The notes under the pieces were generated by a model. The model had not been told where the DNA came from. It made no database searches and saw only the letters and a program-made list of their open reading frames with translations. The translations under genes were made by a program, and so were the position numbers. From Desulfobacula sp. (GTDB lineage Bacteria; Desulfobacterota; Desulfobacteria; Desulfobacterales; Desulfobacteraceae), in contig VMSR01000095.1 of assembly GCA_013792075.1 (NCBI GenBank), positions 1 to 64,000 of the forward strand: DNA of 64,000 bases, written 5' to 3'. Of the stretch, positions 1-64,000 are shown piece by piece (position 1 is the first letter of the stretch; each line of letters begins with the position of its first letter).

Positions 1-493
1 ATATGAACAACACAAAATCCGTTTCCATAAAGATTTGCAGGGATTGGTGTGCAAACTGGAAATGTTTTAAAAACAAAAATGATGCCTCAAGTTGTTCTAT
101 TGCCTATAGGAAAAATTTTGAGGACACACGCTTATTTTGGGTCTTATTACTGATGGGACAAATTGTTCCCCATTTGAGTCTGAAATCATTGTAGAAAAAG
201 CCAAAGGCCGTCATCAAAAAGGACAAATGTATCCAGCGCATGAGCTGTTTTGATAAATGTAAATTTGATGCCATTTTTTAAGCATGGAATTTTATGTTGG
301 CGTATATGTCTATGAAATAGATAAATTCTATATATTATCCACTTAAAATCGAAAGAATCAATTTTACTGACAAAAACTTTTAATGTATTTGTTCCCTTTA
401 TGAATCATCGAAGAAATCAGCCACTGTTTTAAATCAGGACTTGAAATGATTTTTTTGTATAGATAACCCTTGCTGGACGGAGTTTTTCACACC
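1..493. other. Window edge, no supported gene
   Basis: A 63-codon reading frame lies at 3-194 on the plus strand, but it has no ribosome binding site and no family signature. The sequence after it looks like degraded coding sequence. It may be the remnant of a gene that runs off the left edge. I see nothing else until the radical SAM gene. Confidence 0.3.
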
Positions 494-1486
494 ATGAACA
501 TCGATGACTTAATTAAGAAATCATTTCAAGCTGATCCGCTTTCAGTCGAAGAACTGACTTTTTTTCTATCCCATCCGCCTGATTCTCCTGTGGCAATTAA
601 AACCATGGCTCGGACACGGGAGATCTCCGAAAATCTTGTTTCTGGAAAGGCAGAAATCCATGGCCAACTGGCCCTTGATCTTGCCCCCTGCGCCTGCGAG
701 TGCAAGTTCTGCTCCTTTGCCAGATCAAACCGGATTTTTACCAACGAAACCCGAATAAGCCCTGAAGAGGCGGTATTCTACGCCAGACAACATGAAGAAA
801 ATGGGGCCAATGCCGTATATGTCATGACCACGGCTCAGTACCCTTTCGGGCAGTTCATTGAAATTTCAAAAGAAATCCGGAAAAATCTGAAACCCGAAAC
901 TGTGATGGTGGCTAATGTGGCAGACCAGTCGCTGGAGCGGGCCAAACGGATCAAGGATGTCGGCTACGCCGGGGTATATCACGCCCTGCGTCTTCGTGAA
1001 GGCAGAGACACCGGAATTCCTCCTGAGAAAAGAATAGAAAGCATATACAATTTCAAGGAAGCAGGACTCAAGGTGGGAACCTGTTTGGAGCCCATAGGTC
1101 CTGAGCACACAATTGAAGAGCTTGTGCAGGCCATTCTTCTGGCTGCTTCTATTGAGCCTGTATTCAGCGGGGCCGCCCGCCGCATTGAAATCCCCGGTAC
1201 CGAGATTGCGGCAAGAGGCATGATCAGCGAGCTTCGCATGGCTCAGATCGTAGCCGCGAGCATTCTTGGGACACCCAGAACGGTCAAAGGTTTTTGCACT
1301 CATGAGCCCTGCACTCTGGCTGCATTGGCGGGTGCCAACCTTTTCTGGGCCGAAAGCGGGTCCAACCCAAGGGATACCCAGGAAAAAACAGAACAGGGAA
1401 GGGGGCTTGATGTTGAAGTCTGCGCCAAGATCTACCACGAGAGCGAATGGGACACCCTTGAAGGGCCTTCCGCTTATTTTGTCTGA
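494..1486 (+). CDS. BioB-like radical SAM protein
   Basis: Predicted cytoplasmic radical SAM enzyme of about 330 residues, similar in size and layout to biotin synthase. The iron-sulfur motif CxxxCxxC is visible at about residues 66-73 (C66, C70, C73), followed by a TIM-barrel-like sequence with GxxxGTCLEPIG near residue 195 and a C-terminal BATS-like part. A TTG at 470 would extend it by eight residues, but the ATG at 494 follows an ACGGAG-like ribosome site and fits better. No bio genes lie nearby, so a role in biotin synthesis is not shown; a related sulfur-insertion or methylase-type reaction is possible. The family assignment is firm, the substrate unknown. Confidence 0.8.
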   Translation: MNIDDLIKKSFQADPLSVEELTFFLSHPPDSPVAIKTMARTREISENLVSGKAEIHGQLALDLAPCACECKFCSFARSNRIFTNETRISPEEAVFYARQHEENGANAVYVMTTAQYPFGQFIEISKEIRKNLKPETVMVANVADQSLERAKRIKDVGYAGVYHALRLREGRDTGIPPEKRIESIYNFKEAGLKVGTCLEPIGPEHTIEELVQAILLAASIEPVFSGAARRIEIPGTEIAARGMISELRMAQIVAASILGTPRTVKGFCTHEPCTLAALAGANLFWAESGSNPRDTQEKTEQGRGLDVEVCAKIYHESEWDTLEGPSAYFV

Positions 1487-1560
1487 CGGGTTCGCTCTGT
1501 GAAATATCATTTGCAGGAGTTCCTCTTATAATAAGAAATAAATCAAAAAAAGGTTCTAAA

Positions 1561-1989
1561 ATGAAAAAAAGAGTTCTATCGATTCTCATCACATGGGCCG
1601 CTATAGCTCTATGCGCATCATGGGCCGTAGCTGCCGACACCTATAATTATATCAAGGCAAAGGATCTCAATGTCCGTCTGAGTGCCGGATCACCGATGAT
1701 CATTGTGGATATCTGCCCGGTGGAGCAATTTACCAAAGGGCATGTCAAAGGCTCCATTGAAACCAATGCCTATCCGGTGAAAACCGAAGAAGAAAAAGCA
1801 AAGCTGGCTGCAATCCTGCCAAAACTGAAAGCCTCTGCCGATGACATCATTGTGGTCTGTCCCAAGGGCGGCGGCGGTGCCACCAAAACTGTAGATTATT
1901 ATAAGGCTGGCGGAATTGATGAAAAACGACTGCTGATCCTTGAAAAGGGCATGGGCGAATGGCCGTATGAAACTGAAAAAAGACAATAA
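1561..1989 (+). CDS. Secreted rhodanese-domain protein
   Basis: A 142-residue protein with a signal peptide (hydrophobic residues about 7-24, probable cleavage after AVA) and a single rhodanese domain. The likely catalytic cysteine is C100 in the loop VVCPKGGGGA, where sulfurtransferases carry their persulfide. It should act in the periplasm, possibly in sulfur carry or thiol chemistry. It starts 74 bases after the radical SAM gene and ends just before the TVP38-CCG gene on the same strand, so the three may be co-transcribed. The glycine-rich loop after the cysteine is unusual and may indicate a subfamily with its own substrate. Confidence 0.8.
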   Translation: MKKRVLSILITWAAIALCASWAVAADTYNYIKAKDLNVRLSAGSPMIIVDICPVEQFTKGHVKGSIETNAYPVKTEEEKAKLAAILPKLKASADDIIVVCPKGGGGATKTVDYYKAGGIDEKRLLILEKGMGEWPYETEKRQ

Positions 1990-2063
1990 CAAAACCGAAA
2001 CTGAGAAAACCATTTCGTAAATAAAGCGGATGATCCAATAACCCTTTGATCCGGAAAGACATA

Positions 2064-3920
2064 GTGCAACGACCGAAACAACAGAATCTGAAAAAACTTA
2101 TCATTGTGATTTTTATCATTGGCCTGGTTATTCTTTTTTTCACATTTGACCTGAAACAATACCTGACGCTGGGATTTATCAAGGAGTCCCAGGTCCGTTT
2201 CCAGGAGCTTTACAGTCAGAGCCCCCTATGTGTGACTGTCCTGTTTGTGGCCTTTTATATCCCCGTGATTGCGCTCAACCTCCCCGGTGCAGTCATCCTG
2301 GGGCTTGCGGCCGGAGCCTTGTTCGGCACCTGGACCGGAACTCTTGTCATTTCATTTGCCAGCAGTATCGGCGCGACCCTGGCATGCCTCTTGTCGCGGT
2401 ATCTTTTGCGGGACTGGGTTCAGAAAAAATTCGGGGAAAGGTTGAAAAAAGTCAATGATGGCATCCGGGAGGAAGGCGCTTTTTATTTGTTTTCCATGAG
2501 GCTCATCCCGGCCATCCCCTTTTTCATTATTAATATGGCCATGGGCCTGACCCCCATGCGGCTATGGACTTTTTACTGGGTTTCCCAACTGGGCATGCTC
2601 CCCGGAACGGCTGTTTTTGTTAATGCCGGCAGCCAGATCTCAAAGATTGATTCCCTGTCCGGCATTCTTTCCCCCGGGTTGATCCTGTCTTTGGCATTGC
2701 TGGGCATTTTCCCTTTGATCACCAAAAAGATCCTGAACTGGTACCGCAAGAGATTAAGCTGCGATACAGTGGACACCTATTTTCCTCATCCTCAACCGAT
2801 GGAAAAATCTTCCCGCGGACTCGACACGGCACTCCGGCACATGCAGGCATCCTGTACTAATTGTGGTGCCTGCAAAAAACAGTGTGCCTTTCTCCAGGAG
2901 TATGGCACACCCGGGGAAATGATTGACAGCTATGACTTTTCAACGCCGGAGTTTCAAAAGTTGGCATTTGAGTGCAGCCTGTGCAATCTCTGCCAGGCGA
3001 TATGCCCTGAAAAGCTGGGTCCTGGTAGTCTGTTTATGGGCATCCGAAGGGAAGCGGTCGATTCAGGCCATATGGATTTCTCCCGATACAAGACCATCCT
3101 GGGATATGAAAAAAAAGGAAGTTCCCCTCTGTTTTCTTATTACGCTCTTCCCAGCGGATGCGATACCGTCTTTTTCCCCGGCTGCACTCTGCCGGGGACC
3201 CGGCCGGAAACTACATGGAAACTTTTTGAACATCTGGAAAAGCGTATTTCCCATCTGGGTATTGTCCTTGACTGCTGTCACAAACCCAGCCACGACATAG
3301 GGCGACAGGCGTATTTTGAATCCATGTTCAGAGACATACTTCATTATCTGACCGGAAACGGCATCAAAAAGGTGCTGGTAGCCTGTCCCAACTGCCACAA
3401 AATGTTTACCCAGTATGCATCCGGCCTTGACATTAAAACCGTGTATGAGGTTCTTGATTCAGGGGGTCTGCCTGTCGTGGCGCTCGGGAACAGGGAAGTT
3501 GTCGTCCATGATCCCTGTCCTATGAGAGACGAAACAAACGTTCAGACCGCTGTACGAAACCTCCTGACTGCTTCGGGGATACCATTCGAAGAAATGAAAC
3601 ACTGGGGAAAAAAGACCCTCTGTTGCGGGGAAGGAGGGAGCGTTGGCTTTGTAAGACCTGAACTGGCTAAAAAATGGGGTCTTCTCCGCCAGAAAGAGTC
3701 TGAAAATCGAACCCTTGTTACTTACTGTGCCGGATGTGCCGGGTTTCTGAGCCGGGTAGTGCCAACCGTTCATATTGCCGACATCCTGTTTTTACCGGAA
3801 GGGGCGCTTAGTAGCGGTATCAAGGTTGCCAGGGCTCCTTTTACCTATCTGAACCGCCTGAAGCTCAAACAACGATTTAAAAAAAGGCTTGAACCATGCA
3901 AAAGCCGAGTAAAGGGCTGA
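2064..3920 (+). CDS. TVP38/DedA-type membrane domain fused to CCG ferredoxin domain
   Basis: About 618 residues in two parts. Residues 1-225 are a TVP38/TMEM64 (SNARE-associated) membrane domain with several hydrophobic helices. The rest resembles the HdrD/GlpC/LldE group: two cysteine clusters for 4Fe-4S centres (CTNCGACKKQC and CSLCNLCQAICP) followed by two CCG domains (GCTLPG...DCCH and HDPCPMR...LCCGEGG, then CAGC). The fusion suggests an electron-transfer or disulfide-handling module tied to the membrane. I chose the GTG at 2064, which has GGAAAG seven bases upstream; the TTG at 2046 has no ribosome site. Partner and electron donor are unknown. Confidence 0.8.
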   Translation: MQRPKQQNLKKLIIVIFIIGLVILFFTFDLKQYLTLGFIKESQVRFQELYSQSPLCVTVLFVAFYIPVIALNLPGAVILGLAAGALFGTWTGTLVISFASSIGATLACLLSRYLLRDWVQKKFGERLKKVNDGIREEGAFYLFSMRLIPAIPFFIINMAMGLTPMRLWTFYWVSQLGMLPGTAVFVNAGSQISKIDSLSGILSPGLILSLALLGIFPLITKKILNWYRKRLSCDTVDTYFPHPQPMEKSSRGLDTALRHMQASCTNCGACKKQCAFLQEYGTPGEMIDSYDFSTPEFQKLAFECSLCNLCQAICPEKLGPGSLFMGIRREAVDSGHMDFSRYKTILGYEKKGSSPLFSYYALPSGCDTVFFPGCTLPGTRPETTWKLFEHLEKRISHLGIVLDCCHKPSHDIGRQAYFESMFRDILHYLTGNGIKKVLVACPNCHKMFTQYASGLDIKTVYEVLDSGGLPVVALGNREVVVHDPCPMRDETNVQTAVRNLLTASGIPFEEMKHWGKKTLCCGEGGSVGFVRPELAKKWGLLRQKESENRTLVTYCAGCAGFLSRVVPTVHIADILFLPEGALSSGIKVARAPFTYLNRLKLKQRFKKRLEPCKSRVKG

Positions 3921-4024
3921 CAATGATTTTTTTGATATCAATCGTTCCCTTGGTTTACAAAAGATTAATGAATAGAAGTGAGTCACAGGATTCACAGAAA
4001 TAGTAACTTTAATGGAGGCAGACG

Positions 4025-4744
4025 ATGAAGTTTAGGAAAAAAGCAGGGTGTGTAATAGTGTTGATGATACTCTTGTTTTCCCAATGGGCTATTTGCGCCG
4101 AGGTTGAAACGATCAAAGGCGAAACAGATTGGATGAATGTAGATCATGGGAGCAAGAAAATAGTTTTCAGTGCTACAGTTACAAAAAATTCGTCCAAGTC
4201 AGCAGTGACGGACTGGGGGCAGAGGGGACAGGCCTGGATTGGCTGCAAGGGGGGCTCTCAGGAGGCATTTTTCATTTTCACCACCGATGTGCCGCGTCCA
4301 AAAATCGATGAAGCTATTCGCAAGATGGGGGTCAAGTATAGCAATCAGATTTCCAAGGAAAACTGGAAGGCTCACAGGGAGTTGAAGGAGACCACCACAC
4401 CAAAAGATTTTCTTAATGGTGACTCGGCCATAGTGTCGCTGAAGTTTGAAAAAAATGGAGAAACAGTTCAGGTTCCCATGGAAACCTTGATAGAAGAAAA
4501 AATTGAAATCAATAACAAAGAAGTGCTTCGTCCCCATACGCCCCATTATGTTTACCACGGAACTGGAGAGGCGATCCAGTATCCGTCAGGTTGCATTGTA
4601 TGTCCATCGGATTGCTTTGGCGGAATTATTACGGATAACCGATTGCCGGTACTTACCTATGATAGCTGGTATCGGGTCAATTGGAACCTTATGCCGGCGG
4701 TCGGAAGTAAAGTCCAAGTGATTATCCAGTTTACAGCGCTTTAA
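4025..4744 (+). CDS. Secreted protein of unknown function, YdjY-like
   Basis: A 239-residue protein with a clear signal peptide (hydrophobic stretch 9-24, cleavage probably after ICA). The mature part holds the motif PHTPHYVYHGTGE and a cysteine pair IVCPSDC, which resemble uncharacterised periplasmic YdjY-domain proteins. The ATG follows GGAGGCAGACG, a good ribosome site. It is followed by a strong terminator at 4870, so it ends this chromosomal gene run. The two close cysteines could bind a metal or form a disulfide; that is inference. Export is well supported, function is not. Confidence 0.7.
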   Translation: MKFRKKAGCVIVLMILLFSQWAICAEVETIKGETDWMNVDHGSKKIVFSATVTKNSSKSAVTDWGQRGQAWIGCKGGSQEAFFIFTTDVPRPKIDEAIRKMGVKYSNQISKENWKAHRELKETTTPKDFLNGDSAIVSLKFEKNGETVQVPMETLIEEKIEINNKEVLRPHTPHYVYHGTGEAIQYPSGCIVCPSDCFGGIITDNRLPVLTYDSWYRVNWNLMPAVGSKVQVIIQFTAL

Positions 4745-4869
4745 CTTTTTGCAAAGACAATTCATTAGAGGTCAACTTCCGGGCGGACCCGGACCAAGCA
4801 GGCAAGTAACTTCCTGCCTGGGAATTATTTAAAAGTTATAGTTTGCTCAAGTTTAATTACACATAGCTA

Positions 4870-4904
4870 AAAAGGCTGCCGAAATAAACTCCGGCAGCCT
4901 TTTT
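4870..4904 (+). terminator. Rho-independent terminator
   Basis: A 12-bp perfect stem (AAAAGGCTGCCG / CGGCAGCCTTTT) with a 10-base loop, ending in a run of T. It lies about 125 bases after the secreted-protein gene and can stop its transcription. Confidence 0.9.
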
Positions 4905-5380
4905 GCGAGAGGGGAACCTCAATGATATCCAATCCACCGCAGTAATGAGGTCATCTCAGACTTTGAGTAGAAACATCTCCCCCTTCTAAGTGACAAAAAC
5001 AGCATTCCATTTTTTTTGTAACTTTTAGGATTGGTCCCGATACGGGCTGGGGGGGAGTGCTATTAATTTAAACGTATCGAATCCGACGCTCAAGTATCAA
5101 TATCCTAAGCAAAAATTTTCAGGATCTGAAATTGTAAAAGATACAAATTCTATTTATGACATTTTTAATTAGAAGAAAACTCCTTAATACACATTTTGAT
5201 TTCACGAAAAGGTGTTCAATGTGTCTATGAAAAGGTCCTATATTCCTACCAAATGTGGGCGAGTACTGGCGTTTCAAGACATTGGTGACAATTTTTAGAA
5301 GGGGGGATTGAAAATTATCCGATCCCCCTGATTTTTTACCGGTAAATATTTTCAAAGGAGGTGTCCTTTCAATTTACAAT
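4905..5380. other. Intergenic stretch
   Basis: Non-coding between convergent genes. Apart from short, weak inverted repeats I see no gene, RNA or repeat. Confidence 0.5.
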
Positions 5381-5725
5381 CTATATGTTAGCCCTGATCT
5401 TTCCCAGTAATAACACTTTAATATCTCCATTCGCTTTATAGCTCGCCCAAAGAAGATACGGAGCAAGCAACATTATGCCTCCAAAAACACCGATTAAACC
5501 TAACAATAAACCACCAGGAGAAAAATCATGACGCCAGGCCAGCCATAGGCCGGAAAGCATTAGAAAACACATAAAATCAAAATTGAACTGTCCGGACCAA
5601 GTCAGTGAGGCTATATCGCCAAAAAAGATTGGCAGTAGGTTCCAACCATGATTGAAGACCACAACCCCCGTGATACTAAGGATACTTATAATAAAAACGG
5701 TTAAAAGAATTCGAAATGCACTCAT
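5381..5725 (-). CDS. Small membrane protein
   Basis: A 114-residue protein with three or four hydrophobic segments (about residues 5-24, 45-62, 70-95), so an inner-membrane protein. No family recognised. The ATG is preceded by AAAGGGAGATAAATC, a good ribosome site. It is divergent from the XRE regulator that starts 119 bases away, so the regulator may control it; this is inference from position only. Confidence 0.65.
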   Translation of the reverse strand: MSAFRILLTVFIISILSITGVVVFNHGWNLLPIFFGDIASLTWSGQFNFDFMCFLMLSGLWLAWRHDFSPGGLLLGLIGVFGGIMLLAPYLLWASYKANGDIKVLLLGKIRANI

Positions 5726-5844
5726 GATTTATCTCCCTTTAAAATTAATTTATGTTCCATAATAACCCATAAGATCATTGAATTTAATTTCTGAATATTG
5801 TACCATTCAAGGTAACAAAGTCCATTACCTCTGAGGTAAAATTA

Positions 5845-6657
5845 ATGCTCAAATTAAAGAAAAATATAAAAAAAGATGATTCAATAGGGGATATCTTACG
5901 TTTCTGGCGACAATTAAAAAGAATAAGCCAGATGGATTTGGCCCTGGATGCTGGGATTTCCTCAAAACATTTGAGTTTTGTAGAAACAGGCAAGTCTCAG
6001 CCGAGTCGTGATTTAGTTTTAAAATTGGCCAATTCGCTGAAGGTACCTCTTCGACATCGGAATGGTTTTTTAAAAACAGCAGGTTACTCTTCTGAATTTG
6101 ATGAAGAACCTTTTGACGGACAAAAAATGGAAATCGTCCGACAAGCTTTAAATCGAATGATAAAAATGCATGAACCATACCCTGCTTTGGTTATCAACAC
6201 AGCCTATAAAATTCTTATGACAAATTCCGGATATGATCAAATTATTAAATTCTACCTCGGAGAAAATGCACTAAAGAAGTATGATAATGTTTATCGACTT
6301 ACTTTTGCAGAAGATGGTTTAAGGCAGTATATTAAAGACTGGCCTGTTATAGAACATTTCATGCTTGGGAGATTGTGGGACGAGGTCATCTCAACTCAAA
6401 ATAATGAATTATTTGAATTGTATGAGGATATTTCACCTTTAAGGACGGGTGAAAATCCAATTAATTTTCAGATTGATAATAATCTTCCTATCATGAGTTT
6501 GACCCTGGAAAAAGATTCAATGGAAACAAGTTTTTTTACCACCATTACAATGCTTGGAACACCTCTTGATTTAACAACTCAAGAACTCAGAATAGAGTCC
6601 CTTTTTCCAGCGGATGAAGAAACAAAACAATTATTTCCATTTAAAAATCAGAAATAG
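5845..6657 (+). CDS. XRE-family regulator, MmyB-like
   Basis: A 270-residue transcription regulator. Residues about 14-70 form a helix-turn-helix of the XRE/Cro type (RQLKRISQMDLALDAGIS then SRDLVLKLANSL). The remaining part matches the layout of MmyB-like ligand-binding domains, with the telltale PYPALVINTAYKIL region near residue 110 and a C-terminal ...LFPADEETK. It is divergent from the small membrane-protein gene, which is the obvious candidate target. The ATG follows a weak GAGGTAAA ribosome site. Ligand unknown. Confidence 0.85.
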   Translation: MLKLKKNIKKDDSIGDILRFWRQLKRISQMDLALDAGISSKHLSFVETGKSQPSRDLVLKLANSLKVPLRHRNGFLKTAGYSSEFDEEPFDGQKMEIVRQALNRMIKMHEPYPALVINTAYKILMTNSGYDQIIKFYLGENALKKYDNVYRLTFAEDGLRQYIKDWPVIEHFMLGRLWDEVISTQNNELFELYEDISPLRTGENPINFQIDNNLPIMSLTLEKDSMETSFFTTITMLGTPLDLTTQELRIESLFPADEETKQLFPFKNQK

Positions 6658-7447
6658 AATTCTCAGATCTACTGTGTTTTTTGCAACTAAAGCGTACTGA
6701 AATTTGTTTTGTCGAGCAGCGATTATTATGTCTATAATCGCTCAGGATGAGGCTGAATTTAAGGGCGTGTACTGGCTTTTGTAGGGCTCAGTATAGACAA
6801 ATCCCATGGACCCCCACATATAGTATATAGAGCTTTTTCAGTCTTGAGCTTATTATTCAATTATATGAGCCAAGGGCGTCATGGCTGGGTATGTTTCCAT
6901 ATTCAACTCAATAATATATTAAAAATATAGTAGCCTTGCCCGTTCAATAATCTGTGAATCTGACAAAGATTGATCTTGGTCCGCAGCGCGGACCTTCTTG
7001 CGGACAAAGATAATGACACAGCCCAGCCCCCTCCCTAAAGGTATTTAAAAAATAAATATTTTTTAAATACAACCTCTGGTTCGAGGTACGCACCTGACCA
7101 CGAACCATTTTTTATCTTTGTCAAAAAACTGTCTAAGACCTCCAGTAATCGCCCAAAATCAAAAGATTCCCCTTGGATTGTGGTTTAAACTGGTCCAGGC
7201 GGCACGCCCCTGGAAGGAGGAAATAAGGCCGCAGGCTGCCAGCGCTGAGAATAAGGGCAAGGGGTTATTCCGGCCCAAAGCCGTAACGGTTAATCTCGCA
7301 ACCTCCATTCCAAGAATATGCTTACTGAACCCACGAAGCATAATAATTTCTTTCCCATCTGAATTATTTCATATTCGGTCTGACAAACATTCGCATAAAA
7401 CCGGTAACTGCCAGACCGAACATTAATTGAATTGTTACAAACAAGGA
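6658..7447. other. Long non-coding region at the left edge of the element
   Basis: About 790 bases without a convincing gene. It holds a hairpin at 6719-6741 (GCGATTAT / ATAATCGC) after the regulator, a GGTCCGC/GCGGACC hairpin at 6978-6994, the 30-bp palindrome at 7041-7070 and three copies of GACAAAGAT. Open frames at 7118-7426 (plus) and 7159-7341 (minus) have no ribosome site and no family match. The left boundary of the small integrative element should lie in or near this stretch. Confidence 0.5.
6962..7122. repeat. Palindrome with flanking 9-mer repeats
   Basis: GACAAAGAT occurs at 6962-6970 and 7003-7011 and, inverted (ATCTTTGTC), at 7114-7122. Between the outer copies lie a 7-bp hairpin (6978-6994), a 30-bp perfect palindrome (7041-7070; arms GTATTTAAAAAATA and its complement around AA) and a GGTTCG/CGAACC pair near 7079-7107. 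This density of symmetry suggests an element end, recombination site or replication/partition site. Which of these cannot be told from sequence alone. Confidence 0.6.
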
Positions 7448-7792
7448 TTAAAAACCATCCTTTTCTTTATCAATACTTAATGTCATTGCCATAAAAGAAT
7501 CATGATCGTCTCCCCATGCTTTTCGCACTTTTTCGTCTTTCCATAGAGATATATTTTTGAAAAGTTCAATTGTCGAATCAACAAAATAATTATAGTCATT
7601 TTCATAATCTTCTCTGATCTCCTTTTGATTCCAGGCAAGGAGCTGATCAACTTTACAATAATACTTGGAAAATTCCAAACCATCATCAGGATCATAATTA
7701 GGATCCGCTTTAATCAATTTTCCTTCAAGTGCAATGTACATTAAATCTGCCATCATTCTTTCGTTTGTTTTATCTATAAAATCCGAAATCAT
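7448..7792 (-). CDS. Hypothetical protein
   Basis: A 114-residue acidic protein rich in aromatic residues, with no recognised domain and no membrane segment. I start it at the ATG at 7792 because AAAAGGAAA lies at the right distance; the longer TTG start at 7810 would overlap that site. It lies downstream of the small-element operon on the same strand, separated by about 200 bases that hold a CCCCTTGGGG hairpin. Function unknown. Confidence 0.55.
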   Translation of the reverse strand: MISDFIDKTNERMMADLMYIALEGKLIKADPNYDPDDGLEFSKYYCKVDQLLAWNQKEIREDYENDYNYFVDSTIELFKNISLWKDEKVRKAWGDDHDSFMAMTLSIDKEKDGF

Positions 7793-7995
7793 AACTAATT
7801 TCCTTTTCAAATACGTTTATTTTCTTTGCAATCATCCAACAATAGCTATTACTCTTATCCCCAAGGGGTGTTTATTTATTCCTTTTGCTTAAATCCTGTT
7901 CGCCAAGGGCACCGGTCCAGCCCGACACAAGTCCCGCTTTTACCCGGTTTATGATCGAACCAGGCCCATCCCTAAATGACAAGGGGGATAGGGAC

Positions 7996-8301
7996 TCAGA
8001 CCGGGATTGCTCGTATCTTCCCATGGTCACGGTCACATTCACGACAATACTCTCCACAGTCTTGGGGCAAGCGGACATGATAATTGACACCAGTATCAAT
8101 GAAGCAAACCTCTTTTTTCCGGGTAAGGCGGCCCCCAGCTTCCCAAAAACAATAAATACCATCGTCTGCCGTCTCATGGATTCGCCCTTCTTTAATGATT
8201 CCAAGTTTCAGCATTTTGTTGGCAATCTTGCCTTTGTCGGCACTGTATTTAAATTTGTTGATTTTTAGGTTCGATTTTCCCTTTTTGCATCGAGTTTCCA
8301 T
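7996..8301 (-). CDS. Orphan small protein, copy 1 of a tandem duplication
   Basis: A 101-residue basic protein, near-identical in its last 60 residues to the product of 8730-9035. Visible features are the motif DDGIYCFWEAG and four cysteine/histidine-type positions near the C-terminus (DCGEYCRECDRDHG), which look like a small metal-binding knuckle. The two copies lie 734 bases apart in the same orientation, and the similarity continues past the stop codon, so this is a segmental duplication. The N-terminal halves have diverged more. Function unknown; a DNA-binding or regulatory accessory of the element is possible. Confidence 0.6.
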   Translation of the reverse strand: METRCKKGKSNLKINKFKYSADKGKIANKMLKLGIIKEGRIHETADDGIYCFWEAGGRLTRKKEVCFIDTGVNYHVRLPQDCGEYCRECDRDHGKIRAIPV

Positions 8302-8356
8302 TTTTTAATATTCCTGTTTTTTTGTTTGTAATTTTAGATTGGATGCGATCATTTAG

Positions 8357-8533
8357 TTACAAAATTCCCATAACTTTTTTCCGGACAACTGTATTTTCCA
8401 AGGTCCAGATTTCATAAAGCCCATCATCTCCAACTTCATAAATTTTGCCCTGCTCCACGATCGGATTCCCATCCTGGTCGGTAATGATTGCCGTTGTCTT
8501 TTTTTGTTCATGGTTCCGTCTTGACTTAGCCAT
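8357..8533 (-). CDS. 58-residue orphan protein
   Basis: Small gene of 58 codons, ATG at 8533 and TAA at 8357, lying between the two copies of the 101-residue gene. It carries the short motif DDGLYEIW, close to DDGIYCFWEAG of its neighbours, followed by a similar VRKK, so it may share their C-terminal beta-hairpin. The ATG has an AAGGATTTT site upstream. Weakly supported as a real gene by length, position in the operon and the shared motif. Confidence 0.5.
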   Translation of the reverse strand: MAKSRRNHEQKKTTAIITDQDGNPIVEQGKIYEVGDDGLYEIWTLENTVVRKKVMGIL

Positions 8534-8729
8534 AATAAAATCCTTTGTTATTTTTTTACCGGGCGATCCGGCGGGTTAAATTCAAACCAAGGGGGAATCC
8601 CCCAGGGAAGCAGTCCATGCCCAACCATAGGGGATATACACTTTGTTCTTATTGTTTAAATGTCGGCTTTCTATGGGCACCGATCCGCCCCGACAGATGG
8701 CCAGGCGATAAATGACAAGAAATAGAGAC

Positions 8730-9035
8730 TCAGGCCGGTATTGCACGTATCTTCCCATGGTCACGGTCACATTCCCGACAATACTCCCGACAATCCTGGG
8801 GTAAGCGAACATGGTAATTGATACCAGTATCAATGAAGCAAACCTCTTTTTTCCGGTTTAGGCGGTTTCCTGCTTCCCAAAAGTGATATATGCCATCGTC
8901 TGCCGTCTCGTGAATACGGCCACCTTCAAGCATTTTGATTTCGATCATTTTAACTGCAACCTTCCCGATATCAGTTTTATAACTAAACTTGTTTATTTTC
9001 AGGTTTGATTTTCCCTTTTTGCATCGAGTTTTCAT
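8730..9035 (-). CDS. Orphan small protein, copy 2 of a tandem duplication
   Basis: Paralog of the 7996-8301 product, 101 residues, with the same opening (KTRCKKGKSNLKINKF) and the same C-terminal cysteine cluster DCREYCRECDRDHG. Its ATG overlaps the stop of the upstream coiled-coil gene by four bases, so it is translationally coupled in the operon. This suggests copy 2 is the parent and copy 1 the duplicate. Function unknown. Confidence 0.65.
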   Translation of the reverse strand: MKTRCKKGKSNLKINKFSYKTDIGKVAVKMIEIKMLEGGRIHETADDGIYHFWEAGNRLNRKKEVCFIDTGINYHVRLPQDCREYCRECDRDHGKIRAIPA

Positions 9036-9397
9036 ATTTTACTACTCCTGTTTTGTCTGTTACCTGGCCTGGATATTTGTTGTTTTAGTTCGTCGAGCAT
9101 CATGGACATTTTTTGAAGCTCTGGCACCCTTGCGGCACGTTCCTGGAATGGTATAGTTGAGCTTGAATCTTCTATCCAATCAGCAAGGTTTGTTGCTTTT
9201 TCCCATAAAGTATCAAACTGGTTTTGGTACGGATTTTCATTTTGAATCTTAGGTACAATAAGTGCAAAAGGTGCAAAAGCCTTAGTTTTCCCCTTTTCTT
9301 CGACCTTTTGTATGTTTTGCACCTTTTGCATATAGGGTTTAGAATTTATCTTTTCTTGTTCCGTTCCCATATTTTCACGCCATCCCATCATGCCCAT
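9032..9397 (-). CDS. Hypothetical helical protein of the element
   Basis: A 121-residue hydrophilic, mostly helical protein (EKATNLADWIEDS, then PELQKMSMMLDELKQQI at the end), without a known domain. Its start overlaps the end of the Toprim/DUF3987 gene (ATGA-type coupling; ATG at 9397 or 9391), so it belongs to the replication operon. It may be an accessory to the replication protein. No further function can be given. Confidence 0.6.
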   Translation of the reverse strand: MGMMGWRENMGTEQEKINSKPYMQKVQNIQKVEEKGKTKAFAPFALIVPKIQNENPYQNQFDTLWEKATNLADWIEDSSSTIPFQERAARVPELQKMSMMLDELKQQISRPGNRQNRSSKI

Positions 9398-11844
9398 CTT
9401 TTTGCAAATTCAGGATTCACACTATATTCAATGGAAGGTCTTCCCCCAGTTTTTTTTGTCAATTCCTGGATGTAATGATGTTCGACTAAAACCTTTAATG
9501 GTTCTTCAAGTTTTGAGACTTTTTGAAATTTTCCTTGATGAGCATTGAAACAATCTCTTTTTGTAAACACTTCAAGTCTATTTCGTTTCACCCACCGCCA
9601 CACCTTGCGAGCACCTTCGAGGGATATATCTGCGCCCATCAAGTCAAAGGCTATGAGTGCATGATCTGAAAGTATTGAGGCAATTTCAAGGGCATTCTCC
9701 ATCGTTTCAAGCTCAACTTTTTGCTCCCACGGTTTATGAGGGTTTTGGGCACAATGCAGTAATCCTGCAATTCTTGCCGCCGCCCCTGGGAGTTTCCCCG
9801 CCCAATCTGTTAGATATTCAAATCGTCCACCCTCCCGCAGGTCTTTTTCAACCGTCATGTAGAAATCAGACCATTCCCGGTATGCGCCCTTGGATAGATG
9901 CAAAACATATGGCCGCCTCTCTCCTGATTCATTTTCGTCGTGTTCAATGTTCAAGAGTGCACAAACTAAATTGTTGTAGTTGTTTTTAATGTTTTCCGGT
10001 ACTGGTTCAGAATCCAAACCTCTATGTCCAAGGTTTGATTTAGGCAAGAAATAAAGGATCCTTGCAAGCAACCCCTTCCCTCTGAATCCTGGTTTATCAG
10101 CCAATCCCCTCAATACTTCCGGTTGGGGTGATAATCCAAGGGTCAGTGCTGGGTTATCAAGCAAAACCGGCTCACGGCTCCCTCTATCAACCCGTACAGG
10201 GTCCCCGGAGTGGCCTTGTAAAAATAAATCAAGATTTGCAACCCCACCTGAGTATCGGCCTCCGATAATTTCAAAAATGCCGCCCTCTGCTGATATGATT
10301 GACATTTTTTCATCATGAGCATTTAAGAGGGTTCCAAGGTGTTCAGTGGTTATATCTTGAGCCCAAAGCTTGGGGAAAATCGGAACTTGCACCAGATTGT
10401 TTTCGATATCCAGGATTTCGGCTTCTATGTCCTCCAATTCATCTTTGTTGGCACTCCCATATTTTCCTCGTAATGATTTAAGTCTTGCCTCCTGGTTTTT
10501 TAATTTGATGGAATCTTGTTTAATGGCTGGCTCAAGCTCTGCATGTTTCCATCTTTCCCATTGGTTTAAAGGCTTCGTTATCTTTATTAAAACAGACGAT
10601 TTTCTATTTGCAGGACCCAAAGCGGTAACCACCCATATATTAAGGGGTTCTTGATATCCTGGTTTAATTTGAATAATAATTTTACCCTGGCAGGCGGTTG
10701 CAAGGACCGATAATATTAATCCGACCGCAAGCTCTATGGGTGTCTCGGTTTCAATCGAAACCGCCTTTGCCATATCACCTACAATATCAGGCAAAATGGC
10801 AGGGTCCATAGTTTGAACATGATCCTCGTTTAGGGGAATTGGTTTTTCCCATTCTTCTCCTGATACAGCCCAGGTTTTTTTAAATGCTGTTTTTACTGCC
10901 TCCAGACCTTGTGCCATATACAAGTCATTAAAATCTGAATCATACGGACAAAGACAGAATTTTGCCTCAATTGCATTGGCTGCTTCTTCCCCCTTCTCTT
11001 TACCGGCATTGCCCTTGCCCTGCCGTTCTTTTTCAATGTCATTATCGGCTGCAATGATAATGTTATGGTTAGGATACATCTTCCTTATAATAGGGGCCAC
11101 CACGGGAATATTTCCCGCAGTAAAGGAACAAATGACATCCGCCCCTGTGGCATCCCAGATCGTGGCCACCGTGGCCAATCCCTCTCCAATGATTATATTA
11201 TTGGTTCCAAAATCCCCGGGGATTCGGTAAAACATTCCTTTCCGTTCCCCCCCGGGCTGGTTTTGTTTTACCCCATTTTCATCAATGTATTGCAGGGAAA
11301 CAAGCTGGCCGTGTTCGTTTATGGTGGGGACCAGCAGCCGTGGACGGCCACAATGGTCCCTGCCCAGCTTTAATCCATACCCATGTTTCAGTCCTTTATT
11401 AACAAGGTATGGGTGCCCGCCTGGCTCAACGGGTGTGCCCGCTTTCCATTGTTCGTTTGCCTGGATTTTGGCCTGGGCGTGTTTTATCTTCTTCTCGGCT
11501 ACCTGGGTTTCATTGATCTGTTTTATCCGTTTTTGAATCCGGGCGTCTTCCTCGGGAGACATTTCACCTTTTTTTTTGCTGCAAAAGGTTTTTTTTACCT
11601 CCCCCCAATTCCATGCAGCACATGACCCCGCCACGAAATCTCCATCATGGAAACCGGCATACCAGGCCACGTTATCTTCCCCAAACCTGTGGGTCTTCCC
11701 GTCCAGGATAAGCGGGCCTTGTGGGAATAGATCATACTGGGCCATATGTTCCCGGAATTTTTCCACGGGATCCTGAAATTCTTGCTCAGGTGGCTGGTAT
11801 GCCTTGTATGGTTTGGAGTCTTCTTGATTACTAAAATTTAACAT
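9388..11844 (-). CDS. Toprim / DUF3987 replication protein
   Basis: About 818 residues. The first third resembles phage and plasmid primases: a stretch HPYLVNKGLK...RPRLLVPT, then a Toprim-like domain (about 225-330) with IIIGEGLATVATIW and IIIAADND. The second half matches DUF3987, an ATPase/helicase-like domain found in mobile-element replication proteins, with ALGPANRKSSVL in the place of a P-loop and a C-terminal winged-helix-like end. It is the likely replication initiator or primase-helicase of the small element. ATG at 11844 is preferred to a TTG at 11925 although neither has a strong ribosome site. Confidence 0.75.
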   Translation of the reverse strand: MLNFSNQEDSKPYKAYQPPEQEFQDPVEKFREHMAQYDLFPQGPLILDGKTHRFGEDNVAWYAGFHDGDFVAGSCAAWNWGEVKKTFCSKKKGEMSPEEDARIQKRIKQINETQVAEKKIKHAQAKIQANEQWKAGTPVEPGGHPYLVNKGLKHGYGLKLGRDHCGRPRLLVPTINEHGQLVSLQYIDENGVKQNQPGGERKGMFYRIPGDFGTNNIIIGEGLATVATIWDATGADVICSFTAGNIPVVAPIIRKMYPNHNIIIAADNDIEKERQGKGNAGKEKGEEAANAIEAKFCLCPYDSDFNDLYMAQGLEAVKTAFKKTWAVSGEEWEKPIPLNEDHVQTMDPAILPDIVGDMAKAVSIETETPIELAVGLILSVLATACQGKIIIQIKPGYQEPLNIWVVTALGPANRKSSVLIKITKPLNQWERWKHAELEPAIKQDSIKLKNQEARLKSLRGKYGSANKDELEDIEAEILDIENNLVQVPIFPKLWAQDITTEHLGTLLNAHDEKMSIISAEGGIFEIIGGRYSGGVANLDLFLQGHSGDPVRVDRGSREPVLLDNPALTLGLSPQPEVLRGLADKPGFRGKGLLARILYFLPKSNLGHRGLDSEPVPENIKNNYNNLVCALLNIEHDENESGERRPYVLHLSKGAYREWSDFYMTVEKDLREGGRFEYLTDWAGKLPGAAARIAGLLHCAQNPHKPWEQKVELETMENALEIASILSDHALIAFDLMGADISLEGARKVWRWVKRNRLEVFTKRDCFNAHQGKFQKVSKLEEPLKVLVEHHYIQELTKKTGGRPSIEYSVNPEFAKRWA

Positions 11845-12109
11845 ATATGTTTTTGTCCATTTCTTTGAAAAAATATCGAATGATATCAAGGATAAAAAGG
11901 AGGAGGGATTGACACGGCCGCCCAATAATTGTTAACATATCGGTGATGTGGCATGGAATCCCTCCCAGGATTTTCCCGCTCAAAATTGCCTTGGCTGGGC
12001 TGCAATCCCGCCAGGGCTTTTTATTTTTTTTGGGCCTGCTCTTATCATTCTTTGGTTCCTTCTTGGTTTACAATTTGGTAAATTGCTGGATAAAAAAAAG
12101 GAGACATTT

Positions 12110-12373
12110 TTACTTTCTCCCAATTTGCCCAGTAGGTGCGTAGGAGGTTAAATTTTCAGCCCAATACGGCAGGAAACCCTTCATATCAACCAAGGTCATG
12201 CGGCCACGCTTAAAAAACCATTCTCTTGGTATTTTCCCCTCCGCCAACCGGTTACGCATGGTTTGGGGTGCAGGCAGGGCTGAATAGTTTTTGAAATCAT
12301 TCAGAGCTACAATGGGGCCTGTAAGTACAAGCATGTCTTCGGCAAATTGACTTTTTTTCTTTTCAAGTGACAT
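12110..12373 (-). CDS. Small DNA-binding-like protein
   Basis: An 87-residue protein whose middle (TMRNRLAEGKIPREWFFKRG) looks like the winged helix of excisionase/AlpA-type proteins, where a short helix-turn-helix is followed by a wing. ATG has GGAG at seven bases. It sits between the integrase operon and the replication gene, a common place for an excisionase or element regulator. The assignment is by position and shape, not by a firm motif. Confidence 0.5.
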   Translation of the reverse strand: MSLEKKKSQFAEDMLVLTGPIVALNDFKNYSALPAPQTMRNRLAEGKIPREWFFKRGRMTLVDMKGFLPYWAENLTSYAPTGQIGRK

Positions 12374-12502
12374 TTTAAATCTCCAAGTTTCGTTGTTTTT
12401 TACCCTCGGTCTCCCGTGGGCGGTTGTGTTGAACTTGGAAAGATAATCTCATAGGACTTTGGATTATGCCATCATCAGCAAGGCGCTTTCCATGTGAGAA
12501 AA

Positions 12503-12540
12503 CAAAAAAAAAGCCTGCATCCAAAAATTGGAGAACAGGC
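12503..12540 (-). terminator. Terminator of the integrase operon
   Basis: On the minus strand, GCCTG (12540-12536) pairs with CAGGC (12517-12513) and is followed by nine T residues. It lies 44 bases beyond the stop of the gene at 12584. Confidence 0.75.
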
Positions 12541-12583
12541 CCTTTGAGTTTGTAAAACTTTTTAATTACGAATAGTTAAATCT

Positions 12584-13180
12584 TCAGTTTTTAAGATTTT
12601 TTTTATATTTTTCGGGTACGTATTCAAGAGGGAGAGGATCTTTTCCGGAATCCGCTTTAGTCAGTTTGCTAAGAAGGTTGGCAATTGATTCTTGGGTTAA
12701 ATGAAATTTCTCTGACAGTTCTTCATGTATTTCATGATTTTTAAGACCATCTTTTTTTGCCAGGTTAGCGTCTCTTTGTATTTTTAAATTCCTAAAGTTA
12801 TTCTCAATATTACCAAATATTGGCCTTGGTGCCCCCTTTTTGCCTTTTTTGCGTAGCCTTGTTTCAATATATCCATCACACAAATAAATTATCAATATCT
12901 CTGGAATAGGTAGCTTAGGGGGCCTGTGGCGAACAGCCTGGGCCACTTCCTTTCTGGGCCACTCAATACCAGCAAGTACCAGAATAGCCATAAAGGCAAG
13001 GGTTTCCCTAAAGTAATAAATACGTCCCATCTCGTCTAAATTTGAAACAGAAACATCGTACTTTTGAGCAAGTTCTTCCATTGTTGCATTTGGATCATCA
13101 CCAAAGAAAAATGGATAAGCAAGATCGATGAACTCTTTTTTTAACAGACGCTCCTTTTCATACTTGGCATCGTTACTCAT
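12584..13180 (-). CDS. Hypothetical protein co-transcribed with the integrase
   Basis: A 198-residue protein, charged and helical. The segment ATMEELAQKYDVSVSNLDEM near residue 30 resembles a sigma-70-region-4 or HTH-type helix pair, so DNA binding is possible. Its ATG overlaps the end of the integrase gene by eight bases and has an AGGTGG site, so the two are translated together. A recombination directionality or regulatory role would fit, but this is inference. No named family recognised. Confidence 0.55.
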   Translation of the reverse strand: MSNDAKYEKERLLKKEFIDLAYPFFFGDDPNATMEELAQKYDVSVSNLDEMGRIYYFRETLAFMAILVLAGIEWPRKEVAQAVRHRPPKLPIPEILIIYLCDGYIETRLRKKGKKGAPRPIFGNIENNFRNLKIQRDANLAKKDGLKNHEIHEELSEKFHLTQESIANLLSKLTKADSGKDPLPLEYVPEKYKKNLKN

Positions 13181-14396
13181 TCCGAACCACCTTTCTCATG
13201 GGGATAACCTTCCCGCCCTCTTTCAGATTGTCTAAATAATCTGCCCATACCTGCATCATTTCCGCTCTTTCTGGCAAATAATGGGCATGATTATAAGCAG
13301 CCCGGACGCCATTTGGATCCTTGTGAGCCAATTGAGCTTCAATTAATTCTGTTTTCCACCCAAGCTCATGCAAAAGGGTAGAAGTCATTCCACGGAAACC
13401 ATGACCGGACATTTCTTCCGTGCTGTATCCCATCCGACGCAGGGCGGACAAAATACCATTGTTACTCATTGGGCGGGCAGATGTACGGGGGGAAGGGAAA
13501 AGATATTTACCGCCGCTTGTTTTTGGTTTTAAATCAATGATAATTTCAAGCGCCTGCCGGGACAGCGGAACAATGTGTTTTATTCGGCCCTTCATTTTTT
13601 CCGGGGGTATTGTCCAAACCTCCCGGTCAAAATCAATTTCATCCCATTCCGCATGGCGCAATTCACCAGGCCGGACAAATACCAGGGGGGCTAACCTTAA
13701 TGCCGCCCTGGTGACAGCAGTGCCAACATAATCATCAATGGCCCGCATCAACGCTCCCACTTCTTTTGGATCGGTAATGGCAGCCATGTGTTTGGCCTTG
13801 GTAGGTATCAATGCACCACGCAGATCCCTGGCCGGATCAGAATGGAGTATCCCACAAGCGATACAATATCTGAAAACTTGGGAACAAATAGTTTTGATTC
13901 TGTGTGCGCTTTCAATAGCGCCTCTGGATTCAACCCGCTGGCAGAGAATTAACACTTCCCGTGCTGTTATATCTGAAACGTGTCGGTCTTTGAGATAGGG
14001 AAGGATATCACGATCCAAGCGAGATTGAACCGTTCGTTCATGGCCCTGGGTCCAATTTTGTTTTGATACCCATTCATTTGCCAGGGCACCAAAAGAATTT
14101 TCATAAACGGCTGATCTTGTAGCTTTGGCAAGTTTTTTTTCAAGGCCGGGGTCCATCCCTTCGTCAAGTTGTAACCGGGCGGCATGATGTTTATTTCGAG
14201 CTTCTTTCAATGTAAGATCAGGATAAGAGCCGATAGCAAGAGTTTTTTGTTTACCCCCGTATCGGTAATTATACCGCCAGTACCGTCCAGATTTGTTAAC
14301 CAGCAGGCACAACCCTTCCCCATCTGATATTTTGATTTGCTTTTTGTTAGGGGGGAGCTTTGCAGCCTGCACATGCATTGATGTTAATTTCCCCAT
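13173..14396 (-). CDS. int: P4-type tyrosine integrase
   Basis: A 407-residue site-specific recombinase with an N-terminal DUF4102 arm-binding domain (about 1-90, KLPPNKKQIKISDGEGLCL), a core-binding domain, and the catalytic domain. Visible catalytic residues are R in PGELRHAEW, HxxR in HGFR, and the C-terminal tyrosine in NHAHYLPER. I start at the ATG at 14396, which has GGAGGTGG; the longer form at 14471 has no such site. It lies 270 bases from an ssrA 3'-end fragment, the classic target of this family, and leads an operon with the 198-residue protein. Confidence 0.92.
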   Translation of the reverse strand: MGKLTSMHVQAAKLPPNKKQIKISDGEGLCLLVNKSGRYWRYNYRYGGKQKTLAIGSYPDLTLKEARNKHHAARLQLDEGMDPGLEKKLAKATRSAVYENSFGALANEWVSKQNWTQGHERTVQSRLDRDILPYLKDRHVSDITAREVLILCQRVESRGAIESAHRIKTICSQVFRYCIACGILHSDPARDLRGALIPTKAKHMAAITDPKEVGALMRAIDDYVGTAVTRAALRLAPLVFVRPGELRHAEWDEIDFDREVWTIPPEKMKGRIKHIVPLSRQALEIIIDLKPKTSGGKYLFPSPRTSARPMSNNGILSALRRMGYSTEEMSGHGFRGMTSTLLHELGWKTELIEAQLAHKDPNGVRAAYNHAHYLPERAEMMQVWADYLDNLKEGGKVIPMRKVVRNE

Positions 14397-14664
14397 TTTC
14401 CACCTCCGTTTGTTGGTATCTAATCCCTTTGCCTGATGGTACTTTCTTTGTATGGGCAAATAATCCAGCAATAAAGGCTTTCAAGCATATTGTTGGTACC
14501 TAAAATCATATAAATGACCACGTACCAACATAGATACCAACAAAATTATGGTATGTCAAATTCCAACCCCAGTTAACTATGGTTGGAATTCTCTGAACAA
14601 ATTGTATTTTTTTGAATTATTTCAGTTACTTGAGGTTGACTTTGCGTAACCAAAAAAAGTGAGG

Positions 14665-14692
14665 TGGTGGAGGCGGCGGGAGTTGAACCCGC
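14665..14692 (-). other. ssrA (tmRNA) 3'-end fragment, attachment site
   Basis: Read on the minus strand, these 28 bases form a T arm (GCGGG-TTCAACT-CCCGC), a 7-base acceptor strand CGCCTCC and ACCA, exactly as at the 3' end of bacterial tmRNA. The tmRNA body, which should extend to about 15,040, is absent; that sequence is AT-rich and unrelated. The site is therefore an att remnant made by integration into ssrA. The orientation implies that an intact ssrA would lie to the right of the inserted DNA; none is seen in the window. Confidence 0.7.
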
Positions 14693-15253
14693 TCCCATCT
14701 TCTGAAAACCCTGCCAATAAAGGCCGAAAAAATATTGTGTCACTTATCTGTCACTTTTACTCCTATCGTCTCTTATAAAAAAACCATATGGGATTGTCAA
14801 TCATTGGATTACGTTAAATAGACAAACTATATATTTATCCCGAAAATTTGATTATCAATTCAAAAACCATCTTCATTAGTTAAAGCATCCACACTTCAAC
14901 AAAAAAAAGACAACACCTCACAACTTCAAGTTGTTAAGTAACTAATATCATTTGATATATTACAAAATATCTATATTATGGGAACAAAAAATTTGTAATT
15001 ATTTACCATGATCTCAGTGCATGAGGTTGCCGCTAAGCAGCTGGAGCAAAAGAGAACAAAACAGATCAAATTGACCTTTGTATGGGGATGGGGAATTTAA
15101 TCTGAAATAAAATTTTTTAATCGCTCACATCAGCCATGATGCGAGCTTTTTTTATGCCAAAAAATTGTCCCATTGGGACATTTGGGACAAATTATTTCCA
15201 CAAAACAATTTTAACGCCAGCGTTTGCCGGCAAAAAACCGGGAAGGAGAAAAA
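14693..15253. other. AT-rich junction region between two elements
   Basis: Non-coding, very AT-rich. It holds a possible 30-codon reading frame at 15008-15100 (starts MISVHEVAAKQ, ends VWGWGI) of unknown worth, and a hairpin at 15123-15146 (GCTCACATCA / TGATGCGAGC, one mismatch) followed by seven T. The hairpin lies about 100 bases before the SF3 helicase gene. Confidence 0.5.
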
Positions 15254-16669
15254 ATGACAGAAGCAAAAGTTGAGAGCACTTCAGATTCGCCTGAAGTAAA
15301 AACGAAAAAGGATGAAAAGACAGCAGAATTTAATTTCCCGCTGCATGACATAGGGAATGCAGAGAGATTCGTGCAGCAGCACGGTGGAGAAATTAGGTAC
15401 TGCCCGGAATTGAAGGCTTGGTTGATCTATACCGAGGGACAATGGGCGATACAGCGTAGCAAAACTTGGTTGTATCAGATGGCCAAACAAACCATTCAAA
15501 GCATGTGCGAAGAAGCGAAAAAAGAAGACCTATCGACTGGTCAGAAAGAAGACTTAACCAAGCATGCGAACTCATCATCGTCAAAAAGCCGCATGACTGC
15601 CATGCTTGATTTGGCCAGTATGGAGTCAACAATCCAGGCCAGTACCAACCTTTTTAATAAGAACCTCTGGCAACTGAACTGTTCAAATGGCACGCTGAAC
15701 CTGCAAACAAAGGCTTTACAAACTCAGCAGTCCTTTGACTTCATAACCAAGAAAATTACAACCCCTTATAATAAGGATGCAGGATGCCCGGAATGGAATA
15801 GCCTGCTTGACAAGGTTATGAATGGTGACCAGGAAAAAATCAAATTTCTACAACGGATTTTTGGTTATGCCCTCACCGGAGAAACCAGCGAACAGTGCCT
15901 GTTTATTTTTTATGGCTCTGGGGCTAACGGCAAATCCACGATCATTGAAGCGTTTCGGGATTTGTTGGGCGAGTATGCCATGAACATGTCGGCAGAGTCT
16001 TTGCTCCAGTCAAAAGCCATGATCCGAAATGACATCGCAAGGCTTAATGGTGCCAGGTTCGTGTCTGCTGTGGAAATTGGAATAGACAAAAAGCTCAATG
16101 AGTCCTTGGTCAAGCAATTGACCGGTGGCGACCAGGTAACCGCAAGGTTCCTCTACCGGGAACACTTTGAATACAAGCCAGAGTTCAAGCTGATCATTGC
16201 TGCGAACCATAAGCCGGAGATCAAAGGGGTTGATAATGGCATCTGGCGCCGGATATACATCATTCCCTTTGACGTGACCATCTCCTCAGACGAGATAGAT
16301 AAGGGCCTGCCAGCCAAATTAAAGCAGGAGCTTCCCGGAATACTGGCCTGGGCGGTTCAAGGTTGTTATGACTGGCAGGAACAAGGTTTGAATCCCCCTG
16401 ATAGCATCCTGTCAGCCACTGATAATTACCGAGCGGAGATGGATATTATTGCAGGCTTCATTGAGGACCTCTGTGAAACTGGTCCTGGCAAAAAGATTCC
16501 GCTTGGTGATCTTTATACCAGCTATCAAGAATGGGCGGATAAGGCCTGCCAAGATGCCCTGGGGAAAAAAGAGTTCGGCAATCTTATGCGCCAGAAAGGA
16601 TACTCACAAATGAAAAGCGGTGGGGTCAGATACTGGACGGGCATCTCAATCGAGAAGAAAGAGGCCTGA
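15254..16669 (+). CDS. Phage/plasmid D5-like SF3 helicase (primase C-terminal type)
   Basis: A 471-residue protein. The centre carries an SF3 helicase with Walker A GSGANGKS at residues 221-228, downstream KLIIAANHKPEIKG (motif C-like) and a D5_N-type region before it. A C-terminal winged helix (KKEFGNLMRQKGYSQ) follows. No primase domain is present at the N-terminus, which is short and charged; a separate primase may act with it. I start at the ATG at 15254 with AAGGAG, not the upstream 15224. It is probably the replicative helicase of the large element, which also has a full primase-helicase at 26652. Confidence 0.85.
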   Translation: MTEAKVESTSDSPEVKTKKDEKTAEFNFPLHDIGNAERFVQQHGGEIRYCPELKAWLIYTEGQWAIQRSKTWLYQMAKQTIQSMCEEAKKEDLSTGQKEDLTKHANSSSSKSRMTAMLDLASMESTIQASTNLFNKNLWQLNCSNGTLNLQTKALQTQQSFDFITKKITTPYNKDAGCPEWNSLLDKVMNGDQEKIKFLQRIFGYALTGETSEQCLFIFYGSGANGKSTIIEAFRDLLGEYAMNMSAESLLQSKAMIRNDIARLNGARFVSAVEIGIDKKLNESLVKQLTGGDQVTARFLYREHFEYKPEFKLIIAANHKPEIKGVDNGIWRRIYIIPFDVTISSDEIDKGLPAKLKQELPGILAWAVQGCYDWQEQGLNPPDSILSATDNYRAEMDIIAGFIEDLCETGPGKKIPLGDLYTSYQEWADKACQDALGKKEFGNLMRQKGYSQMKSGGVRYWTGISIEKKEA

Positions 16670-16710
16670 AAGCTAAAAATAACCCCAGACAACAATTTTC
16701 CGACGACAGT

Positions 16711-16740
16711 GCTGCCTTTTGGCGGCTTTTTTTATTTTAA
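16711..16740 (+). terminator. Hairpin with T-run after the SF3 helicase gene
   Basis: GCTGCC-tttt-GGCGGC, followed by seven T. It resembles an intrinsic terminator and is followed at once by a strong ribosome site (AAGGAGG, 16739-16745). Confidence 0.7.
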
Positions 16741-16794
16741 GGAGGTGGTGAAACACATGACCGTTTAAAAACGAAAACCAAACAACTTGTATTC

Positions 16795-16836
16795 ACAAAG
16801 GCTTGTTCCCATCTGGGTTCAAGCCTTTGTTATTTT
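16795..16836 (+). terminator. Leader hairpin before the ParB-like gene
   Basis: An 11-bp perfect stem (ACAAAGGCTTG / CAAGCCTTTGT) with a 14-base loop, ending in TATTTT, only about 20 bases before the ribosome site of the next gene. It can act as a terminator or attenuator. Confidence 0.7.
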
Positions 16837-16866
16837 AAACCAGTGAAAAAAAAAGGAGTTTTCAAA

Positions 16867-18315
16867 ATGAATGAATTTGTAAGAAAAGAGTCACACGAGA
16901 TTATGGAAATTTCACCGTATGACATTTTGGCAGATGAAGGATTGCGCCCACGCGCGACAACATATGAGTTGACCATTTATGAATATGCAGAGGCTTTGGA
17001 AAAAGGCATAACACTCCCACCAATTGACATCTATTCTGATGGGAAAGTCTATCTTCTCGCTGATGGATATTACCGCTTGGAGGCCTACAAGCTTGTAAAG
17101 TTTGATAGTATCCCTGCGATTGTGCATCAGGGCGGCAGGAAAGAAGCCTTAATCCACGCACTAGGGTCTAACACAGAACACGGGGTTCGGCGTACTAACG
17201 CTGACAAAGCCAAAGCTGTAACCATGGCACTGACCGATCCTGATATCGGTAAAACCAGTAACAATCAAATTGCACTAATCTGCGGGACCTCCCAACCTTA
17301 TGTCGGCAAAATCCGTAAGAGGCTCACTTGTAACGGTTACAAGTTTGGGACCACCCGGACATGTTCTGACGGTAGGGTCATGAATATTTCAGGTATCGGA
17401 ACAAAGCAGGAGACTATCCCTGCTCCTATTGAGCGAGAAGCACCGGCGGTTGAAGAGAATAATGATGAAGTAACCGGACCTTCTGAGAATGGAGATCAGG
17501 AAAATCTGGAAGATCAAGAGTCAAACCCGGAAACGAATGTTGACAAGGTCCCCGGGGATAACGATCTGGGGACAGGAACACAGGGTGATGCAAATATTCC
17601 CCCTGAACCTGTGGATAATAATTCTGAAGCCGGTGGATCGGAAGATGATGATGAAGAAACTCTTGATACCCAAGACAATGCTCCTGATTCAGACGACGTC
17701 ACTGATTTTGAAACCACTGAAACTGACCCTGCCCCTGAAGTTGATGACCTGGAAGAACCTGAAACCGTTGACAGTGAAACCTCGGATGAGGTTGTCATTG
17801 AAGAAGTAGACGAAATTCCTGGATCTGAAACCGATAGCCAAGACATGACTCAGAATGAATCTGGAGACGAAGGCAATGATCCGGATTCAGACGACACCAC
17901 TGAGCTTGGCGCTGGGGAAAATGATCCTGATGACAACGTTGATACCGACGATGAAGAACCTGAAATTGAACTTGAGCAAGATCCCGAACCTGATGAAGAT
18001 GCTGATCCTGAGAATGTTCCTCCTGTGATTGAACCTCCTGATACCAGTGACCTTGATGGAATTGATCCTGATGATTTGAAACTTCTGGTTGTCCATCTTC
18101 AAGGCACCACTAAGAAACAGGAAGAGGTGATAGAAGCTAAAAACAACCACATCGCTGATTTGGAGCAACAAGTGGAGGAATTGAAATCTGAAAATGAATG
18201 TCTGAAGATACAACTGCAGGCCCGTGCAAAAACGGAATCAGAGACTTCGGCATTTCTTGATATCAATGAAATGAATAAAATGGATGAAGAAGAAGACGCT
18301 TATTCCATGGCATAA
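16867..18315 (+). CDS. ParB-like protein with acidic tail and coiled coil
   Basis: A 482-residue protein in three parts. Residues about 10-105 are a ParB/Spo0J N-terminal domain (ISPYDILADEGLRPR, then LLADGYYRLEAYK and RRTNADKAKAVTMAL), followed by a short HTH-like part to about 150 (NNQIALICGTSQPYVGKIR). Residues about 185-400 are almost wholly D, E, P, T and S, without a repeat unit. The end holds a leucine-zipper-like coiled coil (IADLEQQVEELKSENECL). The ATG has AAGGAG. No parA lies next to it, so a transcription or replication role is as likely as partition. The acidic part may mimic DNA. Confidence 0.75.
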   Translation: MNEFVRKESHEIMEISPYDILADEGLRPRATTYELTIYEYAEALEKGITLPPIDIYSDGKVYLLADGYYRLEAYKLVKFDSIPAIVHQGGRKEALIHALGSNTEHGVRRTNADKAKAVTMALTDPDIGKTSNNQIALICGTSQPYVGKIRKRLTCNGYKFGTTRTCSDGRVMNISGIGTKQETIPAPIEREAPAVEENNDEVTGPSENGDQENLEDQESNPETNVDKVPGDNDLGTGTQGDANIPPEPVDNNSEAGGSEDDDEETLDTQDNAPDSDDVTDFETTETDPAPEVDDLEEPETVDSETSDEVVIEEVDEIPGSETDSQDMTQNESGDEGNDPDSDDTTELGAGENDPDDNVDTDDEEPEIELEQDPEPDEDADPENVPPVIEPPDTSDLDGIDPDDLKLLVVHLQGTTKKQEEVIEAKNNHIADLEQQVEELKSENECLKIQLQARAKTESETSAFLDINEMNKMDEEEDAYSMA

Positions 18316-18324
18316 ATCGATAGC

Positions 18325-18353
18325 GATGGGGCAGTCTGGATGGCTGCCTCATC
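18325..18353 (+). terminator. Leader hairpin before the 18376 gene
   Basis: GATGGGGCAG pairs with CTGCCTCATC (one G-U pair), loop of nine bases, then CTTTAAATTT. It lies directly before the GGGAG ribosome site of the next gene. Confidence 0.6.
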
Positions 18354-18375
18354 CTTTAAATTTAGGGAGAAAAAC

Positions 18376-19821
18376 ATGTATTTTCCGAACAAGCCCAAAC
18401 CTATAACGGCAACGCCGAATGTTCCTGCTTTGAGCGGCTTTAAGGGTTCAATAACACCGCAAATTAAAGCATCGGCTGATCTCACAAGGGTTTTTTTCCA
18501 AATGCCCTATGACCAAAACAACGGAATTGTGCAGCCGCTTTTATGTAAGGCCACCAACCATTTTATTAAAAATGGTATCAGTCTCGAAAATCTCTCGGCA
18601 GCTTCAATCACATTTTTGGCTCTACATTCGGTTCGATTGTGGTATCCACTGCCAATAATTTTGCAATCGGATGATCATCAGGCTGTCTATCATTTGCTGG
18701 ATATTTGCAAACAGATAGCCCCCGAGGGGTCATTTATCGAAGTCCAGGAGCTATCTTGGGAACCATTATATGAGAATCAAGACAAATTCCGGGGGAAGGT
18801 GATTATTTGCACCACTCCAAACGGTTGTAAAAAAGCTGTTTCTGACCTTCAAAGTCTTATTATAAATAGGCAGGCATCCAGACAGGTACCATATAAAAGT
18901 TCGATGGGTAATGGATTTAAGCCGTATCGTATCAAATATCCTGTTGGATTTATTGGTGTCGAGACCACTGATGAGAAAAACGTCCTGGACCATTCGGCAA
19001 TTCTTAAGATACATCTGTCGTCTAATCAAGACCCGGGAAGTTATGATGTAATTGGTTATGATACTTTTGAGCAGCCAACCAAGGAAGATTTACGGGAAAC
19101 CCATAGAATTCAAACAATCTTTGGAAGGCTTAGACCCTGCAAAGTTCAGGTGCCATTTATGGATCAAATCAGCTCAGATCTTCGGAGACAGCAGCTGACT
19201 GATTATATTTTTAAATTTAATATGATTCAGAATATGGTGTCTTTACTATCGATAACAAATAACCCTTCTTTAATAACATCGGAAGAGCTGATTGACGGCT
19301 ATATTCGCTTTTGTCATCCCAGTGCGACGATAGAGACCATCATTGCAACAAAGGTGGAATATGCCCAAATGGCCCAGCTGCTAAGATGGAATATACCGGT
19401 AAAAGATAAACATTTCACTCGCCCTCAAATAATCACTTTTGAGGCTGTTAAAGCTATGAATTTAGGCAAACTCACGGGCTCTACCATTGATCAAAAAAAT
19501 AAAATCCAAGTTCTTTCCACTTTATACAAGGGGAATACGTACTGGGCAAAATTAGATGATATTTTTGAAAAAGCTAACAGCAAAGGAGGCAAGATCATAT
19601 CAATGCAGATTATTGACAGAGAACTCAATAATCTCCAAAGGCAGGGCATCATTGCTAAGAGAAAGTTTCCGAATAAGCCTGATTATGGCTATTACATCAA
19701 TACAATGAGCATCGGTAAGCATATCACATTTCAGAAATCCTCTGAGATTGATGACCCAAAATTTAATATGGCACCGGTAAAAGTCGTTAACCCGTTAACC
19801 GGAAAAATTCAAACCATTTAA
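18376..19821 (+). CDS. Large element protein of unknown function with winged-helix end
   Basis: A 481-residue protein, start set by the ATG at 18376 with AGGGAG. The N-terminal half (LHSVRLWYPLPIILQSDD, CKQIAPEGSFIEVQELSWEPL) reads like the ATPase-related part of DUF3987/primase-helicase proteins but has no intact P-loop. The C-terminal part (RELNNLQRQGIIAKRKFPN) is a good winged-helix candidate. It follows the ParB-like gene and may be a replication accessory. No family can be named with confidence. Confidence 0.55.
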   Translation: MYFPNKPKPITATPNVPALSGFKGSITPQIKASADLTRVFFQMPYDQNNGIVQPLLCKATNHFIKNGISLENLSAASITFLALHSVRLWYPLPIILQSDDHQAVYHLLDICKQIAPEGSFIEVQELSWEPLYENQDKFRGKVIICTTPNGCKKAVSDLQSLIINRQASRQVPYKSSMGNGFKPYRIKYPVGFIGVETTDEKNVLDHSAILKIHLSSNQDPGSYDVIGYDTFEQPTKEDLRETHRIQTIFGRLRPCKVQVPFMDQISSDLRRQQLTDYIFKFNMIQNMVSLLSITNNPSLITSEELIDGYIRFCHPSATIETIIATKVEYAQMAQLLRWNIPVKDKHFTRPQIITFEAVKAMNLGKLTGSTIDQKNKIQVLSTLYKGNTYWAKLDDIFEKANSKGGKIISMQIIDRELNNLQRQGIIAKRKFPNKPDYGYYINTMSIGKHITFQKSSEIDDPKFNMAPVKVVNPLTGKIQTI

Positions 19822-19859
19822 AAAAAGGAGGGGAAATTACAATTTAGTTTAGGCAATTG

Positions 19860-19926
19860 GCTGCACCTTGTGCGGCTTTTTTTATTTCAGAGAGGGGTTT
19901 TCTCAATATTGGGGAACCCCTCTCTG
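19860..19926 (+). terminator. Two consecutive leader hairpins before the first DUF5131 gene
   Basis: First hairpin GCTGCAC-ctt-GTGCGGC (19861-19875) with seven T; second hairpin a perfect 12-bp stem CAGAGAGGGGTT / AACCCCTCTCTG (19888-19926), followed by TATTTTAAATTTTTT. Before them, right after the preceding stop, stands AAGGAGG without a following start codon, as if a gene had been lost there. Confidence 0.7.
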
Positions 19927-19961
19927 TATTTTAAATTTTTTGAAAAAAAGGACTATGGAAA

Positions 19962-20702
19962 ATGAATAAAAGTACAATTGATTGGACTGAATATTCTTGG
20001 AACCCGATAACCGGTTGCACCAAGATCAGTCCAGGATGTAAAAATTGTTATGCTGAAAAAGTGACAAAATGGCTGAAAGGTATGGGACAAGAAAAATATA
20101 AAACCGGCTTTCATCTGACATGTCATCCCACCTTATTGAAAGAACCGCTGAAAATAAAAAAAGGCAGAGAGATCTTTGTCTGCTCCATGAGCGATATTTT
20201 GCACAAGGATGTCCCAGACCCTTTCATAAAATCAATTTTCCAGACAATGCAGTTGGCAGCTCAACATCGATTTTATGTTTTAACAAAGAGATCTGATCGA
20301 CTGTATTCAATGCGGGATGAATTGGATTGGCAAAAAAACATATGGATGGGCGTAACAGTTGAAAGTGAAAATTATCTGTATCGTATTGATCATCTTCGGG
20401 GAACCGGTGCTGCAGTCAAATTCTTGTCAATTGAGCCATTGCTGGGTCCTTTACCGAATATCGATCTCACAGGTATCGACTGGGTAATAGTTGGTGGGGA
20501 ATCCGGCCGGGAGGCACGCTTCATGAAAAAGGAATGGGTGATTGATATTCGTGACCAGTGCATTGACGTCGGCATCCCATTTTTCTTTAAGCAGTGGAGT
20601 CATGTCAATGGCAAGAAAACTGGCTGCTTGCTGGAAGGCAAGATCTGGAACCAGAAACCTGATTTTAATGGTCAGTCTGAAAAACGGCTGATAAACGTTT
20701 GA
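19962..20702 (+). CDS. DUF5131 (phage Gp37/Gp68) family protein, copy 1
   Basis: A 246-residue member of the Gp37/Gp68 group, a radical-SAM-like family. The cysteines C19, C26 and C29 in GCTKISPGCKNCYAEK provide the expected Fe-S cluster. Typical family stretches SMSDILHKDVPD, YVLTKRSDRL, WMGVTVE and WVIVGGESG follow. It is joined by 20 bases to a DUF488 gene on the same strand. It is similar along its whole length to the product of 32859-33599. The family is common in phages and mobile elements; its reaction is not known to me. A nucleic-acid or base-modifying radical reaction is a reasonable guess. Confidence 0.85.
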   Translation: MNKSTIDWTEYSWNPITGCTKISPGCKNCYAEKVTKWLKGMGQEKYKTGFHLTCHPTLLKEPLKIKKGREIFVCSMSDILHKDVPDPFIKSIFQTMQLAAQHRFYVLTKRSDRLYSMRDELDWQKNIWMGVTVESENYLYRIDHLRGTGAAVKFLSIEPLLGPLPNIDLTGIDWVIVGGESGREARFMKKEWVIDIRDQCIDVGIPFFFKQWSHVNGKKTGCLLEGKIWNQKPDFNGQSEKRLINV

Positions 20703-20722
20703 TTCAATAAGGAGTAGGTACT

Positions 20723-21157
20723 ATGAAAAAACTTTATACAATTGGTTATACGCAAAAAACGGCTGAAGAATTTTTTGGTTTACTGAAAGCGAATGAAATT
20801 CAAGAGCTTTTCGATATACGTCTCTACAACAACACACAACTTGCAGGATTTAAACAAGACAATCTAGAATATTTCCTGTATGAGCTTCTTGGCGTTGGGT
20901 ACCGGTGTTTTCCGTTAATGGCACCTTCAAAAGAGCTTTTTACCGACAGTAAAAAGAACGGCCTCCCGTGGGAAGAATATGAACTTCGTTTTAACAGGCT
21001 TATCAAGAATCGGGCAATCGAACACATGATTGAAGAGTATCAAATAGACCATACCTGCCTGCTTTGCTGTGAACCTGAAGCAACAAATTGTCACAGGCGT
21101 CTGGTTGCTGAATATCTTCAACAGCATTTTGGTGACATTGAAATAATTCACATCTAA
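20723..21157 (+). CDS. DUF488 family protein
   Basis: A 144-residue DUF488 protein. It opens with the signature KKLYTIGYTQKTAEEF and ends with CCEPEATNCHRRLVAEYL, where the Cys-x(n)-CHRR motif typical of the family is seen. The ATG has AAGGAG and lies 20 bases after the DUF5131 gene, so the two form an operon. A second DUF488-type gene (35218-35634) also sits next to a DUF5131 gene, which argues that the two families work together. Biochemical role unknown. Confidence 0.85.
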   Translation: MKKLYTIGYTQKTAEEFFGLLKANEIQELFDIRLYNNTQLAGFKQDNLEYFLYELLGVGYRCFPLMAPSKELFTDSKKNGLPWEEYELRFNRLIKNRAIEHMIEEYQIDHTCLLCCEPEATNCHRRLVAEYLQQHFGDIEIIHI

Positions 21158-21274
21158 TAAACCAATTAAATCATGGCTGCACTTTGTGCGGCTTTTTTAT
21201 TTTACGGGGCTTCCGCTTGTTTGGGGAGGCCTTTTTTATTTTTAATCAAATTAAATTTTGCGAGGAAAAAAATG
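21105..21274. repeat. Long direct repeat, copy 1
   Basis: This 170-base stretch covers the last 50 bases of the DUF488 gene, two hairpins (GGCTGCAC/GTGCGGC and a GGGGCTTCC-type pair), a T-rich leader and the ATG of the next gene. It is about 85 percent the same as 22990-23163. The second copy precedes the methyltransferase gene. Confidence 0.85.
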
Positions 21275-21739
21275 AAAAAAAGTAACGTTGGACAAAACTT
21301 TGGCAAGTACCCTTTTATTATCCATGGTGATCCCCTTCAGGAGAGCACAGCATTTCCAAGCCATACACATGGTCTAAACGATATTGGCTGGCCAGAGTTC
21401 ATGATTGACCCGCTGGCATTTGGTCCCCATGGGAATGCTGATCGGATCAATGAGGCTTATGACTACTTCAAGAAGTCCAAAAAAAGAAAGCTCTTAACTA
21501 AAATAATGAATGGGCACACTGTTGAGGCCCCCATTAACAAACTTCATAAAAAATGGAAGGAGGCACCAAACTATAAAATCTGTTTCAGGCTGGTCCCTAA
21601 TACTTTTGAAGCAGTAAAACTGGCTTATGGAACGGAGAGTGGTCAAGTAGATCCGGATCTTGTTGTGGTTCAGATCTATGTCAAAGGTGATGATTTTGCC
21701 CTGATGGATGCCTATTACGCCGGTGGTGTGACCTGGTAA
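21272..21739 (+). CDS. DUF4262-like protein
   Basis: A 155-residue protein, ATG at 21272 with GAGG. The segment FPSHTHGLNDIGWPEFMIDP is close to the DUF4262 signature, in which a histidine and aromatic pair follow a TxGL motif. The last part (DLVVVQIYVKGDDFALMD) is a predicted beta-sheet edge. DUF4262 genes occur in immunity and accessory arrays. No catalytic site is clear. Function unknown. Confidence 0.6.
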   Translation: MKKSNVGQNFGKYPFIIHGDPLQESTAFPSHTHGLNDIGWPEFMIDPLAFGPHGNADRINEAYDYFKKSKKRKLLTKIMNGHTVEAPINKLHKKWKEAPNYKICFRLVPNTFEAVKLAYGTESGQVDPDLVVVQIYVKGDDFALMDAYYAGGVTW

Positions 21740-21766
21740 AAAAAAATTAACTATTTAAAGGCTGCT

Positions 21767-21795
21767 GAGATTAAACCCTTGGCAGCTTTTTTATT
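21767..21795 (+). terminator. Leader hairpin before the 21817 gene
   Basis: GGCTGC...GCAGC pairing with a loop of about 15 bases, followed by six T and ATTT, then an AAAAGG ribosome site of the next gene. Confidence 0.55.
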
Positions 21796-21816
21796 TAAAA
21801 AAAAAGGATTTTTAAA

Positions 21817-22896
21817 ATGAACGAATTACATAAAACTATTAAAAAATATTTTGAAGAAATAGGATATGAAATTACTGGAGAAGAAAATGATGAATCAGCT
21901 TATACGCTTGGAACATCTTTTATGATTGATGACATTATCACAACGACAGCTATTCATCATCCCAAAGGTGCATCCTTTATATCGATTAAGTTCCGCCTTA
22001 AATATGATTTCAAAAATGATGACCATAAAAAAGTATATGAACTGGTCAATCTAATTAATGCAAAACTTTTGAATATCGGGACGATGGCAATTGATGTTAT
22101 AGAACAAAACGAAATAAGTTTTTTTACCATATTTTATCTTCCTAAAGGCCCTCTTGAAAAATTCCAATTCAAGAAAACCCTTGAACTCTTAACCTTACAA
22201 GCACTTCCAGTCTACGACCTTGTAAAAAAAGTGGATGAAGATGATATGGAACCAAAACGTGCTTTGGAAAATATTATTTCGGGAAAAAAGGCTGAAGTGC
22301 CATTTGGCCAGTATGAAATTGTCCAGCAACAAAAAATCAACCATATACCAAATGATTACAATTTTTCTAAAATTTCCAATCATGAGAATGAAATCATACT
22401 GACAGGCCTTCAGATGTGTTTTCAAAATGAAGGGTTGCCAATAACTGGTGAAATGGAAAGACAATCTGTCGGGAAGAGGCCATACGATTTGAGTTTTAAT
22501 TCATGGTGTGTCGTGTCATCTAAAGCTTTTTCAATTATTTGCTTTTACATACCGGAATATAGAATCGTTGTGATTGAATTGGGAGGGTTCCCAGAGATTA
22601 ATCTTATTCCAAATATCGGTTTTCTCTTCCACACCACAAATAGAATACAAGTTAAAAACAGGTGGGTTTATTACCCGGAGACAAAAAAGGTATTTCTCAG
22701 AGGTTTTCATATTTTGCCATCTTCTGGCGTGGATAATGAACAGTTTCAATCGCTGATCCAAGATACGCTTAAGGCGTGTGAAATATTTTATCCATTCATT
22801 CAGGAATCAACTCAGGGCAATACTGACATGTTTAAAACCCTGGAAAATTTTGCTGATCAGAATAAAGAAGAAATTATCACTTTTATTCACAAGTGA
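21817..22896 (+). CDS. Hypothetical protein, possible tandem YbjN-like domains
   Basis: A 359-residue soluble protein. The first half (KTIKKYFEEIGYEI... TTTAIHHPKGASFISIKF... LVNLINAKLLNIG) and, more weakly, the second half (SFNSWCVVSS... GFLFHTTNRI) have the order of strands and helices seen in YbjN/type III chaperone-like domains. No membrane segment or catalytic motif is seen. The ATG has AAAGGA. It stands alone between two hairpins. Function unknown; the fold guess is weak. Confidence 0.45.
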   Translation: MNELHKTIKKYFEEIGYEITGEENDESAYTLGTSFMIDDIITTTAIHHPKGASFISIKFRLKYDFKNDDHKKVYELVNLINAKLLNIGTMAIDVIEQNEISFFTIFYLPKGPLEKFQFKKTLELLTLQALPVYDLVKKVDEDDMEPKRALENIISGKKAEVPFGQYEIVQQQKINHIPNDYNFSKISNHENEIILTGLQMCFQNEGLPITGEMERQSVGKRPYDLSFNSWCVVSSKAFSIICFYIPEYRIVVIELGGFPEINLIPNIGFLFHTTNRIQVKNRWVYYPETKKVFLRGFHILPSSGVDNEQFQSLIQDTLKACEIFYPFIQESTQGNTDMFKTLENFADQNKEEIITFIHK

Positions 22897-22937
22897 TCCA
22901 GCCAGTTCAGTTTAAATAAATTATCGCACTTTTAACA

Positions 22938-22973
22938 AAAGGGGACTGTGTAATCCAATATGCAGTCCCCTTT
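22938..22973 (+). terminator. Terminator after the 21817 gene
   Basis: A perfect 11-bp stem AAAGGGGACTG / CAGTCCCCTTT with a 14-base loop. It closes the transcript of the YbjN-like gene 40 bases after its stop. Confidence 0.75.
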
Positions 22974-22989
22974 CCAACCTCCCATGATA

Positions 22990-23163
22990 TTGCTGAATAT
23001 CTTCAACAGCATTTTGGTGACATTGAAATAATTCACATCTAACAAACCAATTAAATCATGGCTGCACAATGTGCGGTCTTTTTTATTTTAAAGGGGTTTT
23101 CTCCATTGTGGGGAAGGCCCTTTTATATTTTTAATCCAATTAAATTTTGTGAGGTAAAAAATG
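22990..23163. repeat. Long direct repeat, copy 2
   Basis: Repeats 21105-21274: the terminal part of the DUF488 gene (without the rest of that gene), its two hairpins and the leader up to the ATG of the methyltransferase. It shows that a DUF488 gene end plus leader was copied to this position. Confidence 0.85.
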
Positions 23164-23518
23164 CAAAAAAATAAATTTAAGCAAAAATCTGGCAAGATGG
23201 TAACTATCCCGGATATTTCATCAAAGTTCAAAACTATATCAGGAACAAATCAAAGAGTTTCTCTTGGCGACTGCTTGGATGTATTACCGTCATTAGAAGA
23301 AAAAAGTATCGATCTTTTCGTTACATCACCACCGTACAATATCGACATCGAGTACAGGACATATCAAGATAATAAATCATCTGAAGAATATCTGTCTTGC
23401 TTATATGATGTGTTTTATGAAGCTAAAAGAACCCTTAAGGATGATGGTTCATTATTGTCAACGGGCATTTCGAAGTGAGCCATTTTCGGTCATCAAAATT
23501 GAGCCACACCGATTCATT

Positions 23519-24283
23519 TTATAAATCTCCTTTATCTTTGTTGCCCATTTTTTCCTTTAGTCTATAGCTGTTTCCTTTGATGTTGATCACAGCACTATGG
23601 TGAAGTAACCGGTCAAGAATGGCTGTCACAATAATGGGATCATGGAACAGCTCGGTCCAGTCGGTAAAAGCCTTATTGGACGTGATAATTGTGCTGGTTT
23701 TTTCATACCTGTTTGCAATAAAACGAAAGAACAGATTGCACTCTTCACGGCTGATGGGTGTATACCCCACCTCATCGACAACGACCAGAGCGGATTTGTA
23801 GTAGCTGCGGCCTTTTCCGGGTTTTTTATCTTCATGATCTTTTCTCAGTTTGACGATCAGATCTGCCATGTTTGTAAAATAAATGCTCATTCCCGCCTGG
23901 CAGGCCTTTAAGGCGAGAGATACGGCAAGATGTGTCTTTCCCACTCCAGGAGGGCCAAGAATGATCACATTGCCTTTGTCTCGGATAAAACTCAAATCAA
24001 AAAGCCCCATGATTTTTTGTTTGTCCAGGCTGGGCTGGAAGGTGAAGTCGAACTCATCAATACTTTTGATATAGGGAAGGCCGGATATCTTTAAGGCAGT
24101 TTCAATGCGGCGCTGCTCTTTTGCGGCAACCTCTTCTTCCAACAGTTCATCCAGAAATGAAAGATAACTTTTACCCTGCTCTTCTGCTGTTTTGGCAAGG
24201 CTGCACAAAATATCAGAAATTCGAGACAGTTTTAACCGGACAAGGTTGGATTCAATACGATCCATTACCAGGGTATCACTCAT
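23519..24283 (-). CDS. istB: IS21 helper ATPase IstB
   Basis: A 254-residue AAA+ ATPase, DnaC/IstB type. Walker A GPPGVGKTHLAVSLALKA lies near residue 110, Walker B VVVDEVGY near 170, and the sensor stretch IITSNKAF follows. It overlaps istA by four bases (ATGA), the usual coupling in this family. IstB helps the transposase choose and capture the target DNA. Length is normal, so it should be functional. Confidence 0.95.
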   Translation of the reverse strand: MSDTLVMDRIESNLVRLKLSRISDILCSLAKTAEEQGKSYLSFLDELLEEEVAAKEQRRIETALKISGLPYIKSIDEFDFTFQPSLDKQKIMGLFDLSFIRDKGNVIILGPPGVGKTHLAVSLALKACQAGMSIYFTNMADLIVKLRKDHEDKKPGKGRSYYKSALVVVDEVGYTPISREECNLFFRFIANRYEKTSTIITSNKAFTDWTELFHDPIIVTAILDRLLHHSAVINIKGNSYRLKEKMGNKDKGDL

Positions 24284-25536
24284 ATGGCCACCTCTGGTAT
24301 AAACTGCTCATATTCAAGAATGGAGCGTACCTCAACATCCATATCATACCTGGGTTTCTCCGGGCTGATCGTCTGTTTGGCCCGGCCTTTGCTTTTTCTA
24401 CCGCTATGATATTTACGGCGGTTCATCTCCTGATCTTCTTTCAAAGCCGCATAAAACCCTTTTTTCTGTACCAAATTCCCCTTTGTTGGGGGCACGTCAT
24501 AAACAACAACCAGATGATTGTTTTCAAAGATACGCAGTTGCTCTTTTTTCAGTCGAAGGATGACCTGCTCTCCTACAAGCTTGTGAGGCAGGACATACAG
24601 ATTCCCTTCAAAATGAACAGTGCAGTCCTTATACACATTTCGGTATATGCGATATGAGGTGTCAAACGATTGATGTGGTAAAAGATTTAAATGAGGCTGT
24701 TCTCTTTCAAATCGGACACTGATCTTCTCATGAGTGGTGCCGTGTATCCGCTCATCTTTTTTAATGACCCAGGACCAGAGATCTTTATTGGCTCTGGCCG
24801 TATTAACATATCCGTACCCCCGCCAAAAGCCCTCACGGATAAAGGTATAAGGCCGTTCTACTTTCCCTTTAACCCAGGCAGCATAAGCAGGAGCAACTTT
24901 TGGGGTAAACCCGTAATGGAACGCAAACCCGATAAGCGTTGAGTTGAATTTATGCTTGCCGGCGAGTTTGGCAATATATACATTTTTCATCCGGTCATAA
25001 AGGATCTGATTCGGGACTCCTTTAAAGTATTCAAACGCATGAATATGGCAGTCAAGAAAGCTTGGCATATTGCATTGTTCAATGAATTCCGTGTAGATCT
25101 TCCTGGAATAGCCCAGGATCATGGAAAATAAATACAATTTTTTGATAGTGCCGTCGGGAAGATCAACATGGAATTCACCAAAATCCACCTGGGCTTGATG
25201 GCCGGGATCTGTTTCAAAACGCATGTAGGCAATTTTTTGTTTATGGTCTTTCAACTTCCCGACTTTGCGTTTTACTGTTTCGTAGCTGCCGGCATATCCC
25301 TGGTTAACCAAACGGTCATATATCCAGGTGGCTTTATAATATTCATCTTCATCGAGCCATGTCTTTATCGTGCCGCAATACGGATCGAGTATGCTTTTGT
25401 GTTGATGTGCTTCCTGGGCCTTCAAACAGTTTTCTGGGGTTTCGATATACTTTTTGACAGTGTTCCTGCTGATACCCAGCTTTCTGGCGATAGCACGCTG
25501 GGTCAGGCCTGATCTGTGCAAATCCAAAATGTCCAA
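24280..25536 (-). CDS. istA: IS21 transposase IstA
   Basis: A 418-residue DDE transposase. The N-terminus has a helix-turn-helix (GLTQRAIARKLGISRNTVKKY); the rve integrase core follows with QVDFGE, ILYDRMKN and WVKGKVERPY, which supply the acidic triad; the Mu-type C-terminal part is present. The start is a TTG at 25536, chosen because AAGGAG stands at the right distance and no ATG fits. It carries out strand transfer with IstB. Confidence 0.95.
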   Translation of the reverse strand: MDILDLHRSGLTQRAIARKLGISRNTVKKYIETPENCLKAQEAHQHKSILDPYCGTIKTWLDEDEYYKATWIYDRLVNQGYAGSYETVKRKVGKLKDHKQKIAYMRFETDPGHQAQVDFGEFHVDLPDGTIKKLYLFSMILGYSRKIYTEFIEQCNMPSFLDCHIHAFEYFKGVPNQILYDRMKNVYIAKLAGKHKFNSTLIGFAFHYGFTPKVAPAYAAWVKGKVERPYTFIREGFWRGYGYVNTARANKDLWSWVIKKDERIHGTTHEKISVRFEREQPHLNLLPHQSFDTSYRIYRNVYKDCTVHFEGNLYVLPHKLVGEQVILRLKKEQLRIFENNHLVVVYDVPPTKGNLVQKKGFYAALKEDQEMNRRKYHSGRKSKGRAKQTISPEKPRYDMDVEVRSILEYEQFIPEVAI

Positions 25537-26302
25537 AACGGTCTCCTTTTTTTCATAACCTCTCCACTATTATCCCGGATAAAACCAACAATATAGGCAT
25601 TTACCCGGGAAGTTGAACAGGGGGGAGTGAACCTGCGGTCCCCCCTGTTCAATTCCCTAGTGGCTCAGTTTTAAATGACCATTTTTGGCTCAATTTAACA
25701 TGACCATCGACAATTATTTCTAAATGTAGGAAATACAACTAAAAACCCATACCTTACTTCTAATATAATGGGCCGTTTAGGAAATCTTTTTCATCTTCAA
25801 AATACTATCATATGGGTTAAATCAATTGCCATTGATATCATCACCTATGGTCACTTTACCCCAATCAACAGCCATAGGTTTGTCAATAATACCTTCGAAT
25901 ATGTTTTTCACTTCACCAAAAATGGAAATGTGAAAATAAATAAAACAGCGATCGGTGTCCCTTATATGGATAAGCACAACATTACAAGAAAAACTGATTC
26001 GCTTGATTTAAGGTGCAGGGGAAATACCTGGTTTATCCCATACGAAACAATACAAAACAAAAGCCAGAAGGGATATCACCCAGCCATTTATCCAAGGCAG
26101 CTTGTTGAAAATTGTATTAAATTAGCTGGATATAATAGTGAGACAGTTGTTTGTGACCCCTTTCTGGGATCAGGAACCACCCTTGTTGTGGCTGAAGAAT
26201 TAGGCATCACGGGTTTTGGTATTGAACTTGACAAAGACTACTTAAAATATGCTGAAGAAAGGATAGCAGCGGTATAATAAACTGAGAAAGAAAATGAGTA
26301 AA

Positions 26303-26338
26303 AGGGGTGGTCTCCAATCTGGGGGCTACCCTTTTTGT
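26303..26338 (+). terminator. Terminator after the methyltransferase gene
   Basis: AAAAGGGGTGG pairs with CTACCCTTTTT, loop of about ten bases, ending in five T. It lies about 20 bases after the methyltransferase stop codon. Confidence 0.6.
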
Positions 26339-26488
26339 TATCCCAAATCCCATTGAGTTTTAATCCAGGTTCTTTCATCACTACATTTCAAAAACTGCTT
26401 TGTTTGCTAACACCAGCTCATCCTTAGAACATTAATTAAAGGCTAAGTTCCTTTTAAATTCATTACCCTTAATTAAGGAGAAATTACT

Positions 26489-26659
26489 ATGAGAAAAGCA
26501 ATACACACACGTCCTTTGACAATCAGTCTGACAGATGCCGACTATGAACGGGTTAGAAAAATTACCGATGACAAAAACATTTCAATGGCGGAATGGTTCC
26601 GTGATGCCGCGAAAATGAAACTTGAACAAGAGGAACAGGGGGTTGGTAACAATGATTAA
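26489..26659 (+). CDS. 56-residue ribbon-helix-helix protein, copy A
   Basis: Small CopG/Arc-type repressor candidate. It begins RKAIHTRPLTISLTDADYERV, a beta-strand followed by a helix, and continues with KNISMAEWFRDAAKM as the second helix, the classic RHH order. The ATG at 26489 has AAGGAG; the stop overlaps the start of the primase gene by eight bases, so it is coupled and likely represses its own operon, as plasmid copy-control proteins do. A second 56-residue RHH protein lies at 29678. Confidence 0.7.
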   Translation: MRKAIHTRPLTISLTDADYERVRKITDDKNISMAEWFRDAAKMKLEQEEQGVGNND

Positions 26660-28955
26660 TAAAGAAAATATCATAGAAGACAAAGAACAATTTATGAAAA
26701 GTGCAGAAGTCTTTTTTGAAAAATTATTTGGCAGAGTTTTAGAAAATGGCTATGGAGAAATTGAATTGCGGAATTTCAAGGGAATCACTCCCACGCAATA
26801 TTATTGTTCAAACACAAAAGATGCTGCAGAATTTACTTACAAAATGTGTAACATGGGCGTTGATATTTATTTCGGTGTAAATTCCCGTGTTGGAAAAGAA
26901 GGGAAAAAAGTTAATGTTCACTATTTAAATGCCTTCCATGCAGAAATTGATTTTGGTGTTGAAGGACATAAAAAACCACCTGAACACAAAGATTATGGGG
27001 AAGCTTGCCAGGCGATAATTGATTTCCATCTGAAACCCACCTATACCAATTTGAGCGGAGGCGGATTCCATTGTTACTGGGTTTTAAAAGATCCTGTAAA
27101 AGTCGAAGACATTGGTGTTGATGATCTTGAAAGTATCAATAGATATTTTTTAAAAGCATTAAAAGCGGATACAGGGACACAGAATCTGGACAGGGTACTT
27201 AGGATTCCTGGGACATATAATTTCAAATTAGATAACCCCCGGCTGGTTAATGTCTTTGACAGTAATGGTCCACTTTATGATTTTGAAGATCTGAAGCAGT
27301 ATATAATAGTTGATGAGCCCAAGAAAAAAACGAATGAGAGTTCTGCAGCATCAAAGAACCCTGTTCCTATTAATTGGGATGAAAGTATAGAAAATTTACC
27401 CGTTTCAGACAAAATAAAAAAGCTCATACTCAATGGCAACGACGGGAGTTACCCAACTCGTAGCGAAACGGATTCAGCGGTTGTGACAGCATTAATCCAT
27501 AAGGGTTTTGAACAATCACAAATCGCTCAGATATTTGAAAGATACACCATTGGTGAAAAATATCGAGAGCAAAAATCTCCAGGAAACTACCTTGCAACCA
27601 CCATTAAAAACGCGAAAAAGTATTCAAATTTGACGGATGAAGAACTACAGGACCCTTTATTTATTGCAGGTGCTATTACCAAGGATGATAAAGGAAATCA
27701 TGGTTTTAATATTGTAAATTTTGTCGAATACATCGTTAAGAAATATAAGTTTAAGTATTTTGAAAAAGAGAAAGCTTTTTTCCAATACAATGGATATTGT
27801 TATCAGCAAATCTCAGACGAACAGCTGAATTTTTTATGCCAATCAGAACTAAAAAAATTTAAACGATTTTTCCCAAAATCTGCAATGGTCAATTTCATCC
27901 ACTTTGCGATAGGTTCTTGCTTAATAAATAGCCTGGAAGCGTATGATCATCAAAAACGATTTCTCACATTGGAAAATGGTTTATATGATTTGAACAAGGA
28001 GGAACTTGTACGCCATGACCCATCGGTCTTTACCACAAATCTTTTACCCTATGAGTTTGATCCAGGTGCAAAATGTCCCTTATGGGAAAAATTTTTATAT
28101 GATGTATTTTTCGGAAAACAGGATATGATTAATTTCGTTAAACAGGCTGTGGGTTATAGCTTTTTAAAGGATATCCCCACTGCTGCTTTATTTCTGCTTA
28201 TAGGTGAAGGATCAAACGGGAAATCAGTCTTTATCAATACCACAACAAATCTTTTCGGAGAGGAAAATGTTGCGAATGTAAACCTTCATCAAATGTCTGA
28301 TGAATATTACATTCAGGATCTGTTTGGTAAAATGGTTAATCTTTCAAGTGAATCGTCACATAAAAAGAGATTTGACACTGAAATAATTAAAGCTGCTGTT
28401 GCGGGTGATTGGATTTCTGGGCGATTACCTTACAAACCACCCTCAAAATTCAAACCTTATGCAAAGCATTTTTTATCAATTAACACCATACCTAAAAATG
28501 ATGACTTGAGCTATGGATGGGAACGACGAATTTATCCAATAGAATTCAATAGACTTTTTGTTGAAAAAGACGCTGATAAGCAAATGACCAACAAATTAAA
28601 ACTGGAACTTTCAGGTATATTTAACTGGGCACTGGAGGGTTATAGAAGCCTGAGATGTCAAGATTATGTTTTTATTGAAAGTGCATCTATTAACCAGGCG
28701 AAGCAGAATTATAAAAATCAAAGCAACAGTGTTTATAATTTTATTGCAAGCACTCTTAGCACAGCAGATGAAAATGACATGCTCCTATTAAAAGATGTTT
28801 ATGATAAGTATAAATATTTTTGCGATTCTGAAGGTGAGAAAATAATTCTAACTAAACCTGAATTTAAAAAGGCGCTTATTGGGTCTGGATATCCAGTTAA
28901 AAATTCAACAAAGCATGGAAATAATGTCTGTGTTTTTGGTGCTATCAGCAGATAA
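26652..28955 (+). CDS. AEP primase-SF3 helicase replication protein
   Basis: A 767-residue two-part protein. The first 220 residues resemble RepB/AEP primases of plasmids (LNAFHAEIDFGVEGH with acidic metal residues, then NLSGGGFHCYWVLKDP and LDRVLRIPGTYNFK). The C-terminal half is a D5-type SF3 helicase with Walker A LIGEGSNGKSVFIN and a sensor FLSINTIPKNDD, ending in a winged helix. The start is the ATG at 26652, overlapping the RHH gene. It is probably the main replication initiator-primase of the large element. An AT-rich stretch with inverted repeats follows it at 28972. Confidence 0.85.
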   Translation: MINKENIIEDKEQFMKSAEVFFEKLFGRVLENGYGEIELRNFKGITPTQYYCSNTKDAAEFTYKMCNMGVDIYFGVNSRVGKEGKKVNVHYLNAFHAEIDFGVEGHKKPPEHKDYGEACQAIIDFHLKPTYTNLSGGGFHCYWVLKDPVKVEDIGVDDLESINRYFLKALKADTGTQNLDRVLRIPGTYNFKLDNPRLVNVFDSNGPLYDFEDLKQYIIVDEPKKKTNESSAASKNPVPINWDESIENLPVSDKIKKLILNGNDGSYPTRSETDSAVVTALIHKGFEQSQIAQIFERYTIGEKYREQKSPGNYLATTIKNAKKYSNLTDEELQDPLFIAGAITKDDKGNHGFNIVNFVEYIVKKYKFKYFEKEKAFFQYNGYCYQQISDEQLNFLCQSELKKFKRFFPKSAMVNFIHFAIGSCLINSLEAYDHQKRFLTLENGLYDLNKEELVRHDPSVFTTNLLPYEFDPGAKCPLWEKFLYDVFFGKQDMINFVKQAVGYSFLKDIPTAALFLLIGEGSNGKSVFINTTTNLFGEENVANVNLHQMSDEYYIQDLFGKMVNLSSESSHKKRFDTEIIKAAVAGDWISGRLPYKPPSKFKPYAKHFLSINTIPKNDDLSYGWERRIYPIEFNRLFVEKDADKQMTNKLKLELSGIFNWALEGYRSLRCQDYVFIESASINQAKQNYKNQSNSVYNFIASTLSTADENDMLLLKDVYDKYKYFCDSEGEKIILTKPEFKKALIGSGYPVKNSTKHGNNVCVFGAISR

Positions 28956-28971
28956 TAAATCATAGATGCAG

Positions 28972-29420
28972 GCTTCTTCTCTTCTCCATAAAAAGGGAGA
29001 ATAATTGGACATATACTTTGAAATCATTCAAAGATTAAAGAAAAATTAAGATTTCTAAAATAAAATTAATCCAGCAATGTCAACATTAGCACCCATTTTA
29101 ACAAAAAGATTAAGTAATTAATTCAATTCTTGTAACTTCTTTGTAATCGAAAAAAATTTATATAATTTAATATTTATTATACATACAAAAAAGTTTGAGA
29201 AATATACTTAATCTATTAATTTTTCAGGTTAAATATTTCTTTTTAAACAGGATATTGGATTAATTCACCACCAGAACAATTAATCTCAAAATTAATCTTT
29301 CTGTGTGATGCTTTTTGTAAAAGATGCTTTCAGTGGCTGACTTTAGTTTTATTGAGTTATTCAAATCTTTTTTGTTCAAGTAATGTTTAATATTTTCCCT
29401 TTTTTATGGGGAAGAGAAGC
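28972..29420. repeat. AT-rich segment bounded by inverted repeats, candidate origin
   Basis: A 25- to 27-base sequence at 28972-28998 (GCTTCTTCTCTTCTCCATAA...) returns inverted at 29396-29420 with a few changes. The 400 bases between them are strongly AT-rich and without a gene. The place directly after the primase-helicase gene and before a second RHH regulator fits a replication origin or a regulatory site of the element. This is inference from composition and position. Confidence 0.45.
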
Positions 29421-29677
29421 AACGTCCCTGGTTATTTTATACCTTCAAATTCTTTCATTCTGGTTGATTCTTGCTGGTTGTATACCATTATAACCATCTG
29501 ACAGAAATCACCCGTATTTCAGCAATTTTTAACCAATCAGATTAGTTCTACAAAAAGATCCAACAAGCTTGCCTATAAGTACGATCAATTATTTTCAAGT
29601 TTGATTCTGGAGCTGAGACAGGTAGTTCTTATGAACATAATATAAATTAAATACCATTCAAATTTAGGAGGCGAAAA
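29421..29677. other. Non-coding leader before the second RHH gene
   Basis: AT-rich, without a gene. It must hold the promoter for the operon beginning at 29678, but no convincing -35/-10 pair could be fixed. Confidence 0.4.
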
Positions 29678-29848
29678 ATGAGCAAGAAGAAAAAATACAC
29701 GGTAATGGTCGGCGTTATGTTAGCGCCAGAAACTTTAACACAATTGGAAGAGGTGACGGATATTCAAGAGGTGTCAAAATCGGAGTTTATCAGGGAAATC
29801 GTAGAAGAAAAATTAAACCAAAAAAATTTAAAAGAACAGGAGATTTAA
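29678..29848 (+). CDS. 56-residue ribbon-helix-helix protein, copy B
   Basis: A small RHH-type DNA-binding protein, equal in length to the one at 26489 but diverged in sequence. The strand KKYTVMVGVMLAPETL is followed by helices TQLEEVTDIQEV and KSEFIREIVEEKL. ATG at 29678 with TAGGAGG. It lies three bases before the next gene and so heads an operon that it may regulate itself. Confidence 0.65.
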   Translation: MSKKKKYTVMVGVMLAPETLTQLEEVTDIQEVSKSEFIREIVEEKLNQKNLKEQEI

Positions 29849-29851
29849 AAA

Positions 29852-30808
29852 ATGGAAAAAGAAATTGCAGTAGAAAAAGTAAATTTTGATTTTAGTAAAC
29901 ATTTTAGTGCAGATGCTGAATTCAAAAAATTATTCAAAAGTATCGGATTTCAGGGATATGAAATTGTTAAAAACAAAAATATTCAAATGTCTAAGGACAA
30001 ATTGATTTCAATTGTATCAATTGTTGATTCAAAAACAGGTAACAATAAAAAAATTCTTATCTATGGAATATCGGGCGAAGCTACTTATACGCAAATGCGT
30101 GAAATTGCATATGAGCATAAGCATAATTCGGATATAGATGCCAGGGTCATCATATTTTATCATCCAGGTGAACCCGAATGTGAATATATGAATAATAAAC
30201 AAATGACCAAGAGTTTCATAAACCTTCTCAACAATTGTCAGATGGAGAGTTATTTTATTGAGATAGTTGCAACAGAAGATACGGACTCTAATAATTTATT
30301 TCATTATAGTAATATGATGGGTTTTTATAACCAGACTCAAACAAATTATAAGGAACTCCCACCTCAAAGTTTATTTCAAGAAGTTGAAATTTGGACATAT
30401 TTTAATCAATATGCTGATGATACAGATCCTGCAGGTCCATTTTCAGATTGGGAATGTGATGATCTACCAGGATTAGATCCAGACCTTTGGTTATTTGTGC
30501 GCCCAAATGATTTGGGTTCAAACTGTTCATGGGATGAAAACGGTATGGCGCTGATTAAGGAAGCGACAAGTGCAGATGAAAAACAGAATCTTAAAGATTT
30601 CTTTCAAGACAGGAAAACAGAATTAGAAGAAACTTTTGAAGGATCTAAGATTATATTTCATTCTGAACCCTGTAAATTGGTCATTATGATTGATGAAAGA
30701 CCACTCTCTGAATTTATTGATTTACCGCTTGAGCAAAATAAAAGGATGATTGAAAAATTGGCAGATTATCGGATGGCATTTTATCATATGTTTTGGCTTA
30801 CCCGTTAA
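29852..30808 (+). CDS. Hypothetical protein, paralog 1
   Basis: A 318-residue soluble acidic protein without a known domain. It shares a region with the product of 31763-32794: here TGNNKKILIYGISGEATYTQ then DIDARVIIFYHPGE, there KKQQKIIIDGIYGEPNSRQ then DCDKRIILYTLD. This strand-helix-strand block looks like the core of a Rossmann or restriction-nuclease-like fold, but no catalytic set is evident. It is coupled to the RHH gene three bases upstream. The paralogs flank a DUF4259 and a DUF2695 gene. Function unknown. Confidence 0.6.
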   Translation: MEKEIAVEKVNFDFSKHFSADAEFKKLFKSIGFQGYEIVKNKNIQMSKDKLISIVSIVDSKTGNNKKILIYGISGEATYTQMREIAYEHKHNSDIDARVIIFYHPGEPECEYMNNKQMTKSFINLLNNCQMESYFIEIVATEDTDSNNLFHYSNMMGFYNQTQTNYKELPPQSLFQEVEIWTYFNQYADDTDPAGPFSDWECDDLPGLDPDLWLFVRPNDLGSNCSWDENGMALIKEATSADEKQNLKDFFQDRKTELEETFEGSKIIFHSEPCKLVIMIDERPLSEFIDLPLEQNKRMIEKLADYRMAFYHMFWLTR

Positions 30809-30835
30809 AATTAATCAATAATTATTTTAAGAAAC

Positions 30836-30874
30836 CAGCTTGGTCAAAGTATCAGGCTGGTTTTGTATTTTATA
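30836..30874 (+). terminator. Leader hairpin before the DUF4259 gene
   Basis: AACCAGCTTGGTCA... pairs with GGCTGGTTTT. The same block AACCAGCTTGGTCA returns at about 31438 before the DUF2695 gene, so the leader was copied along with the gene. Confidence 0.55.
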
Positions 30875-30930
30875 GAAAAATTAGCCCAGAAAAATCTAAT
30901 AAAACTTAATAAAGAAAGGGAGAAAAAATA

Positions 30931-31395
30931 ATGGGAGCGTGGGATACTAAACCATGGGATAATGATACTGCTGCTGATTGGTTCTGCAAGGTTTTTCATG
31001 AAACAAACATAGGCGAAAAGATAAGAGAGGCTTTTGAATTGGATATGGATCTTTATCATGAAGCAATTCGAGGAGCAGCTTGTATACTTATGTTTCTTGG
31101 TAGGAGATATGTTTGGTCATCAGGCCTTGATGATAATTTGTCTTTGGCTATCAAAAAAATGGAAGAACTTCAACAACATCCCTATTATATAAAAAATCCA
31201 GAAGTTGGTCATGAACTTGAATATGAAATTGCTGTTTTAAAGTATCATCTTGATATGGATAATAAATTGCCTGCTACTCCAGATTTTGTCAACTGGTGGC
31301 TGTCATTGCTAAGAGAAAGTGGTCCATTTGGTGGTCATCAAACAGGAGATTTTTTAGATTGTTTTACAAAAAAAATAAGAATTAAGGATTTTTGA
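30931..31395 (+). CDS. DUF4259 protein
   Basis: A 154-residue protein opening with the DUF4259 signature MGAWDTKPWDNDTAADWF. The family is small, soluble and often met in arrays of immunity-like or accessory genes. A second short motif, LGRRYVWSSG, follows near residue 50. ATG with AGGGAG. It stands alone with a hairpin leader. Function not known; an immunity role is only suggested by family context. Confidence 0.75.
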   Translation: MGAWDTKPWDNDTAADWFCKVFHETNIGEKIREAFELDMDLYHEAIRGAACILMFLGRRYVWSSGLDDNLSLAIKKMEELQQHPYYIKNPEVGHELEYEIAVLKYHLDMDNKLPATPDFVNWWLSLLRESGPFGGHQTGDFLDCFTKKIRIKDF

Positions 31396-31435
31396 TGCAC
31401 AGGTAATCTGATCAAAATATATTTAATAAAATCGC

Positions 31436-31478
31436 AAAAACCAGCTTGGTCACAATGCACTGAGCTGGTTTTTTGTTT
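31436..31478 (+). terminator. Leader hairpin before the DUF2695 gene
   Basis: AACCAGCTTGGTCA...TGAGCTGGTTTTTTG, an 8-bp core stem with T-run, only about 13 bases before the ribosome site of the next gene. It repeats the start of the hairpin at 30836. Confidence 0.65.
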
Positions 31479-31494
31479 TTATAGGAGAACTACC

Positions 31495-31746
31495 ATGAAA
31501 GAAGTTTTAACCCCAAGTCACAAGCTCTGGCCCACCTTCAGGAAAAAATTAGGTGACATCATTACAATATATGTTGACGAGAAATTGCACAGCAGATGCA
31601 AGGGTGATTTGGCTCTGACAACAGATATACTTCAGTCTCTGGGAAACATTGATGTTAAAGAAACCGTCATATTGTTTAAAGAACTGGGTGGAAATTGCGA
31701 CTGCGGAGTTCTACTAAATGTAGCCAAGAGTTTTAATAATAAATAA
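31495..31746 (+). CDS. DUF2695-like protein
   Basis: An 83-residue protein. The end LGGNCDCGVLLNVAKSF matches the DUF2695 signature, a CxC motif after a glycine pair in a short helix. The front part is helical. ATG with TAGGAG. It may bind a metal through the two cysteines. It lies directly before paralog 2 (16-base gap), so the two are co-transcribed. Function unknown. Confidence 0.6.
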   Translation: MKEVLTPSHKLWPTFRKKLGDIITIYVDEKLHSRCKGDLALTTDILQSLGNIDVKETVILFKELGGNCDCGVLLNVAKSFNNK

Positions 31747-31762
31747 AAAAAGGAGAGAAATA

Positions 31763-32794
31763 ATGAAAAAAGGAAATAATTTTAATGTTAATTTTAAAGA
31801 TATGTTGAGCGATATCAATGGAATAAACGAGGTATTGAAATATATTGGGCCGGATCAATTTCAAGTAGAAGAGATCCTTTCAAATTATGAAAAAAATGGT
31901 AACCGTTATGGCGTCATTTTTATGGCCAAAGACAATAAGACAAAGAAACAACAGAAAATTATCATTGATGGAATTTATGGGGAACCAAATTCAAGACAGA
32001 TAAAAGATCTGACCTATGGTTTTGGTGTTGATTGTGACAAACGAATAATACTTTATACTTTGGACAACCTTGATTCTAAAGTAAGAGAATATGAATATGA
32101 TGGTGAAATGGCTGAAGGGTTCGCTATCATAAATAATGATTGTGGTATTGAAACGTATATATTCAAAATGCTCCGCTATATAGTTGGTAATGGCCCCTTC
32201 CCTTTACAATTGAACGCTGAAGTGATTCCGGATGGTGAAAAGAAAACTCTGCATAAAATATTGCCTTCACTTCAGGAGTTTGAACAGGCAGAATTTGGGA
32301 TATTTTATAATTATTCTTCTGATTGGAGGAACCCGCACCATATTGAACACCCAGAAAATTGGTTTGATAATTATTGGCATCTAATTTTTCAGGATATAAG
32401 TTTTCGATATCCTATCTGGACTGAAGACGGATTATTTTTACAAGGGGTATCAAAATCTGAAATAGGCGACCTAGGCTTGAAGTGGTTTATGGACAGCAAA
32501 ATAGGATTGCTTAAGAAATTTTTTGATAATCGTGAGATCCATATTAATACCCTGCCCTCTGGTAGAAATATAATGGAAATAAAATTGTGGGACAAACCAA
32601 TTTCATATTTTGCAAAAACATCCATTAAAAATAAGGAAAGAATTGCTGAGGCTATACGAGGATATGATAGTGTCACATTCGAATTCTTGGATAATCTTTT
32701 TGAAAGACAAATACCTGATAAAGAGGTCTTAAAAGATCTTGGTTATTTTCCTGAAAATGCGTTTATGGATTTGGATACAAAAATTTCAGCTTAG
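31763..32794 (+). CDS. Hypothetical protein, paralog 2
   Basis: A 343-residue soluble protein distantly related to the product of 29852-30808 across residues about 60-130. No known domain, no signal peptide. ATG with AGGAG. It ends just before a strong hairpin at 32811. The pair of paralogs with DUF4259 and DUF2695 between them may form one functional unit; that remains inference. Confidence 0.55.
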   Translation: MKKGNNFNVNFKDMLSDINGINEVLKYIGPDQFQVEEILSNYEKNGNRYGVIFMAKDNKTKKQQKIIIDGIYGEPNSRQIKDLTYGFGVDCDKRIILYTLDNLDSKVREYEYDGEMAEGFAIINNDCGIETYIFKMLRYIVGNGPFPLQLNAEVIPDGEKKTLHKILPSLQEFEQAEFGIFYNYSSDWRNPHHIEHPENWFDNYWHLIFQDISFRYPIWTEDGLFLQGVSKSEIGDLGLKWFMDSKIGLLKKFFDNREIHINTLPSGRNIMEIKLWDKPISYFAKTSIKNKERIAEAIRGYDSVTFEFLDNLFERQIPDKEVLKDLGYFPENAFMDLDTKISA

Positions 32795-32810
32795 ATAAAA
32801 ATAACAATTT

Positions 32811-32843
32811 AAAAGACCGGTTCTATTTCAGTTCCGGTCTTTT
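32811..32843 (+). terminator. Leader hairpin before the second DUF5131 gene
   Basis: A perfect 10-bp stem AAAAGACCGG / CCGGTCTTTT with a 13-base loop and seven T. The ribosome site GGAG follows within ten bases. Confidence 0.8.
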
Positions 32844-32858
32844 TTTATGGAGAACACT

Positions 32859-33599
32859 ATGAATACAAACATAATCGACTGGTCAAAAAATTCCTGGAAC
32901 CCTGTTTCAGGCTGTACCAAGATAAGTACAGGTTGCAAACACTGCTACGCTTATCGTATTGCACTGGATCTTCAAAAGTCCGGAAAACCAAAATATGAAA
33001 ACGGTTTTAAAGTGACCCTCCATCCACAATTATTAAGGGAACCCTTGAAATGGAAAGAACCTAAAAGAGTTTTTGTAAATTCAATGAGTGACCTTTTCCA
33101 TGATGCAGTTCCAGACTTATTTATAAAATCTTGTTTTTATACAATGAGTTTAGCTGGCCAGCATCAATTTTATGCGTTAACGAAAAGGTCCGAGCGGCTC
33201 TATTCAATGAGAAATGACCTTAACTGGATGAATAATATATGGATGGGAGTCTCAGTTGAAACTGCTGATTATTTATATAGGATCGATCACTTACGAGCAA
33301 CAGGTGCAGCGATTAAATTTCTTTCAATTGAACCATTGTTGGGACCCTTACCGGATATGGATTTAACAGATATCAATTGGGTTATTGTTGGTGGAGAATC
33401 GGGCCCAGGAGCGCGGCCCATGAAAGAGGAATGGGTGCTCGATATTAGAGATCAATGTATTGCTGCAGGCGTGCCTTTCTTTTTCAAACAATGGGGTGGC
33501 GTGCATCGAGAAAAGAACGGGTGCCAGTTGAATGGGGAAGTATGGGACCAAATGCCAGAAATTAAAGTCCCTGGGGAAGAGTTGTTGATGTGCATTTAA
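32859..33599 (+). CDS. DUF5131 (phage Gp37/Gp68) family protein, copy 2
   Basis: A 246-residue protein, the same length as copy 1 at 19962 and closely alike, with GCTKISTGCKHCYAYR carrying the cluster cysteines, SMSDLFHDAVPD, YALTKRSERL, WMGVSVE and WVIVGGESGPGARPM. I start at the ATG at 32859, which has GGAG at six bases and matches the start of copy 1; the ATG at 32847 overlaps that site. It faces the third DUF5131 gene (33659-35203) tail to tail with about 60 bases between them. It has no DUF488 gene directly behind it, unlike copy 1. Confidence 0.85.
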   Translation: MNTNIIDWSKNSWNPVSGCTKISTGCKHCYAYRIALDLQKSGKPKYENGFKVTLHPQLLREPLKWKEPKRVFVNSMSDLFHDAVPDLFIKSCFYTMSLAGQHQFYALTKRSERLYSMRNDLNWMNNIWMGVSVETADYLYRIDHLRATGAAIKFLSIEPLLGPLPDMDLTDINWVIVGGESGPGARPMKEEWVLDIRDQCIAAGVPFFFKQWGGVHREKNGCQLNGEVWDQMPEIKVPGEELLMCI

Positions 33600-33658
33600 T
33601 TTCAAAAAAGCTAAACATGATGGCACTTAGGATTTTCGGATCTGCAGCGCCAAAAATC

Positions 33659-35203
33659 TTAAATATCCATCCCCGGCTCTTTTGGAGGTTCTATGCCAAG
33701 AACTTTTTTGAAGCTGTCTTTCCATTTTAATTTTTTAAACAAATCCGGAGAGCTTTGAAATTCAGCATAAATTGCCTTGATTTTTTCATCAGTCTGCCCG
33801 GATTCAATAACATCGATTTGTTCAAGCAGGGGACTATCGTTATTTTCTTTGGCTTTCTTTTTCAAAGGATTTATGTGATTCATTTTGCCGATCCATATAA
33901 AATCCGTTACATACGGAACTAAATCAGTAGCAGCAGTCACAACATTGGCGGAATCAAGAAGAGGTTCCATGCTGACAGAAGTCTGAAACCCATTATCAAA
34001 AGCATATTTTAAAGACTCTTTCCGCTCCTCATATAAAGGTGCATTGGTATCCCAAAAGTGTAAAATACCATCATTGCTGGAACCGATGCTGAATCTGAAG
34101 AGGATGTCATCCTTATAATCGGAGGTTACGTCACAAATTTTTTTAATGCACTCCAGATTGGGTTTCGACACGATTAAAATTTCATTGCCAGCATCCAATA
34201 ATTTTTCAAGGGCCTGAATATAAGCATCAACATTGGTCGGAGTAATATCATGGGAAGTGGGGAATCCAACCCGACCGGCATATAGCTTATATTTTTTATC
34301 GACATCCTTCTCACGGATCGTCTCATTCGCCCATTGTCCTTCTTGAACCTGCTTAAATTTATATGCCATGGATTTGGCATAACAGTATTTACAATCATTA
34401 GAACAGCCGGTGCAGATATTTACGTTGTTTTTACTTTCTGTCCATTCCTGAAAACCGACAACTTTGGCAACCTTATTTTGTTTTTTATCTTTTTTTTCTG
34501 CTGATTTTAAAGCTTGATGGATTCTTTTAAGATTCCCCTCATAAAGAGCTTTTTCAATTGCTGCTTTTAAAAGACGAGCTTGCGTTTGAATTCTTATGGT
34601 TGTAAGTTTTTCAAAATCGAGCGTTTTCAGAATTTCTGGTTTCAGTTCCTCTGTTAAAGATACAGTGATTCCGTCCAATTTTTGTTTTTCCTGGGATATT
34701 CGCTCCTGAAGAGTGCTGACAGAATATTCTTTTTCAGCGGCCTCTTCGATAAGACTGACCTTTGTGTCTTCGGGAAGATTGCCCGTATTTGTCAATTTTA
34801 CTTTGTGACTGTGACCCAACTTTCCGTATGCGGAAACTTTACAGTATTTTCTTTCATCAATGGCCAGGTTAATTGAATCATACAACCATGTTTTTCCAGG
34901 GACATTGCCGGTATTATCGCCTTGAATTTTTTTAAAAAGCTGTAACAGGGACTCATTTTTATTGAATTTTTTCTCTGTTGCCAGATTATAATCGCCATTG
35001 TAAAATTTTTCGATGAGATATTGTCCTGCTTCCAGCATGGCGCTGCGAAAGTGTCTGACAAAAACGCTTTTTAGATGTTCAAATGCCTCTTCAACGAGAG
35101 CATCTGTTGCTGTGACATCAGTTGCAATTTTGTCGAGGGCGATTTTTGTTTCTGCGGTATCCAAAAGGTATCCACTTTTGTTTGTTGTTTCATTTTTTTC
35201 CAT
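33659..35203 (-). CDS. Long DUF5131-type radical SAM protein with extra N-terminal domain
   Basis: A 514-residue protein. Its C-terminal half holds a radical-SAM-type cysteine cluster CTGCSNDCKYCYAKSMAYKF and a barrel with RVGFPTSHDITP, ILIVSKPNLECIKK and SVSMEPLLD, a subfamily related to but distinct from the 246-residue DUF5131 proteins. The first 230 residues are a separate helical domain (AMLEAGQYLIEKFYNGDYN, SAYGKLGHSHKVKLT) that may bind DNA. The ATG at 35203 has GGAG at seven bases. The DUF488-type gene upstream overlaps its leader, so the pair is one operon. Substrate unknown. Confidence 0.75.
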   Translation of the reverse strand: MEKNETTNKSGYLLDTAETKIALDKIATDVTATDALVEEAFEHLKSVFVRHFRSAMLEAGQYLIEKFYNGDYNLATEKKFNKNESLLQLFKKIQGDNTGNVPGKTWLYDSINLAIDERKYCKVSAYGKLGHSHKVKLTNTGNLPEDTKVSLIEEAAEKEYSVSTLQERISQEKQKLDGITVSLTEELKPEILKTLDFEKLTTIRIQTQARLLKAAIEKALYEGNLKRIHQALKSAEKKDKKQNKVAKVVGFQEWTESKNNVNICTGCSNDCKYCYAKSMAYKFKQVQEGQWANETIREKDVDKKYKLYAGRVGFPTSHDITPTNVDAYIQALEKLLDAGNEILIVSKPNLECIKKICDVTSDYKDDILFRFSIGSSNDGILHFWDTNAPLYEERKESLKYAFDNGFQTSVSMEPLLDSANVVTAATDLVPYVTDFIWIGKMNHINPLKKKAKENNDSPLLEQIDVIESGQTDEKIKAIYAEFQSSPDLFKKLKWKDSFKKVLGIEPPKEPGMDI

Positions 35204-35217
35204 CATTGTTCTCCATT

Positions 35218-35634
35218 TCAAGGCCTCGGTTCAACACCATCAATGTTAATAGCAGCCCCAAATATTTCTTCAGCTATTCTCAAAAGAATTCTTCTATGAC
35301 ACGCTTTTGTCGGGCCTTCATAACAAACAAGGTAAATATCCTCGTTTTTGGATCTTTTAACAATTGCTCCTAATTTTTTAAGTGCATTGCCGTCATTTAA
35401 TATCTGTTTTCTAAATCTATTCTCATAATCACAAGATAGAAATGCAGTGTTGTGTGCTTCAACAGATCCTTTACCAAATTTATTTTCTATGATTTGTTTT
35501 TCCTTCATAAAGTCATTTAATAGTTCTTCTGAAGGGGCAAGTTCATCATTACCTTTTTTTCTTGCAACAAAAACACAATCATTTTTGGATATATTATTTT
35601 TTTTTAAATTAGAAAGTCCTGTTTCGATTAGCAT
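35218..35634 (-). CDS. DUF488-like protein, second copy
   Basis: A 138-residue protein whose end CYEGPTKACHRRILLRIAEEI matches the DUF488 C-terminal motif. The usual N-terminal YTIGxS signature is absent or much changed, so it is a divergent member. ATG at 35634 with AAAGGA. It is the first gene of an operon with the long DUF5131 protein; its stop lies within that gene's leader. The same partnership in the opposite order is seen at 19962-21157. Confidence 0.75.
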   Translation of the reverse strand: MLIETGLSNLKKNNISKNDCVFVARKKGNDELAPSEELLNDFMKEKQIIENKFGKGSVEAHNTAFLSCDYENRFRKQILNDGNALKKLGAIVKRSKNEDIYLVCYEGPTKACHRRILLRIAEEIFGAAINIDGVEPRP

Positions 35635-36033
35635 TGATTCCTTTCCTTGTATCTTGTTTTGAAAGCGGCAATCAAAATTATTTTAATAATTTTCAAATAT
35701 TGGTGTTCATGTTGTCAACAACTTTTTATATATATGCTAATGACAATGGATAGCAAGGGCGAGGGTCAACATAATGGATATCCGCACCCTTGCTAAAGAA
35801 ATTTTCCAGTCGAAAAACAAAAATATTTTTCCCCAGAACGCTCAAGATTACAATTGATATTCTTGATACTTGAAAGTCCGGTGAAGGTAAAGAATAGGAT
35901 AATGATACTTGACTCCAGCACAAAGACTTTAGCCAGAAGTCTGGCGTCAATTTTTTATATATAAAACGCTATAGGGAAGTTCTTAAAATAGCTTATCAAT
36001 AATTTGGTTTAATCCTTTCCCAACATCAGCAAG
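35635..36033. other. Intergenic stretch
   Basis: About 400 bases between the ABC-3C operon and the DUF488/DUF5131 operon, both on the minus strand. It must carry the promoter of the latter. A 74-codon frame here has no family match. No hairpin of note. Confidence 0.45.
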
Positions 36034-37791
36034 CTAAAATGCAGGCATTTTAAACAACCGTCCATCATCTCCCCGATCATGCAACTCACGAATTATCTCA
36101 TCTTCCTTGAAATATTCCTTAGCCCCTTGGTCATTGGATGGAACATCACTGTCAAGAACTGAAACAATCAATTGTAAGTCATTCTTTTTCGATTCAGAAC
36201 GCCATAATTTTAAGATTCTTCTTTTAACCCGATCGTCAAGGCTTTCAAGCAATCCGTCATGGTAAACAAACCTATAAAACGATTCTTTTTTATGCAGAGA
36301 AAGAAGCATCAAATCAAATAAAGCCGCAAGAACCCTTTTGTAAGAAAACCCATCTGCGACAGAAGTCTGGTCCTTCAAGCCAATTTTAAATGAGGGGTTC
36401 CCTTCTTTGTTCATCTTCACAAAAAAGAAGGCTCCGATTCCCAAGACTTCGCCTTCATACTGGATAAAAAGTTCCACAGCTTTCAGCAGTTGTTCATTTC
36501 CACGAACACTTGTAAACGGTGCGATCTTTTTAGATAGTTCGTTTTTCTTTGCAATGGCATCATCCAGCCGACCATTAAGCGCCTCAGCCATATCGATTTT
36601 AGTCAACCTTTCTTTGAGGACAGCCATTCGAGCTTCTTCTGCGGCATACATTTTTTGAAGCGACTTGTATTTGTCAAACACCTTTTCCTCAAGGAGCATC
36701 TTGCTCAGCTTGGAAAGTGTTTCATTAAGACCGTTCAATTCAGATGAAATTTTTTCTCTTTTGGAAAGAAGATCCTTTTTTACTTTTTTTAAACGCTTTT
36801 TTCGTCCATCAGTCATTTGCTCATTAAGTTGTATTAACTCTTTATATGACTTTATCAACTTTTCCGGCATGTGGAATTCAATCTCATTATATATCTCAAG
36901 AATCTTATCCAAATCAAAATTGAATTCTGCTTTTAAAGATTTATTGATGGCTGAAATTCTCTGATCGTAAATATAGAGATTTCCATTAAGTTGAGAAATT
37001 TTTTCAGAAACATCATCAACAAGTTCCCTGTTGAGGTTTACATCAGCCTTCCTGAAATCAAATTGATCTAGTTCCTCCAACATTTTGGCAAGCGATGTTT
37101 CAATCTGTGCAATTTCCGCCTCGAGTCCCTGGGAGCTTACTTTCGGAAGATCTTTTAATTCTTTTATGGCGTTCTGTATATTTTCAACGTCTTTATTAAA
37201 TTCATATTTTGCTTTAACCAGATTTGAATCAATCCCTAAAAGGCCAGCTAAATAAGGTTTCCAATAAAGATCTCGTTCGCGAGAGGTGTTAACCTTGAAC
37301 GTCTCTTCATACTGGGACTGTTTCCTAAGACAATACCGGAGACCTTTTCTATAACTAAAACCCATTTTCATAATCTCGATAAGTGACAATATCTCATCAA
37401 GTTTGGTCTTGGCAGCCTCCAGACCCAATTTAGAATACTCCCAGTCTGTCTCTTTTAAGGACAGCAGATTTTCTTTATTCTGAGAGGTATGCAAATAAAT
37501 TTTTTCATTTGGTGACCGACGAATTGTAATGAAAGAATTTTGAGAAATTTGCAATTCAAGGTAAAAAATAAACTCTTTAAAAACATCTTTGTTCAGAAAG
37601 AATTCGGCGCCTGGTTGTTTGAGCAACATATAATCAATCAGTTCGACCAGAAGTGTTTTCCCCAAACTGTGAGAATCTTTTTTTTCCAGGCCTTTTGTTA
37701 CGCTGGCAAAAATTACATTTAATCCGGTTCTGAAACAAATTTCAGGGAATATCTTCTCATTATTAGAATATAATTTCGACAATCTCAGCAT
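36034..37791 (-). CDS. DUF2326-type ATPase of an ABC-3C-like system
   Basis: A 585-residue SMC/ABC-type ATPase. It opens with MLRLSKLYSN...GLNVIFASV and the non-standard P-loop-like HSLGKTLLVELIDYML, followed by long coiled-coil segments (about 190-420) and the end VADGFSYKRVLAALFDLMLL with LQLIVSVLDSD, the layout of DUF2326 proteins. It is the third gene of an operon with a small middle component and a CTD protein, which matches the reported ABC-three-component arrangement linked with phage defence. Overlap with the middle gene is seven bases. Effector action is not evident. Confidence 0.75.
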   Translation of the reverse strand: MLRLSKLYSNNEKIFPEICFRTGLNVIFASVTKGLEKKDSHSLGKTLLVELIDYMLLKQPGAEFFLNKDVFKEFIFYLELQISQNSFITIRRSPNEKIYLHTSQNKENLLSLKETDWEYSKLGLEAAKTKLDEILSLIEIMKMGFSYRKGLRYCLRKQSQYEETFKVNTSRERDLYWKPYLAGLLGIDSNLVKAKYEFNKDVENIQNAIKELKDLPKVSSQGLEAEIAQIETSLAKMLEELDQFDFRKADVNLNRELVDDVSEKISQLNGNLYIYDQRISAINKSLKAEFNFDLDKILEIYNEIEFHMPEKLIKSYKELIQLNEQMTDGRKKRLKKVKKDLLSKREKISSELNGLNETLSKLSKMLLEEKVFDKYKSLQKMYAAEEARMAVLKERLTKIDMAEALNGRLDDAIAKKNELSKKIAPFTSVRGNEQLLKAVELFIQYEGEVLGIGAFFFVKMNKEGNPSFKIGLKDQTSVADGFSYKRVLAALFDLMLLSLHKKESFYRFVYHDGLLESLDDRVKRRILKLWRSESKKNDLQLIVSVLDSDVPSNDQGAKEYFKEDEIIRELHDRGDDGRLFKMPAF

Positions 37792-38036
37792 GCTGCTACC
37801 GATTTCTTAAGAGAGACGACATCACTATCATTACAGTATTCAATCTTTCCGATAAGGAAAAGAAAGCTTATCGCCTGAGTTATGTCCAATTCATTAATTT
37901 CGGAATAGTTTTGGACAGCATACGCAAGGAGGTCGTCCAAAGTCGCCTCATTTCTTTGCAGTAAACAATCAATGATTTGAGCAGTTACATTGATAAGGCA
38001 ATAATTCAAGTTCATAAATCGGTGGGGTTCGAGCAT
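37785..38036 (-). CDS. ABC-3C middle-component-like protein
   Basis: An 83-residue protein beginning MLEPHRFMNLNYCLINVTAQII and ending in AISFLFLIGKIEYCNDSDV, which agrees with the small middle components (type 6) of ABC-3C systems: a winged-helix-like protein that joins the ATPase and the CTD protein. It overlaps both neighbours (25 bases upstream, 7 bases downstream), so the three are translated as one unit. Confidence 0.7.
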   Translation of the reverse strand: MLEPHRFMNLNYCLINVTAQIIDCLLQRNEATLDDLLAYAVQNYSEINELDITQAISFLFLIGKIEYCNDSDVVSLKKSVAAC

Positions 38037-38629
38037 ATATTTTCCCCTTGTGTTTTTTTACCGATCAAACAACTTGCATATAAATAATAAAAAACCAAAT
38101 TCACCACCGTTTCCTTGCCTTTTAGTTGGTCATATTGTGAATCAATCAAGGCATCCTCAATATGCGATAACATTTTTTCAAATGTATCATAGTCTGACCT
38201 ATTTATAAAGATTTTGTGATTCAGCGAACTGGCAATATTACCAATTTTTTTCTGTAAATCCTCGTTCTCGCGAAGCTTTAAAAATTTATCAAATTCATTA
38301 AAATATGGCTCAAAATGAACGGCAACCAATCCGTCATAAAAGGACTGAGTAAGTCCATTGATTTTGTTTTTTTCTTCAACATCCACACTGGTAAAATCAG
38401 TTGCGTTTTTATTAATCTGCTTCGTAACCTTATCGATACTGACTATTACATCCCGCAAGCTATTGGGATCAAATGTTATGCTCCCGACATGTGTTTTAAC
38501 AAGATTTTTATAATCTGGATCTTTCAGGTGTATGTGTTTGTGTTCGCTTTGATCAATTTTTACAGTCTGGGTACCATTTGCTCCCATCCCTTTTTTTTGA
38601 TTAATGTTTATCTCAGATTTATTTTTCAT
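38012..38629 (-). CDS. ABC-3C CTD-type protein
   Basis: A 205-residue protein. The front (SEININQKKGMGANGTQTVKI) is a short beta-rich motif also found in the 64-residue membrane protein encoded upstream. The end (FEPYFNEFDKFL... VVNLVFYYLYASCLIGKK) matches the C-terminal domain found in ABC-3C systems. The ATG at 38629 lies inside the end of the upstream gene, so coupling replaces a ribosome site. Its function in the complex is probably target sensing or effector coupling; that is not shown by the sequence. Confidence 0.7.
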   Translation of the reverse strand: MKNKSEININQKKGMGANGTQTVKIDQSEHKHIHLKDPDYKNLVKTHVGSITFDPNSLRDVIVSIDKVTKQINKNATDFTSVDVEEKNKINGLTQSFYDGLVAVHFEPYFNEFDKFLKLRENEDLQKKIGNIASSLNHKIFINRSDYDTFEKMLSHIEDALIDSQYDQLKGKETVVNLVFYYLYASCLIGKKTQGENICSNPTDL

Positions 38630-38813
38630 TTTTATCAATTTGGCTATTGATTATTTTAACTTTTTGATCGCCTTTTGAAAAAGGGCCAATTTTTTGATTT
38701 ATATGGATTTTATTTTTCTTTGTTTTATGGGTTTTAATGATTTGAAGAACCCCAATAAAAGTGGCTATAATAATTCCGATTATTGTGATCCAATTACCGG
38801 CAGACAATTCCAT
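38619..38813 (-). CDS. 64-residue membrane protein with INQK motif
   Basis: One N-terminal membrane helix (NWITIIGIIIATFIGVLQII, residues 6-25), then a basic linker and the motif HINQKIGPFSKGDQKVKI. The same INQK-G-(x)-G-Q-VKI pattern opens the ABC-3C CTD protein. It overlaps that gene by eleven bases and is first in the operon. It may anchor the system at the membrane through the shared motif. This is a candidate fourth component not part of the standard three. Confidence 0.65.
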   Translation of the reverse strand: MELSAGNWITIIGIIIATFIGVLQIIKTHKTKKNKIHINQKIGPFSKGDQKVKIINSQIDKNEK

Positions 38814-39608
38814 TTGGCCTCCAGCGATCAGAAAAAAGTGATTAAAAAAACGCTTCCCTGACGATTAGTAAATAACAGGAGTGACGTCAAGGAATAAGTA
38901 TTATCTTATTATAAATATTGATTCCTTCAATTTTTTATTTTTTTTGTAAATAGGCAATTATAACTTCACAAATTTTGAGTCCATTAGTTCTTTTTTTTAT
39001 CCGAAAAAGAAAGTATGACTTTTTCCATTCATTATTGTGGATTCAATTTTAGTAAAAATCTGTTTTGATTTTTCATAGTATCTTAAAGATTACATACCGT
39101 GGGCTATGTCTATCAATCCGGTCTTTGAATTATGGCGGTTTTTCCCAAACTCAAAAGTCAACCATACTTGCAACAAGCCTTGATAAAAATTTTCAATGAA
39201 AATTGTTCAGCTTTGCATCGGTATCTTTAATATTTCAATCAGCGGACTCTATCTATACATCCGCTCATATACTCCCCCAAAAGCATTGAAGTTACTTCCT
39301 GCAATTTTTAACAGATCATCATTTCATATCCAGTCAAATCGCCTTTTTCAATAATATACAACTCAAATCCATAACACAGCGGCCCGGTGCTGTGAGTGGC
39401 CAATTTTTACAGTTTGAAAAGAAATCCGATCTCAAAAAAAAATTTGTACCCAAAATCCCAAAATATACCCTCAAATCCTCCCAAATACCTCCAAAATCAC
39501 CCAAAAATCCATTTAAAACAGCCACAACTATATATATAAATAACTATAGAAACCTATCCAACCTGCCATTTTTAACCCCAAAACCCAATCCAAAAAGGAG
39601 ACTCAATA
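38814..39608. other. Divergent intergenic region with G-free tract
   Basis: About 795 bases between the ABC-3C operon (minus) and the 39609 operon (plus). From about 39446 to 39546 the plus strand has no G at all, and short CCC or CC runs separated by A/T give GGG/GG runs on the other strand. Reading frames at 39334-39525 and 39392-39685 reflect this bias and are not credited. The promoters of both operons must lie here. Confidence 0.5.
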
Positions 39609-39833
39609 ATGGAACTTTTAACAAACCCCTGGTTTATTGTATTCACAGGGATCAACATTGCGGCCCTGATCTACCTGGCCATTAAATTTCGTTACAAATC
39701 AAAAAAAGAACCCCTTCTCTTTGAAAAACTCAGAGATGCAGGCATCTTTCCAACGCTCAGAATCCCACCCAAATCATCTGACCTGGAAGGAGGTGATCCA
39801 GAAAACTGCAACCCAAGCAACGATAACACTTAA
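39609..39833 (+). CDS. Small membrane protein
   Basis: A 74-residue protein with one membrane helix near the N-terminus (WFIVFTGINIAALIYLAI, residues 8-25), then a basic segment and a hydrophilic tail. ATG with AAGGAG. It heads the plus-strand block that leads into ssb. No family recognised. Confidence 0.55.
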   Translation: MELLTNPWFIVFTGINIAALIYLAIKFRYKSKKEPLLFEKLRDAGIFPTLRIPPKSSDLEGGDPENCNPSNDNT

Positions 39834-39861
39834 CCCATAACCAAAAAAGGAAAAACGCCTA

Positions 39862-40898
39862 TTGAAAAAACACCTGTCTAAACTTTTAATACTTTTATTT
39901 GTAATACTCTTGATGATTTCATCGGGAACCACACTGTTTATTCAAATCACCGGATCTCAGTTTGATCCCATCCAAAAAATTCAAGAGTTACAATCCCAGA
40001 ATCGCCGGGATGAGGCACTTGACCTGGTTCAATTCTATGAAGAAAACAACACCATTGATCCTCAAAAGTTAAAAGAACTCAAAGAGGGCCTTGAATACAC
40101 TCTTGCTGAGAAATTCAAATCAATTGTGGATGGTGCCATAACAGGAAGAGTCTACGACACATTTTCAGGGATTGGTGCCATAGGATCTGACCTTACTTTA
40201 TATGGTGATATCCGGGATCTTGGGATACAATCCTGGCGATATTTAAGGGATGAAAAAACAGATGTAATCGTTGCTGTTTTGTCCGGCATCGGTATCATTC
40301 TTTCAGCTAAACCATTCGCTGATGTCATTGCATCTTACGTGAAAAATACGGTAAAATATCTCCGAAATTTTTCAATGATTAATCATGGCGGCATCCTTCA
40401 AAAATTATTAAAAGGAAAGCTTACCCTGGAAGAATCAAAGCTGGTTTTCAACCTGTTAAAAAAAACGAATGGTCTATCCCCCGCACCACAGCAATTCTAT
40501 CCCATATCCGCAGCATAAAACATCTTGAATCAGCCGCAGAAATAATCACAAAATTTAAGGGTGCCGGCAGAGCTTTTATCAGTCTTACAGGAGAGGTAGG
40601 GATATCCTTATATTCAACCATCCCAAAATCGCTAAGAGCTATATATTTAAAAGGGTTCTTAAAGAACCCTATAGCATTTGCAGGACTCACCAGGTCGCAT
40701 TTCATCATCCATACTTTAAAGATTTTAAAGAAGTATTCCCTATCCGGGGTGATGGTGCCAATTATGGGATTGTTTCTCATCCTATCTTTATTCCCGCCAT
40801 ATGTAACAGCAGTGATTTTCATTTTATCTGCCGGATATCTGGCGTTTATCATATCAAGAAAACTCAAATCAAAAACAGGAGGACAAAAAGTATGTTGA
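39862..40898 (+). CDS. Membrane protein with internal frameshift
   Basis: The first frame (TTG at 39862 to TAA at 40518) gives 218 residues with an N-terminal membrane helix (LLILLFVILLMISSG). The downstream sequence to 40898 encodes another 130 residues in the -1 frame, including a C-terminal membrane pair (MVPIMGLFLILSLFPPY, AVIFILSAGYLAFIIS). The frames meet at a run of eight A (around 40456-40463, TTA AAA AAA ACG), after which the -1 frame reads NEWSIPRTTAILSHIRS. The end overlaps the ssb start by seven bases. It is either a programmed -1 frameshift on A-AAA-AAA, a broken gene or a sequencing error. Function unknown. Confidence 0.65.
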
Positions 40899-41233
40899 AT
40901 CAAACTGTATTAACCGGCAACTTAGGCCAGGACCCTGAAGTATTCTTTACATCCGAAGGGAACCCTATCGCTAAGTTTTCACTGGCATTCAGGGCATCCA
41001 AAAAGAAAACAGCATGGATCAAAGTCGTTTGTTTTGGACGTCTGGCAGAGATCACTGAAAAGTATCTGCATTCCGGAGCAAGAGTCGGGATTATCGGAAC
41101 CCTGGATGAAAACACATGGGAAACAGATGAAGGGGTTAAGAAAAGCTCATTTCAATTAATCTGCAATTCCCTGGAGTTCATCAAAACAGACAGGAGGGGT
41201 TTTGAAAACGATGAAGACGGAACCCCGTTTTAA
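40892..41233 (+). CDS. ssb: Single-stranded DNA-binding protein
   Basis: A 113-residue SSB with the OB-fold opening LNQTVLTGNLGQDPEVFFT and the acidic tip DEDGTPF, which matches the SSB C-terminal motif used to recruit partners. It is shorter than chromosomal SSB (about 160-180), as often seen in plasmids and phages. It overlaps the membrane-protein gene and lies 29 bases before the SWIM gene. ATG has CAGGAGG. Confidence 0.93.
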   Translation: MLNQTVLTGNLGQDPEVFFTSEGNPIAKFSLAFRASKKKTAWIKVVCFGRLAEITEKYLHSGARVGIIGTLDENTWETDEGVKKSSFQLICNSLEFIKTDRRGFENDEDGTPF

Positions 41234-41262
41234 ATAACCATTAAATATCAGGAGAAATCACA

Positions 41263-42261
41263 ATGACCGCAAAAGAAATTCAAGCAAGAAACATGAAAGC
41301 TGACCAGTTAAAGGTTCTGCAGAGCGAAGACGGACAATTCTTTGTGGAGAGCAGCAAGGGTAAGATCCTCTATAATATTGTAATGGCTGAAAACTTCAAG
41401 TCATGCACCTGCGGAGATTACGCCAAGAACCATAAAACAGATCCTGCATTTGTCTGCAAGCATATCCTGGCTGTTGAAAACTCAGCCCCTGGTGAGGATG
41501 TTGAATCTGCCAAATTCCTGGAAAAGAATATTCCAAAGCTCAAAGAGGGGTTTATTAAAAACATTAAGGGAAAGGATTTTGTTTTGTACGCCGGGGTATT
41601 GGATCTTGCCAATCAAAGGGGATTATTGAAGCTTGAAGTCCAGCTGATCCAGTTCCCGACAAAAGAAAACGGGCATGAAGCCATCTGTCGTGCTGTGGCT
41701 GAAGGTAAAAGCGGAGAAGTCTTCTCAGATATCGGGGATGCAAATCCAACCAACTGCACTGAAATGATTTCAAAACATTTGATCCGGATGGCCAGCACCC
41801 GTGCCAAAGGTCGAGCACTCAGGGATATGTGCAACATTGGTATTGCCTGTCTTGAAGAACTCAGTGACCTGGATGATGTGATTGGTTCCGGATCTGCTAA
41901 AAAGGTTGTCCAGAAACCTCCGGCAACTCCGGCAACAGCGACTAAACCAAAACCTGCAGCACCTAAAAAGGAAATCGAAGAAAAGAAACCTGAGCCCAAA
42001 GCAGAAAAAGCACCCCAGCCCGCTGCAAAGGTAACTCCAACAGCAGAAGTCCCAAATGAGACTAAAGCAAAGGAAGGAAACCAGGACACACCTTCCATGA
42101 GTGAAGCCCAGCAGCGTGCCATTTACAATTTGAGCCGGCGCCGGGGTATCTCGATTGAAGACCTGGGGAATCTGGTCATGGAAGATTTTGGCACCACGCT
42201 AGAGAAATTATCTTCTGCAGATGCCTCAACTTTTATCAGGACACTCCAGCAAGCAGCTTAA
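41263..42261 (+). CDS. SWIM zinc-finger protein of the element
   Basis: A 332-residue protein. Residues about 25-70 form a SWIM finger (CTCGDYAKNHKTDPAFVCKH, CxC-x(n)-CxH). The middle (ICRAVAEGKSGEVFSDIGDANP... MASTRAKGRALRDMCNIG) matches a domain seen in phage and plasmid recombination/annealing accessory proteins. A linker of P, A and K and a C-terminal helical domain follow. Between ssb and a Cas4/RecB-like nuclease, a recombination role is likely. ATG with AGGAG. Confidence 0.75.
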   Translation: MTAKEIQARNMKADQLKVLQSEDGQFFVESSKGKILYNIVMAENFKSCTCGDYAKNHKTDPAFVCKHILAVENSAPGEDVESAKFLEKNIPKLKEGFIKNIKGKDFVLYAGVLDLANQRGLLKLEVQLIQFPTKENGHEAICRAVAEGKSGEVFSDIGDANPTNCTEMISKHLIRMASTRAKGRALRDMCNIGIACLEELSDLDDVIGSGSAKKVVQKPPATPATATKPKPAAPKKEIEEKKPEPKAEKAPQPAAKVTPTAEVPNETKAKEGNQDTPSMSEAQQRAIYNLSRRRGISIEDLGNLVMEDFGTTLEKLSSADASTFIRTLQQAA

Positions 42262-42286
42262 ACATTAATCAATTACAATTCGTAAG

Positions 42287-42329
42287 GGGATAAGGTTCAC
42301 TGAGCATGGGTGGATCTTATCCCTTTTTT
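42287..42329 (+). terminator. Leader hairpin before the nuclease gene
   Basis: GGGATAAG / CTTATCCC perfect stem with a 21-base loop and seven T. The GGAGG ribosome site of the next gene follows at once. Confidence 0.7.
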
Positions 42330-42346
42330 TATGGAGGGCACTTATA

Positions 42347-43159
42347 ATGGTTTTAAGTGAACTGAGACAAACAGAGCATTTAAGCGCCAGCAGTATTGGC
42401 ACTTATGTGGAATGCTCTCTGCTGTATAAATTCTCAAAAATAGACAAGATCCCCATGGAACAAAAATCAGATGCTATGGAGTTCGGTTCTGCAATCCATG
42501 GAACCCTGGAGGAGTATTACCTGGAAAAAATGATGGGTGAGATATTGCTGCTCAAGGATATCCACGAAACCTTTGAAAAGATATGGACAAGGATCGCTGA
42601 AAACAAAATTGACATTGGATATTCCAAAGATCATGACTTCAAATCCATGGCGCTTATGGGTAAGGATCTTCTGACCATCTGGTACAATAAACTTCCCAGT
42701 GACAGCTATCGTATTCTCGGGATCGAAGAGGCATTCAGCTTTTATCTGCCCGGTATTCCCATCCCGTTCATCGGCGCCATAGATCTTATTGAAGAAGATC
42801 CATCCGGAACAATCATTGTGACGGACCATAAAACTTCAGCAAGGGCCTATTCAATTGACGAAGTTGACCAGAACCAACAGCTTACTTTATATCAAATGGC
42901 TGTGCGTGACAAAGGCTTCAGGGATCGTGAAATATTATTGAAGTTTGACACCCTGATTAAAACCAAAACCCCGAAGTTTGAGCAGTATTGGACCACCCGT
43001 TCTGAACTGGATGAGCATAGATTGATTCGAAAAGCTGTCCAGGTATGGGATGGAATTTCTAAGCAGGTTTTCATCCCCAACGACACATCATGGAAATGTA
43101 AGAACTGTTCATACAAGACCGCCTGTAATGAATGGTTCAATGAAAGGAGTGCAGCATGA
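42347..43159 (+). CDS. PD-(D/E)XK nuclease, Cas4/RecB-like
   Basis: A 270-residue nuclease. Motifs are LSASSIGTYVECSLLYKF at the start, FGSAIHGTLEEYY, GAIDLIEEDPSG then IIVTDHKTSA (the D...DxK catalytic set), QLTLYQMA (the Q-x3-Y motif), and the final CKNCSYKTACNEW. With C27-like cysteine near the start these three cysteines can hold a 4Fe-4S cluster as in Cas4 and AddB. It forms an operon with a small protein and a UvrD helicase, so end resection and recombination is its probable role. Confidence 0.85.
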   Translation: MVLSELRQTEHLSASSIGTYVECSLLYKFSKIDKIPMEQKSDAMEFGSAIHGTLEEYYLEKMMGEILLLKDIHETFEKIWTRIAENKIDIGYSKDHDFKSMALMGKDLLTIWYNKLPSDSYRILGIEEAFSFYLPGIPIPFIGAIDLIEEDPSGTIIVTDHKTSARAYSIDEVDQNQQLTLYQMAVRDKGFRDREILLKFDTLIKTKTPKFEQYWTTRSELDEHRLIRKAVQVWDGISKQVFIPNDTSWKCKNCSYKTACNEWFNERSAA

Positions 43160-43449
43160 GCAAACAAGAAATTAGTGCTATCCAGGATTTTTTGACCATA
43201 ACCAAGGAAGATGAAAACAGAAAGCACCAGATTGTGAATATTGAATTAATGTTACGGTGCCATCCCCCTTCTGCAGTTATCAACTTTCTCAATGGCCTTC
43301 ATGGAGAATATGCCAAAAAGCTGCAAAAAATCATCCGGGAAGATAGAACCTCATCCAGCTTGAATAAAATTGTGGCAACGAAATTCAGGATCAAGATGGC
43401 AATCAACTGCATCAAAAATGCGCATAAACAAGGAGGGCAGGCAGCATGA
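43156..43449 (+). CDS. Small protein between nuclease and helicase
   Basis: A 97-residue basic helical protein (SAVINFLNGLHGEYAKKLQKII), no known domain. Its ATG overlaps the stop of the nuclease gene and its own stop overlaps the UvrD start, so the three are tightly coupled. It may link the nuclease and the helicase. Confidence 0.7.
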   Translation: MSKQEISAIQDFLTITKEDENRKHQIVNIELMLRCHPPSAVINFLNGLHGEYAKKLQKIIREDRTSSSLNKIVATKFRIKMAINCIKNAHKQGGQAA

Positions 43450-45305
43450 ACAATCTGACACCTGAACAGTTAAAAGCTGCAGAATCAAGAAACAGTATTG
43501 TTGCAGTAATAGCAGTGCCGGGTTCTGGCAAGACAAAAACAATGATGGAACGAATTGGCATCCTGGTCAATCAACATGGGATCTCGCCGGAAAACATTCT
43601 CGGGTTAACCTTTACCAAAAATGCGGCAGATGAAATGAAACACCGCCTGGTGGAAGTGCTGGGGGATCGATCAGCAAGGGTCCACTTATCCACCATTCAT
43701 TCTTTCTGTTATTACCTGTTAAAAAGAGAAGGGTTTGTCTTTGAAATCGTTTCTGGAAAAGAGCAGCTGATCCTAATCAAAGAGGTCATGAAACAATTGA
43801 AAATAAAGGATCTGACCATTGGAACCGTACTTCGGGAAATCTCTCTTGCAAAGAATAATCTGATTGATGCACAGGATTTCAAAGAATTGTTTGAAGGTGA
43901 TAAATCCATGATGAAGGTTGCCGAGATTTACAGGCTCTATGATGAAATCAAATTCAAAAAGATGCTTCTGGATTTTGATGACCTTCTCATTCAAAGTTAT
44001 AGCTTGCTAAGGGATGATGAAAAAATCAGGGATAAGTACCAGGAGATGTTCAACAGCATTTTGATTGATGAATTCCAGGACACCAACCCTTGTCAGCTAA
44101 GCCTGTTAAAGCTTCTCATCAAAGAAAACCAGGAAAATTCAAGCTTCTGGGTATGCGGGGATGACCACCAGAGTATTTATGGATTCGCCGGCGCCAGCGT
44201 GGGAAACATTCTGAATTTTAAAACCATGTTTCCCATGTCAGAGCAGTTTATCCTTGAGTTAAACTTCAGATCCACAAAAAAAATAGTACAGGCCTGTTCA
44301 AATCTGGCCCAGCATTTCAAACGACAGATTCCCAAAGATTTTAAAACCAATAATATAGAAGGAGATAGTGTTATCGTTCTGGAAAGTTCCAGTGAAATGA
44401 CAGAGGCAATGGTTCTGGTAAGTGAAATCACCGACCTGGTTGAACGAAAGGGATATGCCTACAAGGAGATCGCTGTTTTATACCGGGCCAATTTTCAATC
44501 CCTGTATCCTGAAGAAGCATTCCTTCAAAACAAGATCCCTTTCTATATCCATGGGGGCCAGAACTTCTATACCCGGCGTGAAGTTAAAATCCTCCTTGAC
44601 TATCTTAGGGTGATCCAGGACCCAGATTCCGATGAGGGAGATGATAGCCTTCTGAATATACTCAACGCACCCGTTCGATATATTTCAAACAAATCCAAAG
44701 CTGAGTTAAAAGAGTTCTGTGACAAAAAGGGTATTCATCTGTACCAGGGATTAAAAGAAACCCGGTTTGATACCCCCTTTATCCGGAAAAACATCAGGGA
44801 GTTTATTAACTTCATGGACCCTTTAATTGAGGGGGTTGATACTTTTGGGCCATCAGAGTTACTGAAGCTGCTGAGAAACAATCTGGATTATGACAGATTC
44901 ATTGTAGACGAAGATATGCCGAGCCCGGATGATATTGTGATCGAGAATTTAAATCACCTTCAGCTATCAGCGGCCCGGTACAATGATATCAAATCATTCC
45001 TGAAATACACCGATACCTTTGAAGACAGCAAAACCAGCCAGAATAAAGAAGGGGTGTCTCTCATGACCATCCACAAATCAAAGGGCCTGGAGTTTAAAAT
45101 TGTATTTCTTATTGGAATGGTTGAAGGCTTATTGCCCAGCGCCAAGGGGAATATCGAGGAAGAAAGGAGAATATGCTTTGTGGCTATTTCAAGGGCTATG
45201 GAACTGTTATTCTTATCCTATCCCCTTTCCTACCTGGGCCAAGTTTCTAAAAAATCAATCTTCATTGATGAGATCCTGGGCCATATAAATCCTGAAGACA
45301 AGTAG
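43446..45305 (+). CDS. UvrD/Rep-family helicase
   Basis: A 619-residue SF1 helicase with all main motifs: Q-motif LTPEQLKAAE, Walker A VPGSGKTKTMM, motif Ia LTFTKNAADEM, Walker B ILIDEFQDTN, motif III WVCGDDHQSIYGFAGA, motif V VSLMTIHKSKGLEF and motif VI EEERRICFVAISRA. It should move 3' to 5' on single-stranded DNA. With the nuclease it resembles a small AddAB-like pair in an element. Confidence 0.95.
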   Translation: MNNLTPEQLKAAESRNSIVAVIAVPGSGKTKTMMERIGILVNQHGISPENILGLTFTKNAADEMKHRLVEVLGDRSARVHLSTIHSFCYYLLKREGFVFEIVSGKEQLILIKEVMKQLKIKDLTIGTVLREISLAKNNLIDAQDFKELFEGDKSMMKVAEIYRLYDEIKFKKMLLDFDDLLIQSYSLLRDDEKIRDKYQEMFNSILIDEFQDTNPCQLSLLKLLIKENQENSSFWVCGDDHQSIYGFAGASVGNILNFKTMFPMSEQFILELNFRSTKKIVQACSNLAQHFKRQIPKDFKTNNIEGDSVIVLESSSEMTEAMVLVSEITDLVERKGYAYKEIAVLYRANFQSLYPEEAFLQNKIPFYIHGGQNFYTRREVKILLDYLRVIQDPDSDEGDDSLLNILNAPVRYISNKSKAELKEFCDKKGIHLYQGLKETRFDTPFIRKNIREFINFMDPLIEGVDTFGPSELLKLLRNNLDYDRFIVDEDMPSPDDIVIENLNHLQLSAARYNDIKSFLKYTDTFEDSKTSQNKEGVSLMTIHKSKGLEFKIVFLIGMVEGLLPSAKGNIEEERRICFVAISRAMELLFLSYPLSYLGQVSKKSIFIDEILGHINPEDK

Positions 45306-45410
45306 ACCTATCGTTTATTCGAGCAAATTTACCTCAAATTTTAACCTGGCGTGAACAGGTTAACCCCTATAACGAAAAATCAAAACAACCATGAAAGGAG
45401 ATAAAAAAGT

Positions 45411-45896
45411 ATGAATTTTGAAATTATTCATTTCCGGAATGCCGAAAACATTTTGGAATCAAAAAACATGATCCATGATGTAACCATTACCTGTGAATAC
45501 CTGCTTGATTGTCTGGCAGGCACTGCTTATCGAAGAGAAATACTCCGTGATGCTTTAGATGCCATGGGATGGAGAGAGGAACACGTGAGCCTGAACATTT
45601 TGCCGGGACGACGATATATGTATAAAGGTGTTAAGGGGAAAATCGCCATGGATGGAAATTTTTCTTCTTATGAATATCTCCACACAGGACTTCTCAGATT
45701 GCAGCTGGGATATGACAAAGGAACGGTTGAATCCGGCATATTGCTTTTGACTTCTGCCCGCAGTGAAAAAAGTCCATACGGAAGCACTCTGGATATGCTT
45801 GAGGATGAAATGCGCATGCTGTTTCCAACGATTTCTCTTCCAGTTTCAATCTGTCTTTTTGATCTGGGCGAACCTACTATTCCAGAAGACAACTGA
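45411..45896 (+). CDS. Hypothetical protein, weakly BglII-like
   Basis: A 161-residue protein. The start MNFEIIHFRNAENIL, the central region and the part VESGILLLTSA...YGSTLDMLEDEM...ISLPVSICLFDLGE recall the order seen in the BglII/BstYI restriction-enzyme group, where a similar ...GILLLT and ...VPIRLVGL frame the active site. The catalytic acidic-x-Glu part is not clear, so activity is not claimed. The ATG has AAGGAG. No methyltransferase lies next to it. The assignment is tentative. Confidence 0.4.
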   Translation: MNFEIIHFRNAENILESKNMIHDVTITCEYLLDCLAGTAYRREILRDALDAMGWREEHVSLNILPGRRYMYKGVKGKIAMDGNFSSYEYLHTGLLRLQLGYDKGTVESGILLLTSARSEKSPYGSTLDMLEDEMRMLFPTISLPVSICLFDLGEPTIPEDN

Positions 45897-45924
45897 AATA
45901 TTTCAATCAAAGGAGAAACAAACT

Positions 45925-46116
45925 ATGGCGTATCCGTTTAAACCTTTAAGCACCGAAAAGTTGAAAAAGGCGTTTAAAAGAATGGTAGAACGAAACTGTC
46001 GATCTCAAGATACAAACCAGTGCCTTAAGAAACCTTCTGGCAAAAAAGCAGGAAACAAACTGTGCTGTCCTGCACGGATACTGGAGACCTGGGGACAGAG
46101 AGTGATAAATCATTAG
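45925..46116 (+). CDS. Small basic cysteine-containing protein
   Basis: A 63-residue, highly basic protein with four cysteines (C25, C33, and CC near 48). ATG with AAGGAG. No family recognised. It may bind nucleic acid; this follows only from its charge. Confidence 0.5.
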   Translation: MAYPFKPLSTEKLKKAFKRMVERNCRSQDTNQCLKKPSGKKAGNKLCCPARILETWGQRVINH

Positions 46117-46227
46117 CCCCATATTATAACAGAAACAAACTTGAACCATTTTTAATTCCTCAGCAAGAATCCCATCTGTCAACAGTTTCCAACTAAAATC
46201 AAAAAAATTGTAACAGAATCAAACTAC

Positions 46228-46320
46228 CCAGGAGCCACCCGTCCGCTTTTATGGATATGCACCCTGTAGAGTCGTCAGGGAGAATATAATATGCCTGGGG
46301 GTGAAAGGTATATCTCCTGG
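46228..46320 (+). ncRNA. Candidate structured RNA
   Basis: Nested helices: CCAGGAG (46228-46234) with CTCCTGG (46314-46320), CACCC (46236-46240) with GGGTG (46299-46303), and an inner CCCTG (46262-46266) with CAGGG (46276-46280). The stretch 46117-46448 has no gene. It may be a regulatory leader or small RNA ahead of the DUF932 gene. No known RNA family recognised. Confidence 0.35.
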
Positions 46321-46395
46321 AAACAAACACAAAATATTTTCAATCAATTAAATTCGCAGGCGCCTGAGAATGAATCTTGTGAATTGTCAGAATGA

Positions 46396-46417
46396 AACGC
46401 CGAGGTTGGCGTTTTTT
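46396..46417 (+). terminator. Terminator-like hairpin before DUF932 gene
   Basis: AACGCC-gaggtt-GGCGTT followed by four more T. The AAGGAGG ribosome site for the gene at 46449 comes 17 bases later. Confidence 0.75.
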
Positions 46418-46448
46418 AAGAAACAAACCCATGAAGGAGGATAAAACC

Positions 46449-47375
46449 ATGCAGCATGAAACCACCCTTGAAAAAATTTATGATCAAGTGGATGCAATGT
46501 CCGCTAATTGTATTGATCAAAATGTCAATGTACCCGAAATAGAATTTGACAGCCTTGATTTGATGAGGATCGCTGGAGAATCCCATACGGTAAGACCTGT
46601 GGCCCAGAGATCCATTTCAAACAGATTGGGAATCCCCTACAATTATTTGAAAAAATGCCCCCAGGATATCCAGGCGGATAATTTGAATTACTGGATCAAA
46701 CATGAAAAGAATACCCAGCTGTTTTTTAGATTCGATGGGGATGATGTAAGAGCGGTATTCACTCAAAAATATGTTCCAGTGGACAATTTTGAGATTTTTG
46801 AACGACTTGATTCTTTGGGATATAAACCTGAAACAATCGTCCAGTGCTCTCTTGACCCTGAATTCATGAGCTTGAGCATACCTGACGGGCCCAGATCTTT
46901 TGATATCAATGGGGATAAGTTTACCCCGGGAATCTCTATTTCTAATTCTGAAGTGGGATTGGCCAGTTTGAGCATATCTGCGTTTGTCTTGCGCCTGATC
47001 TGTACCAATGGACTTATATCCAAGTCCGATGTTTCTACATCATACCGCCATGTATCCACCAAGATTCTGGAAGAATTTCCCAATGTCCTGGAGAAAGTAT
47101 CTGCTGAGCTTGGCAACAAAAGGGATCTGTTCAAAATATCCATGGATTCTGCTGTGAATAATCCTGATTCATCCATGGCAAGTTTCAACAGGCAATTTCA
47201 ATTAAACAAAGTGGAGCAGGAAGCTGTTGAATGGGGATGGGCCCATGATGTCGGGAATACCATGTTCCATGTAATCCAGGCTTATACCAAAGGTTCCCAG
47301 TACAAGGATCTATCTGCTGAGTCCAGTTTCAAACTTCAGAGGACCGGTGGGAATATTCTGGCAATGGTCAATTAA
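46449..47375 (+). CDS. DUF932 phage/plasmid-like protein
   Basis: A 308-residue protein of the DUF932 family, common in plasmids and phages. Features are AQRSISNRLGIPYNYLKKCP, FRFDGDDVRAVFTQKYVPVDN, LSISAFVLRLICTNGLI and WGWAHDVGNTMFHVIQAYT. The ATG at 46449 has AAGGAGG; the frame can be read further upstream but without such a site. Its biochemical role is not settled; it usually lies in replication or recombination blocks, as here. Confidence 0.85.
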   Translation: MQHETTLEKIYDQVDAMSANCIDQNVNVPEIEFDSLDLMRIAGESHTVRPVAQRSISNRLGIPYNYLKKCPQDIQADNLNYWIKHEKNTQLFFRFDGDDVRAVFTQKYVPVDNFEIFERLDSLGYKPETIVQCSLDPEFMSLSIPDGPRSFDINGDKFTPGISISNSEVGLASLSISAFVLRLICTNGLISKSDVSTSYRHVSTKILEEFPNVLEKVSAELGNKRDLFKISMDSAVNNPDSSMASFNRQFQLNKVEQEAVEWGWAHDVGNTMFHVIQAYTKGSQYKDLSAESSFKLQRTGGNILAMVN

Positions 47376-47401
47376 TCATTTGTTTTAAAGGAGAATTATT
47401 T

Positions 47402-47644
47402 ATGGGATTGATACATTGTATGGAATTGGATTTCAGTCAAATTCCTGAAATCTCAAATGGTATAGTAAAAAAAGATTCTTTCTTTGATGAAGTGCCAACA
47501 TTGAATCAGAAAAATCTGGAAAAATGGGCAGAATCAAAATTCGAGTTTAAAATCAAAATTGAACATGAATGGTATCTCGGTTCATTTTACAATGATGATT
47601 CTCGAATCAATGAAGTTTCTTTATCATTTTCAAAATTTCAATAA
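47402..47644 (+). CDS. Hypothetical protein
   Basis: An 80-residue acidic protein, no domain recognised, ATG with AAGGAG. Bases just after its stop (47646-47663) repeat the last bases of the DUF932 gene (GGCAATGGTCAATTAA), which shows that a gene end was copied or that this gene was inserted there. Function unknown. Confidence 0.5.
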   Translation: MGLIHCMELDFSQIPEISNGIVKKDSFFDEVPTLNQKNLEKWAESKFEFKIKIEHEWYLGSFYNDDSRINEVSLSFSKFQ

Positions 47645-47684
47645 ATGGCAATGGTCAATTAAACAAACCGCTGTTCACAATTTA

Positions 47685-47722
47685 ATAAACCCCTCTTTGA
47701 ATGATCATTGAGGGGTTTTCAT
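47685..47722 (+). terminator. Leader hairpin before the 47743 gene
   Basis: AACCCCTC / GAGGGGTT perfect stem with a 14-base loop and TTC. The surrounding leader, from CAATTAAACAAAC to GGATTTAAAAGTATGGA, is repeated at 48236-48302 with part of the hairpin missing. Confidence 0.7.
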
Positions 47723-47742
47723 TTCTATGAGGATTTAAAAGT

Positions 47743-48219
47743 ATGGATACTGAACAATTTGTGATCACGAAAGAAACCTTAAAAAGATATTCCCAAAATT
47801 TATTATTTAATCGTATGCACGGTCTTACTGACAAAGACGTTTTAATTGCAAACCGGATGCATGATTTAATTTTAAATTCCAGGGATAAATCAAGACCGAC
47901 TCCTGGTGATATTATTGTCTGTTGTTCGGACCAAATCAGCTATGAATATGGTCACTTAAATACAGACATAAAAACCGAATACTGCTCTATTTGTACCCAA
48001 GCATATACACCCTTTGTCTTTGATGATCTTGATATGCCTTATTTTTCAACCTCCGGGGGTTACTGGATATCTGAAACAGATCCCAAAATGTTTGAATACA
48101 TAGGTGAAAGGAAAAAGTTGTTTTGCACATGGGGTCATGATGGTGCATGCGCTGGAGGAGCGGTTTATTTCGAAGTCCTGGTCAATGCGTGGAAACTTTA
48201 TCGAGAAGATATCTATTAA
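47743..48219 (+). CDS. Hypothetical protein
   Basis: A 158-residue soluble protein with several cysteines (VCC, YCSICTQAYTPFVF, GACAGGAV) that could bind a metal. The YTPFVF and SGGYWIS parts are typical of an uncharacterised element family, possibly DUF4121. ATG has GAGGA. Function unknown. Confidence 0.5.
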   Translation: MDTEQFVITKETLKRYSQNLLFNRMHGLTDKDVLIANRMHDLILNSRDKSRPTPGDIIVCCSDQISYEYGHLNTDIKTEYCSICTQAYTPFVFDDLDMPYFSTSGGYWISETDPKMFEYIGERKKLFCTWGHDGACAGGAVYFEVLVNAWKLYREDIY

Positions 48220-48296
48220 TGAAATCGCTTACGTCAATTAAACAAACTGCAGTTCTCAATTTAATAAAACCCTCATTTGAATAAGGATTTAAAAGT

Positions 48297-48785
48297 ATGG
48301 ACAAAGAACAATTCTGGAATGATCTCAAAACAGGCACATTCGCTTCAATGGTCAAGGAATCTTCCAAAGGTAAGCGACTGCTTTCATCAAAAGAAGTTTT
48401 TAATGTGATGAAACCCATCTTTGCTCAAGAGGATGATATCGAAACCATGTACTGCATCTTCATGAACCCCAAAAACAGGATCATTGCCATTGAGAAGATG
48501 TTTGAGGGCACCATAAATCATGCAATCGTTTATCCTCGGGAAATCGCCAAACGGGTGATCTTGCTAAAATCTACAGGTGTTATCCTGGTTCACAATCATC
48601 CTTCAGGAGATACCGAACCCTCAATGGAAGATAACAAAATCACCATGAAGGTAGGCATCTCTCTTGGGAGCATAGACGTTGAACTACACGACCATATAAT
48701 CATTGGAGACAGTTATCATTCCATGGCCGACTCCGGAATTATCCAAACAGTTAAAAATCGGATGAGAGAGCTTGTTTCTGTGTAG
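48297..48785 (+). CDS. RadC-like JAB domain protein
   Basis: A 162-residue protein with the JAB/MPN metal motif HNHPSGDTEPSMED (HxH-x(n)-D), with an upstream glutamate in the IAIEKMFEGT part. It is the RadC-type domain common on plasmids and islands; the N-terminal HhH part of chromosomal RadC is absent. The exact role is unknown, often with DNA processing genes. ATG with AAGGA. Confidence 0.85.
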   Translation: MDKEQFWNDLKTGTFASMVKESSKGKRLLSSKEVFNVMKPIFAQEDDIETMYCIFMNPKNRIIAIEKMFEGTINHAIVYPREIAKRVILLKSTGVILVHNHPSGDTEPSMEDNKITMKVGISLGSIDVELHDHIIIGDSYHSMADSGIIQTVKNRMRELVSV

Positions 48786-48828
48786 CTGAATTTTTCAAAT
48801 CAAAACAAATAATGGAAAGGATCAAATA

Positions 48829-49029
48829 ATGACGAAACCAAAAATCAAACCAACCGTGAAACTCATTGATACCAATGGAAATGCATTTGCAATCATCGGG
48901 CGTGTCCGTAATGCTCTTTTTAAAGCTGGCGCCGACAAGGAGTATGTGAAAAAGTATCTGGATGAGGTTATGTCAGGCGATTATGACAATTTGATCTGCG
49001 TGACCATGGATTATGTGAATGTGACCTGA
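48829..49029 (+). CDS. Small hypothetical element protein
   Basis: A 66-residue protein with PTVKLIDTNGNAFAIIGRV and ADKEYVKKYLDEVMSGDYDNL, matching a small family frequent in plasmids and phages without a known function. ATG with GGAAAGGATC. It ends the large element's gene block; a terminator follows. Confidence 0.65.
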   Translation: MTKPKIKPTVKLIDTNGNAFAIIGRVRNALFKAGADKEYVKKYLDEVMSGDYDNLICVTMDYVNVT

Positions 49030-49064
49030 TCTGGTGACCGGTGGTGTCGGTGATTGATGAATAA

Positions 49065-49102
49065 GGAATAACCCCTCTTAGCAATTGGAGGGTTATTTTT
49101 TT
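49065..49102 (+). terminator. Terminator at the right end of the large element's gene block
   Basis: AATAACCCCTC...GGAGGGTTATT with a run of seven T. It marks the end of the plus-strand block. Confidence 0.8.
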
Positions 49103-49489
49103 GTATTTTTTTTAATCTGAATAAGAATTCATCTGTTCCCTATTATTTCAACTTGAAAGTTTTTCTGGATGTGAATGGCTATAAAATGTATCTCCAATAA
49201 AATTTCATGGGATCTTAATTTATTTGGTCATGCGGTTTTCCATATAGATGAATCGCACATCAAAGACTGAAAATTTTGTTTATACAAGATGTGGTAACGT
49301 GGGGAATTTTAATAAAGTGAGTCGTACACGTTATAGTGCTCAGTCCCACCAAGCAAAGGACTTTATAGACATAGCTGTCGCTCAATTCGTAATTTAAAAT
49401 TCCATAAAATAAGAAATATTGAACTACTTATTTTGAATACTATGACTCACTAAAAAAAATTCTTAATTAACAAATTCGTTGAATAATCA
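49103..49489. other. Non-coding boundary region
   Basis: About 390 bases, AT-rich, with no gene. I looked here for the second ssrA attachment copy and did not find it. The sequence AGTGAGTCGTACACG... returns weakly as ATGACTCACT, but no clear inverted or direct repeat could be fixed. Confidence 0.45.
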
Positions 49490-49538
49490 TTGACAAATAT
49501 AAATCTGAACACTATCATATATGAACAGTTGTTCATAT
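49490..49538 (+). promoter_or_regulatory. Sigma-70 promoter with ArsR-type operator
   Basis: TTGACA (49490-49495), a 17-base spacer, TATCAT (49513-49518), then the perfect inverted repeat ATATGAACA-GT-TGTTCATAT (49519-49538), which covers the start point. ArsR/SmtB regulators bind such repeats, so this is the self-regulated promoter of the metal operon. Confidence 0.9.
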
Positions 49539-49551
49539 GAGGAGATGTTAA

Positions 49552-49902
49552 ATGGATATTTGTGGCGACAAATGTATAAATGAAAAAAAGGTTCTGGAGA
49601 CTTTAAAGACTATTCCGCCAGTTGAAAGCATCAACCAGATGGTGGATATATTCAAAGCGTTAAGCGATCCAACACGACTAAAAATTGTTCTTGCACTATT
49701 GAAACAGGAACATTGTGTTTGTGATATCGCAGTTCTTTGTAACCTGAGTGATTCCGCTATTTCGCATCAACTCAGGATACTTAGAACAATGAAAATTTTA
49801 AAAAATCGCAGAGAAGGTAAAATAATCTACTACTCTATTGATGATGACCATGTTGTCTCATTGATCAAAATGAGCCTGGATCATATCACTCATGCTAAAT
49901 AA
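49552..49902 (+). CDS. ArsR/SmtB-family regulator
   Basis: A 116-residue winged-helix repressor. FKALSDPTRLKIVLALL and SDSAISHQLRILRTMKIL form the DNA-binding domain, EGKIIYYSIDDDHV is the wing and the C-terminal helix closes the dimer. The metal motif HCVCDIAVLCNL in helix 3 has the CVC set of the ArsR/CadC group, and CGDKC near the N-terminus supplies extra cysteines as in CadC. It should bind the repeat just upstream and release it with a thiophilic or soft metal. It overlaps the permease reading frame. Confidence 0.93.
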   Translation: MDICGDKCINEKKVLETLKTIPPVESINQMVDIFKALSDPTRLKIVLALLKQEHCVCDIAVLCNLSDSAISHQLRILRTMKILKNRREGKIIYYSIDDDHVVSLIKMSLDHITHAK

Positions 49903-49915
49903 GGAAAAAATTATT

Positions 49916-50992
49916 ATGACAATCGTTTATGAAATATTAAAAGAATCTTGGTATCTATATCTTGATGTTGCAATATATATGCTGTTCGGCTTTTTTGTCG
50001 CGGGACTACTCTACGTTTTTTTTAAGGCAGATAAAATTAAACAATACCTTGGAACCGGTAAAATCAAGCCAGTAATTCTATCGGCATTGTTTGGGATACC
50101 GATCCCTCTTTGTTCTTGTGGTGTTGTTCCTGTGGCTACGAGTCTTAAAAAACAAGGAGCTAATAGCGGCGCTGCCTTATCGTTTATGATCGCCACCCCA
50201 GAATCAGGAGTGGATTCCATCGCAGTCTCCTGGGCTATGTTAGATCCCATTTTGACTGTAATTCGTCCAGTTGCTGCTTTTATTACTGCAGTATCAACAG
50301 GGATCGTTCAAAATTACTTTGGCACAGAGGATGCACCCATTGTCAAGACACAGGTTAAAGAAGCAGGCGGTTGAGGCTGCACACAAAACAGTTGTGCAGT
50401 AGCACAACCCAAAAAAGAATCCTTGCTCCACAGACTAATCGACGGTATTAAATACGCTTATGGTGAGCTGCTGACAGATATTGCCAAACCTTTTTTGGTC
50501 GGTATTTTCATTGCAGGGATTATAACATTTTATTTTCCGGAAGATCTGACTGTGTGGGCCAATGATCACAGATTTTTATCTATGATAGTGATGCTGATCG
50601 CCGGAATACCCATGTATGTCTGTGCAACTTCTTCTACACCTATTGCAGCAGCCTTGATATTAAAAGGGTTGAACCCGGGAGCTGCCCTGGTCTTTTTACT
50701 TGCAGGACCAGCCACCAATGCAGCAACCATCAATCTCGTTAAAAACATATTTAACACTCGGGCACTTTTTATTTATTTGTCAATGATTTCTGCCACTTCC
50801 CTCTTAATGGGTTTTTTAGTGGACATTGTGTATGACCTGATGGGAATACAAGCCAGTGCAATCGTTGGTCAAGCTTCGGAAATTTTTCCAGAAAGCGTGC
50901 AACTTGTTGCAGCGGTAATTCTTACCGGGCTGATCGTATTTAATTTGATAACTAACTATCGGCATCAGACAGAACATGCTCATTCACATTAA
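49916..50992 (+). CDS. Two-half permease with in-frame TGA, predicted selenoprotein
   Basis: The frame runs from 49916 to 50992 (358 codons plus stop) and is broken only by TGA at 50372-50374 (residue 153). Both halves belong to the DUF318/ArsP_1 permease group: residues about 15-150 hold PIPLCSCGVVPVATSL and TPESGVDSIAVSW, the second half holds YVCATSSTPIAAALILKG and GPATNAATINLVKN. Reading TGA as selenocysteine gives the loop GGUGCTQNSCAVAQ between the halves. A SECIS-like hairpin follows (50391-50408). The protein should export a metal or metalloid across the inner membrane, under the ArsR regulator. The start at 49916 has AAGGA; 49892 is possible. Confidence 0.8.
50391..50408 (+). promoter_or_regulatory. 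Candidate bacterial SECIS element
   Basis: GTTGTGC-AGTA-GCACAAC, a 7-bp perfect stem whose loop holds GU and begins 24 bases after the TGA. Bacterial SECIS hairpins carry a GU in a small loop about 16-37 bases after the UGA, so it fits. A competing stem CTGCACA/TGTGCAG (50377-50399) exists. Confidence 0.65.
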
Positions 50993-51045
50993 TACGTTAT
51001 CGGCCTTTGAATTTATAGCAGCTGAATTAATGAAGGGAAAATATT

Positions 51046-51702
51046 TTGAAATCAAGGAGAGCCTTAAATTGGTATAATCTGTTTTCAAAAGTTTATACAT
51101 TCACAAATGATTATCCTTATACAAAAATAAGAAAAAAAGCCATCGATGAATTGGAGCTAAAAAAAGGAGATGTGGTTCTTGATCTCTTCTGCGGGACAGG
51201 AGTCAATTTTAAGGAGATCTGTTCCCAAATAGGACAAAATGGAATAATTGTTGGAATTGATGGTTCTTCAGGTATGCTTTCAAAAGCAAGGGAAACTATT
51301 TCTGTAATTGAAAATCCTTCATCGGTAAGGCTTATCGAAAAAGATCTGCGCATGGTTGGATGTGATTTTTTTTTGAAAACGATACCAACTGAAACTGTAC
51401 CGAAAGTTTTGATAACCTTAGGTCCTGGAGGCATGCCGGGTTGGGAAACTTTCTGGAAGAATCTGTTTTCAGCAGTACCTTCTGGTACACGGTTTGTTAC
51501 CATGGACGTGTTTTGTAAAAAAGGATCTCTATCAGGAGCCATCATAAATCTTATAGGGGCAGGGAGCTGGAAGATTGATGTCAGTTCCCACACGCCCTGG
51601 AAATACCTGGCTAAAAATTGTGACAATTATCGAGAATCAATTTTTCGTGCTTTTAAATTGTTAGACTGTGACCTGGTTTTAGCTTCCGGTCGGAAAAGAT
51701 GA
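51046..51702 (+). CDS. SAM-dependent methyltransferase
   Basis: A 218-residue class I methyltransferase of the UbiE/Methyltransf_11 kind: motif I VVLDLFCGTGVNFKEI, motif II region GIDGSSGMLSKARE, and a later LITLGPGGMPGWE. Start is a TTG at 51046, with GGGAAAA upstream. It lies 53 bases after the permease and probably shares its operon; together with an ArsR regulator this suggests methylation of a metalloid or of a small thiol, but the trivalent-arsenic cysteines of ArsM are not seen. Confidence 0.7.
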   Translation: MKSRRALNWYNLFSKVYTFTNDYPYTKIRKKAIDELELKKGDVVLDLFCGTGVNFKEICSQIGQNGIIVGIDGSSGMLSKARETISVIENPSSVRLIEKDLRMVGCDFFLKTIPTETVPKVLITLGPGGMPGWETFWKNLFSAVPSGTRFVTMDVFCKKGSLSGAIINLIGAGSWKIDVSSHTPWKYLAKNCDNYRESIFRAFKLLDCDLVLASGRKR

Positions 51703-51797
51703 ATAAATCACACGAGGAAAACTGTAATGCACATATTGTGACAGCTTAACAGGTGAAATGATATATGAAAAGCACACGGTTTCCGAATTTCCGCGGC

Positions 51798-51992
51798 CTA
51801 ACAATAAATTTGAGTTTTATTCTCAGCAACCCAAACATATAGGTTAAGAACCTCTATTAGTTTAAAGGGAACCACCTTATCCTCTCTTTCCCTCCTGATA
51901 TGATGAGTGAGTTTCCTCTCATCCTTTCTACCGGCAATAAAAACCTGCTCCTTCTTAAACCGGGTATTATTTAAAGCGTTTATGATAAACAC
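51798..51992 (-). pseudogene. Possible HNH-endonuclease-like remnant
   Basis: A 64-codon frame reads RKDERKLTHHIRREREDKVV..., similar to the stretch just before the zinc motif in some HNH restriction proteins. It has no start signal, and the expected HNH part is missing. I regard it as a degraded fragment at best. Confidence 0.25.
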
Positions 51993-52152
51993 GAATCCGA
52001 GAAAGCGGTTAAAAATTAATCGATTTGGTTTAAAGTTATTGTCTAAATATTAACCGCCATATGAACTTTTTATGAGGTGTTGTTAATTATTTTTTACAAA
52101 AAAACATAAATATTTCTATTGTTTCAGATGGTTATAGAATTAATCCAAAAAA

Positions 52153-52168
52153 TGGCACACCCATTGCA
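52153..52168 (+). promoter_or_regulatory. Sigma-54 promoter
   Basis: TGGCAC-ACCCA-TTGCA matches the sigma-54 consensus (GG at -24, GC at -12) without a mismatch in the key positions. It lies 57 bases before the ZraP-like gene. In enterobacteria zraP is turned on by ZraR through sigma-54, so the arrangement agrees. Confidence 0.9.
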
Positions 52169-52224
52169 ATAAAGAAAACTAACGGCGAAAGCCTTTTATT
52201 AACTCAAACAAAGGGGAAGTTATC

Positions 52225-52632
52225 ATGAAAAAAATTATTACTACAATATCAATCGTTCTGATAGTTGGTTTTCTTGCAGCCAGTGCGTATGCCTGGGGGT
52301 GCGGCGGGAGGTACGGTGGTGGAATGCATGGAAACGGGAATTACAATCAGAGCGGCTACAACAACGGTGCCTATCAGTCCTTTGAGAATGATACCCAGCC
52401 TCTGAGGTCCTCCATTTCAGCAGACAGGGCAGAGTTGAATGCACTGATGGCAAACACCAACCCTGACGCTAAAAGAGCCAGGGCATTGTCTGAGCAGATC
52501 AGCAAATCCGAAAATGAACTCAGGATAAAAGCCCAGCAGTATAATGTCTCTGGTATGGGCGGCATGGGATACGGTCAGGGCTGGGGTTGTGGTATCACAG
52601 ACCACGACCATGACTTTGCCGGATGCTGGTAA
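52225..52632 (+). CDS. ZraP-like periplasmic metal-binding protein
   Basis: A 135-residue exported protein with signal peptide (cleavage after AYA). The mature part is rich in G, Y, N and M, with a helical core (SISADRAELNALMANTNPDAKRARALSEQISKSE split by the family's hinge) typical of the ZraP/CpxP-type heavy-metal resistance fold, and a metal-binding tail GWGCGITDHDHDFAGCW. It probably binds zinc or copper in the periplasm and damps a two-component sensor. Driven by the sigma-54 promoter. ATG with AAAGGGGAAG. Confidence 0.8.
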   Translation: MKKIITTISIVLIVGFLAASAYAWGCGGRYGGGMHGNGNYNQSGYNNGAYQSFENDTQPLRSSISADRAELNALMANTNPDAKRARALSEQISKSENELRIKAQQYNVSGMGGMGYGQGWGCGITDHDHDFAGCW

Positions 52633-52724
52633 TCTTGATTATTGACAGAGGATGTAACAGTAAAAGAGTTTTCTTTCACTGTTACATCCATATCAATTAT
52701 ACATAGAAAAAGGAGTGCAAAAAA

Positions 52725-52982
52725 ATGTGGAATTGTGGCTACAATGGAGCAGGTTACGGGCATTGGTTTTTTGGTGGAGGAATTATAGGCCTTGCCATTA
52801 CAGGGCTTATCATTGCCATTATAGCATTCCTGATATTTAAATTGCTCAAGGCAAATCAAGGCAGCAGCCCAGGAAGCCTTGATAGAAATGATTCTCTCAT
52901 GATTTTGAAGATGAAGTTTGCTAAAGGCGAGATCAATGAAGAGGAATATCAAAACAAAAAAGAGATTCTCAGCTCTAATTAG
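52725..52982 (+). CDS. SHOCT-domain membrane protein
   Basis: An 85-residue protein with one membrane helix (FGGGIIGLAITGLIIAIIAF, about 16-35) and a C-terminal SHOCT domain (LMILKMKFAKGEINEEEYQ). Such proteins accompany metal and envelope-stress genes in Desulfobacterota. ATG with AAGGAG. It probably shares the transcript of the ZraP-like gene. Confidence 0.85.
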   Translation: MWNCGYNGAGYGHWFFGGGIIGLAITGLIIAIIAFLIFKLLKANQGSSPGSLDRNDSLMILKMKFAKGEINEEEYQNKKEILSSN

Positions 52983-53047
52983 ATTGTTTGAGTCTACTCA
53001 AAAAAAATTGATCACCAAGGACAGTATATCGAAAAAGGAGAAATACC

Positions 53048-53371
53048 ATGAAGCCCAAGCAGAAAATACTCGAATTCATTCAGAAGGCCTACGAGGAGGG
53101 TGAAAAGGACAGAACAGCATCAGAAACGGGTGCAATGACCGATGATGACCGGCTATCCATTCGAGAGATTTTCGACGGTATGAGCACTGGCACAGCCCGA
53201 ATCATCATCGAAGAGGAGATGGACGGCCAAAGGGTGGAAGATTACAACATCACCTCTCTTGAGAACATGGGCCGCTATTACGTCGCCAGAATCGTCCAAA
53301 CCGATGGCAAAGCCATTCGACGACTGTTGGTGGACAAACAGACCGGCAAGGTTCAATTCGCAGATCGGTAG
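53048..53371 (+). CDS. Hypothetical protein
   Basis: A 107-residue cytoplasmic protein, helix then beta (TARIIIEEEMDGQRVEDYNI, then YYVARIVQ and KAIRRLLVDKQTGKVQF). No family recognised. ATG with AAGGAG. It lies between the SHOCT gene and the kinase gene on the same strand. Confidence 0.6.
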   Translation: MKPKQKILEFIQKAYEEGEKDRTASETGAMTDDDRLSIREIFDGMSTGTARIIIEEEMDGQRVEDYNITSLENMGRYYVARIVQTDGKAIRRLLVDKQTGKVQFADR

Positions 53372-53473
53372 ATCGTTTTACGACATTGGTTTTTTGATAC
53401 GAAACAGTTCGCTGGTAATTCAAAATAGCTTTGTTAAAAAAATGATCGAAACATCATAAATGATAGGATTAAG

Positions 53474-55402
53474 ATGACCCACGACACAGCAAATTCTTCA
53501 AGCACCACTTATCTGTTGGAAGAGGAAATGATTATCAACAATAAGTGGGAGATACAGAACTTCATTGCTAAAGGCGGCAAAGGAGAGGTTTATTTGGCTA
53601 AGCAGCTAAATTTAGATCGCCAGGTAGCATTGAAAATCATGTCCGAGGAATTCATTAAAAGTCTTGATGGTAATGAAGAAGAAATCTCCTCAGAAACCAT
53701 GCGCTTTCATCGGGAAGTGCAGGTGATGGCCAGAATGCAGCACCCGAACATTCTCCAGGTTTTTGATTTTGACCAGCTTGAAATAAATGGCATGAAAATG
53801 GATTATATTGTTATGGAATATATTCCAGGCCTGACTTTGCGCCAAAAAATGCCGGAAAAAGGCTTTGGACATGACGAAAACAAAGTGAGAACCTGGCTTA
53901 AAAAATACTTTTTCCCAATCCTTGATGGTATGAAAGCCGTGCATGATAAAGGGGTGGTGCATCGGGATATGAAGCCTGAGAATGTTCTTGTTGATGATGA
54001 ACTTCCCAAGATTATGGATTTTGGAATTGCAGGGGGGTATCACTTAAACAATGTGACCCAGGACCATCATATGTTGGGGACAATAACCTATATGCCGGAA
54101 GAACAATTTGTCGACCTGGCCCTGACAGACGTACGCGTTGACGTATATGCCCTTGGTAAAATACTTTATGAGGTTGTTGAAGGCAAAATGAAAAAAGGGC
54201 GGGATAAACCCTTTCACAGTGCTGCTTTGGATAACCCGCAAACCATTTTTTTTAAAACCCTTGATACAATAATACAACAAGCCACAGCCAAAAATCGAAA
54301 TCAGAGAACGCCTTCTGTTAAAACTCTCCATACTGCATTGGAAGAGCTTGTTATGGATTCTGATGGGAAGGGGAAATCACCAACAGGCCGAGGCCATAAA
54401 TATTGGAAAAAGTTATTTGTCATAAGTACTGCTGTTATAGTCGTTATTGCTGGTGTATGGATAACGCACCATAATTCAGGAAAAATAAAACCATCGCTTG
54501 AAGGAAATCATATCATAAGCCAACAAGAGGTAACAAATCCTCTAAACTTGTCGGAATTTAACTTTAAAACCCCCCAGCCAACATCATCTCCTGGCACCGA
54601 TAAAATGGACAACCTTCCTGCCGAGTTTTTAGCCAGCGATGGCATGATGATGATATTGTTAAAAGGAGCAGATGTCTCCATGTCCATTGATGATCCCATG
54701 GTATCGGAAGGAAAACAGGTCAAAAAAACCGTATCAGTAAAAACATTGTATATGGATCAGACCAAAATCACGAACCATTTATATGTCCAGTTCCTTAATG
54801 AGGTTGATGGGATAGAAGTGAAAGAAAAATCTGTTTTGCGGAACGGGCAATTGTTACTCCTGCTTGGAGAGGTAAAGGAAGGCTATGAACCTATTACATA
54901 CAAAGACGGGATTTTTAGAGTTAAATCTGATGCTGTTGCAAAACCAGTCGTACGGGTTACACCTGTCGGAGCAATTGCATATGCACGGTTTTACGGAAGG
55001 TCTCTGCCCTTGATGGCGCAGTGGTGGCTTGCCGTTCAAGCCGGTCATGACCCAACTTCACTGATAGATACGTCTCCTCCCTCCCAACCTAAAAAAAGAG
55101 AGTGGAATGGAATGTGGATGATGCAGGGCCAAAACCCCGAACCTGAGCCCTTAAGCGATCCTCCGGAATTTGGCATTCAATCAGTTATCGAAACCACAGT
55201 CAACAATGCCGGCATTCAGGGACTTGAGCAAAATGTGAATGAATGGACGATGACTATCTCTCCAGATGGCACTCCAAAATTTCATGTTCACGGCGGCGTC
55301 GGTGAATTGGATCACAATGAAGCTTATCTTGAACGCCAACATTGGGAAGCCTTTTCCAGCGTCGGTTTTAGAACCGTTTTAAATCTATCTGGAGAAAAAT
55401 AA
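53474..55402 (+). CDS. Ser/Thr protein kinase fused to FGE-sulfatase-like domain
   Basis: A 642-residue, one-pass membrane protein. Residues about 28-290 are a Hanks-type kinase: glycine loop [14 protein letters not shown], invariant lysine in [16 protein letters not shown] (catalytic loop) and MDFGIAG (DFG). A membrane helix follows ([17 protein letters not shown], about 315-331). The outer part has the FGE/SUMF1 layout: [58 protein letters not shown] and VGFRTVLN. The external domain probably senses or binds rather than oxidises cysteine, as no active-site cysteine pair is seen. It is joined to a PP2C gene one base downstream. Confidence 0.85.
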
Positions 55403-55403
55403 T

Positions 55404-56120
55404 ATGACTGTTGAGAACAACGGAGCTTGGGGGAAAAGCCACACTGGTTGCAAACGAAAAAGCAATGAAGACAGATATCTAATAAAAATAGTTTCAGAGA
55501 TCAGTATCCTTGCCGTAGCTGACGGAATGGGGGGCCTTCCTGGTGGAGAAATAGCTGCACAGATAGTTATAGATACATTCCAGGAACATGTTTTTTCTAA
55601 AACAGACCTGGAAACAGATCTAAAAACAGTCCTTTTAACAGCAGAAAAAAAGATACTCCAAAAAATCCAAGAAAATCCAAAACTTGAGGGCATGGGTACG
55701 ACAGCAACTGCGGCTACTGTATATCAAAGTAAAGTCTTTTGGATTCACATTGGTGATAGCAGACTATACCTGTTGCGCAATAAAAAAATTAAGCAGATCA
55801 CAAAAGATCATACTTTTATTCAAGACCTTATTGATGACGGAACTCTTAGCCCGGAACAAGCATATAAACATCCTTTAAAAAATATGCTTGACCAATGTCT
55901 GGGGTGTGATGACAGTGAATCGGATTGCGGTATTTTTCAAATCAAGAAAAATGATCGATTACTTCTATGCACAGATGGCCTTACAAAGCATCTGCCTGAC
56001 TCTCAAATAGAATCCATTATGGCAATAAACTCAATTCACGAGGCAGGCAGGCAATTGATTGAAGAGTCATTAAAAATGGGCGGTTCTGACAATATCACTA
56101 TTGTCATAAAAAATTTTTAG
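55404..56120 (+). CDS. PP2C-type protein phosphatase
   Basis: A 238-residue PP2C with the metal-binding motifs KRKSNEDR, VADGMGGLPGGEIAAQ, GTTATAATVYQSKVFWIHIGDS (split), LLLCTDGLTKHL and GGSDNITIVI. It is the partner of the kinase gene that ends one base upstream, so the two should set the phosphorylation state of shared targets. Length is normal for the family. Confidence 0.93.
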   Translation: MTVENNGAWGKSHTGCKRKSNEDRYLIKIVSEISILAVADGMGGLPGGEIAAQIVIDTFQEHVFSKTDLETDLKTVLLTAEKKILQKIQENPKLEGMGTTATAATVYQSKVFWIHIGDSRLYLLRNKKIKQITKDHTFIQDLIDDGTLSPEQAYKHPLKNMLDQCLGCDDSESDCGIFQIKKNDRLLLCTDGLTKHLPDSQIESIMAINSIHEAGRQLIEESLKMGGSDNITIVIKNF

Positions 56121-56752
56121 TATGGGCAAACAATTACTTTGGGGTCAAGTTTGTTTTTAGGTATATTATTTAAATTTTGAATTGGTTTACCATTTTCTAT
56201 AGATTCTCAGACAACTCGTTCAATTCCATTGCTTTGGTGAGGGTCGCGTTCCTGTGGTTTCTTTTGAAAAAAGAGAACAGGAGCAATGAAGCAAGATGAT
56301 GATGAAGGATGCCATGGGAGAGTATCATTTTTATCCAGAGTGGTATCCAGTGTATAAAAACTGGACAATCGGATATGCTCACCCCCCATTCAAACCAGTG
56401 GAAATGCCCACGAGGTGTGATTGTCAAAAGACGGACGTGGTAAAAGTTTGGAATTGTCAAACGGATCCAGATTGGGACGGGTGGTAAAAAAGTCCAGAAC
56501 AATCGTATAAACACCCTTTAAAAAATATACTTGACCAATGTCTGGGGTGTGATGACAGTGAATCGGCAAAGGGAGTTTTCAAAATTCTGTGTCATCGGTT
56601 AAGCATTACAAGTTGCCTGGCCGATTAGCGGAAGTGGAAGTCAGGCCCTGAGAATGGGCGCAACAAACACTGCTCGTCGGAAGGGGTTGGCTTCCGCTGG
56701 AGCGGGTCCACCATAAAACAAAATCGCTCTGAGCGACAAAACAAATCATTTT
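56121..56752. other. Region with gene fragments and inverted repeats
   Basis: No intact gene. A 63-codon frame at 56296-56487 (ending CDCQKTDVVKVWNCQTD) has no family match. A PP2C fragment lies at 56490 and a hairpin-rich piece at 56627-56698, where AGCGGAAG (56627) and CGGAAG (56678) compete for CTTCCGCT (56691). Confidence 0.45.
56490..56590 (+). pseudogene. Duplicated PP2C gene fragment
   Basis: About 75 bases repeat the PP2C gene from 55853 with few changes; translated it reads SPEQSYKHPLKNILDQCLG then CDDSESAKGVFKIL, against SPEQAYKHPLKNMLDQCLG in the intact gene. The fragment has neither start nor end. It is a remnant of a second PP2C gene or of a partial duplication. Confidence 0.85.
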
Positions 56753-57091
56753 TTAGCTCCTCGGCCAATACATTATTACTGTAACTCCAATTAATGCAAT
56801 AAAACCACCGATCAAATCAAATTTATCTGGTTTGATGCCATCTATTCCCCATCCCCATATAATGGATAAGACAATAAAAACACCACCATAAGCAGCATAA
56901 ACTCGACCAAAATTAGCTGGCTGTAATGTAGGAATGATACCGTAGGCAATCAGTACAATTGCCCCGATGATTGCATAACTTAATGGTTTTCCTTCCCGTA
57001 TCCAAAGCCAGATCAGATACCCTCCTCCTATTTCAAACAAGCCTGCAATTAAAAAATAGAATATGGATTTTGCAATTGTTAAGGTTTCCAT
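56753..57091 (-). CDS. YnfA/UPF0060 membrane protein
   Basis: A 112-residue four-helix inner-membrane protein of the UPF0060 family ([20 protein letters not shown], then [19 protein letters not shown] and IMYWPR at the end). The full match begins at the ATG at 57091; the frame is open further upstream without a ribosome site. A small-multidrug-resistance-like transport role has been suggested for this family. It stands alone on the minus strand. Confidence 0.9.
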
Positions 57092-57340
57092 TCTTAGTGT
57101 TGTTTTAATACCTAATCTAAAATGATTATGAGAATAATATTTCGATTGCCGTGGACAGACCAATCAAATCATCATCAATACAATGTTAATCATGTTGCAC
57201 ATTTATAATAACCAGCTACAAGCAGCAAATATATCTCAAATTTTCAACCCTTTATCAAGTCTACCTTCAAAAGAAATGGCCAATTGAGAAATCGTCAAAG
57301 ACCAGTTTTGAATCGGCATTGTCCATTTCTTTAACTATAT

Positions 57341-58009
57341 TTAATGATTACACCTAACTGCCCGCACAAAACTCACAAGATTATTGTCTCCCCAGAAAAT
57401 AGTTCCCTCAAAGAAATCAACCAGCCACCTCGCACCATCAGTTGCACTATCCGAACTCCACACCCATTTTTGTTTTGAATTAAAATCAGGATGGATATAC
57501 AGACTGTTCGCACTTTGTTCCTGGCTTAAAATGGTTATAAGTTCATGCAATGTTGGCATCCGCCAGTCATTGTGCCCGGCAATTTTATCTTCATTCAATT
57601 TTTCAATGTATTTTTTTACGCCGGTATAAGGCATAAGATCGTTTGAGCCTGATTGTTGCCACATAAGACCGGTGATTTTATCTGTAACGGTACCACCATT
57701 GCCTCTTGTATATTTCTGCGTGAAAAATTTTATAGGACGTCCGTAATTGGTTAAACCCAACTCGGCCTTAATGTTTTTTTTAGAAATAGTTGCGGGCTGC
57801 TTTCGTATAGGGCAGAAGGTCTGGTTTATCTGTTGTGAATCAATCAAAATTTCATTTGTAGAAAATCTTTGATCAATAATTTGCCATAAAATTAGAGCAA
57901 TAGTAAAAAACAATAATACTTTAATTGAATTTTTCACAAGGAATATTTGTTCCCGGATGTGACCACCCATGGTGGATTTATTCAAGCATTCACTAACATG
58001 GACTCCCAT
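57341..58009 (-). CDS. DUF1566 (Lcl C-terminal) protein
   Basis: A 222-residue protein with one N-terminal membrane segment (VLLFFTIALILWQII, about 33-47) and a C-terminal DUF1566 domain: VTDKITGLMWQQSG, AGHNDWRMPTLHELITIL, WVWSSDSA and VSFVRAVRC. Such domains are outside the cytoplasm, and often act in adhesion or sensing. The start could be later (57970). Last gene of the minus-strand run. Confidence 0.75.
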   Translation of the reverse strand: MGVHVSECLNKSTMGGHIREQIFLVKNSIKVLLFFTIALILWQIIDQRFSTNEILIDSQQINQTFCPIRKQPATISKKNIKAELGLTNYGRPIKFFTQKYTRGNGGTVTDKITGLMWQQSGSNDLMPYTGVKKYIEKLNEDKIAGHNDWRMPTLHELITILSQEQSANSLYIHPDFNSKQKWVWSSDSATDGARWLVDFFEGTIFWGDNNLVSFVRAVRCNH

Positions 58010-58037
58010 GGCTTAAAAAAAGTTCCATAAACTACAA

Positions 58038-58508
58038 TTAAATTGTCTTGGCGTAGTCAGAAAAGGACATTTTTTGATAGCTGTCAGTATGGATAAATTT
58101 AATCATTTTTAGAAAGATTTCCGGTTCAACATATCCCGATATTCCATCAATCTTATTGGAATCAGATCCTAAAAAGAAGAATGCAGGCACGCCTCGAACA
58201 CCGAATTTTTTGGCAAGTTTTTTTTCAATGTCGGAATTTGCGGAAATATTAATATAATTATCATTTAAGTAGGTAACCACTTTTTGATTTTTAAAAGTTG
58301 TTTTTTCCAACAGTTTGCAGTACTTGCACCAATCCGCATGAAAATATAATAAAATTTTTTTGTTCTGTTTCCTGGCCTGCGACAACCCTTCATCATATTT
58401 GTTCCATTTTATCTCATCAATGGCCATGGCTTCGGTGTTCAGGCCGATAAATCCCGTCATAAATATAAAAAGATAAAGTGTCAGTTTAAAAACAAGGTTT
58501 TTCTTCAT
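58038..58508 (-). CDS. Exported thioredoxin-like protein
   Basis: A 156-residue protein with a signal peptide (hydrophobic 4-20, cleavage near AMA) and a thioredoxin fold with the active site WCKYC in ILLYFHADWCKYCKLLE and the cis-proline stretch VRGVPAFFFLG. It should keep or transfer thiols in the periplasm. It follows the DUF1573 selenoprotein gene and may be its reductant; that is inference from position. ATG at 58508 with AGGA. Confidence 0.85.
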   Translation of the reverse strand: MKKNLVFKLTLYLFIFMTGFIGLNTEAMAIDEIKWNKYDEGLSQARKQNKKILLYFHADWCKYCKLLEKTTFKNQKVVTYLNDNYINISANSDIEKKLAKKFGVRGVPAFFFLGSDSNKIDGISGYVEPEIFLKMIKFIHTDSYQKMSFSDYAKTI

Positions 58509-58532
58509 TATCAAATCCTATAACGTGTAATG

Positions 58533-58560
58533 GGGGGAATTATCATATAATAATTCCCCC
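58533..58560. repeat. Strong hairpin between the DUF1573 and thioredoxin genes
   Basis: An 11-bp perfect stem GGGGGAATTAT / ATAATTCCCCC with a 6-base loop. The T-run lies on the plus-strand side, so for the minus-strand genes it is not a standard terminator; it may tune the mRNA between the two genes. Confidence 0.6.
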
Positions 58561-58603
58561 TTTTTTAAAGAAACTCACTTCAAACAGATAGAATCTGACT
58601 TAG

Positions 58604-59326
58604 CTAATCAGCTTTAGGTTTCTCCCGAATAAGGCCATTGATATTTAATGTGATCTTGGGCTTGATTTTGCTGTCTGTCACCAGTTCGATCACTTCATTG
58701 TAGTATCCCTTATCTTTCTTTAAATTCTTAAATTCAATTTCATATTCTGTTTTATCAGATGTGTTTATTTTCTTGAGTTGATAGCTGAAATTTGATTTTT
58801 CAACTGCAAGGATATCCAGAATTTTGAATGGGTATTCTTCTTCAGGTATTATCTTTGCTGTCATTTGAAGCTCCTGCCCTTCAATGCCGACCAAACTAAT
58901 TCTTTCCGGGATAATTGTAACAAATTTTGTTACGTTCCCTGCAATCGTCAAATGTATTTTGGGATTCATTTCATCATTGGTCAGTACGGTGATTTTTTTC
59001 TTAAGCAATTTACCGCCTGAACCATCAGTTTTAACTTTTATATAAATTTTTCCTTCTTCACCGGAAGGAATTTGCTTCGGATAAGAAGCGGCTGTGCACC
59101 CTCAGGTGGTTTCTACTTTTTCAATTTTTAAAAGAGCATCCCCCTTGTTTTTTACGACAAATTCATGAGTAACCTCTGTGCCGTCAAGGACAGGCGAAAA
59201 TTGATAATCAGGATTAGATATAACTGCACTGGGTTTGTTTTGAGTCGTCTTTTCTTCCGCAACCACTACATTGCATAAAATAAAAATACTGCAAAAGACC
59301 AAAAGCAGTTTTAAAAATTGTCTCAT
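58604..59326 (-). CDS. DUF1573 protein with in-frame TGA at CGCT motif, predicted selenoprotein
   Basis: The frame 59326-58604 (240 codons plus stop) is broken only by TGA at 59104-59102 (codon 75). DUF1573 proteins carry the strongly kept motif CGCT after a beta-strand; here the first cysteine is TGA, giving IEKVETT-U-GCTAASYPKQIP. Both sides fit the family: FVVKNKGDALLKIEK before, and GEEGKIYIKVKTDGSGG then ITVLTNDE after. A signal peptide is present (VFCSIFILCNVVVA). So it is an exported protein with probable redox or metal role. ATG with AAGGAGG. It precedes a thioredoxin-like gene. Confidence 0.85.
59074..59089 (-). promoter_or_regulatory. Candidate SECIS hairpin of the DUF1573 gene
   Basis: GCTTC-TTATCC-GAAGC on the minus strand, loop starting 18 bases after the TGA, within the usual window. 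The stem is only 5 bp and its loop lacks GU; a second hairpin CCTTC-CGGTGAA-GAAGG with GU in the loop follows further away. Confidence 0.45.
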
Positions 59327-59352
59327 TAAAAAAATACCTCCTTAATATAAAT

Positions 59353-61353
59353 TTATTTTAAAATTCTAGACGAATTCAATATCGCAAGCAATGCCACACC
59401 CACATCCGCAAAGACTGCCTCCCACATCGTGACGAACCCAAATGCGCCCAGGGTAAGGAATGCGCCCTTTACTCCCAAAGCAAACACTATATTTTGCCAG
59501 ACGACAACTTTGGTTTTACGTGCAATCGAAACAGCCAATGGGATTTTTGACGGATCATCACTCATCAAAACGATATCTGCAGCATCTATGGCTGCATCAG
59601 ATCCTAAGGCCCCCATTGCAATCCCGATATCTGACCGTATCAGTGCCGGAGCGTCATTAATTCCGTCCCCGACAAAGGCGGTCAACTTTTTTGAATTTTT
59701 GTTTTCCATTAATACTTTTTCAAGTTTTTCCACCTTCTGCTGTGGTAAAAGATCTGCATAATATTCTTCTATACCCAGTTTCTGGGCTACGGACTTCCCT
59801 ACTTTTTCAGCATCACCGGTAAGCATTATTTGCCGCGTTATTCCGGATTTTTTTAATGCTTTAATCGCTTGTTCTGAATCATGCTTTATTTCGTCGGATA
59901 GCACTATATAACCTGCGTAAACGGAATCAATTGCCACATGCACAATTGTTCCGTTCACATCTGCACCGGTATGTGTAATCTGTTCTAATTCAAGAATTCT
60001 TTCATTTCCCACCAACACGTTGCGGCCTTTTATTCTTGCTTTTATTCCATGACCCGCAATCTCCTGATAATCCTCGATATGGCCTTCATCAATTTTTCCT
60101 GGAAACGCCTGGAGAATAAACTGAGCAATCGGGTGCGTGGAATGGCTTTCAGCATAGGCTGCCAACTCCAGAACCTCTTTTTCCGAATATCCATTGCAGG
60201 TAACAATAGAGGTCAAACTAAAAACACCTTTGGTCAATGTTCCTGTTTTATCCCAAATAATTGTCCCAAGATGATTGAGGCCTTCAAGAAAATTTGAACC
60301 TTTTACTAGAATGCCCTGTTTCGATGCAGCCCCGATCCCCCCAAAAAAGCCCAATGGTATGGATATTACAAGGGCACACGGACAGGAAATGACCAAAAAG
60401 ATGAGCGCTTTATAAATCCATTCTGAAAGTGTCTCCTGGTGTGCAAATAACGGTGTTAATGCCTGGATGTTGTAGAGCATGACCGGCACGATAGCGATGA
60501 GAACGGCTCCGAATACAACTGTAGGCGTATAATATTTAGCAAATTTGGTAATGAATTTTTCAGTGGATGCTTTCTTTTCAGATGCATTTTCAACTAGATC
60601 AAGAATCTTTGATATGGTAGAGTCGCTAAATTTTTTAGTTACCCGGACAGTTAGTAGCCCTGTTTTATTGATCATTCCGGAAAGCACTTCTTCATCTTTT
60701 TTTATGCTCCGGGGGACTGATTCTCCAGTCAGGGCCGAGGTGTCCAACATAGAGTTGCCCAGCACCACAACACCATCTAATGGGACTCGCTCACCAGGTT
60801 TTACAATAATGATGTCACCAATGTTTACTTCATCCGGATCAACGCGTTTAGAATCACTGCCCGATTTAATATTCGCATAATCCGGTCGGATCTCAAGCAA
60901 AGACTTGATGGATCGACGGGATCGATTTAATGCAAAATCCTGAAACATTTCACCCACTTTAAAAAACAACATCACAGCCACGGCTTCAGGGAATTCTTTG
61001 ATTGCAAATGCCCCCAATGTGGCAATGGTCATCAAAAAAAATTCATCGAATATCTGGCCGCGTAGGATGTTTTTTATGGCGGAAAGAAGCACATCCCAAG
61101 CAATTAAAAGATAGCTTGCAAAAAACAAAATAAAACTTATCCAAACAGGCAAATCAAGAACCAGGGCTGCAACATAAATCCCGCACCCGGGCCCTAATTT
61201 CATGATCTGTTTGGTTAAACTTAATTCATTCTCCGAGGTGCTGTGGCCATGGGTATGTCCATGACCACAGCCACAGCCGGAATGGTTATCAGGTGCCATT
61301 TTGAATGTTTGTTCAGAGGGCTTGCTGGCTAAGTTCGTTGATTTTCCATGCAT
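59353..61353 (-). CDS. Zn/Cd/Pb P1B-type ATPase
   Basis: A 666-residue heavy-metal P-type ATPase. It has a histidine-rich N-terminus (CGCGHGHTHGHS), eight membrane helices, the metal site SCPCALVISIPLG, phosphorylation site DKTGTLTKGVF, the HP locus HSTHPIAQF, ALTGESVPRS and the hinge VGDGINDAPAL. The CPC type with HGHTHGH tail and no CxxC domain suggests Zn or Cd. It expels metal ions from the cytoplasm. It is 26 bases before the DUF1573 gene and probably co-transcribed. Confidence 0.95.
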   Translation of the reverse strand: MHGKSTNLASKPSEQTFKMAPDNHSGCGCGHGHTHGHSTSENELSLTKQIMKLGPGCGIYVAALVLDLPVWISFILFFASYLLIAWDVLLSAIKNILRGQIFDEFFLMTIATLGAFAIKEFPEAVAVMLFFKVGEMFQDFALNRSRRSIKSLLEIRPDYANIKSGSDSKRVDPDEVNIGDIIIVKPGERVPLDGVVVLGNSMLDTSALTGESVPRSIKKDEEVLSGMINKTGLLTVRVTKKFSDSTISKILDLVENASEKKASTEKFITKFAKYYTPTVVFGAVLIAIVPVMLYNIQALTPLFAHQETLSEWIYKALIFLVISCPCALVISIPLGFFGGIGAASKQGILVKGSNFLEGLNHLGTIIWDKTGTLTKGVFSLTSIVTCNGYSEKEVLELAAYAESHSTHPIAQFILQAFPGKIDEGHIEDYQEIAGHGIKARIKGRNVLVGNERILELEQITHTGADVNGTIVHVAIDSVYAGYIVLSDEIKHDSEQAIKALKKSGITRQIMLTGDAEKVGKSVAQKLGIEEYYADLLPQQKVEKLEKVLMENKNSKKLTAFVGDGINDAPALIRSDIGIAMGALGSDAAIDAADIVLMSDDPSKIPLAVSIARKTKVVVWQNIVFALGVKGAFLTLGAFGFVTMWEAVFADVGVALLAILNSSRILK

Positions 61354-61377
61354 AAGTACACCTTTTGTATTTATTCC

Positions 61378-61551
61378 TTAAGAACGATCTGTCAGGAAAT
61401 AATCTTTAATATGATTAGAAAGTGTTTTGGATTGTTGGGTTTCCAAATTATCACACCCACACTTCGGACACTCGATCTGGCAATTTTGTTGGCTCGGATA
61501 CAGTTTTTCAAATGAATAAAAGCATTTTTTACAAATATAAATATAAATCAT
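61378..61551 (-). CDS. FmdB-like zinc ribbon protein
   Basis: A 57-residue protein starting at the ATG at 61551, with CKKC at residues 7-10 and CPKCGC at 28-33, the four-cysteine zinc ribbon of FmdB-type regulators. The tail is basic. It lies between the degP-like gene and the P-type ATPase on the same strand. Confidence 0.75.
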   Translation of the reverse strand: MIYIYICKKCFYSFEKLYPSQQNCQIECPKCGCDNLETQQSKTLSNHIKDYFLTDRS

Positions 61552-61576
61552 GATAAGTTTCCTTTTTTCAGAAAGT

Positions 61577-63025
61577 CTATTTTTTTATCTCGAAGACCAT
61601 CAACATCTTGTTCCTACGTTTGATAAGCATCCGGAGAGATTCATCTTTTTTGATACTGTTAACGGCCTTGTAGTATTCCATTGTTGTGTTGATTGGGTGA
61701 TTATTAATCTCTTTAATAATATCACCCGGCCACATTCCGGCGACCTCTGCTTTACTGTCTTCTTGAATTTTATTGACCAAAACACCTTCTTTTTCTATCA
61801 TGTCATATTTGCTGGCATCTTCTTTCGTTATCTCAACGATTTCAATTCCAATCCAGTCTATTCCTGATTCAGACACAACCGAATCATTCCTTTTAGCTAT
61901 CTGTACTGTGAGATTCTTTTCATTCCCCCCACGCAGCACTAAAAGTTCAATTTTTTTACCAACATCAATACCGGCAATTTCTCTTGTAAGGTCTCGACTG
62001 GTTTCAATTTTTATACCATCAACCTCAATAATAATATCGTTAGGCTCAATGCCTGCTTGATCAGCAGGGTCTCCCTTAACTAGGTCTGTGACAAGTGCTC
62101 CTTTGACCCCGTTAACACCATAATATTTGGCCATATCTTCATTAAGATCCTGAATTACGACACCAAGCCACCCCCTGGTAACCTCACCACTATCTTTTAG
62201 TTGCCCAATAATTTTTTTTGCAAGATTAACAGGAATAGCAAATCCAATTCCCTGACCGTCCCGTATAATGGCTGTATTAATCCCAACAACCTCACCTGCC
62301 ATATTTAGCAACGGCCCTCCGCTGTTCCCAGGATTAATGGACGCATCGGTTTGAATAAAATCATCATAAGGCCCGGAGCCCAGAACGCGCCCTTTCGCAC
62401 TCACAATCCCCGCAGTAACCGTATGTTCCAAACCGAAGGGGCTGCCAATAGCGACGACCCATTGACCCACATCAAGCAGGTCAGAGTCTCCAAATTCAAT
62501 CGTCGGCAGGTCTGTTTCGGTTTCTATTTTGATAAGAGCAAGGTCTGTTTTGGGATCTCGCCCAAGAATTCTGGCTTCAAACTCTTTTCCATCATTCATC
62601 GTCACCCGGATTTCATCGGCATTATCCACAACATGATTGTTGGTTACAATATAACCTTTTTTATCAATGATAAACCCTGATCCCAGGCTTGGTTGCTTAA
62701 ATTCCCTTTGGGGGCCTCCATTATAAAATCGGTTATAAAATTCATTTCTTGGGTCATTTTCTTGGTTGGGGCCATTAAAAAAATGGCGGAAAACAGGACC
62801 TCCTCCCTGTATGGTTTTGACGGTTCGAATATTTATCACTGCAGGACTTGCTTCTTTGGCAAGACTGCTGAAGCTTTCGGGTATGGTCGGTGCTATGGTT
62901 GATTTGGCTATTGCACGGGGTATCCAAAAGAAGCTCGACAAAACCAATATCAAGAATAAAGTTGCTGCCGAAATAATAAATTTATCTGTAAATGTTCTTG
63001 TATCAGTGGCTGCTGTTATTTTCAT
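61577..63025 (-). CDS. degP: HtrA/DegP-type serine protease
   Basis: A 482-residue periplasmic protease. N-terminal signal or anchor segment (FIISAATLFLILVLSSFFW), trypsin-like domain with His in VTNNHVVDNADEI, Asp in DPKTDLALIKIE and Ser in SINPGNSGGPLLNM, then two PDZ domains (from about 275 and 385). I start at the ATG at 63025 with GAGAGG. It degrades or refolds damaged envelope proteins. Next to hflK, ATPase and redox genes it fits an envelope-stress operon. Confidence 0.95.
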   Translation of the reverse strand: MKITAATDTRTFTDKFIISAATLFLILVLSSFFWIPRAIAKSTIAPTIPESFSSLAKEASPAVINIRTVKTIQGGGPVFRHFFNGPNQENDPRNEFYNRFYNGGPQREFKQPSLGSGFIIDKKGYIVTNNHVVDNADEIRVTMNDGKEFEARILGRDPKTDLALIKIETETDLPTIEFGDSDLLDVGQWVVAIGSPFGLEHTVTAGIVSAKGRVLGSGPYDDFIQTDASINPGNSGGPLLNMAGEVVGINTAIIRDGQGIGFAIPVNLAKKIIGQLKDSGEVTRGWLGVVIQDLNEDMAKYYGVNGVKGALVTDLVKGDPADQAGIEPNDIIIEVDGIKIETSRDLTREIAGIDVGKKIELLVLRGGNEKNLTVQIAKRNDSVVSESGIDWIGIEIVEITKEDASKYDMIEKEGVLVNKIQEDSKAEVAGMWPGDIIKEINNHPINTTMEYYKAVNSIKKDESLRMLIKRRNKMLMVFEIKK

Positions 63026-63079
63026 GTGTAGACCTCTCATCTCTTTATTTGTTTTCAATGAATCCAATTGTATATGAAT

Positions 63080-64000
63080 CTATTCACCCTCAAAAAATTT
63101 GAGGTTTACTTTTTGGCCGTCTTCAACATTAACCATGTATTTTTTTACACGGCCCATTACTTTTTCCATGGTTTCCATATGCAGCCGATATCGGGTTTCA
63201 TTTTCCGGATACATTTTTTTATCTTTTTCATACTCAGTTAACATTTTCTCAAACCTGACTGCTTCTCCTCCTGCCCGGTTCATGACATCTTCTTTATACG
63301 CTTCTGCATTTCTAAATTGTCTGTTTGCCTCACCACGAGCCTGTGGAATTACCGTATTTTGGTAGCCTAAAGCTTCATTTATTGTTTTTTCCTTATCCTG
63401 CTTTGCATTGGAAACATCCCTGAAGGCTTCAGCCACATCTTGTGGCGGATATACTTTGTTAAGTGTGATCCCTACAAGTTCCAGCCCTTGTTGGTATTTA
63501 TCCAATATTTCTTGAGTTTTCGCTCGGATCAAGCTTTGCAAATGCTCTTTTCCAACCGTCAAAATTTCATCCACTTTCATACTGCCCCCAATTTCTGTAA
63601 TTGCACTTCGGATTATCTCATTTACCAGAAGATATGAGGGGTAGTTCACATTATATAGATACGCTTGGGCATCTTTGATGCGATATTGTGCCACAGCCTG
63701 GATATCTATGATGTTTTCGTCTCCAGTAAGAAACTGGACAATTTCCGGTGAAGAGTGAATGGATTTATGCTCCGGCAGCATTATCCCAATACCCTCTCGA
63801 CGAATGGTGGATACATTAACAATATCTGATTTTGCAATTGGCCAGGGAAGACGATAATGAATTCCTTCACCAACACTGGTATTTGTTATTTTCCCGAACA
63901 GTTTCACCACGGCTATTTCTCCGGGATTGACAATATAAAGCCCGGTAAGAAAATAAAAAAGAATCAGCAACCCAGCCAGGGAAAGGCCCAATACTTTTAG
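63080..64000 (-). CDS. hflK: HflK-type membrane protease modulator, cut by the window edge
   Basis: At least 307 codons, open to the right edge, so its true start is outside. The visible part has one membrane helix (LSLAGLLILFYFLTGLYIV), then the SPFH/band-7 domain (NPGEIAVVKLFGKI, LPWPIAKSDIVNV, DIQAVAQYRIKDAQAYLYNV, VYPPQDVAEAFRDV) and a coiled coil. HflK with HflC surrounds FtsH and restrains it. hflC may follow or precede outside the window; it is not seen after the stop. Confidence 0.9.
   Translation of the reverse strand, partial: LKVLGLSLAGLLILFYFLTGLYIVNPGEIAVVKLFGKITNTSVGEGIHYRLPWPIAKSDIVNVSTIRREGIGIMLPEHKSIHSSPEIVQFLTGDENIIDIQAVAQYRIKDAQAYLYNVNYPSYLLVNEIIRSAITEIGGSMKVDEILTVGKEHLQSLIRAKTQEILDKYQQGLELVGITLNKVYPPQDVAEAFRDVSNAKQDKEKTINEALGYQNTVIPQARGEANRQFRNAEAYKEDVMNRAGGEAVRFEKMLTEYEKDKKMYPENETRYRLHMETMEKVMGRVKKYMVNVEDGQKVNLKFFEGE

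What the first reader, a model, noticed from the sequence alone, without database searches (positions are those of the whole stretch)
49916..50992. Permease continuous only if UGA encodes selenocysteine
Two frames, each half of an ArsP_1/DUF318-type permease, are in the same reading phase and separated by one TGA (50372-50374). The loop read through is GG-U-GCTQNSC, cysteine-rich as expected between the halves. A 7-bp hairpin with a GU-containing loop AGTA starts 17 bases after the TGA, with its loop 24 bases after it. A metal/metalloid permease selenoprotein behind an ArsR repressor would be a rare kind of transporter selenoprotein.
Basis: partly seen in the sequence, partly recalled or inferred. 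Interest (0 to 1): 0.87.

Follow-up and report, generated by a model that had tools for sequence, protein, structure and literature searches.

The report
Selenocysteine-containing metal efflux transporter gene
The gene is very probably a real selenoprotein: a membrane pump, likely for exporting copper, zinc or similar metals, whose in-frame UGA 'stop' is read as selenocysteine; members of this transporter family are already annotated as selenoproteins, so it is a well-supported new member of a known kind.

Summary
The frame 49916-50992 is one 358-residue transporter interrupted only by TGA 50372-50374. It belongs to the SO_0444 family of Cu/Zn efflux transporters (NF033936, 383 bits, cut-off 300), a branch of Pfam ArsP_1. 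UGA is read as selenocysteine with high probability. The genome has selA, selB, tRNA-Sec and a selD that is itself a selenoprotein (GUAAK). A second copy in the same genome has TGA at the same codon. Of 68 related loci read, 42 have TGA at this column; close orthologs have TGT or TGC (Cys), none TAA or TAG. The hairpin after the TGA keeps its core pairs and its apical G in TGA forms, shows compensatory changes, and is mostly lost in Cys forms. An ArsR gene lies upstream in three quarters of the loci. The family is already listed as a GenBank-annotated selenoprotein family (motif UxC, one Sec) in a 2026 review (PMC13188914), so this is a new member of a known kind. Not listed there: a double-TGA form in four species, with a second Sec in the conserved PLCSCG motif. 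Transport substrate and the chemical role of Sec are inferred, not shown.

The parts
49552..49902 (+). ArsR/SmtB-type metal-responsive repressor gene, just upstream of the transporter
   Evidence: NF033788 96.6 bits (cut-off 55); PF01022; a homolog lies upstream in 52 of 68 related loci
49916..50992 (+). Selenoprotein gene: SO_0444 family Cu/Zn efflux transporter, 358 residues with Sec at residue 153
50372..50374 (+). In-frame TGA codon read as selenocysteine (residue 153, motif U-G-C)
   Evidence: same column is TGA in 42 of 68 loci read, TGT/TGC in 23, never TAA or TAG
50391..50408 (+). Bacterial SECIS-type hairpin: stem GTTGTGC/GCACAAC, loop AGTA
   Evidence: four core pairs kept in 26 of 26 distinct TGA sequences of the same register, apical G invariant, compensatory changes
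50111..50119 (+). Codons for Cys66-Ser-Cys68 of the conserved PLCSCG motif; Cys66 is a second TGA in four related species

Best explanation
The gene encodes a full-length membrane transporter of the SO_0444 Cu/Zn efflux family in which UGA 50372-50374 is decoded as selenocysteine by SelB, tRNA-Sec and a hairpin that starts 17 bases downstream. An ArsR-type repressor encoded just upstream probably releases the operon when thiophilic metal enters the cell. The Sec-Gly-Cys motif sits in a flexible loop between the two halves. It most likely binds a soft metal ion (Cu, Zn, Cd or similar) and passes it to the conserved Cys-Ser-Cys-Gly site in the membrane domain for export. Sec decoding is strongly supported by comparison. 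The metal efflux role is inferred from the Shewanella family member. The role of the Sec as metal ligand is inference only (I would put it at about one half); a redox-switch role is not excluded.
For: Sec machinery in the same genome: selB 347 bits over cut-off, tRNA-Sec 76.9 bits over cut-off, selA 613.6 bits, selD 369 bits with its own TGA in GUAAK. Second copy in the genome with TGA at the same codon. 42 loci with TGA at the aligned column; five close orthologs (L026, L028, L048, L053, L060) with TGT or TGC there; position 153 is invariant Cys/Sec in a 24-sequence alignment. SECIS-type hairpin: 6 of 7 pairs show double changes, none of 500 shuffles reaches the covariation score, and slid registers are far worse; hairpins score higher in TGA than in Cys forms. 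No restart codon of conserved position after the TGA. Family function: SO_0444 needed for growth in ZnSO4 or CuCl2 (PMC3219624); a family member induced by Cd and Cu in Nitratiruptor (PMC10092412).
Against: No protein-level proof. The window's own RNA folds best into a competing hairpin. Outer SECIS pairs are not kept in all relatives. The mid-loop of the structure model is disordered (pLDDT under 50 for 141-166) and gives no geometry for Sec. The substrate of the Sec form is unknown; the fitness and expression studies concern other family members. L060 has Cys and still keeps the hairpin.
Confidence: 0.88

Rival explanations
1. A nonsense mutation or sequencing error: the gene is a recent pseudogene or the base at 50372-50374 is miscalled.
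For: The genome is a draft in 308 contigs.
Against: The same TGA recurs at the same codon in a second copy and in some 40 loci of other genomes, always TGA and never TAA or TAG; the second half is under strong purifying selection.
Confidence: 0.01
2. Two separate subunits, the second restarted after the TGA.
For: ArsP_1 permeases consist of two halves, and the window has a TTG 17 codons after the TGA.
Against: Start codons after the TGA are not conserved in place; some relatives have none for about 70 codons, well inside the second half. Homologs without TGA are mostly single open frames across the join. Cys takes the place of TGA in close orthologs.
Confidence: 0.03
3. UGA is read through as another residue, such as Trp, or by general stop suppression.
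For: A frame open through TGA would look the same in DNA.
Against: The alternative residue in relatives is Cys; the genome has complete Sec machinery and a Sec-type SelD; a SECIS-type hairpin covaries.
Confidence: 0.02
4. It is a Sec transporter, but it exports another substrate (arsenic, mercury or a metal-thiol complex), or the Sec-Gly-Cys is a redox switch rather than a metal ligand.
For: ArsR-family regulator upstream; a weaker match to efflux transporter SaoE (NF040736, below cut-off); the review links Sec transporters to Hg and As resistance (PMC13188914).
Against: The model that passes its cut-off is the Cu/Zn family.
Confidence: 0.35

Closest known systems
SO_0444 family Cu/Zn efflux transporter (NF033936), Sec-containing members annotated in GenBank (WP_014809615.1, listed in PMC13188914)
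   Same: Same family over its cut-off, one Sec, motif UxC (here U-G-C)
   Different: Nothing essential; here it comes with an ArsR gene, a Sec-containing paralog, and comparative SECIS evidence
SO_0444 of Shewanella oneidensis, required for growth in ZnSO4 or CuCl2 (PMC3219624)
   Same: Same transporter family by the NCBIfam model
   Different: That gene's regulator is a ZntR-like protein, here ArsR; I did not align SO_0444 itself
ArsP_1 (PF03773) permeases
   Same: Same Pfam family, two halves
   Different: The subfamily model that passes its cut-off is Cu/Zn efflux; the genome's other ArsP_1 protein, on C211, has no TGA and only about 25% identity
SaoE efflux transporter (NF040736) of the Sao selenoprotein system
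   Same: Related permease
   Different: 171.8 bits, below the cut-off of 325

Membership tests
SO_0444 family Cu/Zn efflux transporter (NF033936) | Score over curated cut-off across the full length | tested here: met
   382.8 bits, cut-off 300, positions 2-348 of 351
SO_0444 family Cu/Zn efflux transporter (NF033936) | Efflux of Cu or Zn | not testable with these tools
   only inferred from PMC3219624
Bacterial selenoprotein | In-frame UGA aligned with Cys in homologs | tested here: met
Bacterial selenoprotein | selA, selB, selC, selD in the genome | tested here: met
Bacterial selenoprotein | SECIS hairpin just downstream with conserved apical loop G | tested here: met
   stem at +17, loop at +24, invariant apical G, covariation above all 500 shuffles
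Bacterial selenoprotein | Selenium in the protein | not testable with these tools
   needs 75Se labelling or mass spectrometry
SaoE efflux transporter (NF040736) | Score over curated cut-off | tested here: not met
   171.8 bits, cut-off 325

The most novel reading that the evidence does not exclude
Within this transporter family, four species of three genera carry a second in-frame TGA at the first Cys of the conserved PLCSCG motif of the membrane domain (PLUSCG), followed by its own hairpin with a GGTC loop. If real, these are double-selenocysteine transporters with Sec probably in the transport path itself, and Sec would be a working metal ligand both in the loop and in the membrane site.
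Probability: 0.6. Interest if true: 0.5.

Novelty: new member of a known kind. Interest (0 to 1): 0.33.

Why it matters
Gene callers that stop at UGA split this transporter in two, so metal-resistance genes of sulfate reducers are miscounted. The family also offers natural Sec/Cys swaps, with hairpin loss, in closely similar transporters, so the benefit of Sec in a transporter could be tested directly.

Tried and rejected
Rfam found no family in the window at gathering score. No solved structure matches the family by sequence; the AlphaFold model (mean pLDDT 71) gave no significant fold match (best E 0.07), so nothing is drawn from it beyond a disordered loop at 141-166. I suspected that loci without a detectable upstream ArsR hid an ArsR gene with its own TGA: none was found with TGA read through. 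Two-subunit, pseudogene and general readthrough explanations were considered and rejected (see rivals). A scan for other TGA-joined frames in the window (at least 80 codons on each side) gave five more candidates; by eye most look like antisense or low-complexity frames, and they were not tested further. The genome paper of Desulfobacterium autotrophicum reports at least 31 selenoproteins, but the passages read do not name this transporter (PMC2702500).

Full report
Observation. The window has a frame from ATG 49916 to the stop at 50990-50992 that is interrupted only by TGA 50372-50374. Read through, it gives 358 residues that match Pfam ArsP_1 in one stretch and the NCBIfam model NF033936, SO_0444 family Cu/Zn efflux transporter, at 382.8 bits against a cut-off of 300. 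Folded alone, the window's RNA prefers a different hairpin, so the case for this one is comparative.

Sec machinery. The genome (5.3 Mb, 308 contigs, 98.9% complete) has selB, tRNA-Sec, selA and selD, each over its curated cut-off. The selD gene itself has one in-frame TGA, at the GUAAK motif, the usual Sec/Cys position of SelD by general knowledge. So the organism almost certainly inserts Sec.

Recurrence. The genome holds a second copy of the transporter, on contig C240, 72% identical, with TGA at the same codon in the same GG-U-GC context, also behind an ArsR gene. Of 86 genomes of the same taxonomic family, 80 have a relative at E up to 0.001, and many full-length relatives have exactly one TGA. 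I read and aligned 68 loci: 42 have TGA at this column (two of them in the window's own genome), 23 have TGT or TGC, two have a glycine codon in a longer loop where the alignment is uncertain, one (L086) is a broken copy left out, and none has TAA or TAG. Five close orthologs (69-80% identical to the window) have Cys: L026, L028, L048, L053, L060. Named records show that the relatives are Desulfobacula, Desulfotignum, Desulfobacter and other Desulfobacteraceae or Desulfobacterales. A sample of 389 genomes of the class shows TGA-bearing relatives in other families too; I did not align those.

Hairpin. In 26 distinct TGA sequences that share one register, the four core pairs form in every sequence, the second loop base is always G, and the loop is mostly AGTT. 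Six of seven pairs show changes on both sides; the covariation score 0.244 is above all 500 shuffles (mean 0.136) and above all slid registers (at most 0.115). Another group (the window's paralog included) has CACCTGC-GGT/GGC-GCAGGTG at about +12. In Cys forms the hairpin score is much lower (mean 6.9 against 15.3, p = 1.7e-7, not corrected for relatedness), and four of the five close Cys orthologs have lost core pairs or the loop G; L060 keeps them.

Against restart or decay. Both halves have dN of about 0.08-0.17 with dS near or beyond saturation against eight relatives. Start codons after the TGA have no conserved place, and in L042, L052 and L067 none occurs for 69 codons or more.

Function. 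The family is named after Shewanella SO_0444, required for growth in ZnSO4 or CuCl2 stress (PMC3219624); a relative in Nitratiruptor is among the genes most induced under Cd and Cu (PMC10092412). An ArsR/SmtB regulator similar to the window's lies upstream in 52 of the 68 loci. Cys66, Cys68 and Cys236 are invariant in a 24-sequence alignment, as is Cys/Sec153 (TGA written as C there). Sec153 lies in a loop that the structure model leaves disordered. I infer that the loop's Sec-Gly-Cys binds the metal and hands it to the membrane site; this is not shown.

Known or new. A 2026 review lists 'SO_0444 family Cu/Zn efflux transporter, NF033936, UxC, 1 Sec, WP_014809615.1' as GenBank-annotated (PMC13188914). 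So the window's gene is a new member of a known selenoprotein family. Not in that table entry: relatives in four species (L059, L061, L063, L066; three genera) have a second TGA at Cys66, giving PLUSCG, followed at about +15 by ACCTGT-GGTC-ACAGGT or CCCTGT-GGTC-ACAGGG, with a compensatory difference at the outer pair. A Cys form (L064) shows a similar hairpin at that place, so this second SECIS is less certain. Two more distant relatives (L068, L069) have their TGA four residues before the window's column, as PSUGGGCAC, followed by GCCTGC-GGT-GCAGGC.

Noticed in passing
L059, L061, L063, L066 (transporter residue 66): Second in-frame TGA at the first Cys of the PLCSCG motif, with its own downstream hairpin: candidate double-Sec transporters.
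   Followed up: partly
L068, L069: TGA displaced by four residues in the same loop (PSUGGGCAC), with a strong GGT-loop hairpin; the Sec position within the loop is not fixed across the family.
   Followed up: partly
L122 (G000:C238:23605-24528): selD of the window's genome is itself a selenoprotein gene (GUAAK).
   Followed up: yes
51046-51702: Methyltransferase-domain gene directly downstream of the transporter; weak matches to UbiE and arsenite methyltransferase models, below their cut-offs. The same gene was not found next to the transporter in the relatives read.
   Followed up: partly
52225-52632: Small protein with a heavy-metal resistance domain (PF13801, ZraP-like) about 1.2 kb downstream of the transporter.
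   Followed up: no
46392-48785: DUF932-like and RadC-like genes just upstream, of a kind often seen on mobile elements.
   Followed up: no
53474-55402: Protein kinase domain fused to a formylglycine-generating-enzyme-like domain.
   Followed up: no
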